Assembly: GCA_017524725.1 (NCBI GenBank) | Contig: JAFXUZ010000032.1 | Coordinates: 1 to 64,000 of the forward strand | Direction: 5' to 3' | DNA length: 64,000 nt | Source of the DNA: Clostridia bacterium | GTDB taxonomy: Bacteria; Bacillota; Clostridia; Christensenellales; Aristaeellaceae | The notes under the pieces: generated by a model | Seen by the model: the letters and a program-made list of their open reading frames with translations, nothing else | Told to the model about the DNA's origin: nothing | Database searches by the model: none | Shown: positions 1 to 64,000 of the stretch, one piece after another | How the letters are laid out: each line of letters begins with the position of its first letter | Position numbering within the stretch: the stretch's first letter is position 1 | Position numbers and translations under genes: made by a program

Positions 1-18
1 GGCATATTCGTAGTACAT
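1..18 (-). CDS. start of an unidentified protein, cut by the window edge
   Basis: Only six codons (Met-Tyr-Tyr-Glu-Tyr-Ala) lie in the window. The start is supported by an AAGGAAG ribosome-binding site at 27-33, eight bases upstream of the ATG, and by a sigma-A-like promoter at 136-164 with a structured leader between. Nothing can be said about the product. Confidence 0.45.
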
Positions 19-64
19 ATTGTCAACTTCCTTTTCAGCCCGTTTTTGCCTCCCTTCCCTCTGA

Positions 65-112
65 AAAACCCCATGCGACGCCAGTTTCTCGTTCTGACGT
101 TACATGGGGTTC
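65..112 (-). promoter_or_regulatory. leader hairpin with U-run (possible attenuator)
   Basis: On the minus strand the arms AACCCCATG and CATGGGGTT can pair. A further six-pair extension inside them (ACGTCA with TGGCGT, one G-U) leaves an 11-base loop, and a short T-run follows. The structure sits between the promoter at 136-164 and the start codon at 18, so it may act as a terminator/attenuator for the gene at the left edge. No known riboswitch consensus was recognised. Confidence 0.45.
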
Positions 113-135
113 ACTCTCTTTCCCGTCAAACTCGG

Positions 136-164
136 GTTATAACAAGTTTAATCCGGGTTTTCAA
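136..164 (-). promoter_or_regulatory. sigma-A promoter for the left-edge gene
   Basis: TTGAAA (159-164) and TATAAC (136-141) are separated by exactly 17 bases on the minus strand. Transcription would begin near 129 and give a leader of about 110 bases carrying the hairpin described here. The stretch 165-375 holds nothing else recognisable. Confidence 0.6.
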
Positions 165-373
165 TACCCGGGTACCTGCCGTTCCGCGCGTCGCGCCGTT
201 CCCCCTTATGATCGGAATCGCGTGATTAAGGATATGCTTCTGTCCCCGGCGGCTCATCAGCATGATGGGCTTTCACTTTGATCCCATTCCTCATGCAGGC
301 CGGTGACGGATGCGTCTTCCTGTCATCCCTTCGCCTTTATTCTCCGGTCGGTCATTCGGCAGCGTATACCGCG

Positions 374-890
374 TCAAAAAAGAAGGCCACGGACGGGCCT
401 TTCGGTCCGGGTTGGGCCTTCTTTTTCTGCGGTGCCATCGAGGCTCCTTACTGTCCCTGATACTTTACTGGGCACGTCGTAAACGATGCGGATTCCTTTG
501 ATCTGCAGGTTCCTGTTCGGGGTGACCGTTGTGCACCAGCAGTAAAAGCCGATGCCGGTCTCTTCCTCTTCAGCCTTCACCTTAAGGATCTCCTGCAGGC
601 CTCCCGGTGACCATGGGGTTCTCCTGTTCGACGTCAGAGAGATCCTCCAGGGTGATGTTCGCGGCCGCGGGAAGATTCACGACGGCCACCGCATGCATAA
701 ACATCCTGTCGGCCAGGACGCTGCGGGCGATCATTTCGTCGTCGTCATCCTTGGCGTTAACAAAATCGACCTCTTCGCCGTCTACGCTCTTCACTAGGGG
801 GCTGCCGTCCCGGCTGTCCACGGATGCCGCCTTCAGGACAGTACCGCCCAACAGCTTGGAATCTTTTTTAATTCTCCGGAGGGACTTCAT
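374..890 (-). pseudogene. unrecognised protein split by a frameshift
   Basis: Two minus-strand frames join into what looks like one acidic protein of about 170 residues. The first runs from an ATG at 890 (a TTG at 914 is also possible) and ends at 582. The second overlaps it near 590-600 and reads on (LQEILKVKAEEEETGIGFYC) to 374. A one-base change around 595-605 would join them. The second frame reads through the terminator at 376-421, which suggests that its end is also disturbed or not the real one. The family is not recognised, and a sequencing error cannot be excluded. No good ribosome-binding site is visible. Confidence 0.4.
376..421 (-). terminator. Rho-independent terminator
   Basis: The arms GAAGGCC (415-421 on the minus strand) and GGCCTTC (382-388) enclose an inner CGGAC/GTCCG stem and are followed by six Ts on the minus strand. 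The plus strand also has a T-run (422-426), so it may work in both directions. It overlaps the apparent 3' end of the broken reading frame at 374-914. Confidence 0.75.
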
Positions 891-947
891 GCCACACTTT
901 TCTTGTACGGACAAAAAAGGGCATGGCAGCGCTTGCGATGAGATGCG

Positions 948-1811
948 TCAGTCGATATTCTCCCCGGTCAGCATCCGGTAGGCCTGGCGGTATTTTTCGA
1001 TGGTCCTGTCCACAACGTCCTGCGGCAGGGTCCAGTTATGTCCCTCATGGCTCTTCAACCAGTCGCGGGCATACTGCTTGTCGAAGGATGGCTGGGGACG
1101 GCCGGCCTCATAGCCCTCCAGAGGCCAGAAACGCGAGGAATCCGGGGTCAGCATTTCGTCGGCGAGCACGATGTTCCCGTCCCCGTCCAGGCCGAATTCA
1201 AACTTGGTGTCGGCAATGATGATCCCGCGTTCCAGGGCATAATCGGCGCATTTGCGGTAGAGGGCCAGGGTATAGTCCCGCAGCTTTTGGGCATATTCCC
1301 GTCCCTTTCCGGGGAAATATTTTTCCAGATGGACGACGCTCTCCTCATAGGAAATGTTCTGGTCGTGCTCACCGATCTCCGCCTTGGTGGAGGGGGTGTA
1401 GATTGCCTCGGGAAGCTTCTGGCTTTCCTGCAGGCCTTCGGGCAGGTCAATGCCGCAGACCTTACCGGTCTTCAGATAGCTGGCCCAGCCGGAGCCGGTG
1501 ATATAACCGCGGACGATGCATTCCAGCGGGAGCATCTCCAGCTTGCGGCACAGCATGCTGCGGCCCGCGAAATCTGCAGTGCGGAAAAAGGCCGGCATGT
1601 CGTTCACATCGGCGGAGAGCATGTGGTTGGGCAGGATATCCTCCGTCATATCGAACCAGAACCGGGACATCCCCGTCAGTACCCGGCCTTTGCCGGTAAC
1701 GGTGTTGTTAAGGATCACGTCAAAGCAGCTGATACGGTCGGTGGCCACCATAATGAGGCTGTCCCCGTTGTCGTAGATCTCCCGGACTTTTCCTTCCTTG
1801 AAAGGCTTCAT
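948..1811 (-). CDS. purC: phosphoribosylaminoimidazole-succinocarboxamide synthase
   Basis: This cytoplasmic enzyme of purine synthesis joins CAIR and aspartate with ATP to form SAICAR. The 287-residue protein carries both family signatures: LPLECIVRGYITGS at residues 94-107 and IIADTKFEFG at 198-207. The frame stays open upstream to 1898, but an AAGGAG site lies eight bases before the ATG at 1811, and MKPFKEGK is the usual N-terminus. It stands alone here rather than in a pur operon and has its own promoter and a leader hairpin. The length fits the longer, bacterial/yeast-like form of the family. Confidence 0.95.
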   Translation of the reverse strand: MKPFKEGKVREIYDNGDSLIMVATDRISCFDVILNNTVTGKGRVLTGMSRFWFDMTEDILPNHMLSADVNDMPAFFRTADFAGRSMLCRKLEMLPLECIVRGYITGSGWASYLKTGKVCGIDLPEGLQESQKLPEAIYTPSTKAEIGEHDQNISYEESVVHLEKYFPGKGREYAQKLRDYTLALYRKCADYALERGIIIADTKFEFGLDGDGNIVLADEMLTPDSSRFWPLEGYEAGRPQPSFDKQYARDWLKSHEGHNWTLPQDVVDRTIEKYRQAYRMLTGENID

Positions 1812-1836
1812 TTTTATGATCTCCTTGCAGCGCAGA

Positions 1837-1863
1837 ATGGGGCCGCGTTCATCGCGGCCCCAT
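1837..1863 (-). promoter_or_regulatory. perfect 11-bp hairpin in the purC leader
   Basis: ATGGGGCCGCG and CGCGGCCCCAT pair perfectly around a five-base loop. The hairpin lies between the purC promoter and its ribosome-binding site. No T-run follows on the minus strand, so it is not a simple terminator. It could influence mRNA stability or be a protein-binding site. It does not match the purine riboswitch. Confidence 0.5.
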
Positions 1864-1864
1864 G

Positions 1865-1894
1865 AGTTTATCACAGTGAAAAAGGTACGGTCAA
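1865..1894 (-). promoter_or_regulatory. purC promoter
   Basis: TTGACC (1889-1894) and TAAACT (1865-1870) lie 18 bases apart on the minus strand, directly upstream of the purC leader hairpin. Confidence 0.55.
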
Positions 1895-1987
1895 GCATTG
1901 AAGGTTTTTTCTTGCCTTCACCGGCGTTCAGGCATCACAAGAGCACACCTTTTCTCAAACTGATTTTCATATTAAAAGCACGTCGTC

Positions 1988-2677
1988 CTAGCTTTCAGAA
2001 ACGTCCGAACGGCCCTTCTTTCTCCAGTAGCCGAGAATGGAGAACATCTGCAGGCTGTCCCCAAGGCATGCCGCAGCAAGCAAAGCCCCCCGGTAATCCA
2101 GATCTTTCATCAGTATGAACAGCCCGGCCGGCACCAGGCCTGCCGTTATGATGTTCATGACCGCCAGGCTCCGTGATACGTGAATATCCCCGGAAAGAAG
2201 GGCAGATGTTACGGCAATTACCGAAAAAAGCAGCAGCGCCAGGCACACGCCGGCGGCCGGAAGGACAGCCACGACGATATCCGAAACGGCCTTCACCGCC
2301 GCCGCGCCAGTCATACCGCCTATGGCCCTGAAGTGCAGAGGGGCAAGGCAGAAAAGCAGGAAATGCAACAGCACTCCGGTACTTCTTGCGCCTATACCGA
2401 AAAGATACATCCCGCGCCGGATATGATGGCAGTGGGTCCGGACGATCCTGTAGCCGGACCACAATCCGCAAAGCAAAAACAAATGCCCCGCCACCCCCAG
2501 GACGGCTGACAGCGCAACGCGCCACGTGGGCAGGCGGCCCCAGGCGGCAAGGCCTGAAGCATTTAGGGAAAAGCCCTTGAAGCACAGGGACAGGCACACC
2601 GCCCCGGCAAGCACCAGCCCTCCCAGGACACCAAGCCACGCCAGATTCCGATTGTTCCTCGCTTTATCCAAATCCAA
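1988..2677 (-). CDS. multi-pass membrane protein of unknown function
   Basis: This 229-residue protein is very hydrophobic, with about six or seven likely membrane segments (near residues 12-32, 52-75, 85-110, 125-150, 165-190 and 198-215) and a short basic C-terminal tail. The start is a TTG at 2677 with a GAGGGGG site about five bases upstream. No catalytic motif was recognised; it could be a member of one of the uncharacterised DUF membrane families. It lies between the purC promoter region and the secreted SH3b gene, and nothing suggests a shared operon. Confidence 0.7.
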   Translation of the reverse strand: MDLDKARNNRNLAWLGVLGGLVLAGAVCLSLCFKGFSLNASGLAAWGRLPTWRVALSAVLGVAGHLFLLCGLWSGYRIVRTHCHHIRRGMYLFGIGARSTGVLLHFLLFCLAPLHFRAIGGMTGAAAVKAVSDIVVAVLPAAGVCLALLLFSVIAVTSALLSGDIHVSRSLAVMNIITAGLVPAGLFILMKDLDYRGALLAAACLGDSLQMFSILGYWRKKGRSDVSES

Positions 2678-2812
2678 TAATCCCCCTCTGTTGCCGCCGG
2701 CCTCTTAGGCTCGCCTTTAGAAGCCTTCTGAGATACTTTTCCCGGTTTGATCTTCCGTCCATTGAACGAACATGAATATAAATAACATATTCTTGCAAGA
2801 AAAGCAACCGGT

Positions 2813-2841
2813 AAAAAAAGTCTCCCCAGGCTTGGGGAGAC
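2813..2841 (-). terminator. terminator of the SH3b protein gene
   Basis: The arms GTCTCCCCA and TGGGGAGAC form a perfect nine-base stem with a four-base loop, followed by seven Ts on the minus strand. Confidence 0.9.
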
Positions 2842-2879
2842 GTATTTCCTGTATGGTCATGATCTGCGGCTCGCAGGGA

Positions 2880-4643
2880 TCAGAATTCCATCAGCAAAAG
2901 ACTCCCGTCCTCGCCGGAGAAGTCCAGCATATATCGGTGGTACGTACCGTTGCTGTCGTAAAATGAAAGTCCGTTCATCGGGATGATCCCGTCAAACACC
3001 AGGAGCGCGCCTACCGTTTCATCCATGTCCAGGCGGGCCAGGGTCATCATGTCGTGGGTCTGGACGTGCAGCGTCCCGGAAGGATCGATCTGTGACCCTT
3101 CGGTGGAAAGGATGGTAAAGCCGCTGAGTCCCCCGGGTGAAACGCAGGTGATAACGATAAGTGTGCTGTCTCCGTCCGATTCCGCGGCATAGGTGTAATC
3201 CACCGCCTCGTCTTCCGGGTCCCAGCTTTCCCTGAGGTTCAGGTACTGCTGCCATCCGCCTTTTTCATCAGGTTTCCCGCTGCGGTCAAAGGAAAGCACC
3301 GTTTTTTCGCCTCCCCCCGTGCTGCCGCCGTCGTAGGCAACATCGATGCCGGAGGAGGTGACGGTGATGCTGCTGGGCCAGTAAATGTCAGGATCGACGT
3401 TTTCGGCCCGCCACAGGGGGATGCCGTCATGGCTGATGCATACCGGCGCCGCGTTGTAATAGCCGCACAGATAGAGGGTGCCGTCGGTGTCCGCGGCAAA
3501 GCAGGCGCTGCTGCCGACGGACCACCAGGTGCCGTTCATGTCCAGGGTCCACCTCAAGGCCATGCCCCCATGGACCTTGTCGACAGCATAGGACGACAGG
3601 GATCCTCTCGTCAGCCAGATCAGCCTGGGATCGCTTTCCGTGCCGCCCCTGAAGGCCTGGAGGCCGGTCAGCTCGGTGGCTTCCGTGTTCACAGCATCCA
3701 GCCGACCCAGATTGTTCCCGTAGGCGTCAAAATACATGGCGCACATGAACTCCGCGCCTCCCGCCATGGCATACCTCACAGCCACGGTCATTCCTTCGGC
3801 GGTGGTAAACTCAAGGGTGGAAGAGCCGATCGAGTCAAACTCCGCCCGGCTCGGCGATCCGGAAAGGCGGTCGAAGGGATTGCCGCCGGCGTTCTCCCCC
3901 TGCAGGTACTGGATGTCGATATAGCCCCACAGGTTTTTGTAGCTGCAGTATACAAAACGGTCGTCCACCTGTACGCAGTTCTCCACCCTGTCCCCCAGCG
4001 GGACACGGGCCAGCCTGGCAGAACCGGCTGACGCCTTCTCCCTCAGGGACACCCATTCAGCGCAGTTGACCACCGTCATGGGACCTGTGATGTCGGGATA
4101 TTTTCCCTCGGCTTTGGTCACCACCTTCGTATCCATCGATGAGGCGGTATAGTTGGCTTTTTTAAGGTAGGATGCCAGGATATAACCCCGCATCCCCTGG
4201 TATTCACATGAAACGTACTGCGTATCCTCCTGGACGCAGGCAACAACGATGGCTCCCAGTGGAACAGTCCTGAGCCTGGAAGCGCTTTCGTATGGGCCGC
4301 TCCTCAGGGATACCCAGTCCGTGCAATTGACCACCATCTGGTTGGGAAGGACCCCGGCGTAAGCGGGGAAATCCGTCATGGTCAGGTATTCATACAGGAT
4401 ATAACCGGTCTTCCCGTTGTAATTGCAGAAAATAAAACCGTCGGAGGATGCGCTGCATTCAGTGACAAGCTCCCCAAGGTACACCTTGGCCAGCCTTTCG
4501 GAATTCGTGGAAGGAAGCGCCCTGAGCGATACCCATTCGCTGCATTTCACCACCCTCATCACCGGCGTTACTCCCGCGGCGCGGGACGGAGCAAAGGACA
4601 TAAGCAGAAAAACGCAAAGGCACAGGCAGCAAAGCTTTTTCAT
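2880..4643 (-). CDS. secreted protein with three SH3b repeats and a propeller-like C-terminus
   Basis: The 587-residue product starts with a clear signal peptide (residues 1-22, no lipobox cysteine). Three bacterial SH3-like repeats follow, at about 27-90, 100-165 and 185-245. Each begins with a V(V/K)NC-x-(E/D)WVSLR pattern and ends with a GYI-x-x-YL strand. The C-terminal 330 residues look like repeated beta-sheet sequence of a propeller type. SH3b repeats usually bind peptidoglycan, so a cell-surface role is inferred; no catalytic domain is visible. The start has an AAGGAGG site eight bases upstream. The gene has its own promoter and a strong terminator, so it is monocistronic. Confidence 0.8.
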   Translation of the reverse strand: MKKLCCLCLCVFLLMSFAPSRAAGVTPVMRVVKCSEWVSLRALPSTNSERLAKVYLGELVTECSASSDGFIFCNYNGKTGYILYEYLTMTDFPAYAGVLPNQMVVNCTDWVSLRSGPYESASRLRTVPLGAIVVACVQEDTQYVSCEYQGMRGYILASYLKKANYTASSMDTKVVTKAEGKYPDITGPMTVVNCAEWVSLREKASAGSARLARVPLGDRVENCVQVDDRFVYCSYKNLWGYIDIQYLQGENAGGNPFDRLSGSPSRAEFDSIGSSTLEFTTAEGMTVAVRYAMAGGAEFMCAMYFDAYGNNLGRLDAVNTEATELTGLQAFRGGTESDPRLIWLTRGSLSSYAVDKVHGGMALRWTLDMNGTWWSVGSSACFAADTDGTLYLCGYYNAAPVCISHDGIPLWRAENVDPDIYWPSSITVTSSGIDVAYDGGSTGGGEKTVLSFDRSGKPDEKGGWQQYLNLRESWDPEDEAVDYTYAAESDGDSTLIVITCVSPGGLSGFTILSTEGSQIDPSGTLHVQTHDMMTLARLDMDETVGALLVFDGIIPMNGLSFYDSNGTYHRYMLDFSGEDGSLLLMEF

Positions 4644-4791
4644 TTCGCATCCCTCCTTTAGTAGTGAGCCGGACTGTCTGAAGCGAGCCCTTTTTGATAC
4701 TCCCTTTTTTCCGCGGACCCTTCGGGGCAGGCTGTCCGCCCGCCGTTCCTCTTCCGTTATGACACTTTACAGAAAACCTTTTTCATAATTA

Positions 4792-4820
4792 AGGATACCT
4801 TTTTCCGGAACCTCTGTCAA
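4792..4820 (-). promoter_or_regulatory. promoter of the SH3b protein gene
   Basis: TTGACA (4815-4820) and TATCCT (4792-4797) are spaced by 17 bases on the minus strand. The -35 box overlaps the stop codon region of the upstream HAD gene. Confidence 0.65.
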
Positions 4821-5572
4821 TACCCGGTTTGGGCCGTATCCTTAAGAACGCCGCATATAAAATCGGCAAAGCATCCGTCCCCGGACATGACGCGCCTGTT
4901 CGGATTGCATACAATTTCAGCAAGGTTTTCCGGCATCAGCGCCAGGTCCGCCGCCTCCAGCATGGGCACGTCAGGAAGACTGTCCCCGGCGGCACAGGAA
5001 AAATCGATCCTCATCCGGGCGGCAAGGCGCCGGAGCCCTTCGCCCTTGTTGACCATGGGAGGAAGGCAGTAGACCTTCCGGCTGTCCGTATACACCGTAA
5101 CAGGCGATCCCCCGACAGCCCGGGATACGCCGGCAGCGGCCGCTGCCGGATCCTCCGCGGCGGCATACACCATGATGCCTTCCGTGCAGTGTACCTTTTC
5201 AGGCGGGCATAAAAAACGAAGGTATCTTTCCGCCTCGCGAAGGGCGTAAAGATACCCGCGGGCAGCCTGACGGGTCTCATCCGTCCAGGATGAGTCCTCC
5301 TCGCCCCCGCACAGAAGGATACCGCCGCCGCACAAAAGCGCCTGCCGGCACCCGAAGGTTTCCATGACCCCCGCAAGCCTCGAGTACTGCGCCGGCGTCC
5401 TCAAAGTGACCGGAACGATACGCACCGCTCCGCTTTTCAGGAAGTCATAGGACGTTTTTGTCATATATCCCTGGACCCGCCCGTCAAGGATCTCCGCCGG
5501 GATTACCTTTCCGGGGGGCACACGTCGATGAGAATAGACCAAGGTATTATCCAGATCTGTGAAAAAGACCAT
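4817..5572 (-). CDS. HAD-family phosphatase of the Ter stress cluster
   Basis: This 251-residue protein has HAD motif I near the N-terminus (FTDLDNTLVYS, nucleophile Asp), a lysine motif (VNKGEGLRRL) and motif IV (AAGDSLPDVPML), with a Cof-type cap between. It should remove a phosphate from a small molecule in the cytoplasm. It is the last gene of the five-gene operon beginning with terD, 22 bases after the ATP-grasp gene. HAD phosphatases accompany PRTase and ATP-grasp genes in tellurite-type clusters, where they are proposed to dephosphorylate a nucleotide-like intermediate. The exact substrate is unknown. Confidence 0.8.
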   Translation of the reverse strand: MVFFTDLDNTLVYSHRRVPPGKVIPAEILDGRVQGYMTKTSYDFLKSGAVRIVPVTLRTPAQYSRLAGVMETFGCRQALLCGGGILLCGGEEDSSWTDETRQAARGYLYALREAERYLRFLCPPEKVHCTEGIMVYAAAEDPAAAAAGVSRAVGGSPVTVYTDSRKVYCLPPMVNKGEGLRRLAARMRIDFSCAAGDSLPDVPMLEAADLALMPENLAEIVCNPNRRVMSGDGCFADFICGVLKDTAQTGY

Positions 5573-5594
5573 CGTCCGCTGCCTCCCGCAGGCG

Positions 5595-6593
5595 TTACAG
5601 TACCACCGGGATCTCGACGTGGGTCACACTTCTCTCCGATCGGTCACATTCCCATTCCATGTCGATCCCCAGGAGTTTTGCCACGGCGATACCGGGAATA
5701 TTGACCCCCGCAGCCGCGCAGGACATCTGGACCCCGCCTGACATTCTGGTGTTCACCTCCAGCATATAGGGGATACCGTCAAGGTACTTAAACTGGATGT
5801 TGCAAGGCATCTCAAGGGGGAACGCCTCATAAAACCGGGCACAGGTATCCAGGATCTCGTCGTCATAGCGCACTTTTTCGATCCGTGTGGCGTCCTTGAC
5901 CCTGGGAACGGCGATAAGTCCCCTATCTGTCATCAGGCAGTCCACGCTGACCTCGTCGCCCGGCAGGTAGGGCATCACCATCACCGGGGAAAACGGTTCT
6001 TTTTCCTTCAGCGCTTCCAGGGCTTCCTCCAGGCTGATCCGCGTGGTCTGTTTTTTGAAAAGGGACGCGTATCCCTTTTTCCTGTTGTCGATCAGCCGGT
6101 AGCTTTTCCCGCCCTCGTCCCGGACAAATTTAAAGCATATATTCCCGTATCTCCCCGAAAGGGCTTCATACGCTTCCAGAAACTTTGGCGTATCCGTCAC
6201 GATAAAAAAGTCCGGCACATGTCCGACCCCTTTTTCCCGAAAAGCGGTGTAGGCCAGGTCCTTGCGGCCGAACAGCTCCACGTAAGGATACTTTTCGGCC
6301 ATCACACGGACACCGAGTGCCTCAAAACGGTCCATTTCCCTGCTGACCGCCGCCATCTCCCGCCGCGGCATGAACACGTCCACGCCATGCTCCCGGCAGA
6401 AATCCAGGCAGAAATCGGCGTATTCCCTGCCCTTCAGTTTCGGCTCCCGGTACCATTCGTCACAGACGGCCTTGATCGGGGATTCCTCGTTTTCATTGGT
6501 GCCGATGATCGTATATCCGGGGTCGGAATCACGGATCAGGCGAATGATGTTGTAGGCGGTGCTGAACCAGTGGTTGAGCCAGATGCGCTTCAC
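5595..6593 (-). CDS. ATP-grasp ligase of the Ter stress cluster
   Basis: The 332-residue protein resembles carbamoyl-phosphate-synthase-like ATP-grasp enzymes of Ter clusters. Features are an N-terminal Rossmann-like lobe, a lysine-rich nucleotide-binding region around ICFKFVRDEGGKSY, MPYLPGDEVSVDCL, and the metal-binding end EVNTRMSGG. ATP-grasp enzymes join a carboxylate to an amine or similar group. The start is the GTG at 6593, supported by AAAGGAGGG seven bases upstream, although the frame is open to 6677. In this cluster it probably acts on the product of the PRTase proteins encoded just upstream, which is inference. Confidence 0.82.
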   Translation of the reverse strand: MKRIWLNHWFSTAYNIIRLIRDSDPGYTIIGTNENEESPIKAVCDEWYREPKLKGREYADFCLDFCREHGVDVFMPRREMAAVSREMDRFEALGVRVMAEKYPYVELFGRKDLAYTAFREKGVGHVPDFFIVTDTPKFLEAYEALSGRYGNICFKFVRDEGGKSYRLIDNRKKGYASLFKKQTTRISLEEALEALKEKEPFSPVMVMPYLPGDEVSVDCLMTDRGLIAVPRVKDATRIEKVRYDDEILDTCARFYEAFPLEMPCNIQFKYLDGIPYMLEVNTRMSGGVQMSCAAAGVNIPGIAVAKLLGIDMEWECDRSERSVTHVEIPVVL

Positions 6594-6631
6594 GTTTGGC
6601 CCTCCTTTGTCGTTTTGATCCGGCGGCAGGC

Positions 6632-7681
6632 TTAGCTGTCCGCCAGGTCCCGTATGATGCCGCAGGCGCGGTAGCATGCCAGGGGATACACCTCCAGGGG
6701 CACTTTTTTTTCTTCGGCAAGCCTGTAAAGATGGTCCAGGTGTTCGCCGTCATGCAGGCTGCGCACCAGCACTTTCCACGGCAGCCGGCGCAGCAGCACC
6801 CTGGTCGCCTCGCCGATGCCGGGCTTGACAAGGTTGACGTCCCGAATGCCGAAATCCCGGCGGATCCTTTCCGTCTCTTCGATGCCGGACGGGGCACGGG
6901 GGTCCTCTTCCCGCACATTTCCCGGCTCCGGGAAACATTTCGCCACGGCATCGATGAATGTGTACGTCAGGTCACGGTCCTCAAGCTCCCGGTAAAACGC
7001 CGCCCCATGGAAATCCCCCGGACCGATGATGTCCTTACGGTAAAAAGTGCGGGAAAGAAGCCCGGACACAGTGGAATTCAGGCAGGAGGAGGCGATCAGA
7101 AAATCGTCCCTTGTCCCGGCCTTCCCGGCGATCCCCGCCGGGTCCGACAGGACAGCCAGTCCCGGATCCGTACCGGGATAATCCTCCATGGCAGCCTTCA
7201 ATTCCCTCTGGATGGCGCCTTTGCCGGTCCAGCCGTCCACAAACTGGATCTTGTCCGCCGGATGCCGTGAAAGGATATACCCCATCGCGTTCCGGTCGAT
7301 CCCCCGTCCCCGGATGATCGATAACGTGTAATGCGGCACGATCACCCCGAGTTTTTCCTTCAGCCATCGTCTGATCAGGATGCCGATGGGCGTGCCGGCC
7401 CGGGCCAGGGAGACCAGGACAGCCCCCCTGCCTTTGTCGCGCAGGATCTTCTGCGCCACGTTCCCCACAGCCCGGGCGGTGATCCCGGAATAAAGGTCCA
7501 CAGCGCGGAAAAACAGTTTCAGGTACTCCTCCGACGGGGTATACTCTATGGGCAGCATCTCGGAATAATGGACGCCGGCCTGGATGCGCTTTTCCCTTTC
7601 CGCGGTCCCAAGGGGCTCCACCTGCCCGGTAATGTCCTTAAGAAGGATCGTGACGTCCTCCGGCCTATAGGTGCTGAACAT
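6632..7681 (-). CDS. StiP/PRTase_1-type protein with C-terminal PELOTA domain
   Basis: This 349-residue protein matches the family first described as a Ter-associated phosphoribosyltransferase and later called StiP. The main domain covers about residues 1-255 (VLVSLARAGTPIGILIRRWL and the central SIIRGRGIDRNAMGYIL are typical). The last 75 residues (VNLVKPGIGEATRVLLRRLP, then YPLACYRACGIIRDLA) match the PELOTA-type RNA-binding domain of these clusters. The ATG at 7681 has AAGGAGG five bases upstream and overlaps the end of the PRTase-TRSP gene by 17 bases, so translation is probably coupled. The enzymatic activity (transferase or cysteine protease) is not settled from sequence. Confidence 0.78.
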   Translation of the reverse strand: MFSTYRPEDVTILLKDITGQVEPLGTAEREKRIQAGVHYSEMLPIEYTPSEEYLKLFFRAVDLYSGITARAVGNVAQKILRDKGRGAVLVSLARAGTPIGILIRRWLKEKLGVIVPHYTLSIIRGRGIDRNAMGYILSRHPADKIQFVDGWTGKGAIQRELKAAMEDYPGTDPGLAVLSDPAGIAGKAGTRDDFLIASSCLNSTVSGLLSRTFYRKDIIGPGDFHGAAFYRELEDRDLTYTFIDAVAKCFPEPGNVREEDPRAPSGIEETERIRRDFGIRDVNLVKPGIGEATRVLLRRLPWKVLVRSLHDGEHLDHLYRLAEEKKVPLEVYPLACYRACGIIRDLADS

Positions 7682-8810
7682 CGCATCCTCCTTCGATAAA
7701 GACGACCCGGCGGCATCCCGCCGCTTCAAGGGCGCGTTTCAGGTCCGCGCGGCCCGCGGCGTTCCCCGGGCGGGCGTCGGTGACCACCGCCGCCAGGGAA
7801 TATGGCGCCAGATCGTAGATATAGGCGGTCCTGCCGCTGTCGTACATGCTGCGCAGCCGATACCCCGAGGTGATCGGGTATCCCGGGGCAGCGCAGACCC
7901 CGATGGGGCTCCGGGTGGCGGCATGGCATTTTATCATGGCGCCGCTTTTTTCCATTTCGAGCCCTAAAACAAGAGCGGGAAGCATGCATTCCTCCGTTCC
8001 GAGCACCAGTATCTCCTCCCCGTCATCCGCCATTTTCAGGAGCGCGGGGGCAAGAAAAGCCGCTTCATCCCTGCAGAAACGCAGGTAAACCCCGATATCC
8101 ACCCCCAGCCTCGGGTCCGGGAGCGGCGAGCGAAAAGCGATGGTATTCGCCGAAGGAACGGTCCCGTCCCCGGTGCAGTCCACAGGGTCGGAGATCTCAA
8201 ACCGTTCGGCGGCCTCCGTCAGGTCCTCCCAGGGCATCATTACAAGGCTGACGCTTTCGATCCCCGCGCAGGAAAGCCTCTCTTCGTCCCGGGGGGAAAG
8301 CCGGCTGATGAGCGAGGCCGCGACGGTCTGCTTTTCCCTGAGGGCCGGGAAGCGTTCCCTGAGGCGCGTGACCGCATTGATCAGCGTTTTGCCGGTGGAG
8401 ATCTCGTCGTCCACAAAAACCACCGCGGAAGCCCCGGCGATCCTCTCCCCGATGAAGCCGCAGTACAGTTCATGCTCCGCGGCATGGCTGTGCTCCTCCA
8501 GGAACCCGATCCGGTCCCCGCCGGCGGGCAACGGTTCACGGGTGGTATGGATATATCCGCACCCGGGCCCAAGGCGCTCCGCGGCGAAAGCGGCGACGGC
8601 CGTGGCCGTTTCCGCAAAACCGATCACAAGGGACGCGCCGGGGGCTTTCTCCGCGATCCTGTCACCCAGGCAGGACATCATACCGACTGCCAGGGAAGGG
8701 CGCACGGGGATATGCTTCGCCTGCAGGGGATTGATCAGCAGATAGGTGCGTTTGGTATTGTGCCGGCGCCTGGCCAGGGCAAAAACATCGTCTGCGGTAT
8801 ACATTTTCAT
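7665..8810 (-). CDS. phosphoribosyltransferase with C-terminal TRSP domain
   Basis: This 381-residue protein has a type I PRTase core with the PRPP loop VFVDDEISTGKT (about residues 130-141). The C-terminal domain carries the ATRSPIGV motif (about 290) that gives the TRSP domain its name. PRTases of this kind are found with TerD, ATP-grasp and HAD genes in Ter-dependent stress systems, where they are proposed to make a nucleoside-like compound. GGGAG stands just upstream of two possible starts (ATG at 8810 and 8804). It follows terD after a terminator-like hairpin and overlaps the next gene. Confidence 0.8.
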   Translation of the reverse strand: MKMYTADDVFALARRRHNTKRTYLLINPLQAKHIPVRPSLAVGMMSCLGDRIAEKAPGASLVIGFAETATAVAAFAAERLGPGCGYIHTTREPLPAGGDRIGFLEEHSHAAEHELYCGFIGERIAGASAVVFVDDEISTGKTLINAVTRLRERFPALREKQTVAASLISRLSPRDEERLSCAGIESVSLVMMPWEDLTEAAERFEISDPVDCTGDGTVPSANTIAFRSPLPDPRLGVDIGVYLRFCRDEAAFLAPALLKMADDGEEILVLGTEECMLPALVLGLEMEKSGAMIKCHAATRSPIGVCAAPGYPITSGYRLRSMYDSGRTAYIYDLAPYSLAAVVTDARPGNAAGRADLKRALEAAGCRRVVFIEGGCDVQHL

Positions 8811-8894
8811 CTACTCCCGGATCCCGGAATCCTCCGGCGGTCCTGTCTGTCGGCCGCGTATATCCCGGATCATCCCCTCCGCCGGTTACCAGCG

Positions 8895-8938
8895 AAAAAA
8901 CCCCGGTCCGGGGTGGTTTTCACTCCCGGACCCGGGGT
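8895..8938 (-). terminator. terminator or attenuator after terD
   Basis: On the minus strand ACCCCGG-GTCCGGG pairs with CCCCGGAC-CGGGGT, followed by six Ts. It lies between terD and the PRTase gene within the same-direction cluster. It would let terD be made in excess over the biosynthetic genes by partial read-through. Confidence 0.8.
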
Positions 8939-8965
8939 CTGCCGCCATCCGCCCGGAGGGGACGG

Positions 8966-9544
8966 TCACACGTTCACGCCGTAGTTTTCACACAGGGCCT
9001 TCAGGCCGCCCTGGAAACCGCTTCCGATGGCGTTGAACTTCCACTCGGCGCCGTTGCGGTAAAGTTCACCGACCACGACTGCCGTCTCGATGGAAAAGTC
9101 CTCGCCAAGATCGTAGCGGATAAGCTCGGTATTGGTGGCTTCGTCGACGACGCGGATAAAGGCGTTGTCGACCTGGCCGAAGTTCTGGCGGCGCGTGCCC
9201 GCGTCATAGATGGTGACGGTAAAGTCGATCTTTGCCACCGAAGCGGGAACGGCGGAAAGGTCCACCATGATCTGCTCGTCGTCGCCTTCACCCTCGCCGG
9301 TCAGGTTGTCGCCCAGATGCGTAACGCCGCCGCTGGGATGGGAAAGGTTGCCGTAGAAAACAAAATCGCTGTCGCAGGCGACCCGGCCGTCAGCGCCCAG
9401 CAGGAACGCGGCCGCGTCCAGGTCGAAATCCGAGCCGCCGTCATATTTGTTCGTATCCCATCCCAGACCAATGATCAGCTTTTTCAGTCCGGGCTTGCCT
9501 TTGGTCAGATCCACTTTTTGTCCTTTTGTCAGATTAACTGCCAT
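8966..9544 (-). CDS. terD: TerD-family calcium-binding stress protein
   Basis: The 192-residue protein begins with the typical [15 protein letters not shown] and contains [24 protein letters not shown] and the final [18 protein letters not shown], all diagnostic of TerD. Acidic loops bind calcium in this family, which acts in resistance to tellurite, phage and other stress. The ATG at 9544 has GGAGGG seven bases upstream. It is the first gene of the operon running to 4817 and has its own near-consensus promoter. No terC-like or terB-like partner is seen in the window. Confidence 0.93.
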
Positions 9545-9644
9545 GATCGAACCCTCCATATCGTTTTTTATTCCGCGCGCCGCCAAAAATACGCCGATCA
9601 GTCCGTGCCCGGACGGCGCCGGACGGTCCATTGCATCCGACGAT

Positions 9645-9673
9645 ATTTTATTGCATATGCACAAATTAGTCAA
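9645..9673 (-). promoter_or_regulatory. promoter of the terD operon
   Basis: TTGACT (9668-9673) and TAAAAT (9645-9650) have the optimal 17-base spacing on the minus strand. A leader of about 95 bases precedes terD. Confidence 0.8.
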
Positions 9674-9856
9674 GTATCCCGCCGGCGGGGCGGGGCTGAA
9701 GGTCTTCCCGCCTCCGCCGGCGCTAAAACGTCAAGAGAGCGTACCTATTCTCAAACTCGACCCTCTTATTGGAGGAATATCCGGAAAGCCGCGGCAGAAA
9801 CTGTTATAAGAAGGCCGTTTGGGACCGGAAACGCTGCTGTTTTCCGGTTTTGCCAC

Positions 9857-9885
9857 TTGAAAGAACGGCCCCGGGATTGTACAAT
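9857..9885 (+). promoter_or_regulatory. tilS promoter placed directly at the start codon
   Basis: TTGAAA (9857-9862) and TACAAT (9880-9885) are 17 bases apart. The expected transcription start, six or seven bases beyond the -10 box, falls at or next to the ATG at 9893. No ribosome-binding site precedes that ATG, so the message is predicted to be leaderless. Confidence 0.7.
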
Positions 9886-9892
9886 ATTGCTT

Positions 9893-11287
9893 ATGACGAT
9901 GCCTTATTGTTTTCCGCATCCTTTTCCGGACGCGGCCCGGCTGAAGCCGGACGAGGGCCTGACGGAAGCGCTCTCCCTCTCCTATGGGCAGGCCGGCAGG
10001 CCCGCCCGGGTGCTTGCCGCCTTTTCCGGCGGCGCGGATTCCACAGCCCTTGTATGCATGCTGTCTTCCCTCAGGGAGGAATGGGGATTTTCCCTGGAAG
10101 CGGTCCATGTAAATCACGGCCTGAGGCCGGAGGCCGGACGGGATGAAGATTTCTGCCGTGAACTGTGTACCCTCCTCTCGGTCCCCTTTTCCGCCCGGGC
10201 CGTCACCCTGACCGGAAAAAGCGAGGAGGAAGCCCGCCGCCTGCGCTATGCGGTGCTGCGCGGGGAAGCCTCGGCGCGCATGTCCGCCGTCGCAGCCGCC
10301 CACCACCTGCGGGACCAGGGCGAAACCGTCCTGATGAACCTGATGCGCGGCAGCGTCCGTGGCCTGGGTGGCATGCGGGAGATCTCGCCCCTCGGGGAAG
10401 GCGTCATTCTGTGGCGCCCCCTGCTCGCTGTTTCTCCGGACCTTCTGCGCTCATACCTCGCCGAAAGAGGCATCCCCTGGACCGAGGACGCCACCAACGG
10501 CGACACCAGGTATCTTCGCAACGCCGTACGGCACGATATCCTCCCCCTGATGGAAAAGGCCCGTCCCGGGACCCTCCGCCATATCGTCGGGACCGGGAAC
10601 GTACTGAGGGAGGAATCGGATTACATGGACGCGGAGGCCGCGGCCGTGATGCGCGGAAAGTGCGCCGCAGAACCTTTCCCCTTCATTTCGGCCCCCGCCC
10701 TGTACGATTCCCCTCCGGTAATACGGAGACGATGCCTGCGCATTTTCCTGGAATCGCTGGGTATAGGTGAAAAAGCGGACTCAAGACTCCTCAACGCCCT
10801 TGCCTGCCTTGATGAAGGCGCGTCCTTTGCCGTCGGTGGCGGCTACACGGCGGTCCGCGGCGCGGGATACCTGTATTTTGTCCCCTCCTTCCCCGCCAAA
10901 GCCCACTGTCCCGAGGAATCTCCCTTCACCGGCGACGTCGGGGACGGCAAACGCACCCAGAGCCTCAGCGCCGCGCTTTACCGGACCTGCGTCACCCGTT
11001 ATCCCCTGCCCGGCGACGTGATCCTCCCCTTCGGCCACCGTTCCCGGCGGACGCTGATGGAATACTTCAGCAAAATGAAAACCGACCGTTATTTCCGGCT
11101 GCGCATACCGGTGGTCGCATCGGGTCACGAGATCGTCTGGGCCGTGGGGATCGGTGCATCCGACCTGGTCCGCCGGTCTTCCCCCGGGGAGGAGCGCATC
11201 ATGCTTTCCTGGCCACACCCGCTGCCCGGCGATGCGGACCTGAGCCTTTTCACTGAATATATGACAATGGGAGGAACAAAGCCATGA
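9893..11287 (+). CDS. tilS: tRNA(Ile)-lysidine synthase
   Basis: TilS attaches lysine to cytidine 34 of tRNA(Ile2) using ATP, which changes its decoding to AUA. The PP-loop SGGADS is at about residues 46-51, followed by HVNHGLRPEA and AHHLRDQGETVLMNLMRG, all typical. A C-terminal TilS domain follows. The protein is 464 residues from the ATG at 9893; a second ATG at 9899 is also possible. The frame is open far upstream, but the promoter lies within it, so the longer version is not real. It overlaps hpt by four bases (ATGA), the usual tilS-hpt-ftsH order in Bacillota. Confidence 0.93.
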   Translation: MTMPYCFPHPFPDAARLKPDEGLTEALSLSYGQAGRPARVLAAFSGGADSTALVCMLSSLREEWGFSLEAVHVNHGLRPEAGRDEDFCRELCTLLSVPFSARAVTLTGKSEEEARRLRYAVLRGEASARMSAVAAAHHLRDQGETVLMNLMRGSVRGLGGMREISPLGEGVILWRPLLAVSPDLLRSYLAERGIPWTEDATNGDTRYLRNAVRHDILPLMEKARPGTLRHIVGTGNVLREESDYMDAEAAAVMRGKCAAEPFPFISAPALYDSPPVIRRRCLRIFLESLGIGEKADSRLLNALACLDEGASFAVGGGYTAVRGAGYLYFVPSFPAKAHCPEESPFTGDVGDGKRTQSLSAALYRTCVTRYPLPGDVILPFGHRSRRTLMEYFSKMKTDRYFRLRIPVVASGHEIVWAVGIGASDLVRRSSPGEERIMLSWPHPLPGDADLSLFTEYMTMGGTKP

Positions 11288-11835
11288 GCATCAAGACCTA
11301 TGCCGACAACGACATCCAGAGCACCCTGATCTCCGAAGAACGCCTTCATGCGCGGATCAGGGAATTAGGGGCGGAGATCACGCAGAAATTCCATGAGCAG
11401 CCCCCCATCATGGTCTGCATCCTGAAGGGAGCCTTCGTGTTTTTTGCGGACCTCATCCGCTGCGTGGACCTGCCGGTGCGCATCGATTTCATGGCTGCCT
11501 CCAGCTACGGCAGCGGCACCGAATCCACGGGCGAGGTGCATGTGGTCAAGGACCTGCCCCTGGACATCACCGGTCAGAACATCATGCTGGTGGAGGATAT
11601 CATCGACAGCGGCCGGACACTGGCCTATCTCAAACGCCTGCTGGAATCCCGCAACGCAAAGAAGGTGTACATCACCACCCTGCTTGACAAGCCTTCCCGT
11701 CGGGTGGTAGACCTGAAGCCGGACTTCTGCGGCTTTACCATCCCCGATTCCTTCGTCATCGGCTACGGCCTGGACTACGCCGAAAAATACCGCAACCTGC
11801 CCGAGATCGGCATCCTTTCGCCCGACAGCATCTGA
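11284..11835 (+). CDS. hpt: hypoxanthine phosphoribosyltransferase
   Basis: This 183-residue purine-salvage enzyme converts hypoxanthine or guanine plus PRPP into IMP or GMP. The PRPP motif VEDIIDSGRT is at about residues 103-112, and the MAASSYGSGTES flexible loop precedes it. The C-terminal VIGYGLDYAEKYRNLPEIG is diagnostic. GGGAGGAA lies upstream of the ATG, which overlaps the tilS stop, so the two are translated together. A terminator follows. Confidence 0.95.
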   Translation: MSIKTYADNDIQSTLISEERLHARIRELGAEITQKFHEQPPIMVCILKGAFVFFADLIRCVDLPVRIDFMAASSYGSGTESTGEVHVVKDLPLDITGQNIMLVEDIIDSGRTLAYLKRLLESRNAKKVYITTLLDKPSRRVVDLKPDFCGFTIPDSFVIGYGLDYAEKYRNLPEIGILSPDSI

Positions 11836-11850
11836 TCGATCTCCTTCCGC

Positions 11851-11890
11851 GGGGCGGGGTGGGCCTCAGGTCCTCCCCTGCCCTTTTTTT
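11851..11890 (+). terminator. terminator after hpt
   Basis: A GC-rich stem (GGGGCGGGG paired with CCCCTGCCC, with an inner GGGCC/GGTCC helix) is followed by seven Ts. It separates tilS-hpt from ftsH. Confidence 0.75.
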
Positions 11891-11947
11891 GTCCCTTTTC
11901 CCCCTGTTTTTTTACACCCGCGGCCGCCTCCCGGGCTGATTTGTATA

Positions 11948-11977
11948 TTGTCAACAGCACATGTTTTATGGTATATT
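11948..11977 (+). promoter_or_regulatory. ftsH promoter with extended -10
   Basis: TTGTCA (11948-11953) and TATATT (11972-11977) are 18 bases apart, and TG lies one base before the -10 box. A perfect seven-base hairpin (CGGAGCG/CGCTCCG, 11981-12000) begins at the predicted transcript start. Confidence 0.65.
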
Positions 11978-12043
11978 ATTCGGAGCGGATCATCGCTCCG
12001 CGATTTCCATGCTTTTCCATGTTTTCAACGGGAGGATTGAATT

Positions 12044-13954
12044 TTGCGCAAAGTATCCCATAACAGCATGTTCGGTTTCATCGCCTTTCTTGCCGTTTTT
12101 ATCGTGCTGGCGGCGATCCTTTCGGGGATGAACTCCCCCGCCGCGCCGGACAGGATCGAATATCCCAGTCTGCTTGATCTGATCGAGAAGAAAGATGTCG
12201 CCCGTGTCGCCATCGACGGCACCATCCTCTACGGGCTTTATTCCTCTTCCGGTCCCAACGCCGCCGCCTTCCCGTCCACTTACGATTTCAAGTGCACGAT
12301 CGGCGATGATTTCATCGATACCGTCCGCACGATCGTCGCCAAAAAAGAAGGCGCGGACCCGTCCACCGTCTCCGTAAAGGATTTCGGCTTCAAACTCCAG
12401 TACGTCGCCCCCACGGTGACCCCCTGGTATATCCAGATCATCCCCTACCTGATCCCGACCCTTTTGATCATCGCCTTCTGGATGTACATGCTGCGGCAGC
12501 AGTCGGGCGGCAACGGCAAGGTGATGAACTTCGGCAAATCCCGCGCCAGCATGGTGGATCCCAGCAAAAACAAGATCACCTTTGCCGACGTAGCCGGAGC
12601 GGACGAAGAAAAAGACGAGCTCCGCGAGGTGGTCGATTTCCTGAAAAATCCCTCCGTATACGCCGAGCTGGGCGCCCGTATCCCCAAGGGCGTCCTGCTG
12701 ATGGGCCCTCCCGGCACCGGCAAGACACTTTTGGCCAAGGCCGTAGCCGGTGAGGCGAACGTACCCTTCTTTTCCATCAGCGGCTCCGACTTTGTGGAGA
12801 TGTTCGTAGGCGTGGGCGCCAGCCGTGTCAGGGACCTGTTTGACCAGGCCAAGCGCAATTCCCCCAGCATCGTATTTATAGACGAGATCGACGCCGTGGG
12901 CCGCCACAGGGGCGCCGGCCTCGGCGGCGGACATGACGAACGGGAACAGACCCTCAACCAGCTGCTTGTCGAAATGGACGGCTTCACTGCCAACGAGGGC
13001 GTCATCGTAATGGCAGCCACCAACCGCAGGGACATCCTGGACCCCGCCCTTTTGCGTCCCGGCCGTTTTGACCGGCAGATCACCGTCAACTATCCCGACG
13101 TGAACGGCCGCATCGCCATACTGAAGGTCCATTCCAGGGGCAAGCCCCTTGCGAGCGACGCAGACCTTGACAACATTGCCAAGCGCACTCCCTACGCCAC
13201 CGGCGCCGACCTTGAAAACATCATGAACGAAGCCGCCATCCTCGCAGCCCGGGCCAAGGACCGCCAGATCTCCCAGAAATACCTGGTGGAAGCGGTTGAA
13301 CGCATCCAGATGGGCCCCGAAAAACGCAGCCATAAGGTGCTGGAGGAAGACCTGCGCATCACGGCCTATCACGAAGCGGGCCATGCCATCGTGGGCCATT
13401 ACCTGCCGCTGTGCGACGAGATCCATATGATCACCGTCGTTCCCCGCGGGCAGGCCGCCGGCCTCACCCTGGCCCTGCCTGAAAAGGAATTTGACCACCA
13501 GGGCCGCCAGAAGCTTCTGCAGAACATCACCATGATGATGGGCGGGCGGGCCGCCGAAAGCCTCACCCAGGAGGACATCTGCACCGGCGCCGTCAGCGAC
13601 CTGAAGCGGGCTACCGAGATCGCCAAAGCCATGGTCACCAAGTTCGGTATGTCCCCCAGGCTCGGCACCATGTACCTGGGAAGCGACCAGGAGGTCTTTG
13701 TCGGCATGGAATTCGGGCAGACCAGGGAATTCAGCGAACAGACAGCCGCGGTCATCGACGAAGAAGTCCGCTCCATCCTTGACAACTGCTACAGCCAGGC
13801 CATCGCCATCCTGAAGGATCACATGGACGAACTGAACGGCCTCGGCAAGCTTCTGATCGAAAAGGAGACCGTGACCCGCGCAGAATTCCTGGCCTTCATC
13901 AATGGAACCGCGTCCGAGGACGCTTCCGTTACAGCCGCGGGCTTTGTCCAGTAA
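12044..13954 (+). CDS. ftsH: ATP-dependent zinc metalloprotease FtsH
   Basis: This membrane-anchored AAA protease degrades misassembled membrane proteins and regulators. The 636 residues show two membrane segments (about 5-27 and 130-155) around an extracytoplasmic domain, then Walker A GPPGTGKT (about 220-227), FIDEIDAVG, the second region of homology ending in [10 protein letters not shown], and the zinc site HEAGH (about 443-447). The start is a TTG at 12044 with GGGAGGA eight bases upstream. It is transcribed from its own promoter. Confidence 0.96.
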
Positions 13955-13964
13955 GCCATCATAA

Positions 13965-13995
13965 CCGGCGCGCCTTTATGCTTCGGGCGCGCCGG
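13965..13995 (+). terminator. hairpin after ftsH, weak terminator
   Basis: CCGGCGCGCC and GGCGCGCCGG form a perfect ten-base stem with an 11-base loop. A run of six Ts comes only about ten bases later, so termination may be incomplete and the VanW gene could be reached by read-through. Confidence 0.55.
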
Positions 13996-14040
13996 AGGCT
14001 GTCACGTTTTTTCGACTGTCAATCCGGGAGTATTTTTTTA

Positions 14041-15615
14041 ATGAACTTTCAAGAACAGGGCTATCGGGGCGATTACGGTTTCCCCGAGACCCAAACAACT
14101 ACCGCTCCGGCCGGCGGGCAGCTCGCTGCTCCCCGGCAGCCCAGGAGGAGAAACGACCGCGGGGGAGGAAAGGTTTCCCCCGGCAGGCTGTTTCTTTGCT
14201 TTGCGGCGCTCGTCATCGTCGGTGCGGGAATCTGGTTCGGCCTGAAATGGTACAGGGCCTGGTCCGCCGCCGAAAAATACAGCGGTGTTTTTATTGACAA
14301 CATCTATATCGACGGCATCCCCATGGGCGGCAAAACACTGCAGCAGGGGTACGACGCCGTGGTTTCCTCGGTTGCCAAACGTCAGAATTCCTGGGCGCTG
14401 GACCTGGTGTACAACGGTCATCTGTATTTCACGGTAAACTACGAGACCCTCGGCATCCATACCGACCTTGTCAAGGTGGAGTCCCTGGTAAGGAACGCCT
14501 ACGCCCTGGGCCACACCGGTTCGGTATTCGACATTGAAAGCGATATCCTGGCCCTGGCAAAGGAGCCATACAGCCTGTATACCACCCAAAGCCAGATGTC
14601 GACGGATTACCTGGACAGCATGGTCCTTGCGCCTATTGCGGAGGACATGTACATGGCTCCCCGGGACGCTTACCTTGCCTCCTTTGACCCGGATGCGCCG
14701 GATCCCTTCACCATCTCGCCCGAAGCCAACGGCCGGCGGCTGGATACATCCACCATCCGGGACCAGATCCTGACCCTTGCCGGGGAAGGTACCTCCGGCG
14801 CGCTGCAGCTTATCCCGGAGACCCTGTATCCCAACGTCACCACTGCCGACATCCGGTCCCAGGTGACGCTGCTTTCCACCGGAGTGACCCCCATTTCCAC
14901 TTCCTCCACCGACAACCGCAACAACAATATCCGTCTTGCATTTTCACGTTTCAACGGCCTGGTCGTCAAGAGCGGCGACAGCGTTTCCTTCAATGCGGTG
15001 GTCGGCGAAAGGAACAAAGCCAACGGTTTCCTTGACGCCGTCGAATACGTGTACAACCTGCCGGTAACCGGCGTGGGCGGAGGCGTCTGCCAGGCGTCGA
15101 CGACCATTTACAAGGCAGCGCTGTGCGCCAACCTGAAAGTAACGAAGCGGGAGCCGCATTCCGAGCTGGTATCCTACACTGTGTTCGGCCAGGACGCCAC
15201 CGTCTACTGGGGCGGCCGCAAGATCGACCTGGTGTTCGTCAACAATTCCCTTGGCAACATCTATATCACCGCCCATGTACAGAAAAACGGCGGGAACCTG
15301 GAATGTGTTGTGCGCATCTACGGCCGTTCCCTCGGAGACGGGGTATATTATACCCTGGAGACCCAGACCGTTGAAGAGATCCCGAAACCCGAGATCCCCG
15401 AATATGTCAAGGACATCAAGCAGCTTTACGTTACCTACACCGACGAAGAATTCCTGGACCGGGCAGGTCATGACGGATTCATCAACGAGACCTACCTCCA
15501 GCGCTGGGAAAACGGTATACTCGTCGGAAGCACTCTGGTCAGCAGGGACACCTATGAAGCGGTAACGGACAGGTACTACGTAGGTGTCAAGGTGCCTGAG
15601 ATCACGGATGAATGA
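14041..15615 (+). CDS. VanW-family cell-envelope protein
   Basis: This 524-residue protein has a cytoplasmic N-terminus rich in Thr, Pro and Arg, one membrane segment (about 62-83), a YoaR-like peptidoglycan-binding region and a VanW domain. The VanW domain includes LAFSRFNGLVVKSGDSVSFN and GVGGGVCQASTTIY at about 300-360, with a C-terminal G5-like extension. VanW proteins occur beside vancomycin-resistance genes but also widely in Clostridia as envelope proteins; no resistance genes are near. The ATG at 14041 has GGGAG ten bases upstream. Confidence 0.88.
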   Translation: MNFQEQGYRGDYGFPETQTTTAPAGGQLAAPRQPRRRNDRGGGKVSPGRLFLCFAALVIVGAGIWFGLKWYRAWSAAEKYSGVFIDNIYIDGIPMGGKTLQQGYDAVVSSVAKRQNSWALDLVYNGHLYFTVNYETLGIHTDLVKVESLVRNAYALGHTGSVFDIESDILALAKEPYSLYTTQSQMSTDYLDSMVLAPIAEDMYMAPRDAYLASFDPDAPDPFTISPEANGRRLDTSTIRDQILTLAGEGTSGALQLIPETLYPNVTTADIRSQVTLLSTGVTPISTSSTDNRNNNIRLAFSRFNGLVVKSGDSVSFNAVVGERNKANGFLDAVEYVYNLPVTGVGGGVCQASTTIYKAALCANLKVTKREPHSELVSYTVFGQDATVYWGGRKIDLVFVNNSLGNIYITAHVQKNGGNLECVVRIYGRSLGDGVYYTLETQTVEEIPKPEIPEYVKDIKQLYVTYTDEEFLDRAGHDGFINETYLQRWENGILVGSTLVSRDTYEAVTDRYYVGVKVPEITDE

Positions 15616-15626
15616 TTTGTCCCTTC

Positions 15627-15657
15627 AGCATGCCCTCGGGCATGCTTTTTATTTTTT
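15627..15657 (+). terminator. terminator after the VanW gene
   Basis: AGCATGCCC and GGGCATGCT form a nine-base stem with a two-base loop, followed by a T-rich tail. Confidence 0.9.
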
Positions 15658-15675
15658 GACAAGGAGGACCTGACC

Positions 15676-17595
15676 ATGCATTACAGGCTGATTTCCGCTG
15701 CGCTCGTTCTTTTGTTTATCGCACTCGTCATTCCCGCCCGGGCTGAAGGGGAGATATTCGTCGAGGCCATACCGGGCCTCAGTGAGGATTTCATCCTGGG
15801 CATGGACGTGTCGTCGGTGATCTCCCTGGAGGAAAGCGGCGTCAGGTATTACGACGACGACGGACGGGAAAAGGACCTTTTCGCGATACTTGCCTCCCAT
15901 GGCGTCAACTGGATCCGCGTCCGGGTATGGGTGGATCCCTATGACAAAAACGGCTTCAGCTACGGCGGCGGCGGGAATGACCTTGCCCGCGCGGTCGCCA
16001 TCGGAAAACGGGCCACGGAAAACGGCATGCGCCTTCTGGTGGATTTCCATTATTCCGATTTCTGGGCCGATCCCTCCAAACAGCAGGCCCCCAAAGCATG
16101 GCAGGGGATGGCCATCGAGGAAAAGGCCGAAGCCGTATACCGCTACACCCTGGACAGCCTTTCAGCTTTCAGGGATAACGGGGTCGACGTCGGTATGGTC
16201 CAATTGGGCAACGAAACCAACGGCTGTTTCTGCGGGGAAAAAATATGGATGAACATCGTTTGGCATCTGATGGGATCCGCCGCCCGCGCAGTGCGCGAAA
16301 CCGACCCGGGCATCCTGATCGCCGTGCATTTCGCTAACCCCGAAAATGCCGACGCATACCTGAACTGGGCTTCAAAGCTTGCCTATTACGACCTGGATTA
16401 CGACGTCTTCGCCACCAGCTATTACCCCTACTGGCACGGCACCCTTGAAAACCTGACATCGGTACTGGGGCAGATCAAGGAAAAGTACGGCAAATCCGTC
16501 ATGGTAGCCGAGACCAGCTATGCCTGGACCCTGGAGGACAGTGACTTTTCCGGCAACACCATCGGCGAGGGCGGGGCTTATGACCACCCCTGGCCCTTCA
16601 CCGTCCAGGGCCAGGCAAACGAGGTGCGCGCCGTGGCTTCGGCACTTAGTTCGATCGGCGGCCTTGGCGTTTTCTACTGGGAAGGAGCATGGATCTCCGT
16701 CGGCACTTCCTCCTGGGAAGAAAACCACCTCCTGTGGGAAAAATACGGCAGCGGCTGGGCTTCTTCCTTTGCTGCGGAATATGATCCCGCGGACGCCGGC
16801 AAATACTACGGCGGCTCCGCCTGCGACAACCAGGCCATGTTCGACTCCCACGGACAGGCACTTCCCAGTCTCAGCGTGTTCAAATACCTTCGGGAAGGCC
16901 ACGCCGCCCAGATCGTCCCGGACAGCGTGGACGACGTCGAGATCACGGTGGACATCGGCCAGGACATCCGCCTTCCTGACACCGTCAGCGCCGTCATGAA
17001 CGACAACAGCCGCCGGGAGGTAAGCGTCGTATGGGATGCTGATCCCTCCTCGCTGGACACTTCCGCCCCGGCCGATCATACCGTTACCGGTACTGCCGGC
17101 GGCATGCAGGCCGTCGCAAATATCCATGTCGTAAAGTATAATTACGCCCGGAACCCTTCCTTTGAAGACGCGGACACATCCATGTGGACCTGCGAGGACC
17201 TGCGCGGCACAGAGCAGCTGTACCGCGAAGAAAAAAAGAACGATTCCCGTACCGGCACCTGGCACTGGCACTTCTATTCCGCCAAAGCCACAGGTGTGGA
17301 ATTTACCCTTGAACAGAAGATCGAAGGTCTTCCCGCAGGAAACTGGGTCGCCGGCATCTCACTGATGGGCGGCGACGCCGGGCAGCAGGATATCCGGAGC
17401 TATGTAAAAATAGACGGCGAGACCGTCGCGACGTGTCCCGCCGTCATCACCAAATGGAACGAGTGGAAGACCCCGGAGGTCCGCTTTTCCTGCGAGGAAG
17501 GGCAGGAAGTCATCTGCGGCGTCTATGTACGCTGCGACGGCGCAGGCGCCTGGGGCAAGATCGACGACCTTTACGTGAACGCCGACGTCAATTGA
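15676..17595 (+). CDS. secreted GH53 endo-beta-1,4-galactanase with C-terminal carbohydrate-binding domain
   Basis: This enzyme would cut beta-1,4-galactan side chains of pectin outside the cell. The 639 residues begin with a signal peptide (1-23), then a GH53 barrel starting FILGMDVSSV. The acid/base Glu180 lies in QLGNETNG and the nucleophile Glu279 in VAETSYAW. A bacterial Ig-like segment follows at about 420-485, then a beta-sandwich at about 490-639 that begins with NPSFED and resembles the galactan-binding CBM61 often attached to GH53. AAGGAGG precedes the ATG. The stop overlaps the end of the opposite-strand GH43 gene by eight bases. Confidence 0.92.
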   Translation: MHYRLISAALVLLFIALVIPARAEGEIFVEAIPGLSEDFILGMDVSSVISLEESGVRYYDDDGREKDLFAILASHGVNWIRVRVWVDPYDKNGFSYGGGGNDLARAVAIGKRATENGMRLLVDFHYSDFWADPSKQQAPKAWQGMAIEEKAEAVYRYTLDSLSAFRDNGVDVGMVQLGNETNGCFCGEKIWMNIVWHLMGSAARAVRETDPGILIAVHFANPENADAYLNWASKLAYYDLDYDVFATSYYPYWHGTLENLTSVLGQIKEKYGKSVMVAETSYAWTLEDSDFSGNTIGEGGAYDHPWPFTVQGQANEVRAVASALSSIGGLGVFYWEGAWISVGTSSWEENHLLWEKYGSGWASSFAAEYDPADAGKYYGGSACDNQAMFDSHGQALPSLSVFKYLREGHAAQIVPDSVDDVEITVDIGQDIRLPDTVSAVMNDNSRREVSVVWDADPSSLDTSAPADHTVTGTAGGMQAVANIHVVKYNYARNPSFEDADTSMWTCEDLRGTEQLYREEKKNDSRTGTWHWHFYSAKATGVEFTLEQKIEGLPAGNWVAGISLMGGDAGQQDIRSYVKIDGETVATCPAVITKWNEWKTPEVRFSCEEGQEVICGVYVRCDGAGAWGKIDDLYVNADVN

Positions 17596-18664
17596 CCGTG
17601 GGAACTGCCGGATCAGGCAGCGTCCCTTCAGCCCCCGCCAAACCATCCAAGGCCCTGGGATCCTCCGCGAAGCAGGGGATCCCATTAAATTTCTCTCTGT
17701 AAGCGTACGGCGCGCCTCGGCCGCCGATGGCCCCGTACCAGTTCCCCGTCACTTCGTTGACGATACGCAGGGATTCCGGAGTCTCTTCCATTTCAAACAG
17801 CAATATCCTTTTGCGCCTGTGTTCGTTAGGGCAGTGGCAGGCCATCATCAGCCTGCCGGAAAAGGCATGGAAAAGCATGGCATGTCCCCCGTCCAGGGCA
17901 TACAGCGGCGTCTTTTCCTGGATCCAGGGACCGTATATCTCCCCTGAAGCGCTGTGCGCCGCGCCAATGGCGTAAGCTCCTTCCGGGGTAAAGCCGGACC
18001 AGAGCATCATCAGCTTACCGCCGGGCAGGCGATGCAGGAACAGGCCGTCAGTCACCCCGCTCTGGCCGGTCCAGGGGCCGTCCGAAGCGCGGAACAGCAC
18101 CACCGGCTCCCCCGCGGCTTCCTTCAGATCCCCGGACAGGGGCACGGCGCAGACCTGCCCGTCCCCCACCTGCAGCCATTCGTGACAGAAGACCAGCCAG
18201 GGCTTGCCTCTCCGGTCAGCGTACAGGGTGCCGTCCAGGCAGTGCCAGCCATCAGGTGTCACCGGCTCCTTTCCCGCAGGCAGGAAGGGCCCCAAAGGGC
18301 TGTCCGACACCAGCACCCGGCAGCGCCTGTAGTTCCCCGGTGCGCGGAAAGAGCTGATCATGCAGTATTTTCCCCGCCAGGCATGGCATTCCGGCGCCCA
18401 CATATCAAGGCTGTCCTCGAGGATGCCCTTTTCAAAACACACACGCGGCCGCGACCAGTGGATCAGATCCGGGCTTTCCAACACATAGAAATACCCGGGG
18501 CCTGCCGGTACCTCCGGAAAAAGCCGATGGTCTGTAAACTGGACATAGGTATAATATCGCCCGCTGGCCCGGTCGGCCAGGATAAAGGGATCGCTGATAT
18601 GTACGTCCCTTATATGCCAGGGGAATTTTTTAAGGTCAACCTCGTCGTCGGTGCACAGGAACAT
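17588..18664 (-). CDS. GH43-family glycosidase, intracellular
   Basis: The 358-residue protein is a five-bladed propeller of the GH43 type: HISDPFILAD carries the general-base Asp, and HCLDGTLYAD the pKa-modulating Asp. The position of the acid Glu reads VTDGLFLHRLPGGKLMMLWSG, with Asp where many family members have Glu, as in a subgroup of GH43 proteins. The likely role is trimming arabinose or xylose residues from plant side chains. There is no signal peptide, so it would act on imported oligosaccharides. AGGAGG lies five bases before the ATG. Confidence 0.85.
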   Translation of the reverse strand: MFLCTDDEVDLKKFPWHIRDVHISDPFILADRASGRYYTYVQFTDHRLFPEVPAGPGYFYVLESPDLIHWSRPRVCFEKGILEDSLDMWAPECHAWRGKYCMISSFRAPGNYRRCRVLVSDSPLGPFLPAGKEPVTPDGWHCLDGTLYADRRGKPWLVFCHEWLQVGDGQVCAVPLSGDLKEAAGEPVVLFRASDGPWTGQSGVTDGLFLHRLPGGKLMMLWSGFTPEGAYAIGAAHSASGEIYGPWIQEKTPLYALDGGHAMLFHAFSGRLMMACHCPNEHRRKRILLFEMEETPESLRIVNEVTGNWYGAIGGRGAPYAYREKFNGIPCFAEDPRALDGLAGAEGTLPDPAVPTVN

Positions 18665-18707
18665 GGATTCCTCCTCTGACAGCCTTTCGCTGCCCTCACA
18701 AAAATGT

Positions 18708-19559
18708 TTATTTATGCTGCTTTGGTTGGGGAAGCAAAGCCATCTGGCTGTCCGGCAGACCGATCAGGGTTCCAAGCTGCCGCACGGCGATCCGGGCATC
18801 CCAATAGTATGCCATCACCGAAGGCTTCGTATCATAGCAGAAATTACCGACGATATTTACTTTCCAACCGTGTTCCATGGCATACAAAACAGCAACGGCG
18901 TTGTAGATTACCTGACCCCAGCGCTGATGATAGGATGAGGTGACGAGGGTCATGCTCCTGATGCCCTGTGTCTCCAGGATCGTCAGGGTATTTAAGGCGT
19001 TGGACACAGTATCTTTGGCCCGGGTGTCGGTAAAGATCCGGGCCGGATCCACCCCGCAGTGATCCACAAGGTAATTGCGCATCCGCCCTGCTTCAGTGTT
19101 GCCCCTTGGATTGTTTTTTCCTGTGGCGCCGCCGGACAAAACCAAAACAGACTCCGGGAAGGCCTCCGCCAGGGCTGCCGCGGCTTCGCACCTGCCCTTG
19201 AGTTCCGGCGTCATGTTCCCGTCCTTCAATTCATATCCGAGGACCACAATGGCATGGGGCCCACGTATGGGAAGCTTGGCGGGATCATCTTCGCCATGAA
19301 GGTACAATTTATAATCCGGATCCAGGTATACCCGCTTCCAGTGTTCCGCGATGGCGAAAACAAGGTCATCCCCCAATTCCTCCGTGTCCGCGTCAATGCG
19401 TCTTATGTCGCCGCCGTTTTCATAGATATCCACCAGGTCGAACAGGAAGGACCCGAAAGTGACCGACGCCGGATAATCAGATTCCTCCGACCGGGCAGGA
19501 GTAAATAAAAATACAAACACGGCAAGGAGAGCAAAAACCGTTTTTTTCATCCGATGCAT
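18708..19559 (-). CDS. secreted or anchored DUF218 (YdcF/SanA-like) protein
   Basis: This 283-residue protein has an N-terminal signal or anchor (KKTVFALLAVFVFLF), then a DUF218 domain. The domain has AIVVLGYEL at its start, LVLSGGATG, and TRAKDTVSNALNTLTIL followed by VTSSYHQRW. The family is linked to envelope and vancomycin tolerance (SanA, ElyC) but its chemistry is unsettled. The start at 19559 is chosen because AGGAAAGAAG lies directly upstream; a longer start at 19583 lacks a site. It lies 43 bases upstream of the GH43 gene and may be co-transcribed with it. Confidence 0.8.
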   Translation of the reverse strand: MHRMKKTVFALLAVFVFLFTPARSEESDYPASVTFGSFLFDLVDIYENGGDIRRIDADTEELGDDLVFAIAEHWKRVYLDPDYKLYLHGEDDPAKLPIRGPHAIVVLGYELKDGNMTPELKGRCEAAAALAEAFPESVLVLSGGATGKNNPRGNTEAGRMRNYLVDHCGVDPARIFTDTRAKDTVSNALNTLTILETQGIRSMTLVTSSYHQRWGQVIYNAVAVLYAMEHGWKVNIVGNFCYDTKPSVMAYYWDARIAVRQLGTLIGLPDSQMALLPQPKQHK

Positions 19560-19628
19560 CTTCTTTCCTGTAAAGAAAAACAAATCCGCACAAGGCGTTC
19601 TCCCAAAGCCTTTCGGCCTCAGGTAATA

Positions 19629-20327
19629 TCAGGAATAATCCCCTTCCGGTTTTTCATGGGCTAAAGCAAATTCCAGCACACGCACCGCCGCGGTACCGTC
19701 CGTCACATAGCTCCCGTGGTCGGCTCCCTTTACCGTCACAAGCTGTCCGTATGGGAGGCTTTCCGCGATCCGACGGGTCTCCCGGGGAAGGACCAGGTCC
19801 CATTCCCCAGCCATGACCAGCGTCGGGATCCGGATCGTCCGAAGGCAGGCCGGATCGATGTGCGGTTCGGTCAGCATCAGTTCAGCCAGGGGATCCGGCG
19901 CTTTCCTTACACGTTCTTCCAGTTCGGCGATCAGTCCCCTGTCCAGTCCCTCAGGGCACAGGTTGGCTCCGCTCACAGCCAGGAGCCCCAGCGTTCCCGG
20001 ATGGGACATCTCAAGGAGCAGGCCGATGATGCCGCCGTCGCTGTGTCCGTACAGAAGAGGCTTTTTGAGCCCTAAGCAGCGAATAAACCGAAAGATATCC
20101 TCCGCCATATCCGCATAATGGTATTCCGACACCGGTGTGCTTTCGCCGTGTCCCCTGGAATCCGGGGCGTACACACAAAAGCCTGCGGAAACAAGGCGTG
20201 GGATCACACGGTCGAACAAACGGTGATCCTCCCCGTTTCCGTGGACGAGCACAGCGTCCCTGCTGCCCTCGCCCGCCTTGGCATAACACAGCCGGATGCC
20301 ATTCACGTCTGTCCATCCTTTACGCAT
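19629..20327 (-). CDS. alpha/beta-hydrolase
   Basis: This 232-residue cytoplasmic protein has the oxyanion-hole region VLVHGNGEDHRLFD, then APDSRGHGES and the nucleophile elbow GHSDGG at about residue 100. The acid is in VMAGEWDLVLP and the histidine in VKGADHGSY. The substrate is unknown; esters or lactones are usual. AGGAAGTG lies seven bases before the ATG. It may form a unit with the DUF218 gene downstream. Confidence 0.85.
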   Translation of the reverse strand: MRKGWTDVNGIRLCYAKAGEGSRDAVLVHGNGEDHRLFDRVIPRLVSAGFCVYAPDSRGHGESTPVSEYHYADMAEDIFRFIRCLGLKKPLLYGHSDGGIIGLLLEMSHPGTLGLLAVSGANLCPEGLDRGLIAELEERVRKAPDPLAELMLTEPHIDPACLRTIRIPTLVMAGEWDLVLPRETRRIAESLPYGQLVTVKGADHGSYVTDGTAAVRVLEFALAHEKPEGDYS

Positions 20328-20364
20328 TCTGTGTCACTTCCTGTTCAAGTGAAAAGTCCCGGAC

Positions 20365-20421
20365 AAAAAAACCGGGAAACCGCTCCGGCGGTCTTTTCCG
20401 CACGGGCCATTCCCCCGGTTT
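20365..20421 (-). terminator. terminator of the partner-switching operon
   Basis: AAACCGGG and CCCGGTTT pair around an inner ACCGC/GCGGT hairpin, followed by a run of Ts on the minus strand. Confidence 0.75.
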
Positions 20422-20438
20422 GTGCTTATGCTTTGGGT

Positions 20439-20735
20439 TTATTCGATGGTCAGGATATCGACAAATCCCGTCACATCAAACACTTCCTGCACGATCTCGT
20501 TCACATTGATCACCTTCATGCCGCCCTTGGGCATCATGGCCTTATGTGCCGCCAGCAGCACACGGAGCCCGGCAGAGGAGATATAAGCCAGATCGGCGAA
20601 ATCCAGGGTAAGGGTTTGCGCACCCGGCATGGATCTGCTCAGTTCTTCCTCCAGCATAGGCGCAGTCGTGGTGTCCAGGCGGCCCTCCACGGCAATTTCC
20701 AGGCTGGTTCCGTTCTGCTTTTTATTGATGGTCAT
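20439..20735 (-). CDS. STAS-domain anti-sigma-factor antagonist (second copy)
   Basis: This 98-residue single STAS domain has LDFADLAYISSAGLRVLLAA, which holds the conserved serine that is phosphorylated by RsbW-type kinases. It is closely similar to the STAS protein at 21387-21677, so the pair probably arose by duplication. GGAGG lies eight bases before the ATG at 20735. It is the last gene of the operon that starts at 24385. Confidence 0.9.
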   Translation of the reverse strand: MTINKKQNGTSLEIAVEGRLDTTTAPMLEEELSRSMPGAQTLTLDFADLAYISSAGLRVLLAAHKAMMPKGGMKVINVNEIVQEVFDVTGFVDILTIE

Positions 20736-20789
20736 GTCTGTTTCCTCCAGTGTAAAAAATGTCATTCGTTATTATTTCTGTCCGCAGCT

Positions 20790-21377
20790 TTATCGGGCGA
20801 TCTTCATGATGATGGTCATTTCAACCATGTTCCCGCGAATGAATACACGGATGTCGTCGGCCACATGGGATACCACGGACTTCTCCAGTTCGTCCCAGGC
20901 TTTCGCAGCGTCCCCGCTGATCTCGTCCCTGCGGGCATACAGTTCTTCCCGGTAATTTTCCATTGACCACGTCATGCTGCCGTACATTTCAGGCGGCGCA
21001 TCCGCCATCACCTCAGCCCTGAGAAGCAGGGGCACTTCCCCATCCGGTTCAAAAAATGCACGGATCTTCCCCATCAGGGTCCGCGTGGCTTCATTCACGC
21101 CGCTCCGGGAAGCTGAGAGCAGCTGTTCCTTTTTGTGCTCGTCCATCGGCGTATGCATCCTTAGATGCATTTCAAATACGCCGTTCTTATCCTCCAGCCA
21201 GAATTCCGCCCTTCTTTCGCCGGTGATGGCGCGCATCATGCCGAGAGTCTCCTCGCCCAACAGGCGGAGACGAAGGGTCTCCCTCTCCGACAGTTCCTTG
21301 TATACCGCCGCTTTGTCCACCAGGCGCAGGGCATCCTCCACCTGCCCGCCTGTTACAATGATCACGTCTGTTTTCAT
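20790..21377 (-). CDS. unrecognised protein resembling a degenerate GHKL ATPase
   Basis: The 195-residue protein lies between two STAS genes. Its N-terminal part (LRLRLLGEETLGMMRAI, then RAEFWLEDKNGVFEMHLRMH) has the helix-strand pattern of an anti-sigma-factor kinase N-box region, but the asparagine of the N-box is missing and no clear G1 or G2 boxes follow. The C-terminus ends with a beta strand, VEMTIIMK. It may be a non-catalytic partner of the STAS proteins; this is inference from position and weak pattern. Confidence 0.55.
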   Translation of the reverse strand: MKTDVIIVTGGQVEDALRLVDKAAVYKELSERETLRLRLLGEETLGMMRAITGERRAEFWLEDKNGVFEMHLRMHTPMDEHKKEQLLSASRSGVNEATRTLMGKIRAFFEPDGEVPLLLRAEVMADAPPEMYGSMTWSMENYREELYARRDEISGDAAKAWDELEKSVVSHVADDIRVFIRGNMVEMTIIMKIAR

Positions 21378-21386
21378 GGCACCCTC

Positions 21387-21677
21387 TTACTCAATATTCA
21401 GGATATCGACGAAACCGGTCACGTCAAATACTTCGTTCACGATATCGTTGACGTTCTTCACGGTCATCCGTCCCTGCATCGTCTTATGGGCGGACAGGAG
21501 CACCCTGAGGCCTGCAGAGGAAATGTACTCAAGCTTGGCAAAGTCCAACGTCAGGTCGGTCACGCCGCCGAGGCTTTCCTTCAGTTCCTTTTCCAGTTCG
21601 GGGGCCGTATTTGTATCCAGCCTGCCCTCCAGGGCGATCTCAAGGGCGGTGCCTGCGGAATGTTTGGTGATCTTCAT
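21387..21677 (-). CDS. STAS-domain anti-sigma-factor antagonist (first copy)
   Basis: This 96-residue STAS domain has LDFAKLEYISSAGLRVLLSA with the phosphorylatable serine. The ATG at 21677 is preferred because GGAGG lies eight bases upstream. It ends ten bases before the GHKL-like gene. It should be the substrate of the kinase encoded at 21789-22196 and of the phosphatase encoded at 22193-24385. Confidence 0.9.
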   Translation of the reverse strand: MKITKHSAGTALEIALEGRLDTNTAPELEKELKESLGGVTDLTLDFAKLEYISSAGLRVLLSAHKTMQGRMTVKNVNDIVNEVFDVTGFVDILNIE

Positions 21678-21788
21678 TTTCATATCCTCCATTTTTACTG
21701 ATAGGAGAGCTGGATCCGATAAAGAAAGGCTCTCATAATATGTTTGTCAACCGGGACCGGAAATCTATTTTTATCCGGTTTTCACCGG

Positions 21789-22196
21789 TCAGATCTTTTT
21801 TTTGATGGTCAGTACGTTCTTTCCGTTTTCATACCGGTATTCCATGCTGTCCATCGTTTTTTTCACCAGGAATATCCCCAGTCCGCCGATGGCCCTTTCC
21901 TGAGCCGGCGCGTTGATATCCGGATCGATCCGGCCAAGAGGGTCAAACGGGACACCCCTGTCTGAAAAAACCACGGAGATCATCCCGGCGGCTTCGTCAA
22001 AATCGAACCCGACCGTTGCCTCGCCGGTACCCGGCGCGTAAGCGTAATGGGATATGTTGCCGAAAAGCTCGTCGATGGCTACGTCTATCTGCATCTGTGC
22101 TTTCATCGGACAGTCCAGCGCCTCCAGCTGTTCATCGATGAACGCGGTCACCCGGGGGATGTTTTCGATCTTCGCTTCCAAAGTCATCTCCTTCAC
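21789..22196 (-). CDS. RsbW-like serine kinase / anti-sigma factor
   Basis: This 135-residue GHKL ATPase has its N-box in AIDELFGNISHYAY, its G1 box in FSDRGVPFDPL and its G2 box in GGLGIFLVKKTMD. It should bind and phosphorylate the STAS proteins. The start is a GTG at 22196 overlapping the TGA of the phosphatase gene, with GGAGGTGA upstream. No sigma factor gene is present in the window, so the final target is not visible. Confidence 0.9.
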   Translation of the reverse strand: MKEMTLEAKIENIPRVTAFIDEQLEALDCPMKAQMQIDVAIDELFGNISHYAYAPGTGEATVGFDFDEAAGMISVVFSDRGVPFDPLGRIDPDINAPAQERAIGGLGIFLVKKTMDSMEYRYENGKNVLTIKKKI

Positions 22197-24385
22197 GATT
22201 TATCACCTCCCCGGCGCTTATTTCCTTTATATTCCAAACACAGCATCGTCAGGTCGTCAAACTGCTCTGCGTCCCTGACAAAGCTGTTCACAGCCCTTTT
22301 GACGTTTGCCAGGGTCTCCTCCGGCGTCGCTTCCGGATTTTCGTTCAGCGCCGTCATCACGCGGTCGATCCCGAACATCTCGTTCTTGGAGTCGGTGGCC
22401 TCCGGCAGGCCGTCGGTGTATGTGAACAGCCTGGCGCCGGGCTTGAGAAAAATCTCGTACTCCCGGTATTTCATTCCCTCCATGCCGCCGATGACAAATC
22501 CGTGCAGATCCTTGATCTGGGTATATTTTTCTCCCGGCTGCTTCAAAATAGGATACTCGTGTCCGGCGTTGGCGGCGGTCAGCTTTCCGGTGGAAAGCTC
22601 CAGGATACCCAGCCATACGGTGACGAACATCCCCGCCTCGTTGTTGGAACAGATGGCGTCGTTGGTCCTCATCAGGATGTCCGCGGCGGAATGCCCCAGC
22701 ATGGCACAGCTTTGCAGGATGATCTTGGAGGCCATCATGAACAGCGCGGCGGGTACGCCCTTTCCGGAAACGTCGGCGGCCACCATGCACAGATGATCGT
22801 CGTCGATCAGGAAATAATCGTAAAAATCACCGCCGACCTCCTTGGCGGGATCCATGCTGGCGTAAATATCAAAATCCGGCCGATCCGGGAATGCGGGGAA
22901 AATATGGGGGATCATGGCGGTCTGAATGCGCGTGGCCATGCCCAGTTCGGTGCTGACGCGTTCATTTTCCGCGGTCACGGTCCGGACCTGTTCCATATAA
23001 TCCACCGTTTTCCGGGATATTTCGGCAAAGGAACGGGCCAGTTCCTCCACTTCATCCCCGGTTCGGAAAGCATCTTCCATCCTGAACACCGGGTCGTCGA
23101 CATCCAGCTGGGAGATACGCCTGGTAATGGAGTTGATGGGCTTAACGATCCTTTTGCCCAGGATAAGGGCTCCCGCAAGCACCGCCAGGTTGATCGTGAT
23201 CAGCAGGATACGGGCAGAAAAGCGGGCCTTGCCCGTCTGTTCGAAGTATTCCGCGTTGGTCTCTTCCTCGATGGCACGGTAATTGTCCCTCAGCAGCGCA
23301 CCGGACTGCCCGGCAACATCAAGGCTGCATACCGAGATCAGCGTCCAGCCGACAGTCTCCATCGGGGCGCCGATGATGTAATACTCTCCGTCTTCCAGGC
23401 GTACCGTCTTCATATCGGTAACGTCCTGCATCGCGTCCTCGATCACCGCCGCCAGCTCTGTATTGTCCGAAAGCCTCAGGTCTGTGGCTTCTCCGGAGGA
23501 CTTCACACCGAAATACCCATCTGTACGGGGTGAAAACACCACATGCCCGTACTGGTTGATCACGCACAGGAAGGTGCCGTCCTCGTCGGACGCCTGCACC
23601 GCTTCCCTCATGGAGGTAAGGAACAGATCCGACCCCACCACCGCGATCAGTTCACCGTCAAGATACACCGGCATCGCGCCTACGATCCCGATATCACCGG
23701 TAAAGGCGTCCACTTCAACGTCGGTGAAGATCAATCCTCCCGCTTCCACTGCCTGAATATACCACGGACGGGTCCTGGGATCGTAAGGCACCGGTTCACC
23801 CAAAGGATCGAATTTGGACACAGTGCGGTCGTCTGTCACCAGAAAAACGCCGTCAGGCAGGGCGATAAAGCAGGAATTGGTCTCTGCCGATACGCCGAAC
23901 AGCGATACCATCAGGTCCGACATATTGGCCGCGATACCCACGCGCCTTTCAAGTTCCGGATCCGTCAGATCCACACCCTCGGCGAGGATCAGCTGGGTGA
24001 GCACTTCACCGTTTCTTTGCGGATCGGGGCCTTCATACGGCGCCGATGGCACCAGGTCCGCGTTGGCAAACAGTTTCCCGGCATAATCCCCCAGCATCTT
24101 CACACGGACTCCCAGGCTGTGGAACATCTGGTCCGCCAGGATGGCCTGAAGTTCAGTGGTCCGGGACATGGTTTTTTCAACCACCGTATCCATGATCCCG
24201 TTCGTGGTATCCTCTATGGCTGCCTGCTGACGCGTGCTGGATTCCCTGGCCAGATTTGTCAGGATACCCTCCTGGTACCGGGAAATGATCAGGTACGCAA
24301 CGGACAAAAGCAGCACCGTGACCAGGATCAGGTTAAACACCTTGGACTGGATCCCGCCGATGACCATGTTTTTAAAGCGTTTCAT
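22193..24385 (-). CDS. membrane sensor PP2C phosphatase (dCache-HAMP-SpoIIE)
   Basis: This 730-residue receptor has a membrane segment at about 12-32, then an extracellular dCache sensor including DPRTRPWYIQAVEAGG and DIGIVGAMPVYLDGE. A second membrane segment at about 393-415 leads to a HAMP linker and a PP2C phosphatase domain with metal-binding EVGGDFYDYF, AADVSGKGVPAALFM and NAGHEYPIL. It should sense an external ligand and dephosphorylate the STAS proteins, starting the partner switch. The ATG at 24385 follows AAAGGTG. It is the first gene of the operon. Confidence 0.92.
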   Translation of the reverse strand: MKRFKNMVIGGIQSKVFNLILVTVLLLSVAYLIISRYQEGILTNLARESSTRQQAAIEDTTNGIMDTVVEKTMSRTTELQAILADQMFHSLGVRVKMLGDYAGKLFANADLVPSAPYEGPDPQRNGEVLTQLILAEGVDLTDPELERRVGIAANMSDLMVSLFGVSAETNSCFIALPDGVFLVTDDRTVSKFDPLGEPVPYDPRTRPWYIQAVEAGGLIFTDVEVDAFTGDIGIVGAMPVYLDGELIAVVGSDLFLTSMREAVQASDEDGTFLCVINQYGHVVFSPRTDGYFGVKSSGEATDLRLSDNTELAAVIEDAMQDVTDMKTVRLEDGEYYIIGAPMETVGWTLISVCSLDVAGQSGALLRDNYRAIEEETNAEYFEQTGKARFSARILLITINLAVLAGALILGKRIVKPINSITRRISQLDVDDPVFRMEDAFRTGDEVEELARSFAEISRKTVDYMEQVRTVTAENERVSTELGMATRIQTAMIPHIFPAFPDRPDFDIYASMDPAKEVGGDFYDYFLIDDDHLCMVAADVSGKGVPAALFMMASKIILQSCAMLGHSAADILMRTNDAICSNNEAGMFVTVWLGILELSTGKLTAANAGHEYPILKQPGEKYTQIKDLHGFVIGGMEGMKYREYEIFLKPGARLFTYTDGLPEATDSKNEMFGIDRVMTALNENPEATPEETLANVKRAVNSFVRDAEQFDDLTMLCLEYKGNKRRGGDKS

Positions 24386-24429
24386 ATCCTGCACCTTTCG
24401 TGATCATCCCGTGCGGGCCCCGAGAGAAA

Positions 24430-24488
24430 GAAGTGTTCCCCCTGGAAAAAGTGTTCCCGGAGACCCGATCCTGCCTTTTATTATATCA
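24430..24488 (-). promoter_or_regulatory. promoter and direct repeats ahead of the partner-switching operon
   Basis: On the minus strand TATAAT (24480-24485) is preceded by TG one base away, an extended -10. No good -35 box is seen. Downstream, GGGAACACTT occurs twice, 18 bases apart (around 24431-24440 and 24449-24458), which could be an operator. The stretch 24490-24640 holds no supported gene. Confidence 0.5.
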
Positions 24489-24643
24489 TGCTTCGCGGCG
24501 TAAATACAGATGCTTTTCCCCGATAATAAAAAAAAGTTGCTGTTTTTGCAGGCAATTCCCGTTAGTTCCCGCATTTTTTGTTTTGTCAAGCCCTTTTTCA
24601 CTGGTTCGGCGGCAGGCTGGAAAAAGAATCTTTTCTGTTTGTG

Positions 24644-24820
24644 TCAGGCAGGGCCAGAAAACACTTCCTGCCTGATCAACTGCTTGATGCGGTCTTCAAG
24701 ACTGATGCTGCTTCTCGTGCTGAAATGCAGGATCACGGGGTATGTTCCGTTGCCGATGGTGAGAACAAGCGAAGGCTTTTCTGCTTCCTTCGGTTCTTCG
24801 ACAACCACGTTATCTTTCAT
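24644..24820 (-). CDS. TnpW-like transposon-encoded protein
   Basis: This 58-residue protein has the pattern of TnpW proteins of clostridial transposons: a short acidic N-terminus, then LVLTIGNGTYPVILHFS and DRIKQLIRQEV. Its function is unknown. The start may be the ATG at 24820 or a TTG at 24829; AAAGGAGG lies just upstream. No recombinase or relaxase accompanies it here, so it marks the left margin of a decayed mobile element. Confidence 0.6.
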   Translation of the reverse strand: MKDNVVVEEPKEAEKPSLVLTIGNGTYPVILHFSTRSSISLEDRIKQLIRQEVFSGPA

Positions 24821-25014
24821 GTTCGTCAATGGGCCTCCTTTCTTGTTTGACAGATCGTTTGTGCCTCCGCTATACTGATCACTTCCGAAATAGATTGCCA
24901 ACAGGCAAAGAAAAAGGCACCGGATCACTTTTCCGACGCCCTTGCCTTTAGCTGATGACTTGCTTTGGATTTTCCATAGTTGAAATGCTTTGGCTTTCCA
25001 ACTTATGCCTTGTT

Positions 25015-25854
25015 TTATTCACCAGAAGAAGCAAGCAATGATTTCAGCTCTTTCGGGGAGTATACTCCATCCTTTTTACTGTGAAGAGCAGTATGACAAT
25101 TGGAACATACCGGTATCAAGTCAGTTATTGGATCCACAACATAATCTTCCCGTATTTCGCTGAGCGGGATAATATGATGTACCTCTATTCTCCCTGCAAA
25201 GTCAGGACCATATGCCTTTCCGAAGTCGAATCCACAAATCTGGCAAGCCGTCCCATAATGAGCAATGCACTTTTTCCGAGCTTCTGCGCTTCGTTCAAAC
25301 CGGTTTGCGCGGATGTTCGTCTCCTTGCCTTCGATCAATTCCTCATCTTCATCCAGCTTTGGAAATTTACGGATTATGTGTCCGTGATCCGTCAACCAGT
25401 GACGAAGTTCCATTTCGAAGAAAGGCAGCTCGAATTCAAAAATCTCATTCAGAACGTACTGTGCGTTCTGGATATCCGACCCAATACTGTACTTCCATTG
25501 CCGTATGGGAATAATGCCTTTTTCATTGGGGGCATCCACTGCGTTTGCGGCTCGGAGGAAACTGTCTATTCGCTTTTTTTGTGATTGGTTAAGGCCAGTT
25601 TCGCTCAGCGACAATTGAAAGAGAAGCGAAGTGCCGTCGTTGTATACTTCATACTGAAGCAGGCGGCCGGTCTTCCATGCGCCTACCTTACTCTTCAGAT
25701 TCGGCAGCAATTCTTCTGTGGCGTGTGTAGTGAATCGAATGCATCTGCTTCCTGAACAAAGCTCAGGTTGAAAATAGATACCCGATTCCTGTTCGCATCT
25801 CCCGGTAATCATGTTTCCAAGCAGCTGTTGGCGGACTTCAGCCTTCATATTCAT
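25015..25854 (-). CDS. HNH endonuclease
   Basis: The 279-residue protein ends in a McrA-type HNH domain: CQICGFDFGKAYG with the first Cys pair, EVHHIIPLSEI with the catalytic His, and DLIPVCSNCHTALHS with the second Cys pair. The N-terminal 190 residues are not recognised and may bind DNA or a modified base. The ATG at 25854 has AGGAG seven bases upstream. It follows the VWA gene after ten bases and is the last gene of the minus-strand series apart from TnpW, so it is probably part of the defence set. Confidence 0.82.
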   Translation of the reverse strand: MNMKAEVRQQLLGNMITGRCEQESGIYFQPELCSGSRCIRFTTHATEELLPNLKSKVGAWKTGRLLQYEVYNDGTSLLFQLSLSETGLNQSQKKRIDSFLRAANAVDAPNEKGIIPIRQWKYSIGSDIQNAQYVLNEIFEFELPFFEMELRHWLTDHGHIIRKFPKLDEDEELIEGKETNIRANRFERSAEARKKCIAHYGTACQICGFDFGKAYGPDFAGRIEVHHIIPLSEIREDYVVDPITDLIPVCSNCHTALHSKKDGVYSPKELKSLLASSGE

Positions 25855-25864
25855 AGCCATACTC

Positions 25865-27283
25865 CTAACGTTCCAGCGCAATCACAACTCCGTAAGGTTC
25901 CTGTACAGAAAGGTTTCGCACGTGATCAAATACTACCCAGATATTCCGGTATGTACGTGGTTTCGGAATTCTGCTTTCTCCATAACCATCGGTGAAATAG
26001 ATCATCAAAGCATCGCGATAATACCGATTATTGTTAATATAATCGATTGCCGGAGAAAACTCCGTGCCACCACGGCCGGCAACTTTTTTCTGTATATCTG
26101 ATGGTTTTGTGATACGGTATACACGCTGCACCTTTGAGTCGCACTCCAGAATTGTTATCTCATGTTTGCGTTTGGCAAGGATGCCAAATATCTCATTGAT
26201 AATCGCACTGATCATTTCATCATCAACCGACGCTGAGGTGTCAATGGCAACAATGATTTTCAGCACCTTGTCGTCCATCCTGCCGGACAGATCAAAACGT
26301 CCCGGCTGACGCCTGTTCAGTCTTGTTCTGGTTTTCCGCTTTTCGGCTGATATGGTTCCGACGTATCTTTTCAGGATCTGCTGCCAGGTGAGCTTTGGCG
26401 GACGGTTCAATAATTCCACCTGCGACATGAAATGCCCTGGCATCAATCCTCTGGCTTCGTCATTCATCATATCCACAGCGGCATTTACCAATTCCCGGAC
26501 TGCGGCGTCGGCATCCTCTTCATCGCCGCTTACCTGCCAATCATGATCGGTAAAGCTGCCTGTGTTATTGACAGTGATAATCGTCTGTCCCTTCTCTCCG
26601 TTGTCATCTCCGGATGAAGCGGCACTTCCTGTATCAGGCTGTCCGGCAACTCTTTCCATCATCCTCTGTGGCTGGTTCTGCGGCTGGCCTTCCGGATTAT
26701 TTCGGTCTTTGATGAGTTCAAAATAGTAACGGTAGTTCTCCGCGTGAGCAATCGATTTCAGTTCAAACGTCTTCGCCAGTACATCTGAAGTTATAGCTCC
26801 TTCCGGCTGGCGCATGAATTTATAGCCCCGGCTTTTGATTTCGTCATTGATGCGATCATTGACGGCAGCATCTGCAGCAAGGTTGAATTTCATCATCAAG
26901 TCGGGATCATCCCGGCCGAGCCTGACCATTTCCGATGGATGATTCAGCAGAATATGGTCGATCTCATGGCATACGACATAAATAATCTCTTTAAGCGAAA
27001 ACTCACACAGCAGAAGGGGGTTGCTCTGAAATACCGGAGGGAACTCATTCAGCAGGATTCCCGCGATCCCTTTGGATGAAAATTCCGCACGAAAAGAAAG
27101 GTTCATCAGGATGAATCCGTAATAGCTGTCGCGCTCGGAGATCAAAAACAGCTTGATCAGCTCCATCATCCGATGGAAATCCGCATCGATTTCTTCCAGA
27201 ATCGGCTGCGCTACTGTGCCGCTCTTTATCGTGCGTATGTTATCCTTGATCCGGAGCAGGACTGCGCTGATATCATTGTTCAT
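25865..27283 (-). CDS. DUF2201-type protein with metallopeptidase-like and VWA domains
   Basis: The 472-residue protein has an N-terminal domain with HEIDHILLNH at residues 106-115 (a zinc-type HExxH with a further His). A polar linker (about 200-240) follows, then a VWA-like domain starting KIIVAIDTSASVDDE, whose DxSxS motif binds a metal ion. VWA proteins of this kind work with MoxR ATPases, whose gene is directly upstream and overlaps by one base (TAATG). The pair probably remodels or inactivates a target protein or complex. Whether the peptidase-like site is active is not known. Confidence 0.8.
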   Translation of the reverse strand: MNNDISAVLLRIKDNIRTIKSGTVAQPILEEIDADFHRMMELIKLFLISERDSYYGFILMNLSFRAEFSSKGIAGILLNEFPPVFQSNPLLLCEFSLKEIIYVVCHEIDHILLNHPSEMVRLGRDDPDLMMKFNLAADAAVNDRINDEIKSRGYKFMRQPEGAITSDVLAKTFELKSIAHAENYRYYFELIKDRNNPEGQPQNQPQRMMERVAGQPDTGSAASSGDDNGEKGQTIITVNNTGSFTDHDWQVSGDEEDADAAVRELVNAAVDMMNDEARGLMPGHFMSQVELLNRPPKLTWQQILKRYVGTISAEKRKTRTRLNRRQPGRFDLSGRMDDKVLKIIVAIDTSASVDDEMISAIINEIFGILAKRKHEITILECDSKVQRVYRITKPSDIQKKVAGRGGTEFSPAIDYINNNRYYRDALMIYFTDGYGESRIPKPRTYRNIWVVFDHVRNLSVQEPYGVVIALER

Positions 27284-28611
27284 TACTTACTGCCCTCTAT
27301 GGCTGCTCGGGTTGCGTCCGACAGGTCCAACATCTCGATCAAATCCTGCTCAAATACGTCAAACAGCATCTCGATCAGGCTGTTCCCGTCCTCAGTCGTT
27401 GCCGACGAAAGATTCTGGGCAAACAGGAGGCGCGAGGAAGAATCCAGCTTCTGCACCAGAACAGAAAGCTGCTTCTTCGCTTTCTCAAAGCCGGCCTTGT
27501 CCAGCATCATGAATTCGATATTCTCCTTCAGATACCCAAGCATCAGATCACAGGTTTGAATACGCTTCCCTGTAGACATGCGGTCCAACTGGTCGCCAAG
27601 CTTTGTCAGATTCTCATCATCGGCAAAAATCTCCTCCGGCATGAGCGCTCGGGTCTGCGCGACAAGGCTTGCAAAGAACATGGTGGCAACGCTGGAACCC
27701 AGTTTGGCAGTCACCAGGCTCTTCATGTCTTTCTCTACTACCTTGGGATCGTTTTCCTTATCCGTGAAGAATACGCGCAGGAACGGTTCACTGGCAAGAA
27801 GGGTGTCCACCATATCCCAGCCACGCGGCGATGGCATCGGCTTTTCATCGTCGTTCAGTTCCTTGTCGCTGACTGAGAGGCACTTCGGATTATCCTTGAT
27901 AAAGCTCAGTATATCCGGCGAAATGCCCGCTTTCTTTCCGTAGCTCAGCCATTCCCTCGTGTTGTCGCCGACTTTGATCTTGATAAAGCGATCCAGCTGG
28001 GCAGGATCCATCTCGTTGGTGGCGTATACGCTGTTTTGGGTGCTGGGATTCATCGCGCCGACAAAGAAGACCCACCAGGGGAATTGATAGCCGTTCACAC
28101 TGCGTGTGAGCAATATGTTCATTAGTTCTTTATAAACTGTATTTTCGGTGCGGTTGATCTCATCGATAAATATGATGACCGGCTTTATCGCTCCACTGCG
28201 TATGGCGTTTATTTTCTCGGCCGGAGTAAGTTCATTCTGGGCAAACTTGTTTTCGTCCCCCAGAAGTGCGCTGCTTTCAACTGCGGTGCCATGCGACTGT
28301 TCGAAAATCTGCCGCTCTTCGTTCTGAATGCGTTCCACTGCGTAATAAGGGAGAAAGCGAAAACGAATCTGACCGGCTTCATCCTTGTACTGATAAGGCA
28401 GCCCAGTGATCTCGCCTTCCTTCAGCGTGCCGCCTTCAATGGTGATGCACACGCCGCCCAGTTCGTCCGCGATGCTCTTGATCATGGCGGATTTGCCGAT
28501 GCCGTGCTTACCGGAGACCAGCGGCGTAATGGCAAGATTCTTCTTCTCTGATACGAGGTTGGCGAGTATGGCGCGCTTTACCAGTCTTTTCGCTTCATTG
28601 ATGCTGATCAT
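27283..28611 (-). CDS. MoxR-like AAA ATPase
   Basis: The 442-residue protein has Walker A GKHGIGKS (34-41), Walker B VIIFIDEINR (about 144-153) and sensor-1-like VGAMNPS. Its C-terminal region is longer than in typical MoxR proteins. It overlaps the unknown gene upstream by four bases (ATGA) and the VWA gene downstream by one base, so the three are made together. MoxR ATPases with VWA partners act as chaperones that mature or remodel other proteins. In this context, between R-M genes, a defence role is inferred. Confidence 0.85.
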   Translation of the reverse strand: MISINEAKRLVKRAILANLVSEKKNLAITPLVSGKHGIGKSAMIKSIADELGGVCITIEGGTLKEGEITGLPYQYKDEAGQIRFRFLPYYAVERIQNEERQIFEQSHGTAVESSALLGDENKFAQNELTPAEKINAIRSGAIKPVIIFIDEINRTENTVYKELMNILLTRSVNGYQFPWWVFFVGAMNPSTQNSVYATNEMDPAQLDRFIKIKVGDNTREWLSYGKKAGISPDILSFIKDNPKCLSVSDKELNDDEKPMPSPRGWDMVDTLLASEPFLRVFFTDKENDPKVVEKDMKSLVTAKLGSSVATMFFASLVAQTRALMPEEIFADDENLTKLGDQLDRMSTGKRIQTCDLMLGYLKENIEFMMLDKAGFEKAKKQLSVLVQKLDSSSRLLFAQNLSSATTEDGNSLIEMLFDVFEQDLIEMLDLSDATRAAIEGSK

Positions 28612-29258
28612 AGCTTAACTCCTTTGATACGCAGGAATACATCCAGTTGTTTGGATCTGAGCGTCTTGTCTCTCCAGGGATTAACCCCCCTGGCAAGAAC
28701 TGTTTCCGCATCCAGATCCGCGTAATGCTTCATGAAGAAGCTTTCCGAGAACAGCTGATGCAGCGCGATGGCCTTCGAATCCAATATGGTAAAATATTTT
28801 TCCAGGAACTCCTCGCTGAACGGGATGCAGGCAAGCATCGCGTTCAGCTCCCAGTCCTTAAAAAGAGCAAAGTGAGCGACAACAAAATCTTCGTTGATGA
28901 TTACCGCTTCCTTAACGTACTTCTTGAATGCCGACTTGTAATCCTTCTCAGTTCGCATCCTCTGCAGGTCTGAAGCGATAACCTTCTCTGGCGGCACCGG
29001 AGGCGGCAAGGGAATACCTGTTGCCCCGGATGGGACAAGCCTGTCGGGAGACACGATCATTTGATCCGGGACAACTTTTTGTGTGTGCTCTACCGTCCTG
29101 GTTTCATTCGACCAGTTTTCGATCTCGCTGATGAGGGCTTTGCAGGATGCAATATATCCAGCGTCATAGTCGCCGGTATCCAGTTCCGCTCTCAGCAGAT
29201 CGAGTTCTTCCGGCAGCAGGTCTTTCCCGTTGTTTTTCAAGATCGACAATACATCCAT
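28608..29258 (-). CDS. unrecognised protein, first gene of the MoxR-VWA module
   Basis: This 216-residue cytoplasmic protein is not recognised. Residues 1-55 look helical, 56-95 form a proline-rich linker (GIPLPPPVPPEKV), and 96-216 look helical and leucine-rich. GGAGG lies seven bases before the ATG. It overlaps the MoxR gene by four bases, so it is almost certainly a functional partner of the MoxR-VWA pair, perhaps an adaptor or sensor. Confidence 0.65.
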   Translation of the reverse strand: MDVLSILKNNGKDLLPEELDLLRAELDTGDYDAGYIASCKALISEIENWSNETRTVEHTQKVVPDQMIVSPDRLVPSGATGIPLPPPVPPEKVIASDLQRMRTEKDYKSAFKKYVKEAVIINEDFVVAHFALFKDWELNAMLACIPFSEEFLEKYFTILDSKAIALHQLFSESFFMKHYADLDAETVLARGVNPWRDKTLRSKQLDVFLRIKGVKL

Positions 29259-29279
29259 TGTGCGCCCTCCGAAGCTGCT

Positions 29280-30404
29280 TTAGCCGAAATATTTCTGCAT
29301 CAAACTATCAAACAGTAGTTGGGCTTCGTCTAAAGCCTTCTGCACGACAGCTTTTGATTTGTCGACCTGGGAGACGAAGGCGGCGAATCGTTCCTGCTGA
29401 TCCATTGGAGGAACAATGAATTCTTTATCTTCCAGCTTGGATTTCGACAGTATGCCTTTAAGGGCCATACTGATGTCCTCAACAAGATACTCTTTTGACA
29501 ATTGCAGCATCACGTATAAAAAGAGTGTGTTATATGATTCGGGAGTTATAGCATTGATCTGTTGGTTAAAAGACACTTTTCTGTCAGTAACACACACTCT
29601 TCCGATACTCGCTATACTTCCGGCAATACAAGCCATAAGTATAGAACCACTGTCAACTGTTCTTCCGGCTTTCATACCCTCTTCTGAAAGAGATTCAGTT
29701 GCTTTTGTTGGATTCAGGAGACCAGAAACAATATTGTCTGTTTTAATCCATTCAATATAGTCACCATAATACTCAGATACTGATCTGGACGGTGTGTTGC
29801 CAGTAACGACATTGCAAGTTTGCTTCAACTTCTTCTTCTCGAAGCCAAATGGATTTGATCGTGTATCCCCAAACATCTCGACAAATCGGGCTTTGATGAG
29901 ATCATCCATCCTCTGTAGCTCAGTCCGAAGGGAATCGATTATTCCAGATGCTCTCGATAGTACCCCGGCTATCTCATGCTGCTTTTCAAGAGAAGGGAAC
30001 GGCACAATGATATTATCGAAATCCTTCTTCACGATATGCTTCATTGTCGCTCCGTGGGTTTTGGATTCCATTTCAGTAAGATTATACTGGACAGCATAAA
30101 CAAAGTACTGTTTATCAACCCGGACCTTATCAAACACTACTTTAAATATATGCTGATTCAGCAGAGCTTTTCCCCTGTTCCAGATATAAACACCAAGACT
30201 CGCAGACCAGGAAATCAAGACATCTCCATCATTGATTTCTATGCGTTCTGGGTACTCACCATTGTAGAATCCTAAATCGTAAGCATTGCCAGTCAGATCC
30301 TGGATTCTGATAATTGGCAACCCTTCAGTGCCACGGTCTTCTGGTTTGAACGGGTATCCATTAATGTAGGAGGCAATATCACCAAGCTTTTTTACCTCAG
30401 ACAT
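29280..30404 (-). CDS. hsdS: type I restriction system specificity subunit HsdS (copy 1)
   Basis: The 374-residue protein has two target-recognition domains (about 1-130 and 195-320), each followed by a helical spacer. The central spacer includes LIKARFVEMFGDT and the C-terminal one ends VQKALDEAQLLFDSLMQKYFG. It gives DNA sequence specificity to HsdM and HsdR. AAGGAGGGG lies seven bases before the ATG. It is about 6 kb from the other hsdS and separated from hsdM by several modules. Its spacers are nearly identical in DNA to those of copy 2. Confidence 0.93.
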   Translation of the reverse strand: MSEVKKLGDIASYINGYPFKPEDRGTEGLPIIRIQDLTGNAYDLGFYNGEYPERIEINDGDVLISWSASLGVYIWNRGKALLNQHIFKVVFDKVRVDKQYFVYAVQYNLTEMESKTHGATMKHIVKKDFDNIIVPFPSLEKQHEIAGVLSRASGIIDSLRTELQRMDDLIKARFVEMFGDTRSNPFGFEKKKLKQTCNVVTGNTPSRSVSEYYGDYIEWIKTDNIVSGLLNPTKATESLSEEGMKAGRTVDSGSILMACIAGSIASIGRVCVTDRKVSFNQQINAITPESYNTLFLYVMLQLSKEYLVEDISMALKGILSKSKLEDKEFIVPPMDQQERFAAFVSQVDKSKAVVQKALDEAQLLFDSLMQKYFG

Positions 30405-30618
30405 TTGCTTGCCCCTCCTTCAGCTTTGCATACTGTTTCTTCCATGCTCTCGAAGGCTTCTTACATATGCAGTCCTGTGAAGCAAAAGCACAAATTCCCG
30501 AAAGATACGCATTTGCGCATATATCAGGATTATTTGCTCTACAGCCATAGGTCTGTGTTTCTGTATCAAGCTCATGCAAAGGAGCGGAAAAAGCAATCCT
30601 CAGCTCTTTATCACTCAT
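30397..30618 (-). CDS. small cysteine-rich protein
   Basis: This 73-residue protein has five cysteines in the second half (YGCR, ICAN, GICAF, DCICKK) and a basic lysine-rich tail. The family is not recognised; a metal-binding or DNA-associated role is possible. The ATG at 30618 is preceded by a GTGGGG sequence that is part of the 16-bp repeat found at three places in this island. It overlaps hsdS copy 1 by eight bases. Confidence 0.55.
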   Translation of the reverse strand: MSDKELRIAFSAPLHELDTETQTYGCRANNPDICANAYLSGICAFASQDCICKKPSRAWKKQYAKLKEGQANV

Positions 30619-30628
30619 TTGGTTCATC

Positions 30629-30644
30629 CCCACAAATCCGAATT
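30629..30644 (-). repeat. 16-bp seam repeat, copy 1
   Basis: AATTCGGATTTGTGGG on the minus strand, between the end of the Fic remnant and the cysteine-rich gene. The same sequence occurs at 31193-31208 and 37813-37828. Confidence 0.8.
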
Positions 30645-30652
30645 GATCCAGC

Positions 30653-31170
30653 TTATCCGATACAGTTCATAATCACGCTGACCACGGTTTCTTTTTCTTC
30701 CGGCCTGGACTCCGCCACAAGGATCGTCAGAGCCACCAATGTGTGATCGTCCAGGCGCTTGTTGCCGGTTTCGTCATACAGTTTGCCGTTCCGGTCCAGA
30801 AAGTACAGGAACAGGGCCGCGGCGATTCGTTTGTTGCCGTCACTGAAACTGTGATTTTTTGTCACAAGATAAAGCAGGTTTGCGGCTTTCTCCTCGGTGC
30901 TGGGGTAGACGTCCTGAGCGCCAAAGGTCTGATAGGAGGTCTCGAAGCGTTGCCACTGCTTCTGTCGAAAATTTCGACAGAAGCATTCTGATCCAATTCA
31001 CCCTCGCGGAAGATCTTCCCGATATGGTACGCAATGGATGACCTTGCTGTATCAAACAACGCGCTCATCTGCTCCTGTGTCAGCCATACAGTGTCTCGTT
31101 CCGGTGTAATTGGGACAGACAATTCCAGATCACCGCTGCTGAAAATGACCAGCCGCTCCTTGTCTGGCAT
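30653..31170 (-). pseudogene. RhuM-Fic fusion with a large internal deletion
   Basis: The N-terminal part (from ATG 31170) matches RhuM-type proteins (TVWLTQEQMSALFDTARSSI), and the C-terminal part matches a Fic/Doc domain (TKNHSFSDGNKRIAAALFLY). The two are in different frames and the middle of the normal protein is missing. The break falls on a 13+1+13-base perfect inverted repeat at 30958-30984. The Fic motif is intact, but no start gives a complete domain, so it is probably dead. It is flanked by two copies of the 16-bp seam repeat. Confidence 0.75.
30958..30984. repeat. perfect inverted repeat at the RhuM-Fic break
   Basis: GCTTCTGTCGAAA and its reverse complement flank a single central A. 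The frame changes from RhuM to Fic at this point, so the palindrome is probably the footprint of the deletion. Confidence 0.8.
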
Positions 31171-31192
31171 CCGATCATCCTTTCTGTGCTCT

Positions 31193-31208
31193 CCCACAAA
31201 TCCGAATT
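31193..31208 (-). repeat. 16-bp seam repeat, copy 2
   Basis: AATTCGGATTTGTGGG on the minus strand, just after the hsdR stop and before the RhuM-Fic remnant. Confidence 0.8.
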
Positions 31209-31211
31209 TCT

Positions 31212-34200
31212 TTACATCACCGGCTTATGCAGCCCATTGATCAGCTGTTTCACATAGCCGAACTTCGCCGCACCAAACAGTCCCATGATATCCATATCGC
31301 AGAACGGGCTGACCTTTAAAAGATCTGCGGCGGTAATGTCGCCGTTGGTGCGGGCGTAGTCGATGATTTGCTGCATGAAGGTCATCTGTGCTTCATCCAG
31401 CGTTTGATCATTCAGGAAGGAACCAAACTTAGTCTGAATCGCAGAATCATTGATGCCGGTCTGAATCCGCAGGAATGGCAGCAGCGGCATACTGCCCGAC
31501 CAGGCCTTATAGTCCGCCAGCGTGCCCAGCTGCACTGTAAACACATCGCTAAGTCCATTCTTTTCGTCATCCGAAAGCTCATCCAGATTGCGCAGCTTAG
31601 CCAGGGCAGGGCTGTCATTGTCGATGTATTCCCGGGCTTTTTCCACATAGCTCTTCCGGTGGACGAACGGGCCGGGATCATCAGAACCCGGATCAACAAT
31701 CCAGTCCGCCGTATCGATGATGTAATACCCTGGTTTGTCCGGGATATAGGTCATCAGATCACGAAGGTCCTTTCTGACCTGCTCGGCGCGCTCCAGGGAG
31801 AAATCATCCAGCAGATAGTCGCCGTGCATCATGGAAGTGATCAGCTTTTCCTTTTTAACGATATCTGGGATCGTCTTCAGCTTCAGCAGCTCTTCCATAC
31901 GTTCCGTCAATTCCTTGTCTACGCCAGAAAAACCATGCCGAATCTTTCGAGGGTCCTTGCCCTGCGCGATTCGCTCCATATATTCGGCCTCAATGGCATA
32001 GATGATCATATCGAAACTCTTTACCTTTGCCGGAGCAGAGATCGGCGGCAGCAGGGGAAGGATATGCGTATCGATCTCTTCAATACGATCTTCCGTCAGA
32101 CCGAGCCAGTTTTCCGCTGTGCGGTACTTGCTGACATAGGCCATGTTGTACTGCACTTCCACACTGTCGTTGCACAGCATCTGCGTGGTGTCAATAAAGT
32201 ATGCCTGCAGTTCATCTCTATAAGTCGCTTCAAAAGTGGAGGGAACCGCCATCTCCTGAAGCTGCCTGAGGATATTCAGCTTGTAGCGGTTCATCAGCAC
32301 GCTCTGCGGCGTGACGGCATAGGTCTTCTTGTCGGAGCTGCTTTCCACGGTGGACCAGGTATTGCCTGTGGAGAAGTAGCGGAAGTTGTCAAAATAATCG
32401 AAAATCAGGAACCCCTGCTTGTCCATTCCTGGGCCGAAAACATCGGCGCTCAGGCGGGTGCCGCGGCCGATCATCTGCAGGAACTTGATTTTGCTGCCGA
32501 CGGATTTGAAGAACACGAGGTTCAGTACATCCGGCACGTCGATGCCGGTATCCATCATATCTACGCTGACGGCAATCTGCGGAAGGCTGTCGCGCGCGCC
32601 GAAGGTATCGATCAAGGATAGATTGCCTTCCACCTGGCTGTCGATCAGCTTGCAGAAGTCGGGTCCAAGGTGCGCATACAGCTTCTGGAAACGCAGCACG
32701 ATCTGGACGGCTTCCACGTGGCTGGAGGCGAAAATGATCGTTTTTCCGATCTTGTCTCCCGCATTGATCTTGAGCCCGTTCTTCATCAGGTCATTCAGCA
32801 TGGCGTCGATCGTGCCCAGGTTGATGACACGCCTGCCGATCTGCCGGGCTTCGATTTCGGCTCCGGTAAAGTCGGTCTCGTCATCATCGCCTGTGAGGAA
32901 CGCGTCCTCAAAGCTGGCCTTTTCCTCTTCGGTCAAATCGTTGTAAGTAATGCCCCGTCGCATTTTATCGGTGGTCTTGTCCAGCACAGAAAAGCCTACC
33001 AGATACTTGTCCGCGATAGCGGCTTCCAGTTCATAAGCGTAATCCGGCTGTCCGTTCGGCAGCTGGAATACTTCATAGGTGCTCTTATTTTCCTCGTTGC
33101 GCGGCGTGGCGGTCAGACCGATGAGAAGAGCGTCGAAATAGTGGAACAGCGCGCCGTATTTGTTGAATACGCTGCGGTGTGCTTCGTCGATAATGATCAG
33201 GTCGAATCGTCCAATGCCGAACTCCCGCGTATCGTCGTCGATCAGGTTGATCATCGTCTGATAGGTGGAGAAGATGATGCGGGCATTGGGATCGCGGTTC
33301 ATGCTGGTGCCTGAATAGATGCTGGTGGTCACGTTGGGAAGCAGCTTATTGAAATTCTTATGCGCCTGACGGACAAGGCTGGTGCGGTCAGCCAGGAAGA
33401 GAATATTCTTCGCCCAGTTGGCTTTCATCAGCACATCGGACAGGGCGATGGAAACACGGGTCTTGCCCGTACCGGTAGCCATGACGATCAGGCTTGATCG
33501 GCGCATGCTCATGAACGCCTTGCAGCAGGCGGTGATAGCTTCTTTCTGATAATAGCGTCCCGTGATGTTGTCATCGATCTGCGGCGCGGATATATCCTGC
33601 CGGATCGCAGCGCGCAGCTTCAGAAGCTCCAACTCTTCGATAGAGTGGAACTGGAACACCCGGCGGGGCTTATAACCCAGCTGGTCGATCACAAAGATAT
33701 AGTACCCGTTCGTGTAGTAGGCGATCGGTTTATAGCCGTATTTCTGATTAAGCTGGTTTGCCTTGTCGATCACCTTCATGCGGCCCTCTACGGGGTTTTT
33801 GCATGTAGCTGTATATTCCACGATGGCCAGAGGTTTCCCATCCTTGCCATACATGACGTAATCGATATCGTCTCCGGAATCCAGATGGATCATGCACCCA
33901 ACAGCGCCGGGCAGGGACTGATGCGGCACGGAAACAATGGGCCATCCTGCCTCCCGGAGCGAGGCCTTCAGATAGAGCTCACGGTTTTCGCTCTCGTCGC
34001 GGCCATGTTTCACATCAAAGTGTGTATACCGCATCCTGGGGCCGTATTTGGCAACGATCTCCGGCGCGACAGCGACTTTTTCTTTTGCAGCTTCCGCCGG
34101 TTTGGCAGGAGCCGCCGGAGCTGGAGCGGGTACGGCTTTAGGCGAAGCGGCAGGGGCAGGCGCGGCGGTCTGTATGCCGGGTTTCACAAACTCCGGATAA

Positions 34201-34583
34201 TCAGTTTCCAGTCCCAGCAGGATACAGGTTTCACCCACAAGGAAATGCAGCTGTTCCAAAACGTTGACAGCCTCGTCTACAGTCAGGGTGCCGTCATGCG
34301 CCGCCACGTTGCCCATCTTCCGGATGATGTGGATCGTGTTGATGATCGTTTGATCCTGTATATAGTCCACAAACGCCTGGTCCGTGACCATTTCAAAGAT
34401 GGTCATGCTGTAGGCGGGCGTGCCAATGCAGGAGGAGTAGATCAGCTTAACGATAAACTCCATGGCTTTCCGGGAGGAAATGGCGCTGCTGGTTGGAAAA
34501 AGCGTCGCAAGCGCCTCCGCTTCATGGCAGTGTTTATACAGAACCTTCAAATCCCCGTGGGATTGCAAATAATCAAAGTTCAT
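31212..34583 (-). CDS. hsdR: type I restriction system endonuclease subunit HsdR
   Basis: This 1123-residue motor subunit has an N-terminal DUF4145-like helical domain (1-130), an Ala/Pro linker (139-164), a nuclease-like region (about 195-300), and a superfamily 2 helicase core with MATGTGKT (368-375), IIDEAHRS and GLTATP. A long C-terminal assembly region follows. In the nuclease motif Asp241 and Glu256 are present, but the usual E-x-K reads E-Y-T, so the catalytic lysine is not in its normal place. AGGAGG lies seven bases before the ATG. It follows the mini-ATPase gene. Confidence 0.93.
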   Translation of the reverse strand: MNFDYLQSHGDLKVLYKHCHEAEALATLFPTSSAISSRKAMEFIVKLIYSSCIGTPAYSMTIFEMVTDQAFVDYIQDQTIINTIHIIRKMGNVAAHDGTLTVDEAVNVLEQLHFLVGETCILLGLETDYPEFVKPGIQTAAPAPAASPKAVPAPAPAAPAKPAEAAKEKVAVAPEIVAKYGPRMRYTHFDVKHGRDESENRELYLKASLREAGWPIVSVPHQSLPGAVGCMIHLDSGDDIDYVMYGKDGKPLAIVEYTATCKNPVEGRMKVIDKANQLNQKYGYKPIAYYTNGYYIFVIDQLGYKPRRVFQFHSIEELELLKLRAAIRQDISAPQIDDNITGRYYQKEAITACCKAFMSMRRSSLIVMATGTGKTRVSIALSDVLMKANWAKNILFLADRTSLVRQAHKNFNKLLPNVTTSIYSGTSMNRDPNARIIFSTYQTMINLIDDDTREFGIGRFDLIIIDEAHRSVFNKYGALFHYFDALLIGLTATPRNEENKSTYEVFQLPNGQPDYAYELEAAIADKYLVGFSVLDKTTDKMRRGITYNDLTEEEKASFEDAFLTGDDDETDFTGAEIEARQIGRRVINLGTIDAMLNDLMKNGLKINAGDKIGKTIIFASSHVEAVQIVLRFQKLYAHLGPDFCKLIDSQVEGNLSLIDTFGARDSLPQIAVSVDMMDTGIDVPDVLNLVFFKSVGSKIKFLQMIGRGTRLSADVFGPGMDKQGFLIFDYFDNFRYFSTGNTWSTVESSSDKKTYAVTPQSVLMNRYKLNILRQLQEMAVPSTFEATYRDELQAYFIDTTQMLCNDSVEVQYNMAYVSKYRTAENWLGLTEDRIEEIDTHILPLLPPISAPAKVKSFDMIIYAIEAEYMERIAQGKDPRKIRHGFSGVDKELTERMEELLKLKTIPDIVKKEKLITSMMHGDYLLDDFSLERAEQVRKDLRDLMTYIPDKPGYYIIDTADWIVDPGSDDPGPFVHRKSYVEKAREYIDNDSPALAKLRNLDELSDDEKNGLSDVFTVQLGTLADYKAWSGSMPLLPFLRIQTGINDSAIQTKFGSFLNDQTLDEAQMTFMQQIIDYARTNGDITAADLLKVSPFCDMDIMGLFGAAKFGYVKQLINGLHKPVM

Positions 34584-34621
34584 CCCCGGCCCTCCTGACT
34601 GTACTTTGGCTGACGTAATGA

Positions 34622-35050
34622 TCAGAAGCTATGTTTGAGCGTAAACACCGTTTTCCCGTTGTCCGTCTTGCTGCTCAGTTCCATAATGTCTTCCTGATTC
34701 AGCATCAATCCCGTGGGATTCCTGCCGATCAGGATATACTGGTTTTTCCCATCCGTGGCGATATGCCAGCGCATGTCATCATCCAGCAGGATATCCGCGT
34801 TGTCGATGATAATCAGCTTGCCCTTTGCGTTCTTAATGGCTGTTTTATAGCCCGTTTTCTTGTCAAGATAGTTATAGCATTTTATCGTCCTGTTTTCCGC
34901 CGCCAGCTCCTGCAGGAAGGAGAAAACAGCCGATTTCCCCGTGCCGGAATCGCCAACGATGAATGTAACGTTGGCTTCCAGTACAAAATCAACCTCATAG
35001 GAGGTATGTGTCGTTTGAATGCGATCCTGCACAATCGGTTTAATTCTCAT
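34622..35050 (-). CDS. mini P-loop ATPase (142 residues)
   Basis: This very short ATPase has Walker A GDSGTGKS at 33-40 and Walker B KLIIIDNADILLDD at about 78-91, but no room for ABC signature, arginine-finger or sensor regions. The ATG overlaps the end of the DUF4869-like gene by 11 bases, so the two are coupled. It may be the NTP-sensing partner of the Toprim-like protein, a reduced analogue of ATPase-Toprim defence pairs. No closer family is recognised. Confidence 0.72.
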   Translation of the reverse strand: MRIKPIVQDRIQTTHTSYEVDFVLEANVTFIVGDSGTGKSAVFSFLQELAAENRTIKCYNYLDKKTGYKTAIKNAKGKLIIIDNADILLDDDMRWHIATDGKNQYILIGRNPTGLMLNQEDIMELSSKTDNGKTVFTLKHSF

Positions 35051-35480
35051 GGCTCCACCATTCCTTCAATGCTTCGTAGGAGTCGATTTCCCGTTTTCCC
35101 TTTTTCTCATATACCATCACTTTGTCCATATCAAAGGAAATCAGCGGGTAATCGCAGTAGATGTTCCCTTCGGGCAAAGAATAAATCAAGTCCAGCGCGT
35201 TATCGCCGCATTCCCGGATATCAAAAACCTTGTCCGGGTTATACAGCACGTTCAGCGCCGTTTTGCAGCCGGTGGAGAGCTTGTCAATGTTCAAAGCCAT
35301 CCCGTCAAACCGGGAGCTGATGGAAAACGGGCTCAGCATATCGGAATGATCGATCTGCCGGATGATCTCTTTGGCCCTGTCATCCAGAAGCGACACCGTG
35401 TTTTGGTTGAAATAAATATCGTTCATCACAACCAACTCCAGGCCTTTGGATGAAGGCTTTTTCTTATAAACCGTGATCAT
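35040..35480 (-). CDS. DUF4869-like protein
   Basis: This 146-residue cytoplasmic protein matches my memory of DUF4869: ITVYKKKP at the start, a central helical region (LDDRAKEIIRQIDHSDML), then STGCKTALNVLYNPDKVFDI and YCDYPLISFDMD. The function is unknown. The ATG follows the stop of the Toprim-like gene directly (TAAATG), and its 3' end overlaps the mini-ATPase gene, so it is the middle gene of a tight three-gene unit. Confidence 0.65.
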   Translation of the reverse strand: MITVYKKKPSSKGLELVVMNDIYFNQNTVSLLDDRAKEIIRQIDHSDMLSPFSISSRFDGMALNIDKLSTGCKTALNVLYNPDKVFDIRECGDNALDLIYSLPEGNIYCDYPLISFDMDKVMVYEKKGKREIDSYEALKEWWSHEN

Positions 35481-36170
35481 TTACAGTCCCACCCCTTCAA
35501 ACGCTGCTTTCAATGCAGAGCGATCTGCCAATAATTTTGCCTTTTCCCCTGCGCTTATTCGCTGGCTGTCCAGGCCGCACATATCATTTCTTTGCCGCTC
35601 TGCCCATTCACAGCAGGTGTTGATAAAGCAATCGCCGACCTGTGATTTGTCGGTTTCAAAGCCGGTATTGCGGGTGATTTCATACAGCAGCTTTGCGGCG
35701 ATCTGTTCGGAGTTCTTGCTTTCATACCCTTCAAATGCCGCTTTGAAGGCTTGCAGTCCTGCGGCATCCGCGCCAGAAGCGTTCTGCTGAAGGAATGCGG
35801 CTCTTGCCTGCAGCAGGCTTTGCCGTTTCTCCTTCAATTCGTCCTCCTCGGAAAACACCCATTGCTCCAGCAATTCAAAAGACAACAAGGCAAATTCAAA
35901 GGAATGCACTTTGAAGACATGAACGTTGTCTTTCCCATCAATTACCGCTTTCAAGCGCCGGGTTTCTCTCAGCACGTCCGGGTTATCCACGGCAGTATCC
36001 ATGACGATGTAGTACACATTTCCATCAGCAGCAATTTTACTCGCGGCTTTTCTCAATCCTGTGTTGCTGCCTTTGGTCTCCACCGTCACATCCGGGTAGA
36101 GTTTCCGAAAGAGAGCGCTCCAAAATTGATACCCGGATTTGCTGTCTTCACACCATAAGAATTTGCTCAC
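35481..36170 (-). CDS. Toprim-like protein (OLD/DUF4435-type pattern)
   Basis: The 229-residue protein begins with strand-Glu-Asp (FLWCEDSKSG, Glu8) and then has VYYIVMDTAVDN (Asp58 and Asp62) and FKVHSFEFALLS, the order expected of a Toprim metal site. The rest is helical. Toprim proteins of this kind are nucleases or effectors in OLD and PARIS-like defence. The GTG at 36170 has AAGGAG 11 bases upstream. It is the first gene of the three-gene unit with the DUF4869-like protein and the mini-ATPase, placed between hsdS and hsdR. Confidence 0.62.
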   Translation of the reverse strand: MSKFLWCEDSKSGYQFWSALFRKLYPDVTVETKGSNTGLRKAASKIAADGNVYYIVMDTAVDNPDVLRETRRLKAVIDGKDNVHVFKVHSFEFALLSFELLEQWVFSEEDELKEKRQSLLQARAAFLQQNASGADAAGLQAFKAAFEGYESKNSEQIAAKLLYEITRNTGFETDKSQVGDCFINTCCEWAERQRNDMCGLDSQRISAGEKAKLLADRSALKAAFEGVGL

Positions 36171-36220
36171 GTGATGTGGTTCTCCTTTTACCTGTAAATG
36201 AAATCTATCTATTCAATTCA

Positions 36221-36613
36221 CTATTTATGGCATTGCTCATAGCAATAACGCAAAACGGCAACATCGTCGAGAATTTCGCTCTCTGCAATTGCTTTATACC
36301 AATCATTATCCTTTTCTCTATTTTGAACAAACAAATAATGCTGAATATGCTTATACAACAAAGTCTGGACAAATCCTGGTATTTTTGCATTGGTATCCAA
36401 TATTTGCTTTAATACAGTTGAAGTTGTTTCGAAATCTGAAAGCAAACCATCGTTTCGTATTGCTTCATCCCATGCATTAATAAAATCAAGAATGAACATC
36501 TTAGCTTCAGATGTAATATGAGGTAGTTGTTTTGCAAGTTCATCATCAAACTGATATTCATTCTGACGGTAGCGTAGTATAAGATCGTTTATCTCTTTTA
36601 TAAAGCTAATCAT
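36221..36613 (-). CDS. small helical protein, AT-rich gene
   Basis: This 130-residue acidic, mostly helical protein is not recognised (DFINAWDEAIRNDGLLSDFE, YKHIQHYLFVQN). Its gene is clearly more AT-rich than its neighbours. AGGAG lies eight bases before the ATG at 36613. It lies 11 bases after hsdS copy 2 and 50 bases before the Toprim-like gene. It could belong to the Toprim module, for example as an immunity or sensor protein, which is speculation. Confidence 0.6.
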   Translation of the reverse strand: MISFIKEINDLILRYRQNEYQFDDELAKQLPHITSEAKMFILDFINAWDEAIRNDGLLSDFETTSTVLKQILDTNAKIPGFVQTLLYKHIQHYLFVQNREKDNDWYKAIAESEILDDVAVLRYCYEQCHK

Positions 36614-36624
36614 ATGCATTACTC

Positions 36625-37803
36625 CTATCCGAAGTATTTTTGCATTAAGCTATCAAACAACAACTGCGCTTCATCCAGCGCCTTCTGCACGACAACTTTT
36701 GATTTGTCGACCTGAGCAGAAAACTCCACGAACCTTACCTGTTCTGCAATAGGAGGCAATGGAAATTCGAGATTCCTACATTGTTCAAGACTCAAGTTTA
36801 ATTGCCTAATTCCAACAGCCTGTTCCACGAAAGGTCCTAATACCTTTGGTTGCATCAATGCTGCCAACAAATATCTTGGAAGAACATCATTTTGCGATCT
36901 AAAAATGGCAATAGCCTGGTTGATATTCCATTCTGCAAACTCATTAGTAACAAGTGAAAACTTCCCTAGTGGCGGTCCAACAATGTTCATCAACACATCA
37001 TTCGGGTAAACTTTTGAACGAGCCAGTTTACCATTGTGGATTGTTGCTGGAATATACTGTGGTTCAGCGTCAAAAAGGAGTTCCCCTGTAAAGCTTAAAT
37101 TATAGACTTTTAGGAAGGGGATCAGGCCAGTTTCATATTCGAATACTATCTCATCAGTTGGTGGAGTAGTACCCTTAGTGATAAAGTCGCATACTTCAGC
37201 AGCTTTAACAGTTCTGTACTTCCCACCCCCAAACATCTCGATAAATCGGGCTTTGATGAGGGTGTCGAGGGCGAGAAGCTGTTGCGTGTAAGCATCAATT
37301 GTTGACCGAACTTTCTGAAGGATCTGAGTTATTTCGGTTTGTTCAGTCAAATCAGGCAGATCAATGCTGAAGTTTCGTATACTTGCCGCAGAAAGATTTG
37401 GCTGTGAACTACCGTTATTAGCCATTGCAAGCTGTTCATGAATATCGGAAGAGTCAAGCGCAAGCATCAGATATTCACTTTTAATAAAAGTTGGATTTGG
37501 TCTGATGATTACTAAAGATGATGCAATCGCTCCCTTTACTTCATCTCCCACTATAGCTTTTTTACCTAATGACCCTCGTAGGCAATAAAGAATATCACCC
37601 GTAGTGAATTTACCGGAATTCAAACTATTATATTTTTCTAACGAAATATAATTCATGTCACTGAATTCTATTTCTCTTCCATTAAGATGACCAGCATTGA
37701 CAAAAGGTACTTCACCACTTGAGGATATATCCTCTTGTGATGGATAATTTTTCCCTCTGTCTCCATTAATCAATGTGGCGATTTCTCCCAGCGTTACTTT
37801 CAT
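36625..37803 (-). CDS. hsdS: type I restriction system specificity subunit HsdS (copy 2)
   Basis: The 392-residue protein has two target-recognition domains with unrelated sequence to copy 1. Its spacers are shared with copy 1: LIKARFIEMFG in the centre and VQKALDEAQLLFDSLMQKYFG at the end. It lies 43 bases downstream of hsdM, the normal position for the active specificity gene. The ATG at 37803 is preceded by GGGGGTGTGGGG, part of the seam repeat region. Confidence 0.93.
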   Translation of the reverse strand: MKVTLGEIATLINGDRGKNYPSQEDISSSGEVPFVNAGHLNGREIEFSDMNYISLEKYNSLNSGKFTTGDILYCLRGSLGKKAIVGDEVKGAIASSLVIIRPNPTFIKSEYLMLALDSSDIHEQLAMANNGSSQPNLSAASIRNFSIDLPDLTEQTEITQILQKVRSTIDAYTQQLLALDTLIKARFIEMFGGGKYRTVKAAEVCDFITKGTTPPTDEIVFEYETGLIPFLKVYNLSFTGELLFDAEPQYIPATIHNGKLARSKVYPNDVLMNIVGPPLGKFSLVTNEFAEWNINQAIAIFRSQNDVLPRYLLAALMQPKVLGPFVEQAVGIRQLNLSLEQCRNLEFPLPPIAEQVRFVEFSAQVDKSKVVVQKALDEAQLLFDSLMQKYFG

Positions 37804-37812
37804 CCCCACACC

Positions 37813-37828
37813 CCCACAAATCCGAATT
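37813..37828 (-). repeat. 16-bp seam repeat, copy 3
   Basis: AATTCGGATTTGTGGG on the minus strand between hsdM and hsdS copy 2. Confidence 0.8.
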
Positions 37829-37846
37829 TGTCGGATCCCTTTCTTT

Positions 37847-39310
37847 TTATTCTCCCAGCAGTTTCCGGAGCGCTTTTGTTTCCTCTTCGATCTGGGCATT
37901 CAGCCTGTCCAGCTCGTCCAGGATCTCGCTGGTAGGCGGGTACTCCACCGCGACGTAATCCGTCTTCTTGTACTTGTTGATGGAAAGATCGTAGTCGTTG
38001 TCAACGATCTCCTGCTTCGGCACAAAGAAGCTCTGTTCGGTACGTTCGCGTCCTTCCTCGGGGGCCAGATCATGGAACCGCGCAATGATGTCGGGGATAT
38101 CGTTGGCGTCAATGGGGCTGCGCTTGTCGTCCAGGCTGAAGCCGTCGGCCTTCATATCGTAGAACCATACTTTGTCCGTACCGCCATGGCCAGTCTTGGT
38201 GAAGATCAGGATGGCCGTGGAAACGCCGGCGTAGGGCTTGAACACGCCGGAAGGCATGGAGATGACCGCCTCCAGACGATTGAATTCCACCAGCTCCTGC
38301 CGCAGCGCCTTGTGCGCCTTGGAGGAACCAAACAGCACGCCATCCGGCACGATGGACGCGCAGCGGCCGCCTACCTTCAGCGCTTTCAGGAACAGCGCCA
38401 GGAACAGCAACTCCGTTTTCTTGGTGGGCGCAATCGCCAGCAGGTCCTTGGAGATGGTCTCCTTATCCAGACTACCGGTGAAGGGCGGGTTAGCCATAAT
38501 GAGGGAGTATTCCTCGCGATGGGTATTGTCTTCGGAAAGGGAATCCATCCAGGTGATATTGGGAGCCTCCACACCATGCAGCATCATGTTCATGGCGCCG
38601 ATGCGCAGCATGGTTTGATCGGTGTCAAAGCCGGTAAACATAGTGGTAATGTAGTGCTGCTTGGCGGACTTCTGCATCAGCTCTTTGGCATAGTGCTCGG
38701 AAATGTACTGAGCCGCAGCACAGATAAACCCTGCTGAGCCCATGGCCGGATCGCAAATGGTGTCCTCCAGCGTGGGCTTCATCAGTTCTACCATCATTTT
38801 GATGATGTGGCGCGGCGTGCGGAACTGGCCATTGGTGCCGCTCTGGGCGATCTGGGAGAGCAGGTATTCGTACACATCGCCCATGATGTCCTTGTTGTTC
38901 AGATCCAGGCTGTCCAGCGCGTCGACCACCTTCACCAGCACCCGGGCGGTGGGCACAAGGAACAGAGCGTCCTTCATATAGCGGGCAAAAGCCGTGTCCT
39001 TTCCGGCATTCAGCTCGTTCTTAATGAAGGGAAACACCTTGTCCGTCATGTTGCTGAACATGGCGTCAGCGTCATAGTGGCGGAAATTGCTCCAGCGGCA
39101 GTTCTGGTGATCCTTGTCGAAGATTGGATCGACTACAGGCATATCAAACGCGGCCGCGTTGGCTTCCTTGCGAAGCTCGTTGTCGTCCAGTATTTTGATG
39201 AACATCAGGTAGGTGATCTGCTCGATGACCGTCAGTGGATTAGTCATGCCGGAAGACCAGAAGATATCCCAAATGCCGTCGATCTTGTTTCTCAATTCGC
39301 CTGTAATCAT
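37847..39310 (-). CDS. hsdM: type I restriction system N6-adenine methyltransferase HsdM
   Basis: The 487-residue protein has the HsdM N-terminal helical domain, then the SAM-binding motif DPAMGSAGF (about 188-196) and the catalytic IMANPPF (about 263-269) of N6-adenine methylases. It methylates the sites selected by HsdS and protects host DNA. AAGGAG precedes the ATG. The XRE gene ends 33 bases upstream, and both are read from the promoter at 39606-39634. Confidence 0.96.
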   Translation of the reverse strand: MITGELRNKIDGIWDIFWSSGMTNPLTVIEQITYLMFIKILDDNELRKEANAAAFDMPVVDPIFDKDHQNCRWSNFRHYDADAMFSNMTDKVFPFIKNELNAGKDTAFARYMKDALFLVPTARVLVKVVDALDSLDLNNKDIMGDVYEYLLSQIAQSGTNGQFRTPRHIIKMMVELMKPTLEDTICDPAMGSAGFICAAAQYISEHYAKELMQKSAKQHYITTMFTGFDTDQTMLRIGAMNMMLHGVEAPNITWMDSLSEDNTHREEYSLIMANPPFTGSLDKETISKDLLAIAPTKKTELLFLALFLKALKVGGRCASIVPDGVLFGSSKAHKALRQELVEFNRLEAVISMPSGVFKPYAGVSTAILIFTKTGHGGTDKVWFYDMKADGFSLDDKRSPIDANDIPDIIARFHDLAPEEGRERTEQSFFVPKQEIVDNDYDLSINKYKKTDYVAVEYPPTSEILDELDRLNAQIEEETKALRKLLGE

Positions 39311-39343
39311 CGTGCTTCTCCTTTTCAGCTGTTTTGTTTGTGC

Positions 39344-39562
39344 TCAATTTGCAGTCTTCTCCGGGACTGCCTCGCAAATGTCTCCGATGTCACAATCGAG
39401 GGCTGAACAGATCTTCAGGATCACATCCATACTGATTGTTTCCCCCCGGCTCATTTTTGCGACAGATGACTGACTGACGCCGGCGACCGAAGCAAGGTCT
39501 TTTTTCTTTAAATCCTTATCGATCAGCATTTTCCAGAGCCTTTTATAACTGATTTCTCTCAT
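39344..39562 (-). CDS. XRE-family regulator of the hsd operon
   Basis: This 72-residue protein is a single Cro/C1-type helix-turn-helix: DLASVAGVSQSSVAKMSRGE, then ICSALDCDIGDICE. Such controller proteins time restriction against methylation. GAGGGG lies five bases before the ATG. It is the first gene of the operon, and an AT-rich repeat between its promoter and start could be its operator. Confidence 0.88.
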   Translation of the reverse strand: MREISYKRLWKMLIDKDLKKKDLASVAGVSQSSVAKMSRGETISMDVILKICSALDCDIGDICEAVPEKTAN

Positions 39563-39586
39563 AGCATCCCCTCATCTCTTGCGAAG

Positions 39587-39634
39587 GATATATAGATATA
39601 TCGAAATTATAACTGAAAATGAAGAAATTCGCAA
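39587..39634 (-). promoter_or_regulatory. promoter and possible operator of the hsd operon
   Basis: TTGCGA (39629-39634) and TATAAT (39606-39611) are 17 bases apart on the minus strand. Directly downstream GATATATAGATATATC (39587-39602, plus strand) is a doubled, near-symmetric element suited to binding the XRE dimer. Confidence 0.7.
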
Positions 39635-39913
39635 CAGATAATTGCGCAGTTACACAATTGTAATAGTTAGATGCGCAAAAACCGCGGATGTTCTCTCCAC
39701 GACCTGCTTGGTTTCAGCTTATTGTTATCTCCTGTTAGCGACAGAAGGTATTGTACATACTTGTATACCCATCTCGTCATCTGCATTCCACCCGGCTGTC
39801 CATCATATGCCGCCAACAGGACTTCGGCGTTATTTCCAGAATACCGGCTCCGGGTATATCTTCCCACACAGGCTGCAAAATGTCTTGAGTTTGATAGGCA
39901 AGGTGCTGTTTTC
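39635..39913. other. intergenic stretch without a supported gene
   Basis: Several frames are open here on both strands, but none has a ribosome-binding site or a recognisable protein. A short cysteine-pair peptide in one minus frame (FCSLCGKIYPEP) may be the remnant of a mobile-element gene. Confidence 0.4.
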
Positions 39914-40066
39914 TCAGTTGAATATGCTCTGCACTCGTTCAACGAATTTGGTCGGCAGGTCATAAAAAGAGAGCAACTCCCTGAAAATGCTCTCCACTTC
40001 ATCTGGAGTCAGGAGCTGCTCTTTGCCTGCAATCCATATCAGCCACTTTGGATAGCCGATAATCAA
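39914..40066 (-). CDS. small protein candidate (50 residues)
   Basis: This short frame gives a protein-like sequence (YPKWLIWIAG, LTPDEVESIFRELLSFYDLP). It starts at a TTG with AGGAAG directly upstream, close behind the small membrane-protein gene and in the same frame after its stop. It is not recognised. It may be a real accessory gene of the mobile element or the tail of a broken one. Confidence 0.35.
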   Translation of the reverse strand: MIIGYPKWLIWIAGKEQLLTPDEVESIFRELLSFYDLPTKFVERVQSIFN

Positions 40067-40084
40067 CTTCCTGCTGTACGCACT

Positions 40085-40387
40085 TTAGCATGTAATGAAA
40101 GCCAGCACTCTGTACATCAGATCGGCGGTCTTTCCGACGATCCAGTTGGCAAGGTGCGGCGCTGCCAAAAGGAACAGCCCTAAGCCCAGGCATTGATATG
40201 CCATTGCCGATGGAGCGCCTGCGATCCACTCGATGGCGGCACCGAAAATGAAAAGCCCTGAGACCAGGTTTGTGATCAGAGAACCGATCCCGATCAGGAT
40301 AGCGCAGGCCGCATGACACAGGAACAGCGCCAGAGCTGCCGGCATGGCAATCATCTTCAACGGAAGTCTGATGATTCGTCTGATCAT
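40085..40387 (-). CDS. small multi-pass membrane protein of clostridial mobile elements
   Basis: The 100-residue protein starts with a basic MIRRIIRLPLK and then has three membrane segments (about 12-35, 38-60 and 68-92). This resembles the short membrane proteins of clostridial conjugative transposons (CD1845-like), whose role is unknown. GGAGG lies eight bases before the ATG. With the hairpin array to its right it marks the right margin of the island. Confidence 0.5.
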   Translation of the reverse strand: MIRRIIRLPLKMIAMPAALALFLCHAACAILIGIGSLITNLVSGLFIFGAAIEWIAGAPSAMAYQCLGLGLFLLAAPHLANWIVGKTADLMYRVLAFITC

Positions 40388-40640
40388 GTTGGGCACCTCC
40401 TGCATCAATTCTTTGTGCAAAATCCAAGGTCTGTATCTGCCTGTTTACTGTTCCGGTCGGGCAGTGGTGTTCTTGCCCACATGGAGCGTGTCTGCCAAAA
40501 TGTTCGGTCTGGAGCTTGTCATTTGTGCTCAGATGAAGATCAACTCAGCCAGGATCCCTAAGCAATATCTGTCCGTGCTATGTACGCGATCACGCGCATC
40601 CGTCCCCAAGGCTTACGCATGAAGCAAAAGAACACGAATC
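40388..40640. other. decayed region of the mobile element
   Basis: Only very short frames are present, for example a 25-residue peptide on the minus strand starting MTSSRPNILADTLHVG. They look like remnants. No functional gene is supported. Confidence 0.4.
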
Positions 40641-40660
40641 AAACACGACACAGGGGGGTT

Positions 40661-40851
40661 ATCAGGGGGAACACCCCCTGATTGAGATCCGAGGGAGCGG
40701 CGTGTACGTGACCGAGGTTAAATTGCGGAGCAGTTTTTCCTTACGGCTTTGCCGCCCGGGAGCCCCGTAGGGGCGACAGGCAAAGCCGCCGGGGGGTCTC
40801 ACAGGGGGGACGTTGAGTCCCCCCTGTGGCTCACGCATTCATGCGTGAGCC
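40661..40851. repeat. array of four strong hairpins, possible transfer origin or element end
   Basis: Four stem-loops follow each other: a nine-base stem at 40661-40682 (ATCAGGGGG, loop AACA), a ten-base stem at 40744-40788 with an inner CCCC/GGGG hairpin, an 11-base stem at 40801-40827 (ACAGGGGGGAC, loop GTTGA), and an 11-base stem at 40828-40851 (GGCTCACGCAT, loop TC). None ends in a clear T-run. Such arrays occur at transfer origins and at the ends of clostridial elements; the role here is inferred. Confidence 0.55.
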
Positions 40852-40873
40852 GTGCATCCGTCCCGCTTCCGGA

Positions 40874-40902
40874 TTGACAGGGACGGCAAAAAGCAATACA
40901 AT
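40874..40902 (+). promoter_or_regulatory. promoter of the lipase-like gene
   Basis: TTGACA (40874-40879) and TACAAT (40897-40902) are 17 bases apart, a near-consensus sigma-A promoter just beyond the island. Confidence 0.8.
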
Positions 40903-40946
40903 TGTTCCATCAAATCGGCCCGGAGCGGCCTTTCCGGAGGCATCCA

Positions 40947-41963
40947 ATGGCAGGATTTTCACAAGGTACAGAAAACGGCGGACTGTTCAACGAAGACGGC
41001 CTGGTCCTCTCCGACAACTACAGCCGCGTGATGGACACACAGGTCATCCCCTTCCTTCACCGTCACCGCACCGACTTTAGCGTAAACCGCGGCGGCGTCA
41101 GCCTTTTTGCTTCCCGTTTCGTCCCGGAAGGGACGCCCCGCGGCACGGTCATGATCGTCCACGGCTTTACCGAAAACATCGAAAAATACGCCGAGATCAT
41201 CCATTCCCTTCTCAGGACCGGCTGGTGTGTCCTGGCCTACGACCAGCGGGGGCACGGCAGGTCAGGCCGCAAAAGCGGCATACAGGACCTGTCGCTCACC
41301 CACGTGGACCGCTTTGAGGACTACGTGGAGGATATGAAGGCCGTCATTGCCGATGCCCTCGCTCCGATGCCCGGGCCGAAAATGCTTTTATGCCACTCTA
41401 TGGGAGGCGCGGTATCCGCCATGTTCCTGGAAAACGAGCGCTGCCCCTTTGAAAGGGCGGTGTTCATGTCCCCGATGATCGCGCCCAACCTGGGCGGCGC
41501 GCCGGCATCCCTTGTCAAAGCGGTGTGCCTGGTTCCCATAGCCCTGGGCCTTGGGCAGCGCCGCGCTTTCATATCCCGGCCCTATACAGGCCCGGAGGAT
41601 TTTGACACCTCCTGCGCAACGGGGCTTGAGCGCTTCAGCTGGTATGAGACCCTTCGCGGGACCGCCGCGGAATTTACGAACAACGGTCCTTCCTACCGCT
41701 GGGCCCTGGAGGCCATCAACGTGACCAAAAAACTGCTGGCTCCCGGATTGCTGGAAAAAATAACCATCCCGGTACGCGTCTTTGGCGCCGAAAACGAATC
41801 AAGCGTCATCCCTTCCGCCCAGGAGACGTTCGTTTCACATTTGAAGAACGGCTCCCTGGAACGGATCCCCGGATCAAAGCACGAGATCTACCGTTCGCCC
41901 GACAGCGTCCTTTTCCCCTGGTGGCGGCGGGTCCTTTCCTTCCTTGCCGGCGAAACTGCCTGA
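40947..41963 (+). CDS. serine hydrolase of the monoacylglycerol lipase / lysophospholipase type
   Basis: This 338-residue alpha/beta-hydrolase has MIVHGFTENIEKYAE, LAYDQRGHGRSG and the nucleophile elbow LLCHSMGGA (about 150-158). The acid is near VFGAENE and the catalytic His in GSKHEIYR. The order fits PldB-type enzymes acting on monoglycerides or lysophospholipids. GGAGG lies six bases before the ATG at 40947. The GH113 gene follows 54 bases later and may be co-transcribed. Confidence 0.88.
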   Translation: MAGFSQGTENGGLFNEDGLVLSDNYSRVMDTQVIPFLHRHRTDFSVNRGGVSLFASRFVPEGTPRGTVMIVHGFTENIEKYAEIIHSLLRTGWCVLAYDQRGHGRSGRKSGIQDLSLTHVDRFEDYVEDMKAVIADALAPMPGPKMLLCHSMGGAVSAMFLENERCPFERAVFMSPMIAPNLGGAPASLVKAVCLVPIALGLGQRRAFISRPYTGPEDFDTSCATGLERFSWYETLRGTAAEFTNNGPSYRWALEAINVTKKLLAPGLLEKITIPVRVFGAENESSVIPSAQETFVSHLKNGSLERIPGSKHEIYRSPDSVLFPWWRRVLSFLAGETA

Positions 41964-42017
41964 ATCGCTGGACATTGCGGCCGCCGCGGAGCCCGCGGCC
42001 CGAACGGAGGCGTACCG

Positions 42018-43004
42018 ATGCCGGAGTTTTCTTTTGACAACTCTTTCCTGAACGCCTACACCTTCGGTTTCTGCGAAAAACGGGGATTCACTTCGGGCCG
42101 CGCCTGGAGGCATTCCCTTGACCTGATGGCCGAAACCACCCACTGCAACGCGGTCATCCTGCCGGTATGCGCCTGGCAGGATCACTGCTATTCCACGGAC
42201 ATCGTCTCCTCCGGCCCCGACGTTATGGACGCAGAGGATGTAAGCCGCGTCGCCTCCCGGGCCAGGGAACTTGGCCTTCAGGTGATCCTGAAAGCCATGG
42301 TAAACTGCCGGGACGGGTACTGGCGGGCGTATATCCGCTTTTTCGACCATCCTGTCCCCGTGGAGCCGGGATGGGACGACTGGTTTCCCCATTGGACGGA
42401 GCATGTGTGTGCTGTCGCCGAAATGGCCAGGGACAACGCCGCTGACCTTTTCTGCGTCGGCTGCGAGATGGTAGGCACGGACCACCGGGCAGATGAATGG
42501 CGCCGTCTTTGCCTGAGGGTGCGGGAGATCTATCCCGGCCCCATCACCTATAACTGCGACAAATACCAGGAGGACCGCGTTGCATGGTGGGACGCGGTGG
42601 ATGTGATCTCCTCCTCAGGCTACTATCCCATCGGCAGCATCGCAGAAAACCTGCAGCGCATACGGAAAGCGGCGGAAAAAGCCGGAAAACCCTTCATGTT
42701 CATGGAATGCGGGTGCCCTTCAAGAAAACACAGTGATACACGGCCGAATGACTGGCGATTCGGCGAAGGGACCGATCCCGATACCCAGGCCAGATGGTAT
42801 TCGGCTTTCCTGTGCGCTCTGCGGGATTTCCCGTTCGTCCGGGGCGTCGGCTGGTGGGACTGGCCGGCCACCCGGCTCTATCCCGAGTACGCGGGATATG
42901 ACAACAGCGGCTACTGCACCTTCGGAAAACCGGCCAATGCTATGCTGGCCCGCTTCGGGGATGAAATACGCAATCCCGGCACGGATCGGATCCTTACCGA
43001 ATAA
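42018..43004 (+). CDS. GH113-like glycoside hydrolase (beta-mannanase type)
   Basis: The 328-residue TIM-barrel protein has the family pattern VILKAMVNCRDGYWRAYI, FCVGCEMVGTDHR with the acid Glu, and FMECGCPSR with the nucleophile Glu, then VGWWDWPATRLYP. GH113 enzymes cut beta-1,4-mannans. There is no signal peptide, so it would act on imported oligosaccharides. GGAGG lies seven bases before the ATG. Confidence 0.8.
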   Translation: MPEFSFDNSFLNAYTFGFCEKRGFTSGRAWRHSLDLMAETTHCNAVILPVCAWQDHCYSTDIVSSGPDVMDAEDVSRVASRARELGLQVILKAMVNCRDGYWRAYIRFFDHPVPVEPGWDDWFPHWTEHVCAVAEMARDNAADLFCVGCEMVGTDHRADEWRRLCLRVREIYPGPITYNCDKYQEDRVAWWDAVDVISSSGYYPIGSIAENLQRIRKAAEKAGKPFMFMECGCPSRKHSDTRPNDWRFGEGTDPDTQARWYSAFLCALRDFPFVRGVGWWDWPATRLYPEYAGYDNSGYCTFGKPANAMLARFGDEIRNPGTDRILTE

Positions 43005-43018
43005 CAAGGGGAAACCGG

Positions 43019-43837
43019 ATGAAAAAATATGCCCTGCCCATTATCATGCTGGCTGTCTTCGAAACAATAGCATTTACGTTATGGCTGACAAAGGATAACG
43101 CGTTTTATCTTTTCAACTTCAGTTACATCGGCTGCTCCATTGCTCTGGGCATGTTTCTGTACATCAGGAAATATCCTCATGCCCGGCGTGTGGTCCAGCT
43201 GCTTGTAGGCCTGTATATGCTGGTATACCTTGGCCTCATCAGTAATGAGAACATGCAGATCGAGGGCTTCTGGTATTACCTGTTCACCGGTGTTTTTGAG
43301 GCCGCGACGATCCACTACGCGGTAGCAAAGATCTTGGGCCCCCTCCTGTTCGGACGCGGCTGGTGCGGCTATGCCTGCTGGACGGCGATGGTGCTGGATC
43401 TTCTTCCCTGGAAAACGCCGGCGGCATCCCGAAAAAAGCTGGGATGGATCCGGTATGTCACCTTTGCCCTGTCGCTGATTTTTGTCGCGGCGCTTTTCCT
43501 GGCGCATGTCGGAAACCTCGAAAGGATCATGTTCTGGGCCTTTGTCGTCGGCAACGTCCTGTATTACGCCGTCGGGATCTGGCTTGCATGCGCCTTCAGG
43601 GACAACCGCGCGTTCTGCAAATATATCTGTCCCATCACGGTATTTCTGAAGCCCATGAGTTATTTTGCCCTCCTCAGGGTAAAATGCGATAAACAAAAAT
43701 GCGTTTCCTGCGGAAAATGCAGGCGGGTATGCCCGATGGACGTGGACGTTACCGACAACTCCAGAAAAAGGAAAAACGGCACCGAGTGCATCCTTTGCAT
43801 GGAATGTGTAAAGAACTGCCCCAAAGACGCACTGTGA
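43019..43837 (+). CDS. membrane protein with two 4Fe-4S clusters (NapH/NosR-like)
   Basis: The 272-residue protein has six membrane segments, the cysteine-containing WCGYACW and CKYICP motifs between and after them, and a C-terminal ferredoxin domain with CVSCGKCRRVCP and CILCMECVKNCP. Proteins of this build pass electrons from quinol or ferredoxin to periplasmic or membrane partners. No partner is seen next to it, so its path is unknown. AAGGGG precedes the ATG, 14 bases after the GH113 gene. Confidence 0.82.
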   Translation: MKKYALPIIMLAVFETIAFTLWLTKDNAFYLFNFSYIGCSIALGMFLYIRKYPHARRVVQLLVGLYMLVYLGLISNENMQIEGFWYYLFTGVFEAATIHYAVAKILGPLLFGRGWCGYACWTAMVLDLLPWKTPAASRKKLGWIRYVTFALSLIFVAALFLAHVGNLERIMFWAFVVGNVLYYAVGIWLACAFRDNRAFCKYICPITVFLKPMSYFALLRVKCDKQKCVSCGKCRRVCPMDVDVTDNSRKRKNGTECILCMECVKNCPKDAL

Positions 43838-43995
43838 CGGTTGGCATCCGATGGCGCCGGACGCATACCGGCCAGCGCCGAAGATTGACGTCCGGATCAC
43901 AGAGCGCATCGCCCTCCGGCGGAAAAAAAATATCTTTTGCTTCATCCCGTTAACCGATCGAACCCTCCCGGCCTCATGAAAGGGGGAACTGCACC

Positions 43996-44421
43996 ATGGC
44001 CTTCGTTTTCCCGATGGCGCTGGTGGTGATATCCAACATCTTCTACCAGATCTGCGCCAAATCCGTTCCCAAAGATATCGACCCCTACGCCTCCCTGATC
44101 GTGACATATCTGGTGGGTGCCGCGGCAAGCGCGGTGCTTTACTTTACACTCGGGTCCGGAGGAAACCTGATCAAGGAATACGGAAAGCTGAACTGGGTCT
44201 CCTTTGTTCTCGGCATTGTCATCGTCGGCCTGGAGGCGGGATGGATCTACGCATATAAAGCGGGCTGGCAGGTAAGCACCGGGTTCATCGTGCAAAGCGC
44301 GTTCCTGGCGGCCGCGCTCCTGGTCGTCGGCTTTTTCCTTTATCACGAATCACTTACCTGGAACAAGCTTGTCGGCGTGGCTATTTGCCTGATCGGACTT
44401 GTATTCATCAATATCAAATAA
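43996..44421 (+). CDS. small DMT-superfamily (EamA-like) membrane protein
   Basis: This 141-residue protein has four membrane segments and a C-terminal LYHESLTWNKLVGVAICLIGL typical of EamA half-size transporters. It would work as a dimer to move small molecules; the substrate is unknown. GGGGGAA lies upstream of the ATG. Confidence 0.82.
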   Translation: MAFVFPMALVVISNIFYQICAKSVPKDIDPYASLIVTYLVGAAASAVLYFTLGSGGNLIKEYGKLNWVSFVLGIVIVGLEAGWIYAYKAGWQVSTGFIVQSAFLAAALLVVGFFLYHESLTWNKLVGVAICLIGLVFINIK

Positions 44422-44446
44422 CGCTGAACGCTCACCGGAGTCATAA

Positions 44447-44995
44447 ATGAACACAGAAAAGCTGATCGAAACAAAGCGCCTGATCATCCGGAAATTCCGG
44501 GATGGGGACGCCCCAAAGCTGTATGAAAACCACCGGGATGAAGAGGTGAAAAAATGGTTCCCCAACGAATGCTACGCCGATCCCAAGGAAGCTCAGGAAG
44601 CTATCCGCTTCTATGCCGATTGCGTTGACAAGGGGCATCTGCCCTTCGTGCTCGGAGCGGAGCTTAAAGAAACCGGCGAACTGATCGGCGACACGGGCGT
44701 CAGCGAAGTGGAAGGACGGCCTTTTGAGGTCGAGATCGGATACTGTATCGGCCGGGAATACCGCCGCAGGGGGTACGCCGCGGAACTTCTGGAGGCGATT
44801 TCCGTTTACATTTTCTCACGTTTTGGGGTGAAGACGTTTTACGGTCGTGTGATTCGTGGAAACGAAGCGTCCGTAAAGGTGCTGGAAAAGAACGCTTACC
44901 GGTTCATCGCCAAAGAGTTCGGCGCAGAGGACGATCCGTACGGACGCGGGATGCTGGTTTTCCGAAAAGACTTTCCGCCGGCGCAGGACCGGTGA
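44447..44995 (+). CDS. GNAT acetyltransferase (RimJ/RimL-like)
   Basis: The 182-residue protein begins IETKRLIIRKFRDGD and has the acetyl-CoA loop IGYCIGREYRRRGYAAELL (about 104-122), then GRVIRGNEASVKVLEKNAYR. It probably acetylates protein N-termini or small amines. GGAG precedes the ATG, and it lies 25 bases after the transporter gene. Confidence 0.88.
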   Translation: MNTEKLIETKRLIIRKFRDGDAPKLYENHRDEEVKKWFPNECYADPKEAQEAIRFYADCVDKGHLPFVLGAELKETGELIGDTGVSEVEGRPFEVEIGYCIGREYRRRGYAAELLEAISVYIFSRFGVKTFYGRVIRGNEASVKVLEKNAYRFIAKEFGAEDDPYGRGMLVFRKDFPPAQDR

Positions 44996-45135
44996 CCCGG
45001 TGGTTTCGCCTGACCGTCTTTACCGGTTTTCGACCGCAGACCCGATATATCCCGCGAATGCCCTCCTATACGCTTATGCGTGGAAACGAAAGAAAACGGA
45101 CCTTTATGAATATAAATGCGTTAACGATATACGAA

Positions 45136-45182
45136 CGGAAATGAAAACGGACCGTCCTTGGGGCTGTCCGTTTTCATTTCCG
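45136..45182. terminator. 17-bp perfect hairpin between convergent genes
   Basis: A 17-base stem (arms 45136-45152 and 45166-45182) carries A-rich and T-rich blocks inside its own arms, with a 13-base loop. It lies between the GNAT gene and the convergent opp operon, so it probably ends transcription from both sides. Confidence 0.7.
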
Positions 45183-45194
45183 TCTCGTTTCTCA

Positions 45195-46226
45195 TTATTC
45201 GGCTTGCTGTTTTTCGTCCGGTTCCTCCCCATAATCGAACCCCCTCAGCTTCAGTTCCTGCGCGAAGTGGCAGGCTACGAAGTGGTCCTTTTCCATTTCG
45301 GTATACTCCGGGGTCTCCTGTCTGCACTTTTCACGGCAGAAGCGGCAGCGGGTATGGAAAAAGCAGCCGGAAGGGGGATTGGCAGGATTGGGTATCTCGC
45401 CTTCCAGGGGGATGCGCTCGATCTTCACCGTCGGGTCTGCCACCGGGACTGCCGAAAGCAGGCTTTCGGTGTAGGGATGCAAAGGATGGGAAAAGAGGCT
45501 CCGGGTGGGAGCGAATTCCACCATCTTGCCCAGGTACATCACGCCCACTTTATCCGAAATGTATTCCACCACCGAAAGGTCGTGGCTGATAAACAGGTAG
45601 GTGAGGCCGAACTCCTGCTGCAGGTCGTGCAGAAGGTTGATCACCTGCGCCTGGATGGACACGTCCAGGGCGGACACAGCCTCGTCGCACACGATGACCC
45701 GGGGATTTAGCACCAGCGCCCGGGCAATGCCGATGCGCTGCCGCTGGCCGCCGGAAAAGGCATGGGGGTACCGCTTCAGGTAGGCGGTGTTCAGACCCAC
45801 CCGGGCGGCGATGTCCATCACCTTTTTTTCGATCTCCTCCTTGGGCATCTTGGGGTAATTTGCGCGGATGGGCTCCTTGATGATGTCCAGCACCGTCATG
45901 CGGGGATCCAGGGAGGAATAGGGATCCTGGAAGATCATCTGGATCTCCTTGCGGTATTTTTTCATGGTCTGTTTGTCGATCTTCAGGAAATCAAGGGTCT
46001 CCCCGTCGGCGGCCGTATACATGACGCTGCCTTCGCTGGGTTCGTAGGCCCGCACGATGCAGCGGCCCAGGGTGGTCTTGCCGCAACCGGATTCGCCGAC
46101 GATGCCGATGGTCTCCCCCTCCAGCACCGGAAAGGACACGTCCGTCACGGCGCGCACGCACACGCCCTTGGATTCGAAGCGCATATGGATATTGCGCACG
46201 TCCAGGATGCGGTCTCCCTTACTCAT
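45195..46226 (-). CDS. oligopeptide-type ABC transporter ATP-binding protein (OppF-like)
   Basis: The 343-residue ATPase has Walker A GESGCGKTT (about 43-51), signature SGGQRQRIGIARAL and Walker B VIVCDEAVSALD. The C-terminal oligopeptide-transporter domain has GCFFHTRCRFCREKC. It powers uptake through the permeases encoded upstream. The ATG at 46226 has GGAGG nine bases upstream and overlaps the OppD-like gene. Confidence 0.92.
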   Translation of the reverse strand: MSKGDRILDVRNIHMRFESKGVCVRAVTDVSFPVLEGETIGIVGESGCGKTTLGRCIVRAYEPSEGSVMYTAADGETLDFLKIDKQTMKKYRKEIQMIFQDPYSSLDPRMTVLDIIKEPIRANYPKMPKEEIEKKVMDIAARVGLNTAYLKRYPHAFSGGQRQRIGIARALVLNPRVIVCDEAVSALDVSIQAQVINLLHDLQQEFGLTYLFISHDLSVVEYISDKVGVMYLGKMVEFAPTRSLFSHPLHPYTESLLSAVPVADPTVKIERIPLEGEIPNPANPPSGCFFHTRCRFCREKCRQETPEYTEMEKDHFVACHFAQELKLRGFDYGEEPDEKQQAE

Positions 46227-47253
46227 GGACCGATCCCTCCTTTCCGGGGCAGCCCGTGCAGGCAAAGCAGGCCACCCGGTGCCCGTCCCCCAAATCGGTC
46301 AACCGCGGATCGTGTACATTGCAGACACCGTCGATCCTTTTGGAACACCTTTCGTAAAATCCGCACCCTTTAGGCAGGTTCAAGGCCAGGGGGACGGTTC
46401 CATCGATGGAAAAAAGCCGTTTCTGCCCCTTGGTGCCGATCTTGTGCACCGATCCCAGGAGTCCCTGGGTGTAGGGATGCATTGGGTTCCCATAGATCTC
46501 CACCGCCGAGGCGCATTCCACGATCCGGCCCAGGTACATGACCGCGACGGTGTCGCACATCCTGGCAACGATGCCCAGGTCATGGGTGATAAACAGGATG
46601 GACATGCCGAAGTCCTTCTGAAGCGTTTTCATCAGTTCCAGGATCTGGGCCTGGATAGTCACGTCCAGCGCGGTGGTGGGCTCGTCGGCGATCAGCAGCT
46701 TGGGGCTGCAGACCAATGCCATGGCGATCAGCGCGCGCTGCAGCATGCCGCCGGAGAATTCGTGGGGATACTGGTCATAGCGCTTTTCGGCGTTGGCGAT
46801 GCCCACCTTTTTCATCACGTCCAGGGAGATCTCCTTCGCTTTTTTCCGGTCTTTTGTGATATGCAGGAGCGTCGCTTCGTTGATCTGGTTGCCGATGGTA
46901 TACATCGGCGAAAAGGCTACCATGGGCTCCTGGAAGATCATCGAGATCTGCTTGCCGCGGATGGCGCGGATCTCCTTCCCCCTCGGTTTCAGGGACAGCA
47001 GGTCCACCATGCCCGTTCCTTCGGCGTCAAACAGGATCTGCCCTTCGGCCTTGCATTTTTTGTCGTTGATGCCGAGGATGGCCTTGCTTGTCAGGCTCTT
47101 TCCGCAGCCGGATTCGCCCACCAGGCCCACCGTTTCGCCCCTGCGGATCTCCATATCCACTCCCCGGACCACCGTCAGGATGCCTTCGTCCACTTTGATA
47201 TTGATTTTCAGATCCTTCATGCGAAGGATCACATCATCCTTTGCCCCGCTCAT
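46219..47253 (-). CDS. oligopeptide-type ABC transporter ATP-binding protein (OppD-like)
   Basis: The 344-residue ATPase has [25 protein letters not shown] and [12 protein letters not shown], with the C-terminal [11 protein letters not shown] domain. It pairs with the OppF-like protein. GGAG lies nine bases before the ATG; the OppC-like gene ends 39 bases upstream. Confidence 0.92.
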
Positions 47254-47292
47254 TGGGAAGCGCTCCTTTCTGTCATCGGGCGAAGCCCCCTT

Positions 47293-48426
47293 TTATTTGT
47301 AGGGATCGGCGGCGTCACGCATACCGTCGCCCAGGAAATTGAAGGCGAGTACCGTGATCACCACAAAAATCAGGGGGATCATCTTCCACGGGCACTGGGC
47401 CACGGACACCAGGTCCTCCGTCTCCTTGAGCAGCACGCCCCAGGAAGTGGCGGGGGCTTTCATGCCCAGTCCCAGGTAGCTCATGGAAGTCTCGCCCAGG
47501 ATGGATCCGGGAATGCCCAGGGTGAGGCTGACGATCAGGTAGCTGAGGAAACCGGGGACCATGTGCTTTAAGATGATCTTGAAATCGCTGACGCCGGCGA
47601 GCCTGGCCGCCATGACATAGTCTTCGTTCCTGAGGGAGATGAACTTGCCCCGGACAACCCGGGCCAGGCCGGTCCAGCCGATAAAAGACAGGATGATGGT
47701 AATATACAGGTACATGGCAGCCACCGGGATTCCCGGCGGAATGGCGGCCGACAGGGCCATCCACAGGGGAATGCTTGGGATGGCGGACAGCACCTCGATG
47801 AGCCGCTGGATCACGTTGTCGACCCAGCCCCCAAAGTAGCCGGACAGACCGCCCAGCAAAATGCCCAGCACAAAGCTGATGGCCGCCGCCACGAACGGGA
47901 TGGTCAGCGACACCCGCCCGCCAAACAGGATCCTGGAATAGATGCATCCGCCGTTGGAGTCAGCGCCGAAGATATTCAGCCTTGCGCTCCTGTCCGGCAC
48001 GCCGTCCTCGTTAACCAGCCCGTAAAAATGGGTGGAGCAGGGAATGAAGCCAAGCAGCCTGTACTCCACGCCCGGTACGAAGAAAGCCACGTAATATTTC
48101 TGCGAGGTGTCCTCGGAAATGACGACAGTGAAGGTCTTGCGGTCGTTGACCTTTTTCAGCTTATACACATAGGGCCGGGACAGGCGCCCCTCCTCATCCT
48201 GCCAGTAAACCCGGGTGGGAGCCGTATTCTTATATACCGATGAAAACTCCTCCAGGCCGTAAGGGGCAAAGAAATCGGCGAAAAGGGACAGGACGTACAG
48301 CACCGATAGGATCGCGAGACTGAAGCGGGCCAGCTTATGCTTTTTCAGTTTGCGCCACATCAGGGCCCATTGGGACGCAAGGTAATAGGATTCGTCAGTG
48401 GCTTTTTTCTTCTTGAACAACGCCAT
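47293..48426 (-). CDS. oligopeptide-type ABC transporter permease (OppC-like)
   Basis: The 377-residue permease has a first membrane segment at about 35-55, an extracytoplasmic insertion of roughly 100 residues, then five segments with the EAA-type loop RLAGVSDFKIILKHMVPGFL. The ATG at 48426 follows AAAGGGG nine bases upstream, inside the end of the OppB-like gene. It forms the channel with OppB. Confidence 0.9.
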   Translation of the reverse strand: MALFKKKKATDESYYLASQWALMWRKLKKHKLARFSLAILSVLYVLSLFADFFAPYGLEEFSSVYKNTAPTRVYWQDEEGRLSRPYVYKLKKVNDRKTFTVVISEDTSQKYYVAFFVPGVEYRLLGFIPCSTHFYGLVNEDGVPDRSARLNIFGADSNGGCIYSRILFGGRVSLTIPFVAAAISFVLGILLGGLSGYFGGWVDNVIQRLIEVLSAIPSIPLWMALSAAIPPGIPVAAMYLYITIILSFIGWTGLARVVRGKFISLRNEDYVMAARLAGVSDFKIILKHMVPGFLSYLIVSLTLGIPGSILGETSMSYLGLGMKAPATSWGVLLKETEDLVSVAQCPWKMIPLIFVVITVLAFNFLGDGMRDAADPYK

Positions 48427-48431
48427 CCGCC

Positions 48432-49427
48432 TCAACCCCTTTCCGAAAAACGGATCCTCGGATCCAGCCAGGCCAGCGCGATATCGGAAAGCAGCGTGCC
48501 GACCAGCACCAGCACCGCCTGGATCAGGACGATGGTTCCCGCCAGGTACATGTCCTGGGATTTGAGGGCAGCCAGCAGAACAGGACCCTGAATGGCCAGG
48601 TTCATAACGATAGCAGACACCGTGGAGCCGGAAAAGATGGTCCTGAGGGAGCCTGCCAGGCCGGAAACCACCGGGTTCAGTGCTGCCCTGAGGCAGTATT
48701 TATAGGTGATGGCGGCCTCGCTGCAGCCCTTGGCCCGGGCGGTGAGGGTGTACTGCCGGGCCTGTTCGTCCAGCATCTGGGCGCGGACAGTGCGGATGAT
48801 GCCGCAGGTGCCCGAGGTACCGATCACCAGGATCGGGATAAGGCAGCGCCCGAGAAATTCCGGTACATATTCCCACCGCATGCCGTTCTGGAGCATCTCA
48901 GTGGAAAACAGGCCCAGGTAAACGTTCCCGGTCCGGATGTATATGATATACATGATGATGATCGCCAGCAGAAAATTGGGCGTCGCCGTACCGATGAACC
49001 CGATAAAACTCAGGGCATAGTCCCCCACCGAATACTGGTGATTGGCACAGTAAATACCGATGGGCAGGGACACCACGTACTGGAACACCAGGATAACGAA
49101 GGAGACTGCCAATGTCAGGTACAACCTGTCCATGATGACGCTCCACACGCCCCGGCCGTATTCAAATGAGTAGCCGAAATCTCCCCGGGTGATGATCCCC
49201 TTCATCCAGTTGAAATACTGCACATACCATGGATCATCCAGGCCGAACTGCGCCCTGAGGCCCTCGATCTGCTCGGGAGTGAAGATCTCACCCTCCGCTG
49301 CCATGGCGGCCACATAGGACGTGACGTAATCCCCCGGCGGCAGCTGGATGATGAAAAAAATAAGGACGGAAATGATCAGGAGCGTCGGGATAAAGAGCAG
49401 CACCCGCTTTCCCACGTATTTCAGCAT
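48432..49427 (-). CDS. oligopeptide-type ABC transporter permease (OppB-like)
   Basis: The 331-residue permease has six membrane segments and the loop TARAKGCSEAAITYKYCLRAA typical of DppB/OppB. The ATG at 49427 has AAAGGTG ten bases upstream. A strong hairpin separates it from the binding-protein gene. Confidence 0.9.
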   Translation of the reverse strand: MLKYVGKRVLLFIPTLLIISVLIFFIIQLPPGDYVTSYVAAMAAEGEIFTPEQIEGLRAQFGLDDPWYVQYFNWMKGIITRGDFGYSFEYGRGVWSVIMDRLYLTLAVSFVILVFQYVVSLPIGIYCANHQYSVGDYALSFIGFIGTATPNFLLAIIIMYIIYIRTGNVYLGLFSTEMLQNGMRWEYVPEFLGRCLIPILVIGTSGTCGIIRTVRAQMLDEQARQYTLTARAKGCSEAAITYKYCLRAALNPVVSGLAGSLRTIFSGSTVSAIVMNLAIQGPVLLAALKSQDMYLAGTIVLIQAVLVLVGTLLSDIALAWLDPRIRFSERG

Positions 49428-49456
49428 AAGCGTCACGCACCTTTCCGGACATTAGC

Positions 49457-49500
49457 AAGCGGCGGAGGGCGGGTCCGCCGGGATCCGCCCCCCGCCGCTT
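49457..49500 (-). promoter_or_regulatory. intercistronic hairpin after the binding-protein gene
   Basis: AAGCGGCGG-x-GGGCGG pairs with CCGCCC-x-CCGCCGCTT, about 16 pairs with one mismatch. No T-run follows on the minus strand, so it probably stabilises the upstream message or reduces expression of the permease genes, as is common in ABC operons. Confidence 0.7.
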
Positions 49501-49528
49501 TATCATGCCGACAAGCGGCCGGTAAGTA

Positions 49529-51409
49529 TTATTCGGCGATGTACCAGCACTGGCAGTGGGCCAGGCCCATGTCGCGGTAGATATCGGACCAGACGCCGGT
49601 CTCCGGGAAGTTGTGGATGCGGGCGTTGACGGCATGGTAGGTCGGGGAAGCTTCCACATAGCACAGTGTCCACATGTTGTCCTCATGCAGTTTGAGCATC
49701 TGCAGGGCGATCTCTGTGCGCGCTTCGGGATCGGCGGTGGCATCCAGCTGATGCTTCAGTTCGATCAGCTTCTTCAGGTCGCCCTCGGCAGTATCCTCGT
49801 TCATGGTACCGTACCAGGCCACGTTGGTGGCATAGCCGGGGACCATGGAATTGGGCTTGAGCACGATGGAGATATCGCCGATGGGAGTCACCGGGAACAG
49901 TGTGCACTGGATAGCGTTGGACATCATGTCGTTGTCGATGTTTGAGCGGTCGTAATCCTTGAAGGTGCACTTGATGCCCGCGGCACGGAAGTAGGGTTCC
50001 AGGATCTTATAAGTCTCCGCGGCGCCGCTGTCAGCCACGGCGACGATGTTCAGGACAAAATCGGTGCCGTCGGCGAAGTCATAGAAGCCGTCACCGCCCA
50101 TGACCAGGCCTGCCGCTTCAAAGAGCTCTTTGGCTTTGGCCACGTCGTATTCGGTCCACTTGGCCGCCCATTCCTCGCTGTAGCCCAGGGCGCCGGGCTG
50201 GGGAGCCGCCTGGCTGCCCTGCAGCCAGCCGTCGGAATACAGGGCCGCAAATTCCTCACGGTCCACGCAGATGCTCATGCCCTGCCGGAAGTCGGGGTTA
50301 TTGAAGAGGGGACGCAGATGCTCGTCTTCCACGAACAGATTGAAGTGCAGCTGGGTGCCGGGATCGCCCCAGGTGCTGCCGGACCATTCGTAGATGTTGA
50401 TCGCCGTTTCGGATTCAAGGATCGTGGGGATGCTTTCCATGCCCACGGTCTGGTAGTCCACGGTGCCGTCCAGGAGCAGCATCAGCTGCTGGTCCACGTT
50501 GGCTACGGTCAGGTAGCAGATCTTGTCGATGTAGGGCAGCTGCTGGCCGGCGGTGTCCACCTTCCAGTAGTAGGGATTGCGGACATACTCATAATATTCG
50601 CCCTTAATGGAGTTTTTCCCCGGTTCGGTGGAAAGGACGAAGGGATTCAGGGTGGGGATGCCCGGATAGTTCCAGAAATAATAGAGCATTTCCTTGCCCA
50701 TCTTGCCGACGTCGGAGAATTCGGTGCCGCAGATCTCCTTACCGAGGGCCAGGGCTTCGTCATTTTTGCCATCGATGACACACTGGGCCAGTTCTTCGAA
50801 GATATGCTTGGGTGCAAAGTGCCATTTCAGGTCCACGGTGAGGGCCTCGATGAAATCCACCTTGGGGGTGCCGAAGGTAACGGTGAAAGTTTGGTCGTCG
50901 ACTTTTTCAACCACTGCGGGATCGCCGTTGCCGTCCTTGTGGCAGTTGCGCACACCTTTGCCATCGATGTTGTTGAGACAGACGACGTTGAAGAACCATA
51001 CGCAGTCCTCGGCAGTGAAGGGCTCACCGTCGGACCACTTCATGCCTTCGCGCAGGTGGATGGTGTAGACGGTGGCGTCCTCGTTGACATCAAAGCCCTT
51101 TGCCACGTTGGGTTCGACGGCGCCTTCCGCGGTGAAGCGGAACAGGCCTTCCTCGATGGGCTTGCCGGCGTCCCAGTTGCCGCCGCCGGCGCTGCGGTGA
51201 AGCTCGCCGCCGTAGGTGCCGACAGTCAGGTACGCGGCGTCCTCTACCATGGGCTCCAGGGGCAGACGGTCCTTTACGTCGCCATAGACGCCCTGTTCGG
51301 TCAGGAAGGGCGCTTCGGTGTAGGCAGCCTCATCCGCCATGGCGGGAAGCAGCCCGAGGCACAGGATCAGCGCGAGAAGCAGGGACACTCCTTTGCGATA
51401 GGTATGCAT
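49529..51409 (-). CDS. extracellular solute-binding protein, family 5
   Basis: The 626-residue protein has a signal peptide (about 1-25, likely cut after AMA) and then the family 5 pattern: IHLREGMKWSDGEPFTAEDCVW, later MSICVDREEFAALY. It captures peptides or sugars for the OppBCDF-like proteins. It lacks the lipobox cysteine usual for Gram-positive binding proteins. GGAGG lies six bases before the ATG. It is the first gene of the operon. Confidence 0.92.
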   Translation of the reverse strand: MHTYRKGVSLLLALILCLGLLPAMADEAAYTEAPFLTEQGVYGDVKDRLPLEPMVEDAAYLTVGTYGGELHRSAGGGNWDAGKPIEEGLFRFTAEGAVEPNVAKGFDVNEDATVYTIHLREGMKWSDGEPFTAEDCVWFFNVVCLNNIDGKGVRNCHKDGNGDPAVVEKVDDQTFTVTFGTPKVDFIEALTVDLKWHFAPKHIFEELAQCVIDGKNDEALALGKEICGTEFSDVGKMGKEMLYYFWNYPGIPTLNPFVLSTEPGKNSIKGEYYEYVRNPYYWKVDTAGQQLPYIDKICYLTVANVDQQLMLLLDGTVDYQTVGMESIPTILESETAINIYEWSGSTWGDPGTQLHFNLFVEDEHLRPLFNNPDFRQGMSICVDREEFAALYSDGWLQGSQAAPQPGALGYSEEWAAKWTEYDVAKAKELFEAAGLVMGGDGFYDFADGTDFVLNIVAVADSGAAETYKILEPYFRAAGIKCTFKDYDRSNIDNDMMSNAIQCTLFPVTPIGDISIVLKPNSMVPGYATNVAWYGTMNEDTAEGDLKKLIELKHQLDATADPEARTEIALQMLKLHEDNMWTLCYVEASPTYHAVNARIHNFPETGVWSDIYRDMGLAHCQCWYIAE

Positions 51410-51473
51410 AGTATTCCTCCTGTCTGTATGGTTGTGAATTTGATAACTGTTGGTATGATTTAATCATATTTAA

Positions 51474-51488
51474 TGCATAAATGCTATG
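51474..51488. promoter_or_regulatory. inverted repeat between the opp operon and the araC-type gene
   Basis: TATGATT-T-AATCATA is a perfect 7+1+7-base inverted repeat about 65 bases upstream of the binding-protein start. It is a candidate regulator site in the divergent control region 51410-51688. A second, shorter repeat (GCATA-AATGC-TATGC) lies next to it. Confidence 0.5.
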
Positions 51489-51542
51489 CGTTATTTGTTT
51501 TTTGTTTTCATCCTATATTGCATTTTTTGCTGTTTCATGGGT

Positions 51543-51572
51543 TTGACTTGGTCCGTATTCCTGTGGTATATT
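51543..51572 (+). promoter_or_regulatory. promoter of the AraC-type gene
   Basis: TTGACT (51543-51548) and TATATT (51567-51572) are 18 bases apart, with TG one base before the -10 box. Confidence 0.65.
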
Positions 51573-51697
51573 TATAAAAAACATGGTCTGGGCGCGCTGC
51601 AAAGCGGCGCCGGGATCGGCGGTAAAAGTCGCCGGATTCCATGGGTATAATGATCTTCTCCGACTTATCGGCCTGATCGTTTCCGGAGGTGATCCTT

Positions 51698-52633
51698 CTG
51701 CAGTCAAAAAGCCCGCTCCTGTTTGAGGACGGTTTCCATATCCGGGTACGGAGCGAAGACAGGCCGCCGTTTTACGCGATCAGCCATGTGTCCGCGCCGA
51801 ACGAGAGGGACGGTCATTCCCTCTCCGCTGTTCCGTTTTACTCGATCCACCTGTTCCTCTGTCCCGCTTCCTGTATCCTTGAAAATGGGGAACTGCTTCT
51901 GCGCCCCTTCGACATACTGTTCCTGCCGCCGGATACGCCCCGCCGTTTCATTTTCACAGAGGAAAATACCCGGCAGGTCACCGCCTTTTTCCTGCCGGCG
52001 CCTCCGGGCTCTCCCTTCGGGAGCGACCAAATACAGCTGCTGGACCTTCTTTCCCTGAGCGGACCGGTTTACCGCCTGCCGGCGGAAGACATGAAAATGC
52101 TGTTTTCCGGTTTAAACGGTATCTGTACCGCCCCCGCGGATCTTCCTGCCCTCCGGGACCTGACCGTCCATATGAGATTTACCGGCCTTCTCCTTGCCCT
52201 TTGCTCGTCACGGGACAAAAACGCCTATGTCAGCGAAACACCGCCCCGCCCCTCCGCCGGAAAAATGTACGACGTGGCAGCTTATATCCGCCGTCATTTT
52301 GCCGAGCCGCTCACCCTTTCGGACATTGCCGCAAAGTTCTATGTCAGCAGCTTCTACCTGTCCCACCGGTTCAGGGCAGTCATCGGAAGCACACTATCGG
52401 ATTATATCCGCGGGATCCGGATAAGAAACGTGCAGGCCCTCCTCACCACCTCCTCCGTCACGATCACCGATGCGGCCATGCGCTGCGGTTTCACAAGCTT
52501 TTCCCAGTTCAACCGTTCCTTCAGGGCCGCCGTCGGGATGTCCCCCTCCGAATACCGCAGATTTATGTCTCCGGACCGCCTTACTATCACGCAGGAGCGG
52601 AACTCGCCAAAGGACGCGGGACCGATCTCCTGA
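51698..52633 (+). CDS. AraC-family transcription regulator
   Basis: The protein has an N-terminal cupin-like sensing domain (LRPFDILFLPPDTPRRFIF) and a C-terminal double helix-turn-helix: LTLSDIAAKFYVSSFYLSHRF, then ITDAAMRCGFTSFSQFNRSF. It probably controls the divergent opp operon. A CTG at 51698 is proposed as the start because GGAGGTGATCC, a complete match to the 16S 3' end, places it at the correct distance; the GTG at 51689 lies inside that site. The product is about 311 residues. Confidence 0.85.
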   Translation: MQSKSPLLFEDGFHIRVRSEDRPPFYAISHVSAPNERDGHSLSAVPFYSIHLFLCPASCILENGELLLRPFDILFLPPDTPRRFIFTEENTRQVTAFFLPAPPGSPFGSDQIQLLDLLSLSGPVYRLPAEDMKMLFSGLNGICTAPADLPALRDLTVHMRFTGLLLALCSSRDKNAYVSETPPRPSAGKMYDVAAYIRRHFAEPLTLSDIAAKFYVSSFYLSHRFRAVIGSTLSDYIRGIRIRNVQALLTTSSVTITDAAMRCGFTSFSQFNRSFRAAVGMSPSEYRRFMSPDRLTITQERNSPKDAGPIS

Positions 52634-52686
52634 CACTCCCACACGGCTCAAAAACTTCTCAGCCAACAGTCATAGGAGGAAAACAA

Positions 52687-53340
52687 ATGACTGACATCAC
52701 GATCCGCCTTGAAACCGAAAAAGACTACAGAACAGTCGAAGAACTTACCCGGGAAGCATTCTGGAACGTCTACAAACCGGGAGCCGATGAACACTATTTT
52801 GTCCATCAAATGAGGAAACACCCCGATTTCATCCCTGCCCTTGCCTTCGTTGCGGAAATTGACGGCATGATCGTCGGCAATATCATGTATACCAAAGCCT
52901 GGCTTGAGGATGAAAACGGGGATCGGAAGGAGATCCTATCCTTCGGTCCGCTCTGCGTTGCCCGCGAATACCAGCGGCGAAAGATCGGCAGAGCCCTGAT
53001 CAGCCACTCCTTCGAGGCTGCCCGCGCCATGGGATACGACGTCAACATCAACTTCGGCAATCCGGGCATTTATGTCGGGAGCGGGTTTGTCAGCTGCAAA
53101 AAGAAAAACGTCAGCTTCGCCGTGGACGGCAATTTTCCCACGGCGCTCCTGGTCCGTGAACTGGTCCCGGGCGCACTGGACGGAAGAAAATGGATGTATA
53201 TCCCAAGTACCGCCGCCGACTGCTGCGATGACGCCGCTGCGGTCGAAGCGTTCGACGCTTCCTTTTCCCCGAAGGAGAAAAAATGGATGCCGAGCCAGGA
53301 GGAGTTTTATATCTACAGCCATTCTTCGGTGGTCAGGTAG
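52687..53340 (+). CDS. GNAT acetyltransferase (YhbS-like)
   Basis: The 217-residue protein has an N-terminal GNAT domain with FGPLCVAREYQRRKIGRALI (about 78-97) and GNPGIYVGSGFV, then a YhbS-type C-terminal part. The substrate is unknown. AGGAGG precedes the ATG. It follows the AraC-type gene by 53 bases in the same direction. Confidence 0.85.
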   Translation: MTDITIRLETEKDYRTVEELTREAFWNVYKPGADEHYFVHQMRKHPDFIPALAFVAEIDGMIVGNIMYTKAWLEDENGDRKEILSFGPLCVAREYQRRKIGRALISHSFEAARAMGYDVNINFGNPGIYVGSGFVSCKKKNVSFAVDGNFPTALLVRELVPGALDGRKWMYIPSTAADCCDDAAAVEAFDASFSPKEKKWMPSQEEFYIYSHSSVVR

Positions 53341-53365
53341 TTCAACGGTCCCCCTCCGAACGGAA

Positions 53366-53413
53366 ACAGGCGGCGGAACGCCGGGCATTTCCCGCGTTCC
53401 GCCGTCTGTTTTA
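53366..53413 (+). terminator. terminator between convergent genes
   Basis: A stem of about 16 pairs (CGGCGGAACGC with GCGTTCCGCCG, extended by ACAG/CTGT) is followed by TTTTAAT. It serves the GNAT gene and possibly the M18 gene on the opposite strand. Confidence 0.75.
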
Positions 53414-53438
53414 ATCTGTTGTGCGTTTTCCCGGGCCG

Positions 53439-54824
53439 TTATTCCCCCGCGTCCTTCAGGAAGGCACGGTAGCATTTATAGGCCTCATAGACGTCGGCCT
53501 TGCTGATCGTTTCCCAGGGGGCGTGCATGCTGAGCACCGGCACGCCGCAGTCGATCACGTTCATGCCGTAGCGGGCGCACAGGTAGGCGATGGTCCCGCC
53601 GCCGCCGGCGTCCACCTTGCCAAGCTCCGCGGTCTGGAAAAATACGCCGTTGTTGTCCATGATCCGGCGGATCATGGCCACGTACTCGGCGTTGGCGTCA
53701 CTGGAGCCGCCCTTGCCCCGGCTGCCGGTGTATTTGTTAAAGCAGACTCCCATTCCCAGGTACGCGGCGTTGTTCTTGTCGAACACGCCGGCGAAGGCCG
53801 GATCAAATCCCGCGGAAACGTCGCTGGAAAGCATCCGGCTCCTCTGGAGGGCCCGTCTCAGTTTCAGGCTGCTGTATTCCTCCGTCATGGCCAGCAGTTC
53901 CGATACCGTATTTTCAAAGTACAGGGATTGCATGCCCGTGGCTCCTACGCTCCCGATCTCTTCCTTGTCGGTCAGCACCGCGCAGAGGGTATACTCCGGA
54001 ACACCTTCGAAATCCGTCAGCGCCCGCAGGGAGGGATAGGCGCACACCCGGTCGTCATGGCCGTAGCCCAGGATCATGGAACGGTCCAGGCCCATCTCCC
54101 GGGCCTGCCCGGCGGGGACCACCTCGATCTCAGCCGATACCAGGTCCTCTTCCTCCAGGCCGCAGCGCTCCTTCAGCGCCGTAAGAAGCCGGTCGCGCAC
54201 CGGTTCCTTCTCGTTTTCGGTGGGGCGGGAGGCGGCAAGCAGGTTCAGCGCTTCTCCCTCCACCAGCTTCGCAGCCGTCTTGGACATCTGCTCCGAAGCC
54301 AGGTGCGGCAGCAGGTCCGTGATGCAGAACACCGGATCGGCGGGATCCTCACCGATGACGACGTTCACCTTTTCCCCGTTTTTTTTCACCACAACGCCGT
54401 GGATGGCCAGGGGCAGCGCGAGCCACTGGTATTTTTTGATACCTCCGTAATAGTGGGTATCCAGGTAAGCCAGGCCCTGGTCCTCAAACACCGGGTTCTG
54501 CTTGATATCCAGCCTTGGAGAATCGATATGGGCGCCCAGGATGTTCATGCCGCGCTCCATCGGTTTTTTCCCGACGATGAAGGCCATGAAGCATTTGCCC
54601 ATCCAATTGCGGTAGACCCTGTCCCCGCTCTCAAGGCGCGCACCGGAGGCGATCAGGGCATCCATATCCCTGAAGCCGCTCTTTTCCGCGGCCGCCACAG
54701 CCTGCAGGACGCACTCCCGCTCGGTTTTTCCCAAGTCAAGGAAACGGCGGTAGTCAGCGCTGAAGCTTTCCAGTTCCTCCAGCGCTTCGGGGGTGTATTC
54801 GTTCCACGCGATCTTTTTGTACAT
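53439..54824 (-). CDS. M18-family aminopeptidase
   Basis: The 461-residue metallopeptidase carries the expected zinc ligands: GAHIDSPRLD, GYGHDDRVC, LTDKEEIGSVGA, SSDVSAGFDP and the final LSMHAPWE. M18 enzymes remove N-terminal, often acidic, residues and form large oligomers in the cytoplasm. The ATG at 54824 has GGAGG seven bases upstream. Confidence 0.92.
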   Translation of the reverse strand: MYKKIAWNEYTPEALEELESFSADYRRFLDLGKTERECVLQAVAAAEKSGFRDMDALIASGARLESGDRVYRNWMGKCFMAFIVGKKPMERGMNILGAHIDSPRLDIKQNPVFEDQGLAYLDTHYYGGIKKYQWLALPLAIHGVVVKKNGEKVNVVIGEDPADPVFCITDLLPHLASEQMSKTAAKLVEGEALNLLAASRPTENEKEPVRDRLLTALKERCGLEEEDLVSAEIEVVPAGQAREMGLDRSMILGYGHDDRVCAYPSLRALTDFEGVPEYTLCAVLTDKEEIGSVGATGMQSLYFENTVSELLAMTEEYSSLKLRRALQRSRMLSSDVSAGFDPAFAGVFDKNNAAYLGMGVCFNKYTGSRGKGGSSDANAEYVAMIRRIMDNNGVFFQTAELGKVDAGGGGTIAYLCARYGMNVIDCGVPVLSMHAPWETISKADVYEAYKCYRAFLKDAGE

Positions 54825-54849
54825 TCCTCTTCCTCCTGTAATAAGAACC

Positions 54850-54865
54850 GGGCTATATATAGCCC
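54850..54865. promoter_or_regulatory. 16-base perfect palindrome in the M18 leader
   Basis: GGGCTATATATAGCCC lies between the M18 promoter and its ribosome-binding site. It may be an operator or an mRNA hairpin. Confidence 0.5.
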
Positions 54866-54882
54866 CTCTCATGATCTGTATT

Positions 54883-54911
54883 ATTATATATCATCGCGGC
54901 CGATCCCACAA
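54883..54911 (-). promoter_or_regulatory. promoter of the M18 gene
   Basis: TTGTGG (54906-54911) and TATAAT (54883-54888) are 17 bases apart on the minus strand, back to back with the plus-strand promoter at 54917-54945. Confidence 0.6.
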
Positions 54912-54916
54912 CCCGT

Positions 54917-54945
54917 TTGACAAACCGGCATCACGCGCGTATAAT
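54917..54945 (+). promoter_or_regulatory. consensus promoter of the 75-residue protein gene
   Basis: TTGACA and TATAAT with 17-base spacing, an exact sigma-A consensus. The leader is about 50 bases. Confidence 0.9.
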
Positions 54946-55002
54946 TTAACCGGATCACAATCCATACTCATTCAGAATATTTTGAAAGAAGGGTTTAGGA
55001 AC

Positions 55003-55230
55003 ATGCAGGACATCGAAAGCATCGTCAAGGACCTGGTCGCTAAATTCACCGGCGATTCTGCGCTTCTGGAAAGCTTCAAAAAGGACCCCGTCAAGACCAT
55101 CAAGGAAAAACTGGGCATCAACATCTCCGACGACCAGATCCAGGCCGTCATCTCCGCCGTCACCGCCAAGCTGGGCCTTGAAAATGCCGGCGGTCTGCTG
55201 AACAAGATCAAAGGCCTGTTCGGCAAATAA
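55003..55230 (+). CDS. strongly expressed 75-residue helical protein
   Basis: This small, mostly helical protein contains LLESFKKDPVKTIKEKLGI (21-39) followed by ISDDQIQAVISAV, then a Gly-Gly pair (63-64) and a basic tail, LLNKIKGLFGK. The DP-containing helix and the I-x-DDQI segment resemble leader regions of some RiPP precursors, but similar small proteins of unknown role occur in Clostridia. Its consensus promoter and strong terminator make it a single-gene, highly expressed unit. No modification or export genes are nearby. Confidence 0.75.
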   Translation: MQDIESIVKDLVAKFTGDSALLESFKKDPVKTIKEKLGINISDDQIQAVISAVTAKLGLENAGGLLNKIKGLFGK

Positions 55231-55246
55231 TCCCGCATTCGAACGG

Positions 55247-55282
55247 CGGATATCCGGGGCAATCCCGGATATCCGTTTTTTT
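55247..55282 (+). terminator. terminator of the 75-residue protein gene
   Basis: CGGATATCCGGG and CCCGGATATCCG form a perfect 12-base stem with a five-base loop and seven Ts. Confidence 0.95.
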
Positions 55283-55356
55283 GTTCCCGTTTGCACTGAA
55301 AAACGTTCGAGTAGAAGATACCGGCGGAACCGAATCGATCCCCTTCGCGCGGAAAA

Positions 55357-56739
55357 TCACCGTTTTACGATCGACGGCGTGCGCCATGTCCCGTCCAATA
55401 CCTGCGCCTGGGGCAGATAGATCCGCAGGAAAAGATGGAAGGCTTCCTTCCCGACAGGCAGCCAGTTATCCGTCCCCTCTTCAGGCTTTTCGCTCTGGAC
55501 GAGGATGTCCAGGGAACCGTCGGGATTCAGCACAAAAGCGGTCCTGTCGCAGACGGCATATCGGTCAATGGGATTGTCGATCAGGAAATCGTCGTCTCCG
55601 TAAGCGGTAACAGACCAGAAACCGTTTTCCGTCACAGGCGGAAGCGCGCCGGGTTCAAAATGGAGCGTATAGGAATACCGCCCGTTCAGTTCATCGCCTT
55701 CGTCGTCGCTCCCGGCCCGCATATACACCGCTGCGTCCGCGGGGTTCGCGCCAAAGCCGCCAATGGCCACCAGAGCGCGGTAATCATACTCTTTGCCGAA
55801 TCGGCTGATGGGTCCGCCCATAAAACGGAAAGCCCCGTTATCGATCAGGAAAGAGGCTGATGAAACCGTGAGCTCCGCGGGAAGGGCGGCGATCATTGCC
55901 TGCCACCGTTCGCCGACACCGTCACCCAGTATGGCCGGATCAAAAACGAGTCCGGGGCCCACACCGATGGCTTCGAAAGCTTCCAGTTCCCCCGCGTCCT
56001 CCGGATAAGCGGGATTGAGGACCAGCAATTCGTTCACCCTGTCAAAAAAAGCCTTCGGGCCCAACCCGGCGGCTATCCGGAATGGGACCCCGTCGTTTTC
56101 CGGAACATATGTTCCCCGGGGCTGATCTTCCCCGGACAGATACAGAGCCAGCGTCCGTACATCCATCTGCGCCTGGAGATCATAGACATTTTCCAGATCT
56201 TCCGGACCGAAGCATACGGTGCGCCCGATGATCCAGCCGATATTCGTCGGGATATCCACCCGCGTCATGCCTTCGGGGATCTCCCCCTCAAAGCAGGGAC
56301 CGGTCAGCAGGTAAACACGTTCATCCATGGTGTCCGCCCCAGCGCCCAGCATCGCCACGGTATCGGACCAGGCGTCCATCACCTGGAAGGTAAGATAACG
56401 CTCCGCCGCGGGCTTGCGGATGACCAGAGCGTCATCGGAAAGATCAAAAAATATCTGGGTATACAGTGTATCGACATTGGGCGTCACCACCTGACGGAAC
56501 CTTGCCGTGGCCAGGGTCCGCGCGTGACCCGCCTGATTGACCGGCGCCCTCCCGTTTTCCGGCTGAAGGGTGTTGGTGCCGACTTTCATCGTGGCGTCCA
56601 TCAGCACCAGCGGGAATGAAAAAACATACGCGCGCCGCACCAGGTCCCATGTTTCGTCCAGGCAGGGCGTCCCTTCCGCGTGTACGCCGCCGCTTAAAAA
56701 AAGCAGCGCGGCCGTCAGCAGAACAAAGATCTTTTTCAT
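55357..56739 (-). CDS. secreted DUF1254/DUF1214 protein
   Basis: The 460-residue protein has a signal peptide (1-21), an N-terminal DUF1254 region (VTPNVDTLYTQIFFDLSDD is typical) and a C-terminal DUF1214 region (FWSVTAYGDDDFLIDNPIDRY). The function of this family is unknown; the fold is beta-rich. AAGGAG lies near the ATG. The gene lies 102 bases downstream of the RNA methyltransferase gene. Confidence 0.85.
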   Translation of the reverse strand: MKKIFVLLTAALLFLSGGVHAEGTPCLDETWDLVRRAYVFSFPLVLMDATMKVGTNTLQPENGRAPVNQAGHARTLATARFRQVVTPNVDTLYTQIFFDLSDDALVIRKPAAERYLTFQVMDAWSDTVAMLGAGADTMDERVYLLTGPCFEGEIPEGMTRVDIPTNIGWIIGRTVCFGPEDLENVYDLQAQMDVRTLALYLSGEDQPRGTYVPENDGVPFRIAAGLGPKAFFDRVNELLVLNPAYPEDAGELEAFEAIGVGPGLVFDPAILGDGVGERWQAMIAALPAELTVSSASFLIDNGAFRFMGGPISRFGKEYDYRALVAIGGFGANPADAAVYMRAGSDDEGDELNGRYSYTLHFEPGALPPVTENGFWSVTAYGDDDFLIDNPIDRYAVCDRTAFVLNPDGSLDILVQSEKPEEGTDNWLPVGKEAFHLFLRIYLPQAQVLDGTWRTPSIVKR

Positions 56740-56841
56740 GCTCTCCTTCTCCTTTTTAACATGTTCCCGGGGGACATCCCTCTCGGGATGTCCTGCCGAC
56801 GGGAAACAATTGTCCTGTATGATATGACAGACCGGGAGCCC

Positions 56842-58209
56842 CTACGGTTCCAGCCTCCTCCTGAGTCCCTTGGGATAATGGTTTTTCATCAGCCCGTCGG
56901 ATATCTTGACCCACCCCAGCGGTACGCCTTCAAGGTACGCGGCGGCCCAGCCCCGGGTCTCTGCAGGGGCGGGAAGCGTTTCGCCCATCATATAGGCCGC
57001 GGCTTCCTCCCCGCCAAGGTCCACCCTCCGCACAGCCCCGAAAGCCCGTCCAAGCGCGTGGTCCGGTACGAAAGCCTTCCCCTTCCATGCGCCCAGGTGC
57101 AGGCCGCACCTTAAGACGCGGACGCCGGGAAGTTCCGGTACTTCTTCGGGAAGGTACACATATCCTTCCCCCCGCCGGAATATCCTGCCGGGATCCCAGG
57201 AAGCCACCGGCACCGTATCCCTTAGAAAGGAAAGGATCCCTTCCGCTTGCTTTTCGGGCTGCGGAAGGCGCAGCGAGGGCTGCCGTATCATTTCCGCAGT
57301 CCCTGTCCTGATCAACGCGGCTAAGAAATGCCCCTCTCCACGCTGCCTGTGGGGCCAGATGCGCAGCGTTCCCTCCGGGGAAGGGGGACATCCCGGCAGG
57401 GCAAAGGGCAGCATTTCAAAATCCGGGTGCCTGCTGAGGAAACGTTTGACCGTCTCTTCGTTTTCCGTCCGGCTGAACGTGCAGGTGGAATAGACCAGCG
57501 TCCCGCCCTCCTTAAGCATCACCGCTGCATCGTCCAGGATGCGTGCCTGCCGTTCGGCGCACATTGCAGGAAGCCCCGGATTCCATTCGCCGCGGCTTTC
57601 GGGATGCCGCCGGAACATCCCCTCCCCGCTGCAGGGCGCATCCACCAGCACCCGGTCAAACCGGGCGGGAAGCAGGCTTGCAAGGCGGTCAGTGGGGGCG
57701 GAAGTGACCAGGGCGTTGGCGATCCCCATCCGCTCGATATTTCCGGATAGGATTTTCGCCCTTTCCGGGACTACCTCATTGCACAAAAGCAGTCCCCGGC
57801 CCTCCATCATGCCGGCCATCTGGGTGCTTTTCCCTCCCGGAGCGGCGCACAGGTCCAGCACCCACTCCCCCGGGCGGGGACGCAGCGCCGCCGCGGGCGC
57901 CATGGCGCTGGGTTCCTGCAGGTAATACGCTCCGGCGTCGTGGAACACCCGCCCGCCGGCCCGGGATCCCGTTTTAAGATACCGCGCCTCCGCAGCCCAG
58001 GGGACAGGGTCAAGCCCATCGCCGGACAGGTCTCCGAAGCCTGTACGGGGACGGATCCCACGCACTGCTTCCCCGGCGAGGGACAAAAGAAAAGGCTTTA
58101 ATTCTTCCTTCAGGATCAAAGCCATTTCATGTTCAAAACCCGCGGGCAATATCTGCTCTTTTTCCAGGTCACCGCAGCCTTCCGGGCTGCTCTTTTTGTC
58201 TTTCCCCAT
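56842..58209 (-). CDS. rRNA cytosine-C5 methyltransferase (RsmF/NOL1-NOP2-Sun type)
   Basis: The 455-residue enzyme has the SAM-binding LDLCAAPGGKSTQMA, VDAPCSGEGMFRRH with one key cysteine and VYSTCTFSRTENEE with the other. A C-terminal RsmF-like RNA-binding extension follows. It methylates a cytosine in rRNA. The start at 58209 lies next to the stop of the upstream membrane-protein gene, with AGGAG 11 bases upstream; the frame is open to 58308. Confidence 0.9.
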   Translation of the reverse strand: MGKDKKSSPEGCGDLEKEQILPAGFEHEMALILKEELKPFLLSLAGEAVRGIRPRTGFGDLSGDGLDPVPWAAEARYLKTGSRAGGRVFHDAGAYYLQEPSAMAPAAALRPRPGEWVLDLCAAPGGKSTQMAGMMEGRGLLLCNEVVPERAKILSGNIERMGIANALVTSAPTDRLASLLPARFDRVLVDAPCSGEGMFRRHPESRGEWNPGLPAMCAERQARILDDAAVMLKEGGTLVYSTCTFSRTENEETVKRFLSRHPDFEMLPFALPGCPPSPEGTLRIWPHRQRGEGHFLAALIRTGTAEMIRQPSLRLPQPEKQAEGILSFLRDTVPVASWDPGRIFRRGEGYVYLPEEVPELPGVRVLRCGLHLGAWKGKAFVPDHALGRAFGAVRRVDLGGEEAAAYMMGETLPAPAETRGWAAAYLEGVPLGWVKISDGLMKNHYPKGLRRRLEP

Positions 58210-58210
58210 A

Positions 58211-58885
58211 TCAGCGCGGTCTCCTGTTGGGATATACAGGCTCGTGGAAGGCGTCCTTCCTGTCCACGCTTGTGGGCAGCCGGTCCAGGAGCCCCCCTTC
58301 CCCGTCATCGGGGATCAGGGAATTGACACGGCGGAAAAGCCGCTTTTTTTCATGGTTTTCATGCCTGTCTCCACGCCGGCGCCGGCCTTCCGGCGCAGCC
58401 GCCTGGGCAGGGACAGTTTCCGGCCTCTTCCAGGGATCCGGGAATTCCCCTGCCTTGTCCGGATGATCTTCATCCGCCCTAACATCCGCGTGGAAATCAT
58501 TTTCCTCATCCTGCTCCGGATAATTGCTTTCAAACAGGGGGATATGTCCCTCCCCATCGGGATTCAGGTCCTGCATGTCGATGCCGTCCTCGTAGCCGCT
58601 GTCAAACCTTTTGCGTTCCTCCTTCCCCATGCCGCCCAGGCGGGGAAAAACCAGCGCACGGAACTCCCTGGCAAAGACGGACGGGGTTTCCCGGAAGAAG
58701 CCGATCAGGAGATCCGCGGCCAGGCCAAAAAGGCACAGGAAGGCCGTCACTGCCAGGTAATGGTCCCCGATCCAGGCAAAGAAGCCGCCTGAACCGCCCG
58801 AGGAAAAAAAGGACCAGAGGGACTGCATCAGTCCCCTGACCCAGCCCAGCAGGGTGGAAAACAGACTGTCGGCAAACGCATTCAT
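58211..58885 (-). CDS. membrane protein of unknown function
   Basis: This 224-residue protein has one clear membrane segment (about 43-62), a weaker hydrophobic N-terminus and a long charged C-terminal half rich in Asp, Glu and Arg that is probably disordered and cytoplasmic. The ATG at 58885 is the best start, but its ribosome-binding site is weak. It lies 49 bases downstream of ybbR, so it may belong to the cdaA operon. Confidence 0.6.
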   Translation of the reverse strand: MNAFADSLFSTLLGWVRGLMQSLWSFFSSGGSGGFFAWIGDHYLAVTAFLCLFGLAADLLIGFFRETPSVFAREFRALVFPRLGGMGKEERKRFDSGYEDGIDMQDLNPDGEGHIPLFESNYPEQDEENDFHADVRADEDHPDKAGEFPDPWKRPETVPAQAAAPEGRRRRGDRHENHEKKRLFRRVNSLIPDDGEGGLLDRLPTSVDRKDAFHEPVYPNRRPR

Positions 58886-58934
58886 ACTCTGCAGGTCCCG
58901 CGGGCCGTCCCGCGCTCCTTTCCGGGTTTCGCTG

Positions 58935-59996
58935 TCATTCCTCGGACACCGGGCCGATCTCCACCGTGACATGGACGATCTCGGTGCTGAGACGGATATA
59001 TTCCTCCGGACGAGAGATCCTGATGACCTTTGTAAAGCTCTCGCTCTGGCCGGTGACGTCCACGCTTTCGGAAAGGAAGGCCAGCCCGTCGGTCAGCTGG
59101 GAAATATCCTCGGCGGCGATGGTAACCGTGGAAGGATCAAAGGAGACGGCCTTGATCTCATAGCCTTCCGCCGGCATTCCCGTCACTGCCCCGATATCGG
59201 ACAGCCGCACAGTGGACATGGGATAATAGGACCGGCTGACCGTAATGGTTTCCACAGTCCAGCCGTCGGCGGTGACCGTCAGGTTGGAGGAATCCAGTTC
59301 GTTCCCCGACGCATCGAAAAAGGCGAAGGGACATGCCGCCGTATCCCTGTAATAACCGGTGAGGTTTTCCGGATGAGTGTAAAGGATGCGGCACCGGGCG
59401 ATCTGGGACACCACCGACCGGGGACCTTTGACATTGACCGCCGTTGTCTCAACAGTCATGTCCCCGCAGTAATAGTCTTCCGGCGCTTCGTTCAGGAATA
59501 CGGGCATGCTGCTGATGGGGATCCGGTTGCGGGTGGCAAATTCCTCTACCGTTACGGTCACCGTAGGCTCTATGATCTCTTTGACCTCGCCGTAGTTGGA
59601 GGTCTGGGCGGTCAGCCTGACCTCCTGTTCTCCCGGGGCGGTGATCCTTGACAGGTCCAGACGGACAGAAAAGGTGGAATTGTCCACGGTGCGGTAGTAT
59701 TTCATCGGGACTTCCGCCCTGACGGTCACGTTTTCCAGCTTTTCGGTTCCCCCTGTCACGATCAGGCCCCGCTGTTCCAGGATGCTTTTGTTGGCCACGG
59801 TCACCTTGACGTCGCGGAGGAGGATCTCCCGTGGCATGTCCCCGTTCATATCCACCACGATCCCCCAGAGCGCCACAGCGATCACAAGGCACATCAGCTT
59901 CCAGCCCCACTGGTAAGTGATCGCCTTTTTCAGGTGTTTCCAGAAGGATTCGCCGCTCTGTCCGCCGCCGGAACGGGGCATATTTTCTCCCATCAT
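58935..59996 (-). CDS. ybbR: YbbR-domain regulator of CdaA
   Basis: The 353-residue protein has one N-terminal membrane segment (about 28-48) and three or more extracytoplasmic YbbR repeats (for example VTVANKSILEQRGLIVTGGT). It binds and tunes the diadenylate cyclase encoded directly upstream, with which it overlaps by four bases (ATGA). Confidence 0.92.
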   Translation of the reverse strand: MMGENMPRSGGGQSGESFWKHLKKAITYQWGWKLMCLVIAVALWGIVVDMNGDMPREILLRDVKVTVANKSILEQRGLIVTGGTEKLENVTVRAEVPMKYYRTVDNSTFSVRLDLSRITAPGEQEVRLTAQTSNYGEVKEIIEPTVTVTVEEFATRNRIPISSMPVFLNEAPEDYYCGDMTVETTAVNVKGPRSVVSQIARCRILYTHPENLTGYYRDTAACPFAFFDASGNELDSSNLTVTADGWTVETITVSRSYYPMSTVRLSDIGAVTGMPAEGYEIKAVSFDPSTVTIAAEDISQLTDGLAFLSESVDVTGQSESFTKVIRISRPEEYIRLSTEIVHVTVEIGPVSEE

Positions 59997-60856
59997 TGGT
60001 TTTTATCCCCTTTTTTGAAATATTTCGCGGCGTGCTTTTTCAGCGCGGCCCAGCTGCCGTTATTGTTGGTCTTATAAACCTCGCTCAGGGTCTCGCGGAT
60101 GCTCTTCTCGTCCAGATAGCGGGTCAGTTTGCCTGCCCGCGCCATGGAGATGATCCCCGTTTCCTCGGAAACGATCAGGACCAGGGCGTCGGTGGTCTCG
60201 CTGATGCCAAGCCCCGCCCTGTGTCTGGTCCCAAGGCTGGAGGAGATGGTGTTGGTCTCGGAGATCGTCAAAAGGCAGGCAGCCGAGGCCACCCGCTCCC
60301 CCCTGATGATCACCGCGCCGTCATGCAGGGGCGTGTTGGGCTCAAAAATATTTTCAAGGAGCGCCGCCGAAACGACCGCGTCCACGGCGGTCCCGGTCTC
60401 GATCACGTCCTGCAGTCCGGTATGCTGCTCGATGACGATCAGCGCGCCTACCCGGCGCTTGGCAAGGTCCGTCAGGCACAGGGTCAGCTCATCGACCACC
60501 GCCGCGTTCCCATCCTCGCTGATCCGGTGCCGATCGAACATCCTGCTGCGTCCAAGCTGCTCCAGGGTGCGCCTGAATTCCGGCTGGAAAAGGATCAGAA
60601 GCGCAATGACACCGTAACCGAGCACCTGATCCAGGATCCAGTTCAGGGTGGTCAGTCCCAGAAGGCGGCTGAAATACGCAAAAATAACAAACATGGCGGT
60701 GCCGCGGATGACAGGGATTGCCCTGGTACGCCAGATGACCGCGACAAAGCGGTACAGAAGGATGGCGACGATCAGGATATCGATCACGTCGGTCCATGAC
60801 GGGCGGTTGATAATATTCCAGATAACATTCTCCGCATGGGACAGAAACTCCGACAA
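59993..60856 (-). CDS. cdaA: diadenylate cyclase CdaA
   Basis: This enzyme makes the second messenger c-di-AMP from two ATP, controlling potassium and wall balance. The 287-residue protein has three N-terminal membrane segments and a DAC domain with the DGA motif (179-181, in PLHDGAVII) and the RHR motif (211-213, in TRHRAGLG). The start is taken as the TTG at 60856, with GGAGG eight bases upstream. The frame continues to 60898, but the -10 box at 60887-60892 lies inside that extension. Confidence 0.94.
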   Translation of the reverse strand: MSEFLSHAENVIWNIINRPSWTDVIDILIVAILLYRFVAVIWRTRAIPVIRGTAMFVIFAYFSRLLGLTTLNWILDQVLGYGVIALLILFQPEFRRTLEQLGRSRMFDRHRISEDGNAAVVDELTLCLTDLAKRRVGALIVIEQHTGLQDVIETGTAVDAVVSAALLENIFEPNTPLHDGAVIIRGERVASAACLLTISETNTISSSLGTRHRAGLGISETTDALVLIVSEETGIISMARAGKLTRYLDEKSIRETLSEVYKTNNNGSWAALKKHAAKYFKKGDKNQ

Positions 60857-60970
60857 GCCCCGCACCTCCAAATCTCGACTCGTTTTATTATACATCATCC
60901 TTCCCCGGGAAAAAAGCCTGCCGGGCCCATTTTTACAAAGAATTCATCCCCGTCTGAGCGCAAAAACAGC

Positions 60971-61009
60971 AAAAAAACGCGGGGCAGCACCGGGCAGGTG
61001 CTCCCCGCT
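60971..61009 (-). terminator. terminator of the pot operon
   Basis: GCGGGG-AGCACC pairs with GGTGCT-(G)-CCCCGC with one bulge, followed by seven Ts on the minus strand. Confidence 0.85.
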
Positions 61010-61029
61010 GAAAAAAGCCGTTCAGGAGA

Positions 61030-62079
61030 TCATTCGTGAAGCTTGACCTTGATCCACATGGAAGAATACTGGCTGCGCAGTTCCTCGGGGATGTCGTGGT
61101 AAATCTCATCCAGGGAATATCCGCTGCGGGGCAGGTAGGCGTCGTTGCCTTCGTAGTCGCCGCCCTCGCCGGACAATTCAGCCAGCACCTGGGCGTTGGA
61201 GGATGCATAGCCGACCTCGGTGGAGATCATCAGGCTGGTCTCGTATTCCAGGATATAATTGATGAAGATATTGGCCAGCTCCGGATTGGATGCATTGGCG
61301 GGGATCACCATGGCGTCGATAGCCACGTTTGTGCCTTCCTTGGGGGTGCAGTAACCCATATCCTCATTTTCGGACAGGATATAGGCGGCGTCGCCGCTGT
61401 ACACCAGTGCCATCCACTTTTCACCGTTTGCCATGGCGTCGATGACCTCGTCGGTCACATAGGAGGGCCGGACGGCCTTGTCCATGTTCCGCAGCCATTC
61501 ATAGGCGGCGTTCAGTTCGTTCATGTCGGAGGTGTTTGCGGAATAGCCCAGCGCTTTCAGCGCAACCATGAAAGCGTCGCGCTCGGAATCGTACATATAC
61601 ACGTGGCCCTTGTAATCAGGATTCAGGAAGGCGGAGAAGCCCTGTTCTTCCATTTCCTCGGGGGAGATCCTGGTGGTGTCGTAGACGATGCCCACGGTCT
61701 GCCACAGATAGGGTACGCTGTAGGTGTTGTCAGGGTCGTATTCCATGTTGAGGACGCCTTCGCACAGGCAGCCCAGGTTGGTCACCACGTTCTTGTCGAT
61801 GGGCTGCAGCAAGCCTTCCCGGATCAGCCGCTCGATCATGTAATCGCTGGGGATTATCACGTCATAGGAAGCGCCGGACATCAGCTTGGTATACATGGTC
61901 TCGTTGGAATCGTACACCGAATAATTCACCCGGACTCCGAATTCCTTTTCAAAGTCGGTGATCACCTGCTTATCGATATATTCGCCCCAGTTGTACACGT
62001 TCAGGACCTGTTCCGCGCCGGCGGTCAGGGGCAGGGGCAGAAGGCACAGGACCAGCAGGATGAGGATCGCTTTTTTCAT
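61030..62079 (-). CDS. potD: polyamine ABC transporter substrate-binding protein
   Basis: The 349-residue protein has a signal peptide (about 1-22) and then the PotD pattern: VLNVYNWGEYIDKQVI, YDVIIPSDYMIERL and VPYLWQTVGIVYD. It captures spermidine or putrescine outside the cell. Like the opp binding protein, it lacks a lipobox cysteine. It overlaps potC by four bases. Confidence 0.93.
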   Translation of the reverse strand: MKKAILILLVLCLLPLPLTAGAEQVLNVYNWGEYIDKQVITDFEKEFGVRVNYSVYDSNETMYTKLMSGASYDVIIPSDYMIERLIREGLLQPIDKNVVTNLGCLCEGVLNMEYDPDNTYSVPYLWQTVGIVYDTTRISPEEMEEQGFSAFLNPDYKGHVYMYDSERDAFMVALKALGYSANTSDMNELNAAYEWLRNMDKAVRPSYVTDEVIDAMANGEKWMALVYSGDAAYILSENEDMGYCTPKEGTNVAIDAMVIPANASNPELANIFINYILEYETSLMISTEVGYASSNAQVLAELSGEGGDYEGNDAYLPRSGYSLDEIYHDIPEELRSQYSSMWIKVKLHE

Positions 62080-62888
62080 CTTCTTGTTTCCTCCTTTAAT
62101 GTCTTTTTGTCTTTGATATAGGGAATGACGTTGACAAGGATCAGGATCAGCGTCACCACTATAACGATCAGGGTAGACAGCGCGTTGACGCTCGGGTTGT
62201 ACCGCTTCATGGAGTAGACGTACATCGAAATGTTGTTGATGCCCACGCCCGCTGTGAAAAAGGAAATGACAAAATCGTCAAAGGACATGCTGAAAGCGAT
62301 CAGCGCCCCGGAAAGGATGGCGGGATAGATCTGCGGCAGGATCACCTTGACCAGAGCCTGCCAGGGATTCGCCCCCAGGTCCAGAGCCGCTTCGGCCACA
62401 TTGTCGTCCAGCTGCCGCAGCTTTGGCATGATGGTCAGGATCACATATGGCGTGCAGAAGGTTATGTGCGACAGGATCAGTGTGGTCAGGCTCAGCCTGA
62501 CACCGGCCACGATGAACAGGAGCATCATTCCGATGGCCGTTACGATATCCGGGTTCATGACCGGGAGGTTGTTGGTTTCAAGGATCGCGCTCCTCACCAG
62601 CGGACGCGCCTTGGAAAGCCCGATGGCGGCGATGGTCCCCATCACGGTGGAGATCAGCGTGGCGATGACCGCCACAAGTACCGTGTACTTGATGCTGTCC
62701 AGCATCGTGCGGTCACTGAACATATTCTCATACCACCGGAGGGAAAAGCCCGAAAACTTGGTCATGGATTTTCCCTCGTTGAAGGAAAATACCACCACAT
62801 AGGCGATGGGGAGGTAAATGAAGAGGAGGACCAGGAGAAGATACCCGTTGCTCATAAAGGACCAGGGAGATCTCTTTTTCTTTTCCAT
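62076..62888 (-). CDS. potC: polyamine ABC transporter permease
   Basis: The 270-residue permease has six membrane segments and the loop EAALDLGANPWQALVKVILP typical of PotC. It lies four bases after potB and overlaps potD. Confidence 0.93.
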   Translation of the reverse strand: MEKKKRSPWSFMSNGYLLLVLLFIYLPIAYVVVFSFNEGKSMTKFSGFSLRWYENMFSDRTMLDSIKYTVLVAVIATLISTVMGTIAAIGLSKARPLVRSAILETNNLPVMNPDIVTAIGMMLLFIVAGVRLSLTTLILSHITFCTPYVILTIMPKLRQLDDNVAEAALDLGANPWQALVKVILPQIYPAILSGALIAFSMSFDDFVISFFTAGVGINNISMYVYSMKRYNPSVNALSTLIVIVVTLILILVNVIPYIKDKKTLKEETRR

Positions 62889-62892
62889 GTTT

Positions 62893-63675
62893 TCAGTCCT
62901 CCTTGGCGTTGCGGTCCATTTTCTTGGTCAGCCACATGGAGGCGATGATGATCAGCGCCATCACCAGGGAGATGGCGGAGCCGAAATTCCAGTCGCCGGT
63001 GGTAACAAAGAATGTCTCGATCAGGTTGCCGATCAGCACGTAATCACCGCCGCCCAGCAGCTTGGGAATGACGAAGGAGGAGACCGCCGGCAGGAATACC
63101 AGGGTGATGCCGCTGATGATGCCGGGCACCGAAAGGGGCAGGGTGACCTTCAGGAAGGTCTTCCACTTGTTGGCCCCCAGGTCGTAAGCCGCGGTCAGAA
63201 GCTCCCGGTCCATCTTTGCAATGGATGTGTGGATCTGGATGATCATGTAGGGCAGGAAATCGTACACCATGCCGATGAACACCTTGACCTCGCTCTCCAG
63301 GTTGTCGAAGTTCATCAGGATGCCGCGCCAGGCATAGGTCTTGAGCAGCATGTTGATCCACATGGGCAGCGTCAGGAGCAGGACCATCATGGTCTGGGCC
63401 CGTTCCGAAAGGTTGGCGATGAACAGCGCGGCGGGATATCCGATCAGGATGCAGAAAACCGTGGTAAAAAGCGCGATCCTCAGAGATGTGAACAGCACCC
63501 GCATAAAGGTGGGATCGCTGAAGAAACGGGTAAAGTTTTCAAGGGTAAACCGGAAGATCAGCGTCCTGTTGCCGTCCTTTGTCAGGGCGTACAGGAGGAT
63601 CATGATCATCGGCGCAACGATGAACACCGCGATCCATAGGATATAGGGGTAGGTCATGCGGAAAAAAGATTTCAA
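62893..63675 (-). CDS. potB: polyamine ABC transporter permease
   Basis: The 260-residue permease has six membrane segments and the loop AYDLGANKWKTFLKVTLPLS. The start is a TTG at 63675 overlapping the potA stop (an ATG at 63657 is the alternative). Confidence 0.92.
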   Translation of the reverse strand: MKSFFRMTYPYILWIAVFIVAPMIMILLYALTKDGNRTLIFRFTLENFTRFFSDPTFMRVLFTSLRIALFTTVFCILIGYPAALFIANLSERAQTMMVLLLTLPMWINMLLKTYAWRGILMNFDNLESEVKVFIGMVYDFLPYMIIQIHTSIAKMDRELLTAAYDLGANKWKTFLKVTLPLSVPGIISGITLVFLPAVSSFVIPKLLGGGDYVLIGNLIETFFVTTGDWNFGSAISLVMALIIIASMWLTKKMDRNAKED

Positions 63676-64000
63676 GTTTCATGCACCGCCTTCCGCATGA
63701 TATGGATGTCGTCGGGGCCGAAGGACAGCCCCACCCGGTCCCCCGCTTCCAGGCGGGCGGTGGTCTCCACCTTGTAGACGCGTCCGCGGGTGCCGAAGGT
63801 AATATCGTAGGATCCCTCGGTGATCTCCGCCGGGTCAAAGTCGAATTTGACGTCGGTGATGCTGACGGGGGAATCGTCCTGCAGGTTCCAGGCTTCGGCG
63901 CTGGCCCATGTCTTAAGGTCCGTGGAGATGGCCATGGATTCCCGGATCTCGTCCGGGGTAATAAAGAAGTCCAGGGCGCTGATGCCGATATTATGCCGGG
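63672..64000 (-). CDS. potA: polyamine ABC transporter ATP-binding protein, C-terminal part
   Basis: Only the last 109 residues lie in the window. They form the C-terminal TOBE-type domain (RHNIGISALDFF, ITFGTRGRVYKVETTARLEAG, LSFGPDDIHIM). The position directly upstream of potB, with a four-base overlap, supports the assignment. The ATPase core is beyond the window edge. Confidence 0.82.
   Translation of the reverse strand, partial: RHNIGISALDFFITPDEIRESMAISTDLKTWASAEAWNLQDDSPVSITDVKFDFDPAEITEGSYDITFGTRGRVYKVETTARLEAGDRVGLSFGPDDIHIMRKAVHET

Follow-up and report, generated by a model that had tools for sequence, protein, structure and literature searches.

A MoxR, metallopeptidase-vWA and HNH gene module linked to a type I restriction HsdR lineage with an altered nuclease site

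We describe a compact gene set, encoding a small helical protein (UNK), a MoxR-type AAA+ ATPase, a zincin-vWA protein (VWA) and often an HNH endonuclease, that recurs in some gut bacteria behind one lineage of type I restriction-modification (R-M) HsdR subunits. The position of this set beside an HsdR that has lost its cutting signature suggests, as far as sequence can indicate, that it took over the attack step or gates it. Our leading interpretation, in which we place a little less than even confidence, is that the module serves as an accessory effector or switch of one type I R-M lineage, with HsdR surveying DNA and the attack being handed to, or gated by, UNK-MoxR-VWA-HNH. A stricter version is offered more tentatively: the type I motor HsdR would be a nuclease-null reporter of foreign DNA, and the attack would proceed via an ATP-driven, protease-equipped MoxR-VWA switch together with HNH. 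The earlier note on this DNA had missed both the tie to HsdR and the loss of its canonical nuclease signature.

The window, that is, the whole stretch of 64,000 nucleotides that was analysed, carries the module next to a type I set in the order hsdM, hsdS, hsdR and second hsdS, all on the reverse strand. HsdM (37847..39310) shows the intact motifs of an N6-methyltransferase (DPAMGSAGF and NPPF) and an N6_Mtase match (4e-67), and HsdS has the Methylase_S match of a specificity subunit (3.2e-39). The first hsdS spans 36625..37899, with the start as in the ORF list, the true start possibly lying further in; hsdR spans 31212..34583, and the second hsdS (29280..30404) lies directly upstream of UNK. 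The module follows on the same strand with UNK (29258-28608, 216 aa), MoxR (28611-27283, 442 aa), VWA (27283-25865, 472 aa) and HNH (25854-25015, 279 aa). These coordinates bear out the tight packing described in the earlier note: UNK and MoxR overlap by 4 bases (ATGA), MoxR and VWA by 1 base (TAATG), and the HNH ATG, preceded by AGGAG at a distance of 7 bases, lies 10 bases past the VWA stop. For HNH, the ORF list gives a TTG start at 25881; a 279-aa homologue in locus L014 favors the ATG at 25854.

Several other features of the R-M region were observed. Between hsdS and hsdR, the segment 34622-36170 (reverse strand) encodes a P-loop ATPase that weakly matches AriA/GajA, a DUF4869 protein and, judged by eye, a TOPRIM-like protein of 229 aa; by appearance only, this cassette recalls PARIS-like guards of R-M systems, and DUF4869 recurs in three related loci (L013 3258-4807, L021 1195-2634 and L025 683-1126). 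A truncated ORF at 30862-31197 (reverse strand), flanked by hsdR and the second hsdS, resembles RhuM by eye and gave no Pfam match. The two hsdS genes have in common a direct repeat of 131 nt (74%) at their 3′ ends (29281-29411 and 36626-36756), as well as a 34-nt repeat (97%), which would suit hsdS recombination, and a recombinase-like gene was seen by eye near hsdS in L021, L025 and L105.

The known functional motifs of the module proteins are preserved throughout. MoxR matches Pfam AAA/AAA_5 and retains Walker A, Walker B, sensor 1, the DPAQLDRF stretch and sensor 2 in 17/17 sequences. Its partner VWA matches DUF2201 (1e-18) and DUF2201_N (5.5e-13), both above cut-off, and combines HExxH with a MIDAS, as in the DUF2201 metallopeptidase-vWA family. 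The HExxH-H site pointed out previously was recovered in the alignment as HEIDH at residues 106-110 followed by invariant H115 and D138 (the zincin metal site, 26870..26968 on the reverse strand, from HEIDH to D138), and CHEI[DE]H, the AAD motif and DTSxS were retained in 14/14. The vWA domain (343-471) runs to the end of the protein, which carries no C-terminal effector domain. HNH matches Pfam HNH (4.4e-9), and its histidines and zinc cysteines are retained in 10/10, as in HNH endonucleases; a motif check placed these cysteines and the EVHH and [SP]NCH motifs at 25075..25245 (reverse strand).

The predicted model of HNH shows two domains with confidence (mean pLDDT 85), of which the C-terminal one is similar to the HNH portions of McrA and Cap5 and the N-terminal one is weakly like YbjN and secretion chaperones, both at Z ~6, near background. 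The N-terminal part also gave a partial match to the PADLOC candidate PDC-S26 (3e-9). UNK had no significant match in a Pfam search and is modelled as an all-helical protein that contains a disordered linker and carries a repeat domain at its C-terminus; its best structural matches were viral helical-repeat proteins with weak E-values. Structure comparison thus placed neither UNK nor the HNH N-terminal domain in a family, yielding weak matches only. Kinship of UNK with DUF4116 was considered and set aside, since hhalign gave a probability of 0.3% and the helical repeats common to both do not establish homology. Mean pairwise distances were lowest for MoxR (0.24), intermediate for HsdR and VWA (~0.4) and highest for the fastest-evolving UNK and HNH (~0.55).

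The UNK-MoxR-VWA order, counted where the contig reaches VWA, is common to 16 further loci, mostly from Clostridia MAGs and one from an isolate (L021, Emergencia sp. 1XD21-10). Fifteen came from a MoxR search of a genome collection (L100, from G879, duplicates L017 and the two were counted once) and one more from a phage collection, this last (MT838194) being an unverified fecal contig with hsdR-UNK-MoxR. The 216-residue UNK is present in all related loci. The UNK-MoxR-VWA genes overlap or stand no more than a few bases apart everywhere but in L018, which has a 477-base UNK-MoxR gap, and recurrence of the gene order with such tight spacing argues that the arrangement is not due to chance. A type I hsdR is found upstream of UNK in 14/15 testable loci, mostly 4-33 bp away; an extra hsdS separates the two genes in the window and L013, and the gaps reach ~160-210 bp in L016 and L026. 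The earlier proposal of a coherent module attached to R-M genes is supported by these data. The hosts belong to several families of Clostridia, plus one Gastranaerophilales MAG contig that is possibly mis-binned. In L027 (6798-9330), HsdR is missing 461 residues at its N-terminus and overlaps with an HsdM-like fragment, reflecting either decay or an assembly fault; the module behind it is intact.

The module is rare and patchy, and it is no housekeeping pair in close relatives. A full-length module MoxR was found in 1/396 genomes of the order by MoxR search and UNK in 1/398 genomes of the phylum by UNK profile, while a wider MoxR profile detected the module in 2/391 genomes of the class and, in addition, a single DUF4116-type cassette. 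The genome to which the window belongs contains DUF2201 just once, at this locus, and together with the rarity of the module this argues against the housekeeping role that the earlier note had regarded as fatal to its idea. The rejection holds for close relatives: distant cassettes of ~30% identity (helical-repeat protein-MoxR-VWA) are chromosomal in Clostridia, with similar metabolic neighbours in two genomes (L102 and L103). A phage-borne module was also considered and rejected, as MoxR, UNK and VWA scans of viral contigs returned no module and a DUF4116 cassette only; a wider MoxR scan adds distant phage MoxR-VWA pairs.

HNH is a frequent but non-obligatory member of the module. It follows VWA in 11/14 testable loci, and tblastn finds none in L019, L020 and L023, although these contigs continue for kilobases, which excludes HNH as a strict partner; on the weakly resolved MoxR tree, its presence requires 1-2 changes. 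Linkage of HNH, on which the earlier note had staked its hypothesis, therefore stands for most loci and fails in three. The same holds for the protein-remodelling switch controlling a nuclease that it had proposed: the module is coherent, as such a switch would need to be, but nuclease control cannot be its whole function given the three loci in which HNH is absent.

The steadier and tightest partner of the module is HsdR rather than HNH. In a tree built without the nuclease region, all 10 full-length module HsdRs group in one clade with support 100, and the branch leading to it is the longest inner one (1.16 changes per column). Module-linked HsdRs are 59-93% identical to that of the window, as compared with 40.5% for the best of 49 module-less HsdRs, and no module genes were found in four wider regions around module-less HsdRs (14-19 kb; closest relatives included); for the closest of these, the absence holds within 16-19 kb. 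Pairwise HsdR distances correlate with those of UNK (r 0.82), MoxR (0.78), VWA (0.86) and HNH (0.76), values reached 0 or 1 times per 2000 in a permutation test. As linked genes have common descent, these correlations point to inheritance as a unit rather than to contact, and this partly counts against a hand-over of the attack. So does L014 (1-5000), in which UNK-MoxR-VWA-HNH is intact and only a 110-aa hsdS remnant lies upstream, an hsdR being absent from the 4.6 kb of available sequence. This locus would agree with a separate defence system whose inheritance alongside a single type I lineage in defence islands is incidental, the change in HsdR being unrelated. Similar cassettes next to a type II R-M (L029) or alone (L101), together with the single origin of the HsdR change, could be read in the same way. 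We nevertheless regard such independence as quite improbable, given the presence of hsdR upstream in nearly all testable loci, mostly at very short distances and across several Clostridia families, and the single clade that holds all 10 full-length adjoining HsdRs.

We next compared the nuclease sites of these 10 full-length module HsdRs with those of the 49 module-less HsdRs from the same order and class. The ExK lysine is found in 0/10 module HsdRs (9 T, 1 R) and in 48/49 module-less ones, and both letters of QxxxY in 0/10 and 48/49, respectively, such that the PD-(D/E)xK and QxxxY signature of type I R-M is missing from the module HsdRs. In the window (HsdR residues 241-274; 33762..33863, reverse strand), the ExK lysine is replaced by T258 and QxxxY by K270...K274. 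Acidic residues D241 and E256 are retained in 10/10, nine of the ten module HsdRs have a lysine where the Q used to be, and the helicase motifs MATGTGKTR (Walker A) and DEAHR are intact. Consistently, Pfam HSDR_N models match the sister HsdR of L033 and neither that of the window nor that of L021. Among ten distant HsdR-like proteins of viral contigs, nine have ExK and QxxxY by pattern and L107 matched QxxxY only. One module-less HsdR (L052/L104, 1537-4992) has a degenerate nuclease motif (EAIGS), on a very long branch and with non-R-M neighbours.

Since a single clade on a long stem holds the module HsdRs, loss of the nuclease motif is a single evolutionary event, and its link to the module is not a repeated correlation. 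Mutational data show what such a loss can entail: in EcoR124I, K167A abolished cleavage and phage restriction and left the translocation rate near normal, and EcoAI motif mutants showed no restriction (PMC2602864). From the motif changes, we predict with fair confidence that the module HsdRs are nuclease-null. Within this nuclease superfamily, cases are known in which the catalytic lysine has moved to a helix. The lysine at the former Q position could be such a migrated residue, in which case the module HsdR may still cut.

We propose the following sequence of events, in which contacts, direction and activities are conjectural. HsdM and HsdS, judging from their intact domains, would mark self DNA and recognise unmethylated DNA. 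HsdR would bind and translocate, probably without cutting through a canonical PD-(D/E)xK site, and UNK would act as a helical-repeat adaptor reading translocating or stalled HsdR. UNK would then engage the MoxR ring with its zincin-vWA partner, a pairing suggested by the conserved order of the genes and by precedent in the family. Remodelling driven by ATP, whether or not accompanied by proteolysis, would release or position the HNH nuclease, which would cut DNA instead of HsdR. In HNH-less lineages, the end point would need to be either the MoxR-protease step or a nuclease that is not linked. This proposal is supported by the conserved UNK-MoxR-VWA order with hsdR upstream, by the loss of ExK and QxxxY in all full-length module HsdRs, by the ability of EcoR124I K167A to translocate without cutting (PMC2602864) and by the intact HNH, zincin, MIDAS and MoxR motifs. 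Replacement by HNH cannot be obligatory, since L020 and L023 have an altered HsdR, yet no HNH.

Loci without HNH are readily accounted for by the main rival of this proposal, dedicated proteolytic control of HsdR, which we rate as possible but rather doubtful. Here, UNK-MoxR-VWA would be an operon-encoded counterpart of ClpXP that strips or proteolyses HsdR translocating on host DNA, with HNH optional. A precedent exists, as ClpXP degrades translocating EcoKI HsdR whose nuclease activity is unnecessary for this, and in naive hosts the EcoKI motor is toxic even when nuclease-null (PMC4231737); a zincin-bearing AAA+ partner adjoining hsdR fits as well. However, with the HsdR nuclease signature gone, HNH-less loci would be left with no weapon to control unless HsdR still cuts, and the protease activity of such DUF2201 proteins is putative. 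The tight linkage and co-inheritance with hsdR would also suit a dedicated client of an assembly factor, MoxR-VWA maturing or assembling an HsdR-containing (or HNH) complex in the style of RavA-ViaA or NorQ-NorD, with no infection switch. The best-studied MoxR-VWA pairs are client-specific assembly or metal-insertion machines (PMC9976466, PMC10585395). We nonetheless consider this explanation unlikely, because related type I systems of the same order and class do without such a factor, and it leaves the altered nuclease motif and the protease domain unexplained.

The prevailing picture of type I enzymes is one of self-contained motor-nucleases. If attack is indeed handed over or gated, an HsdR lineage with a changed nuclease site and a MoxR-protease module would mean that the motor can serve other effectors as a sensor and that restriction can be gated by protein remodelling. 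MoxR-vWA conflict systems, which are mainly genomic predictions, would gain a testable trigger, namely, unmethylated DNA with a definable recognition site. Proteolytic control, as the alternative, would be placed within HsdR's own operon.

The earlier view that the module lies outside the standard named defence types agrees with our searches: PADLOC-DB and NCBIfam hold no covering system and no models for UNK, MoxR or VWA of this kind, apart from a marginal match to Cas2 and a weak one to MadB for MoxR. The arrangement was not described in the open-access literature searched, an absence that is no proof of novelty. The closest plan is that of the MoxR-vWA ternary conflict systems (VMAP, iSTAND, FtsH, beta-propeller), which share the order third component-MoxR-vWA and for which an ATP-dependent threshold switch feeding an effector has been proposed (PMC7159879). 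Unlike these, the module is tied to a type I HsdR, in Clostridia. VMAP membership was rejected on three features: UNK is small and modelled with helices only, whereas VMAP-C is alpha+beta with 7 strands; MoxR, whose P-loop starts from residue 34, has no room for the N-terminal extension (WxhapG and PsWRxa motifs); and the vWA protein carries an N-terminal zincin in place of a C-terminal effector tail.

Phages encode a homologous MoxR with a partner of identical zincin-vWA architecture (jumbo phages, PMC7824862; N4-like phages, phrog_1297 and phrog_1314), for which assistance in virion assembly was proposed (PMC7824862) and HsdR, UNK or HNH partners are not reported. A protein family that carries the label "HNH endonuclease" in PHROGs (phrog_1314) and in RefSeq records of N4-like phages matches the zincin-vWA (DUF2201) protein and looks misannotated. 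In a further phage pair (L055 8001-11066; MoxR 35% identical), NEIMK replaces HEIDH, and this VWA is probably a dead protease that retained its vWA part. An equal three-gene plan is seen in the DUF4116-MoxR-VWA cassette beside SacI-type R-M (L029 and L030; MoxR 46% and VWA 37% identical), which differs in its first gene, another helical-repeat protein without detectable UNK homology, in its type II R-M and in the absence of HNH; in G820 (L101), the cassette has no R-M nearby. Together with the distant metabolic-gene cassettes, this indicates that a plan of variable helical-repeat protein-MoxR-vWA exists outside type I R-M. Compared with CBASS Cap5 (SAVED joined to HNH), the HNH part of the module nuclease gave a near-background likeness (Z ~6), and its other domain fell into no family; in Cap5 the HNH part is N-terminal. 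ClpXP alleviation of EcoKI (PMC4231737) would follow equal logic, in that an AAA+ machine and its peptidase would act on HsdR during translocation; the module peptidase is, however, unrelated and putative, and its genes are hsdR-linked. Finally, type I R-M systems with EcoEI/EcoAI-like HsdR share HsdM, HsdS and the HsdR motor and EcoEI_R_C domains with the window, whose HsdR differs by lacking ExK and QxxxY and by the four extra genes behind it. The module is best read as a type I R-M variant in which the new element is the UNK-MoxR-VWA(-HNH) set on an altered HsdR.
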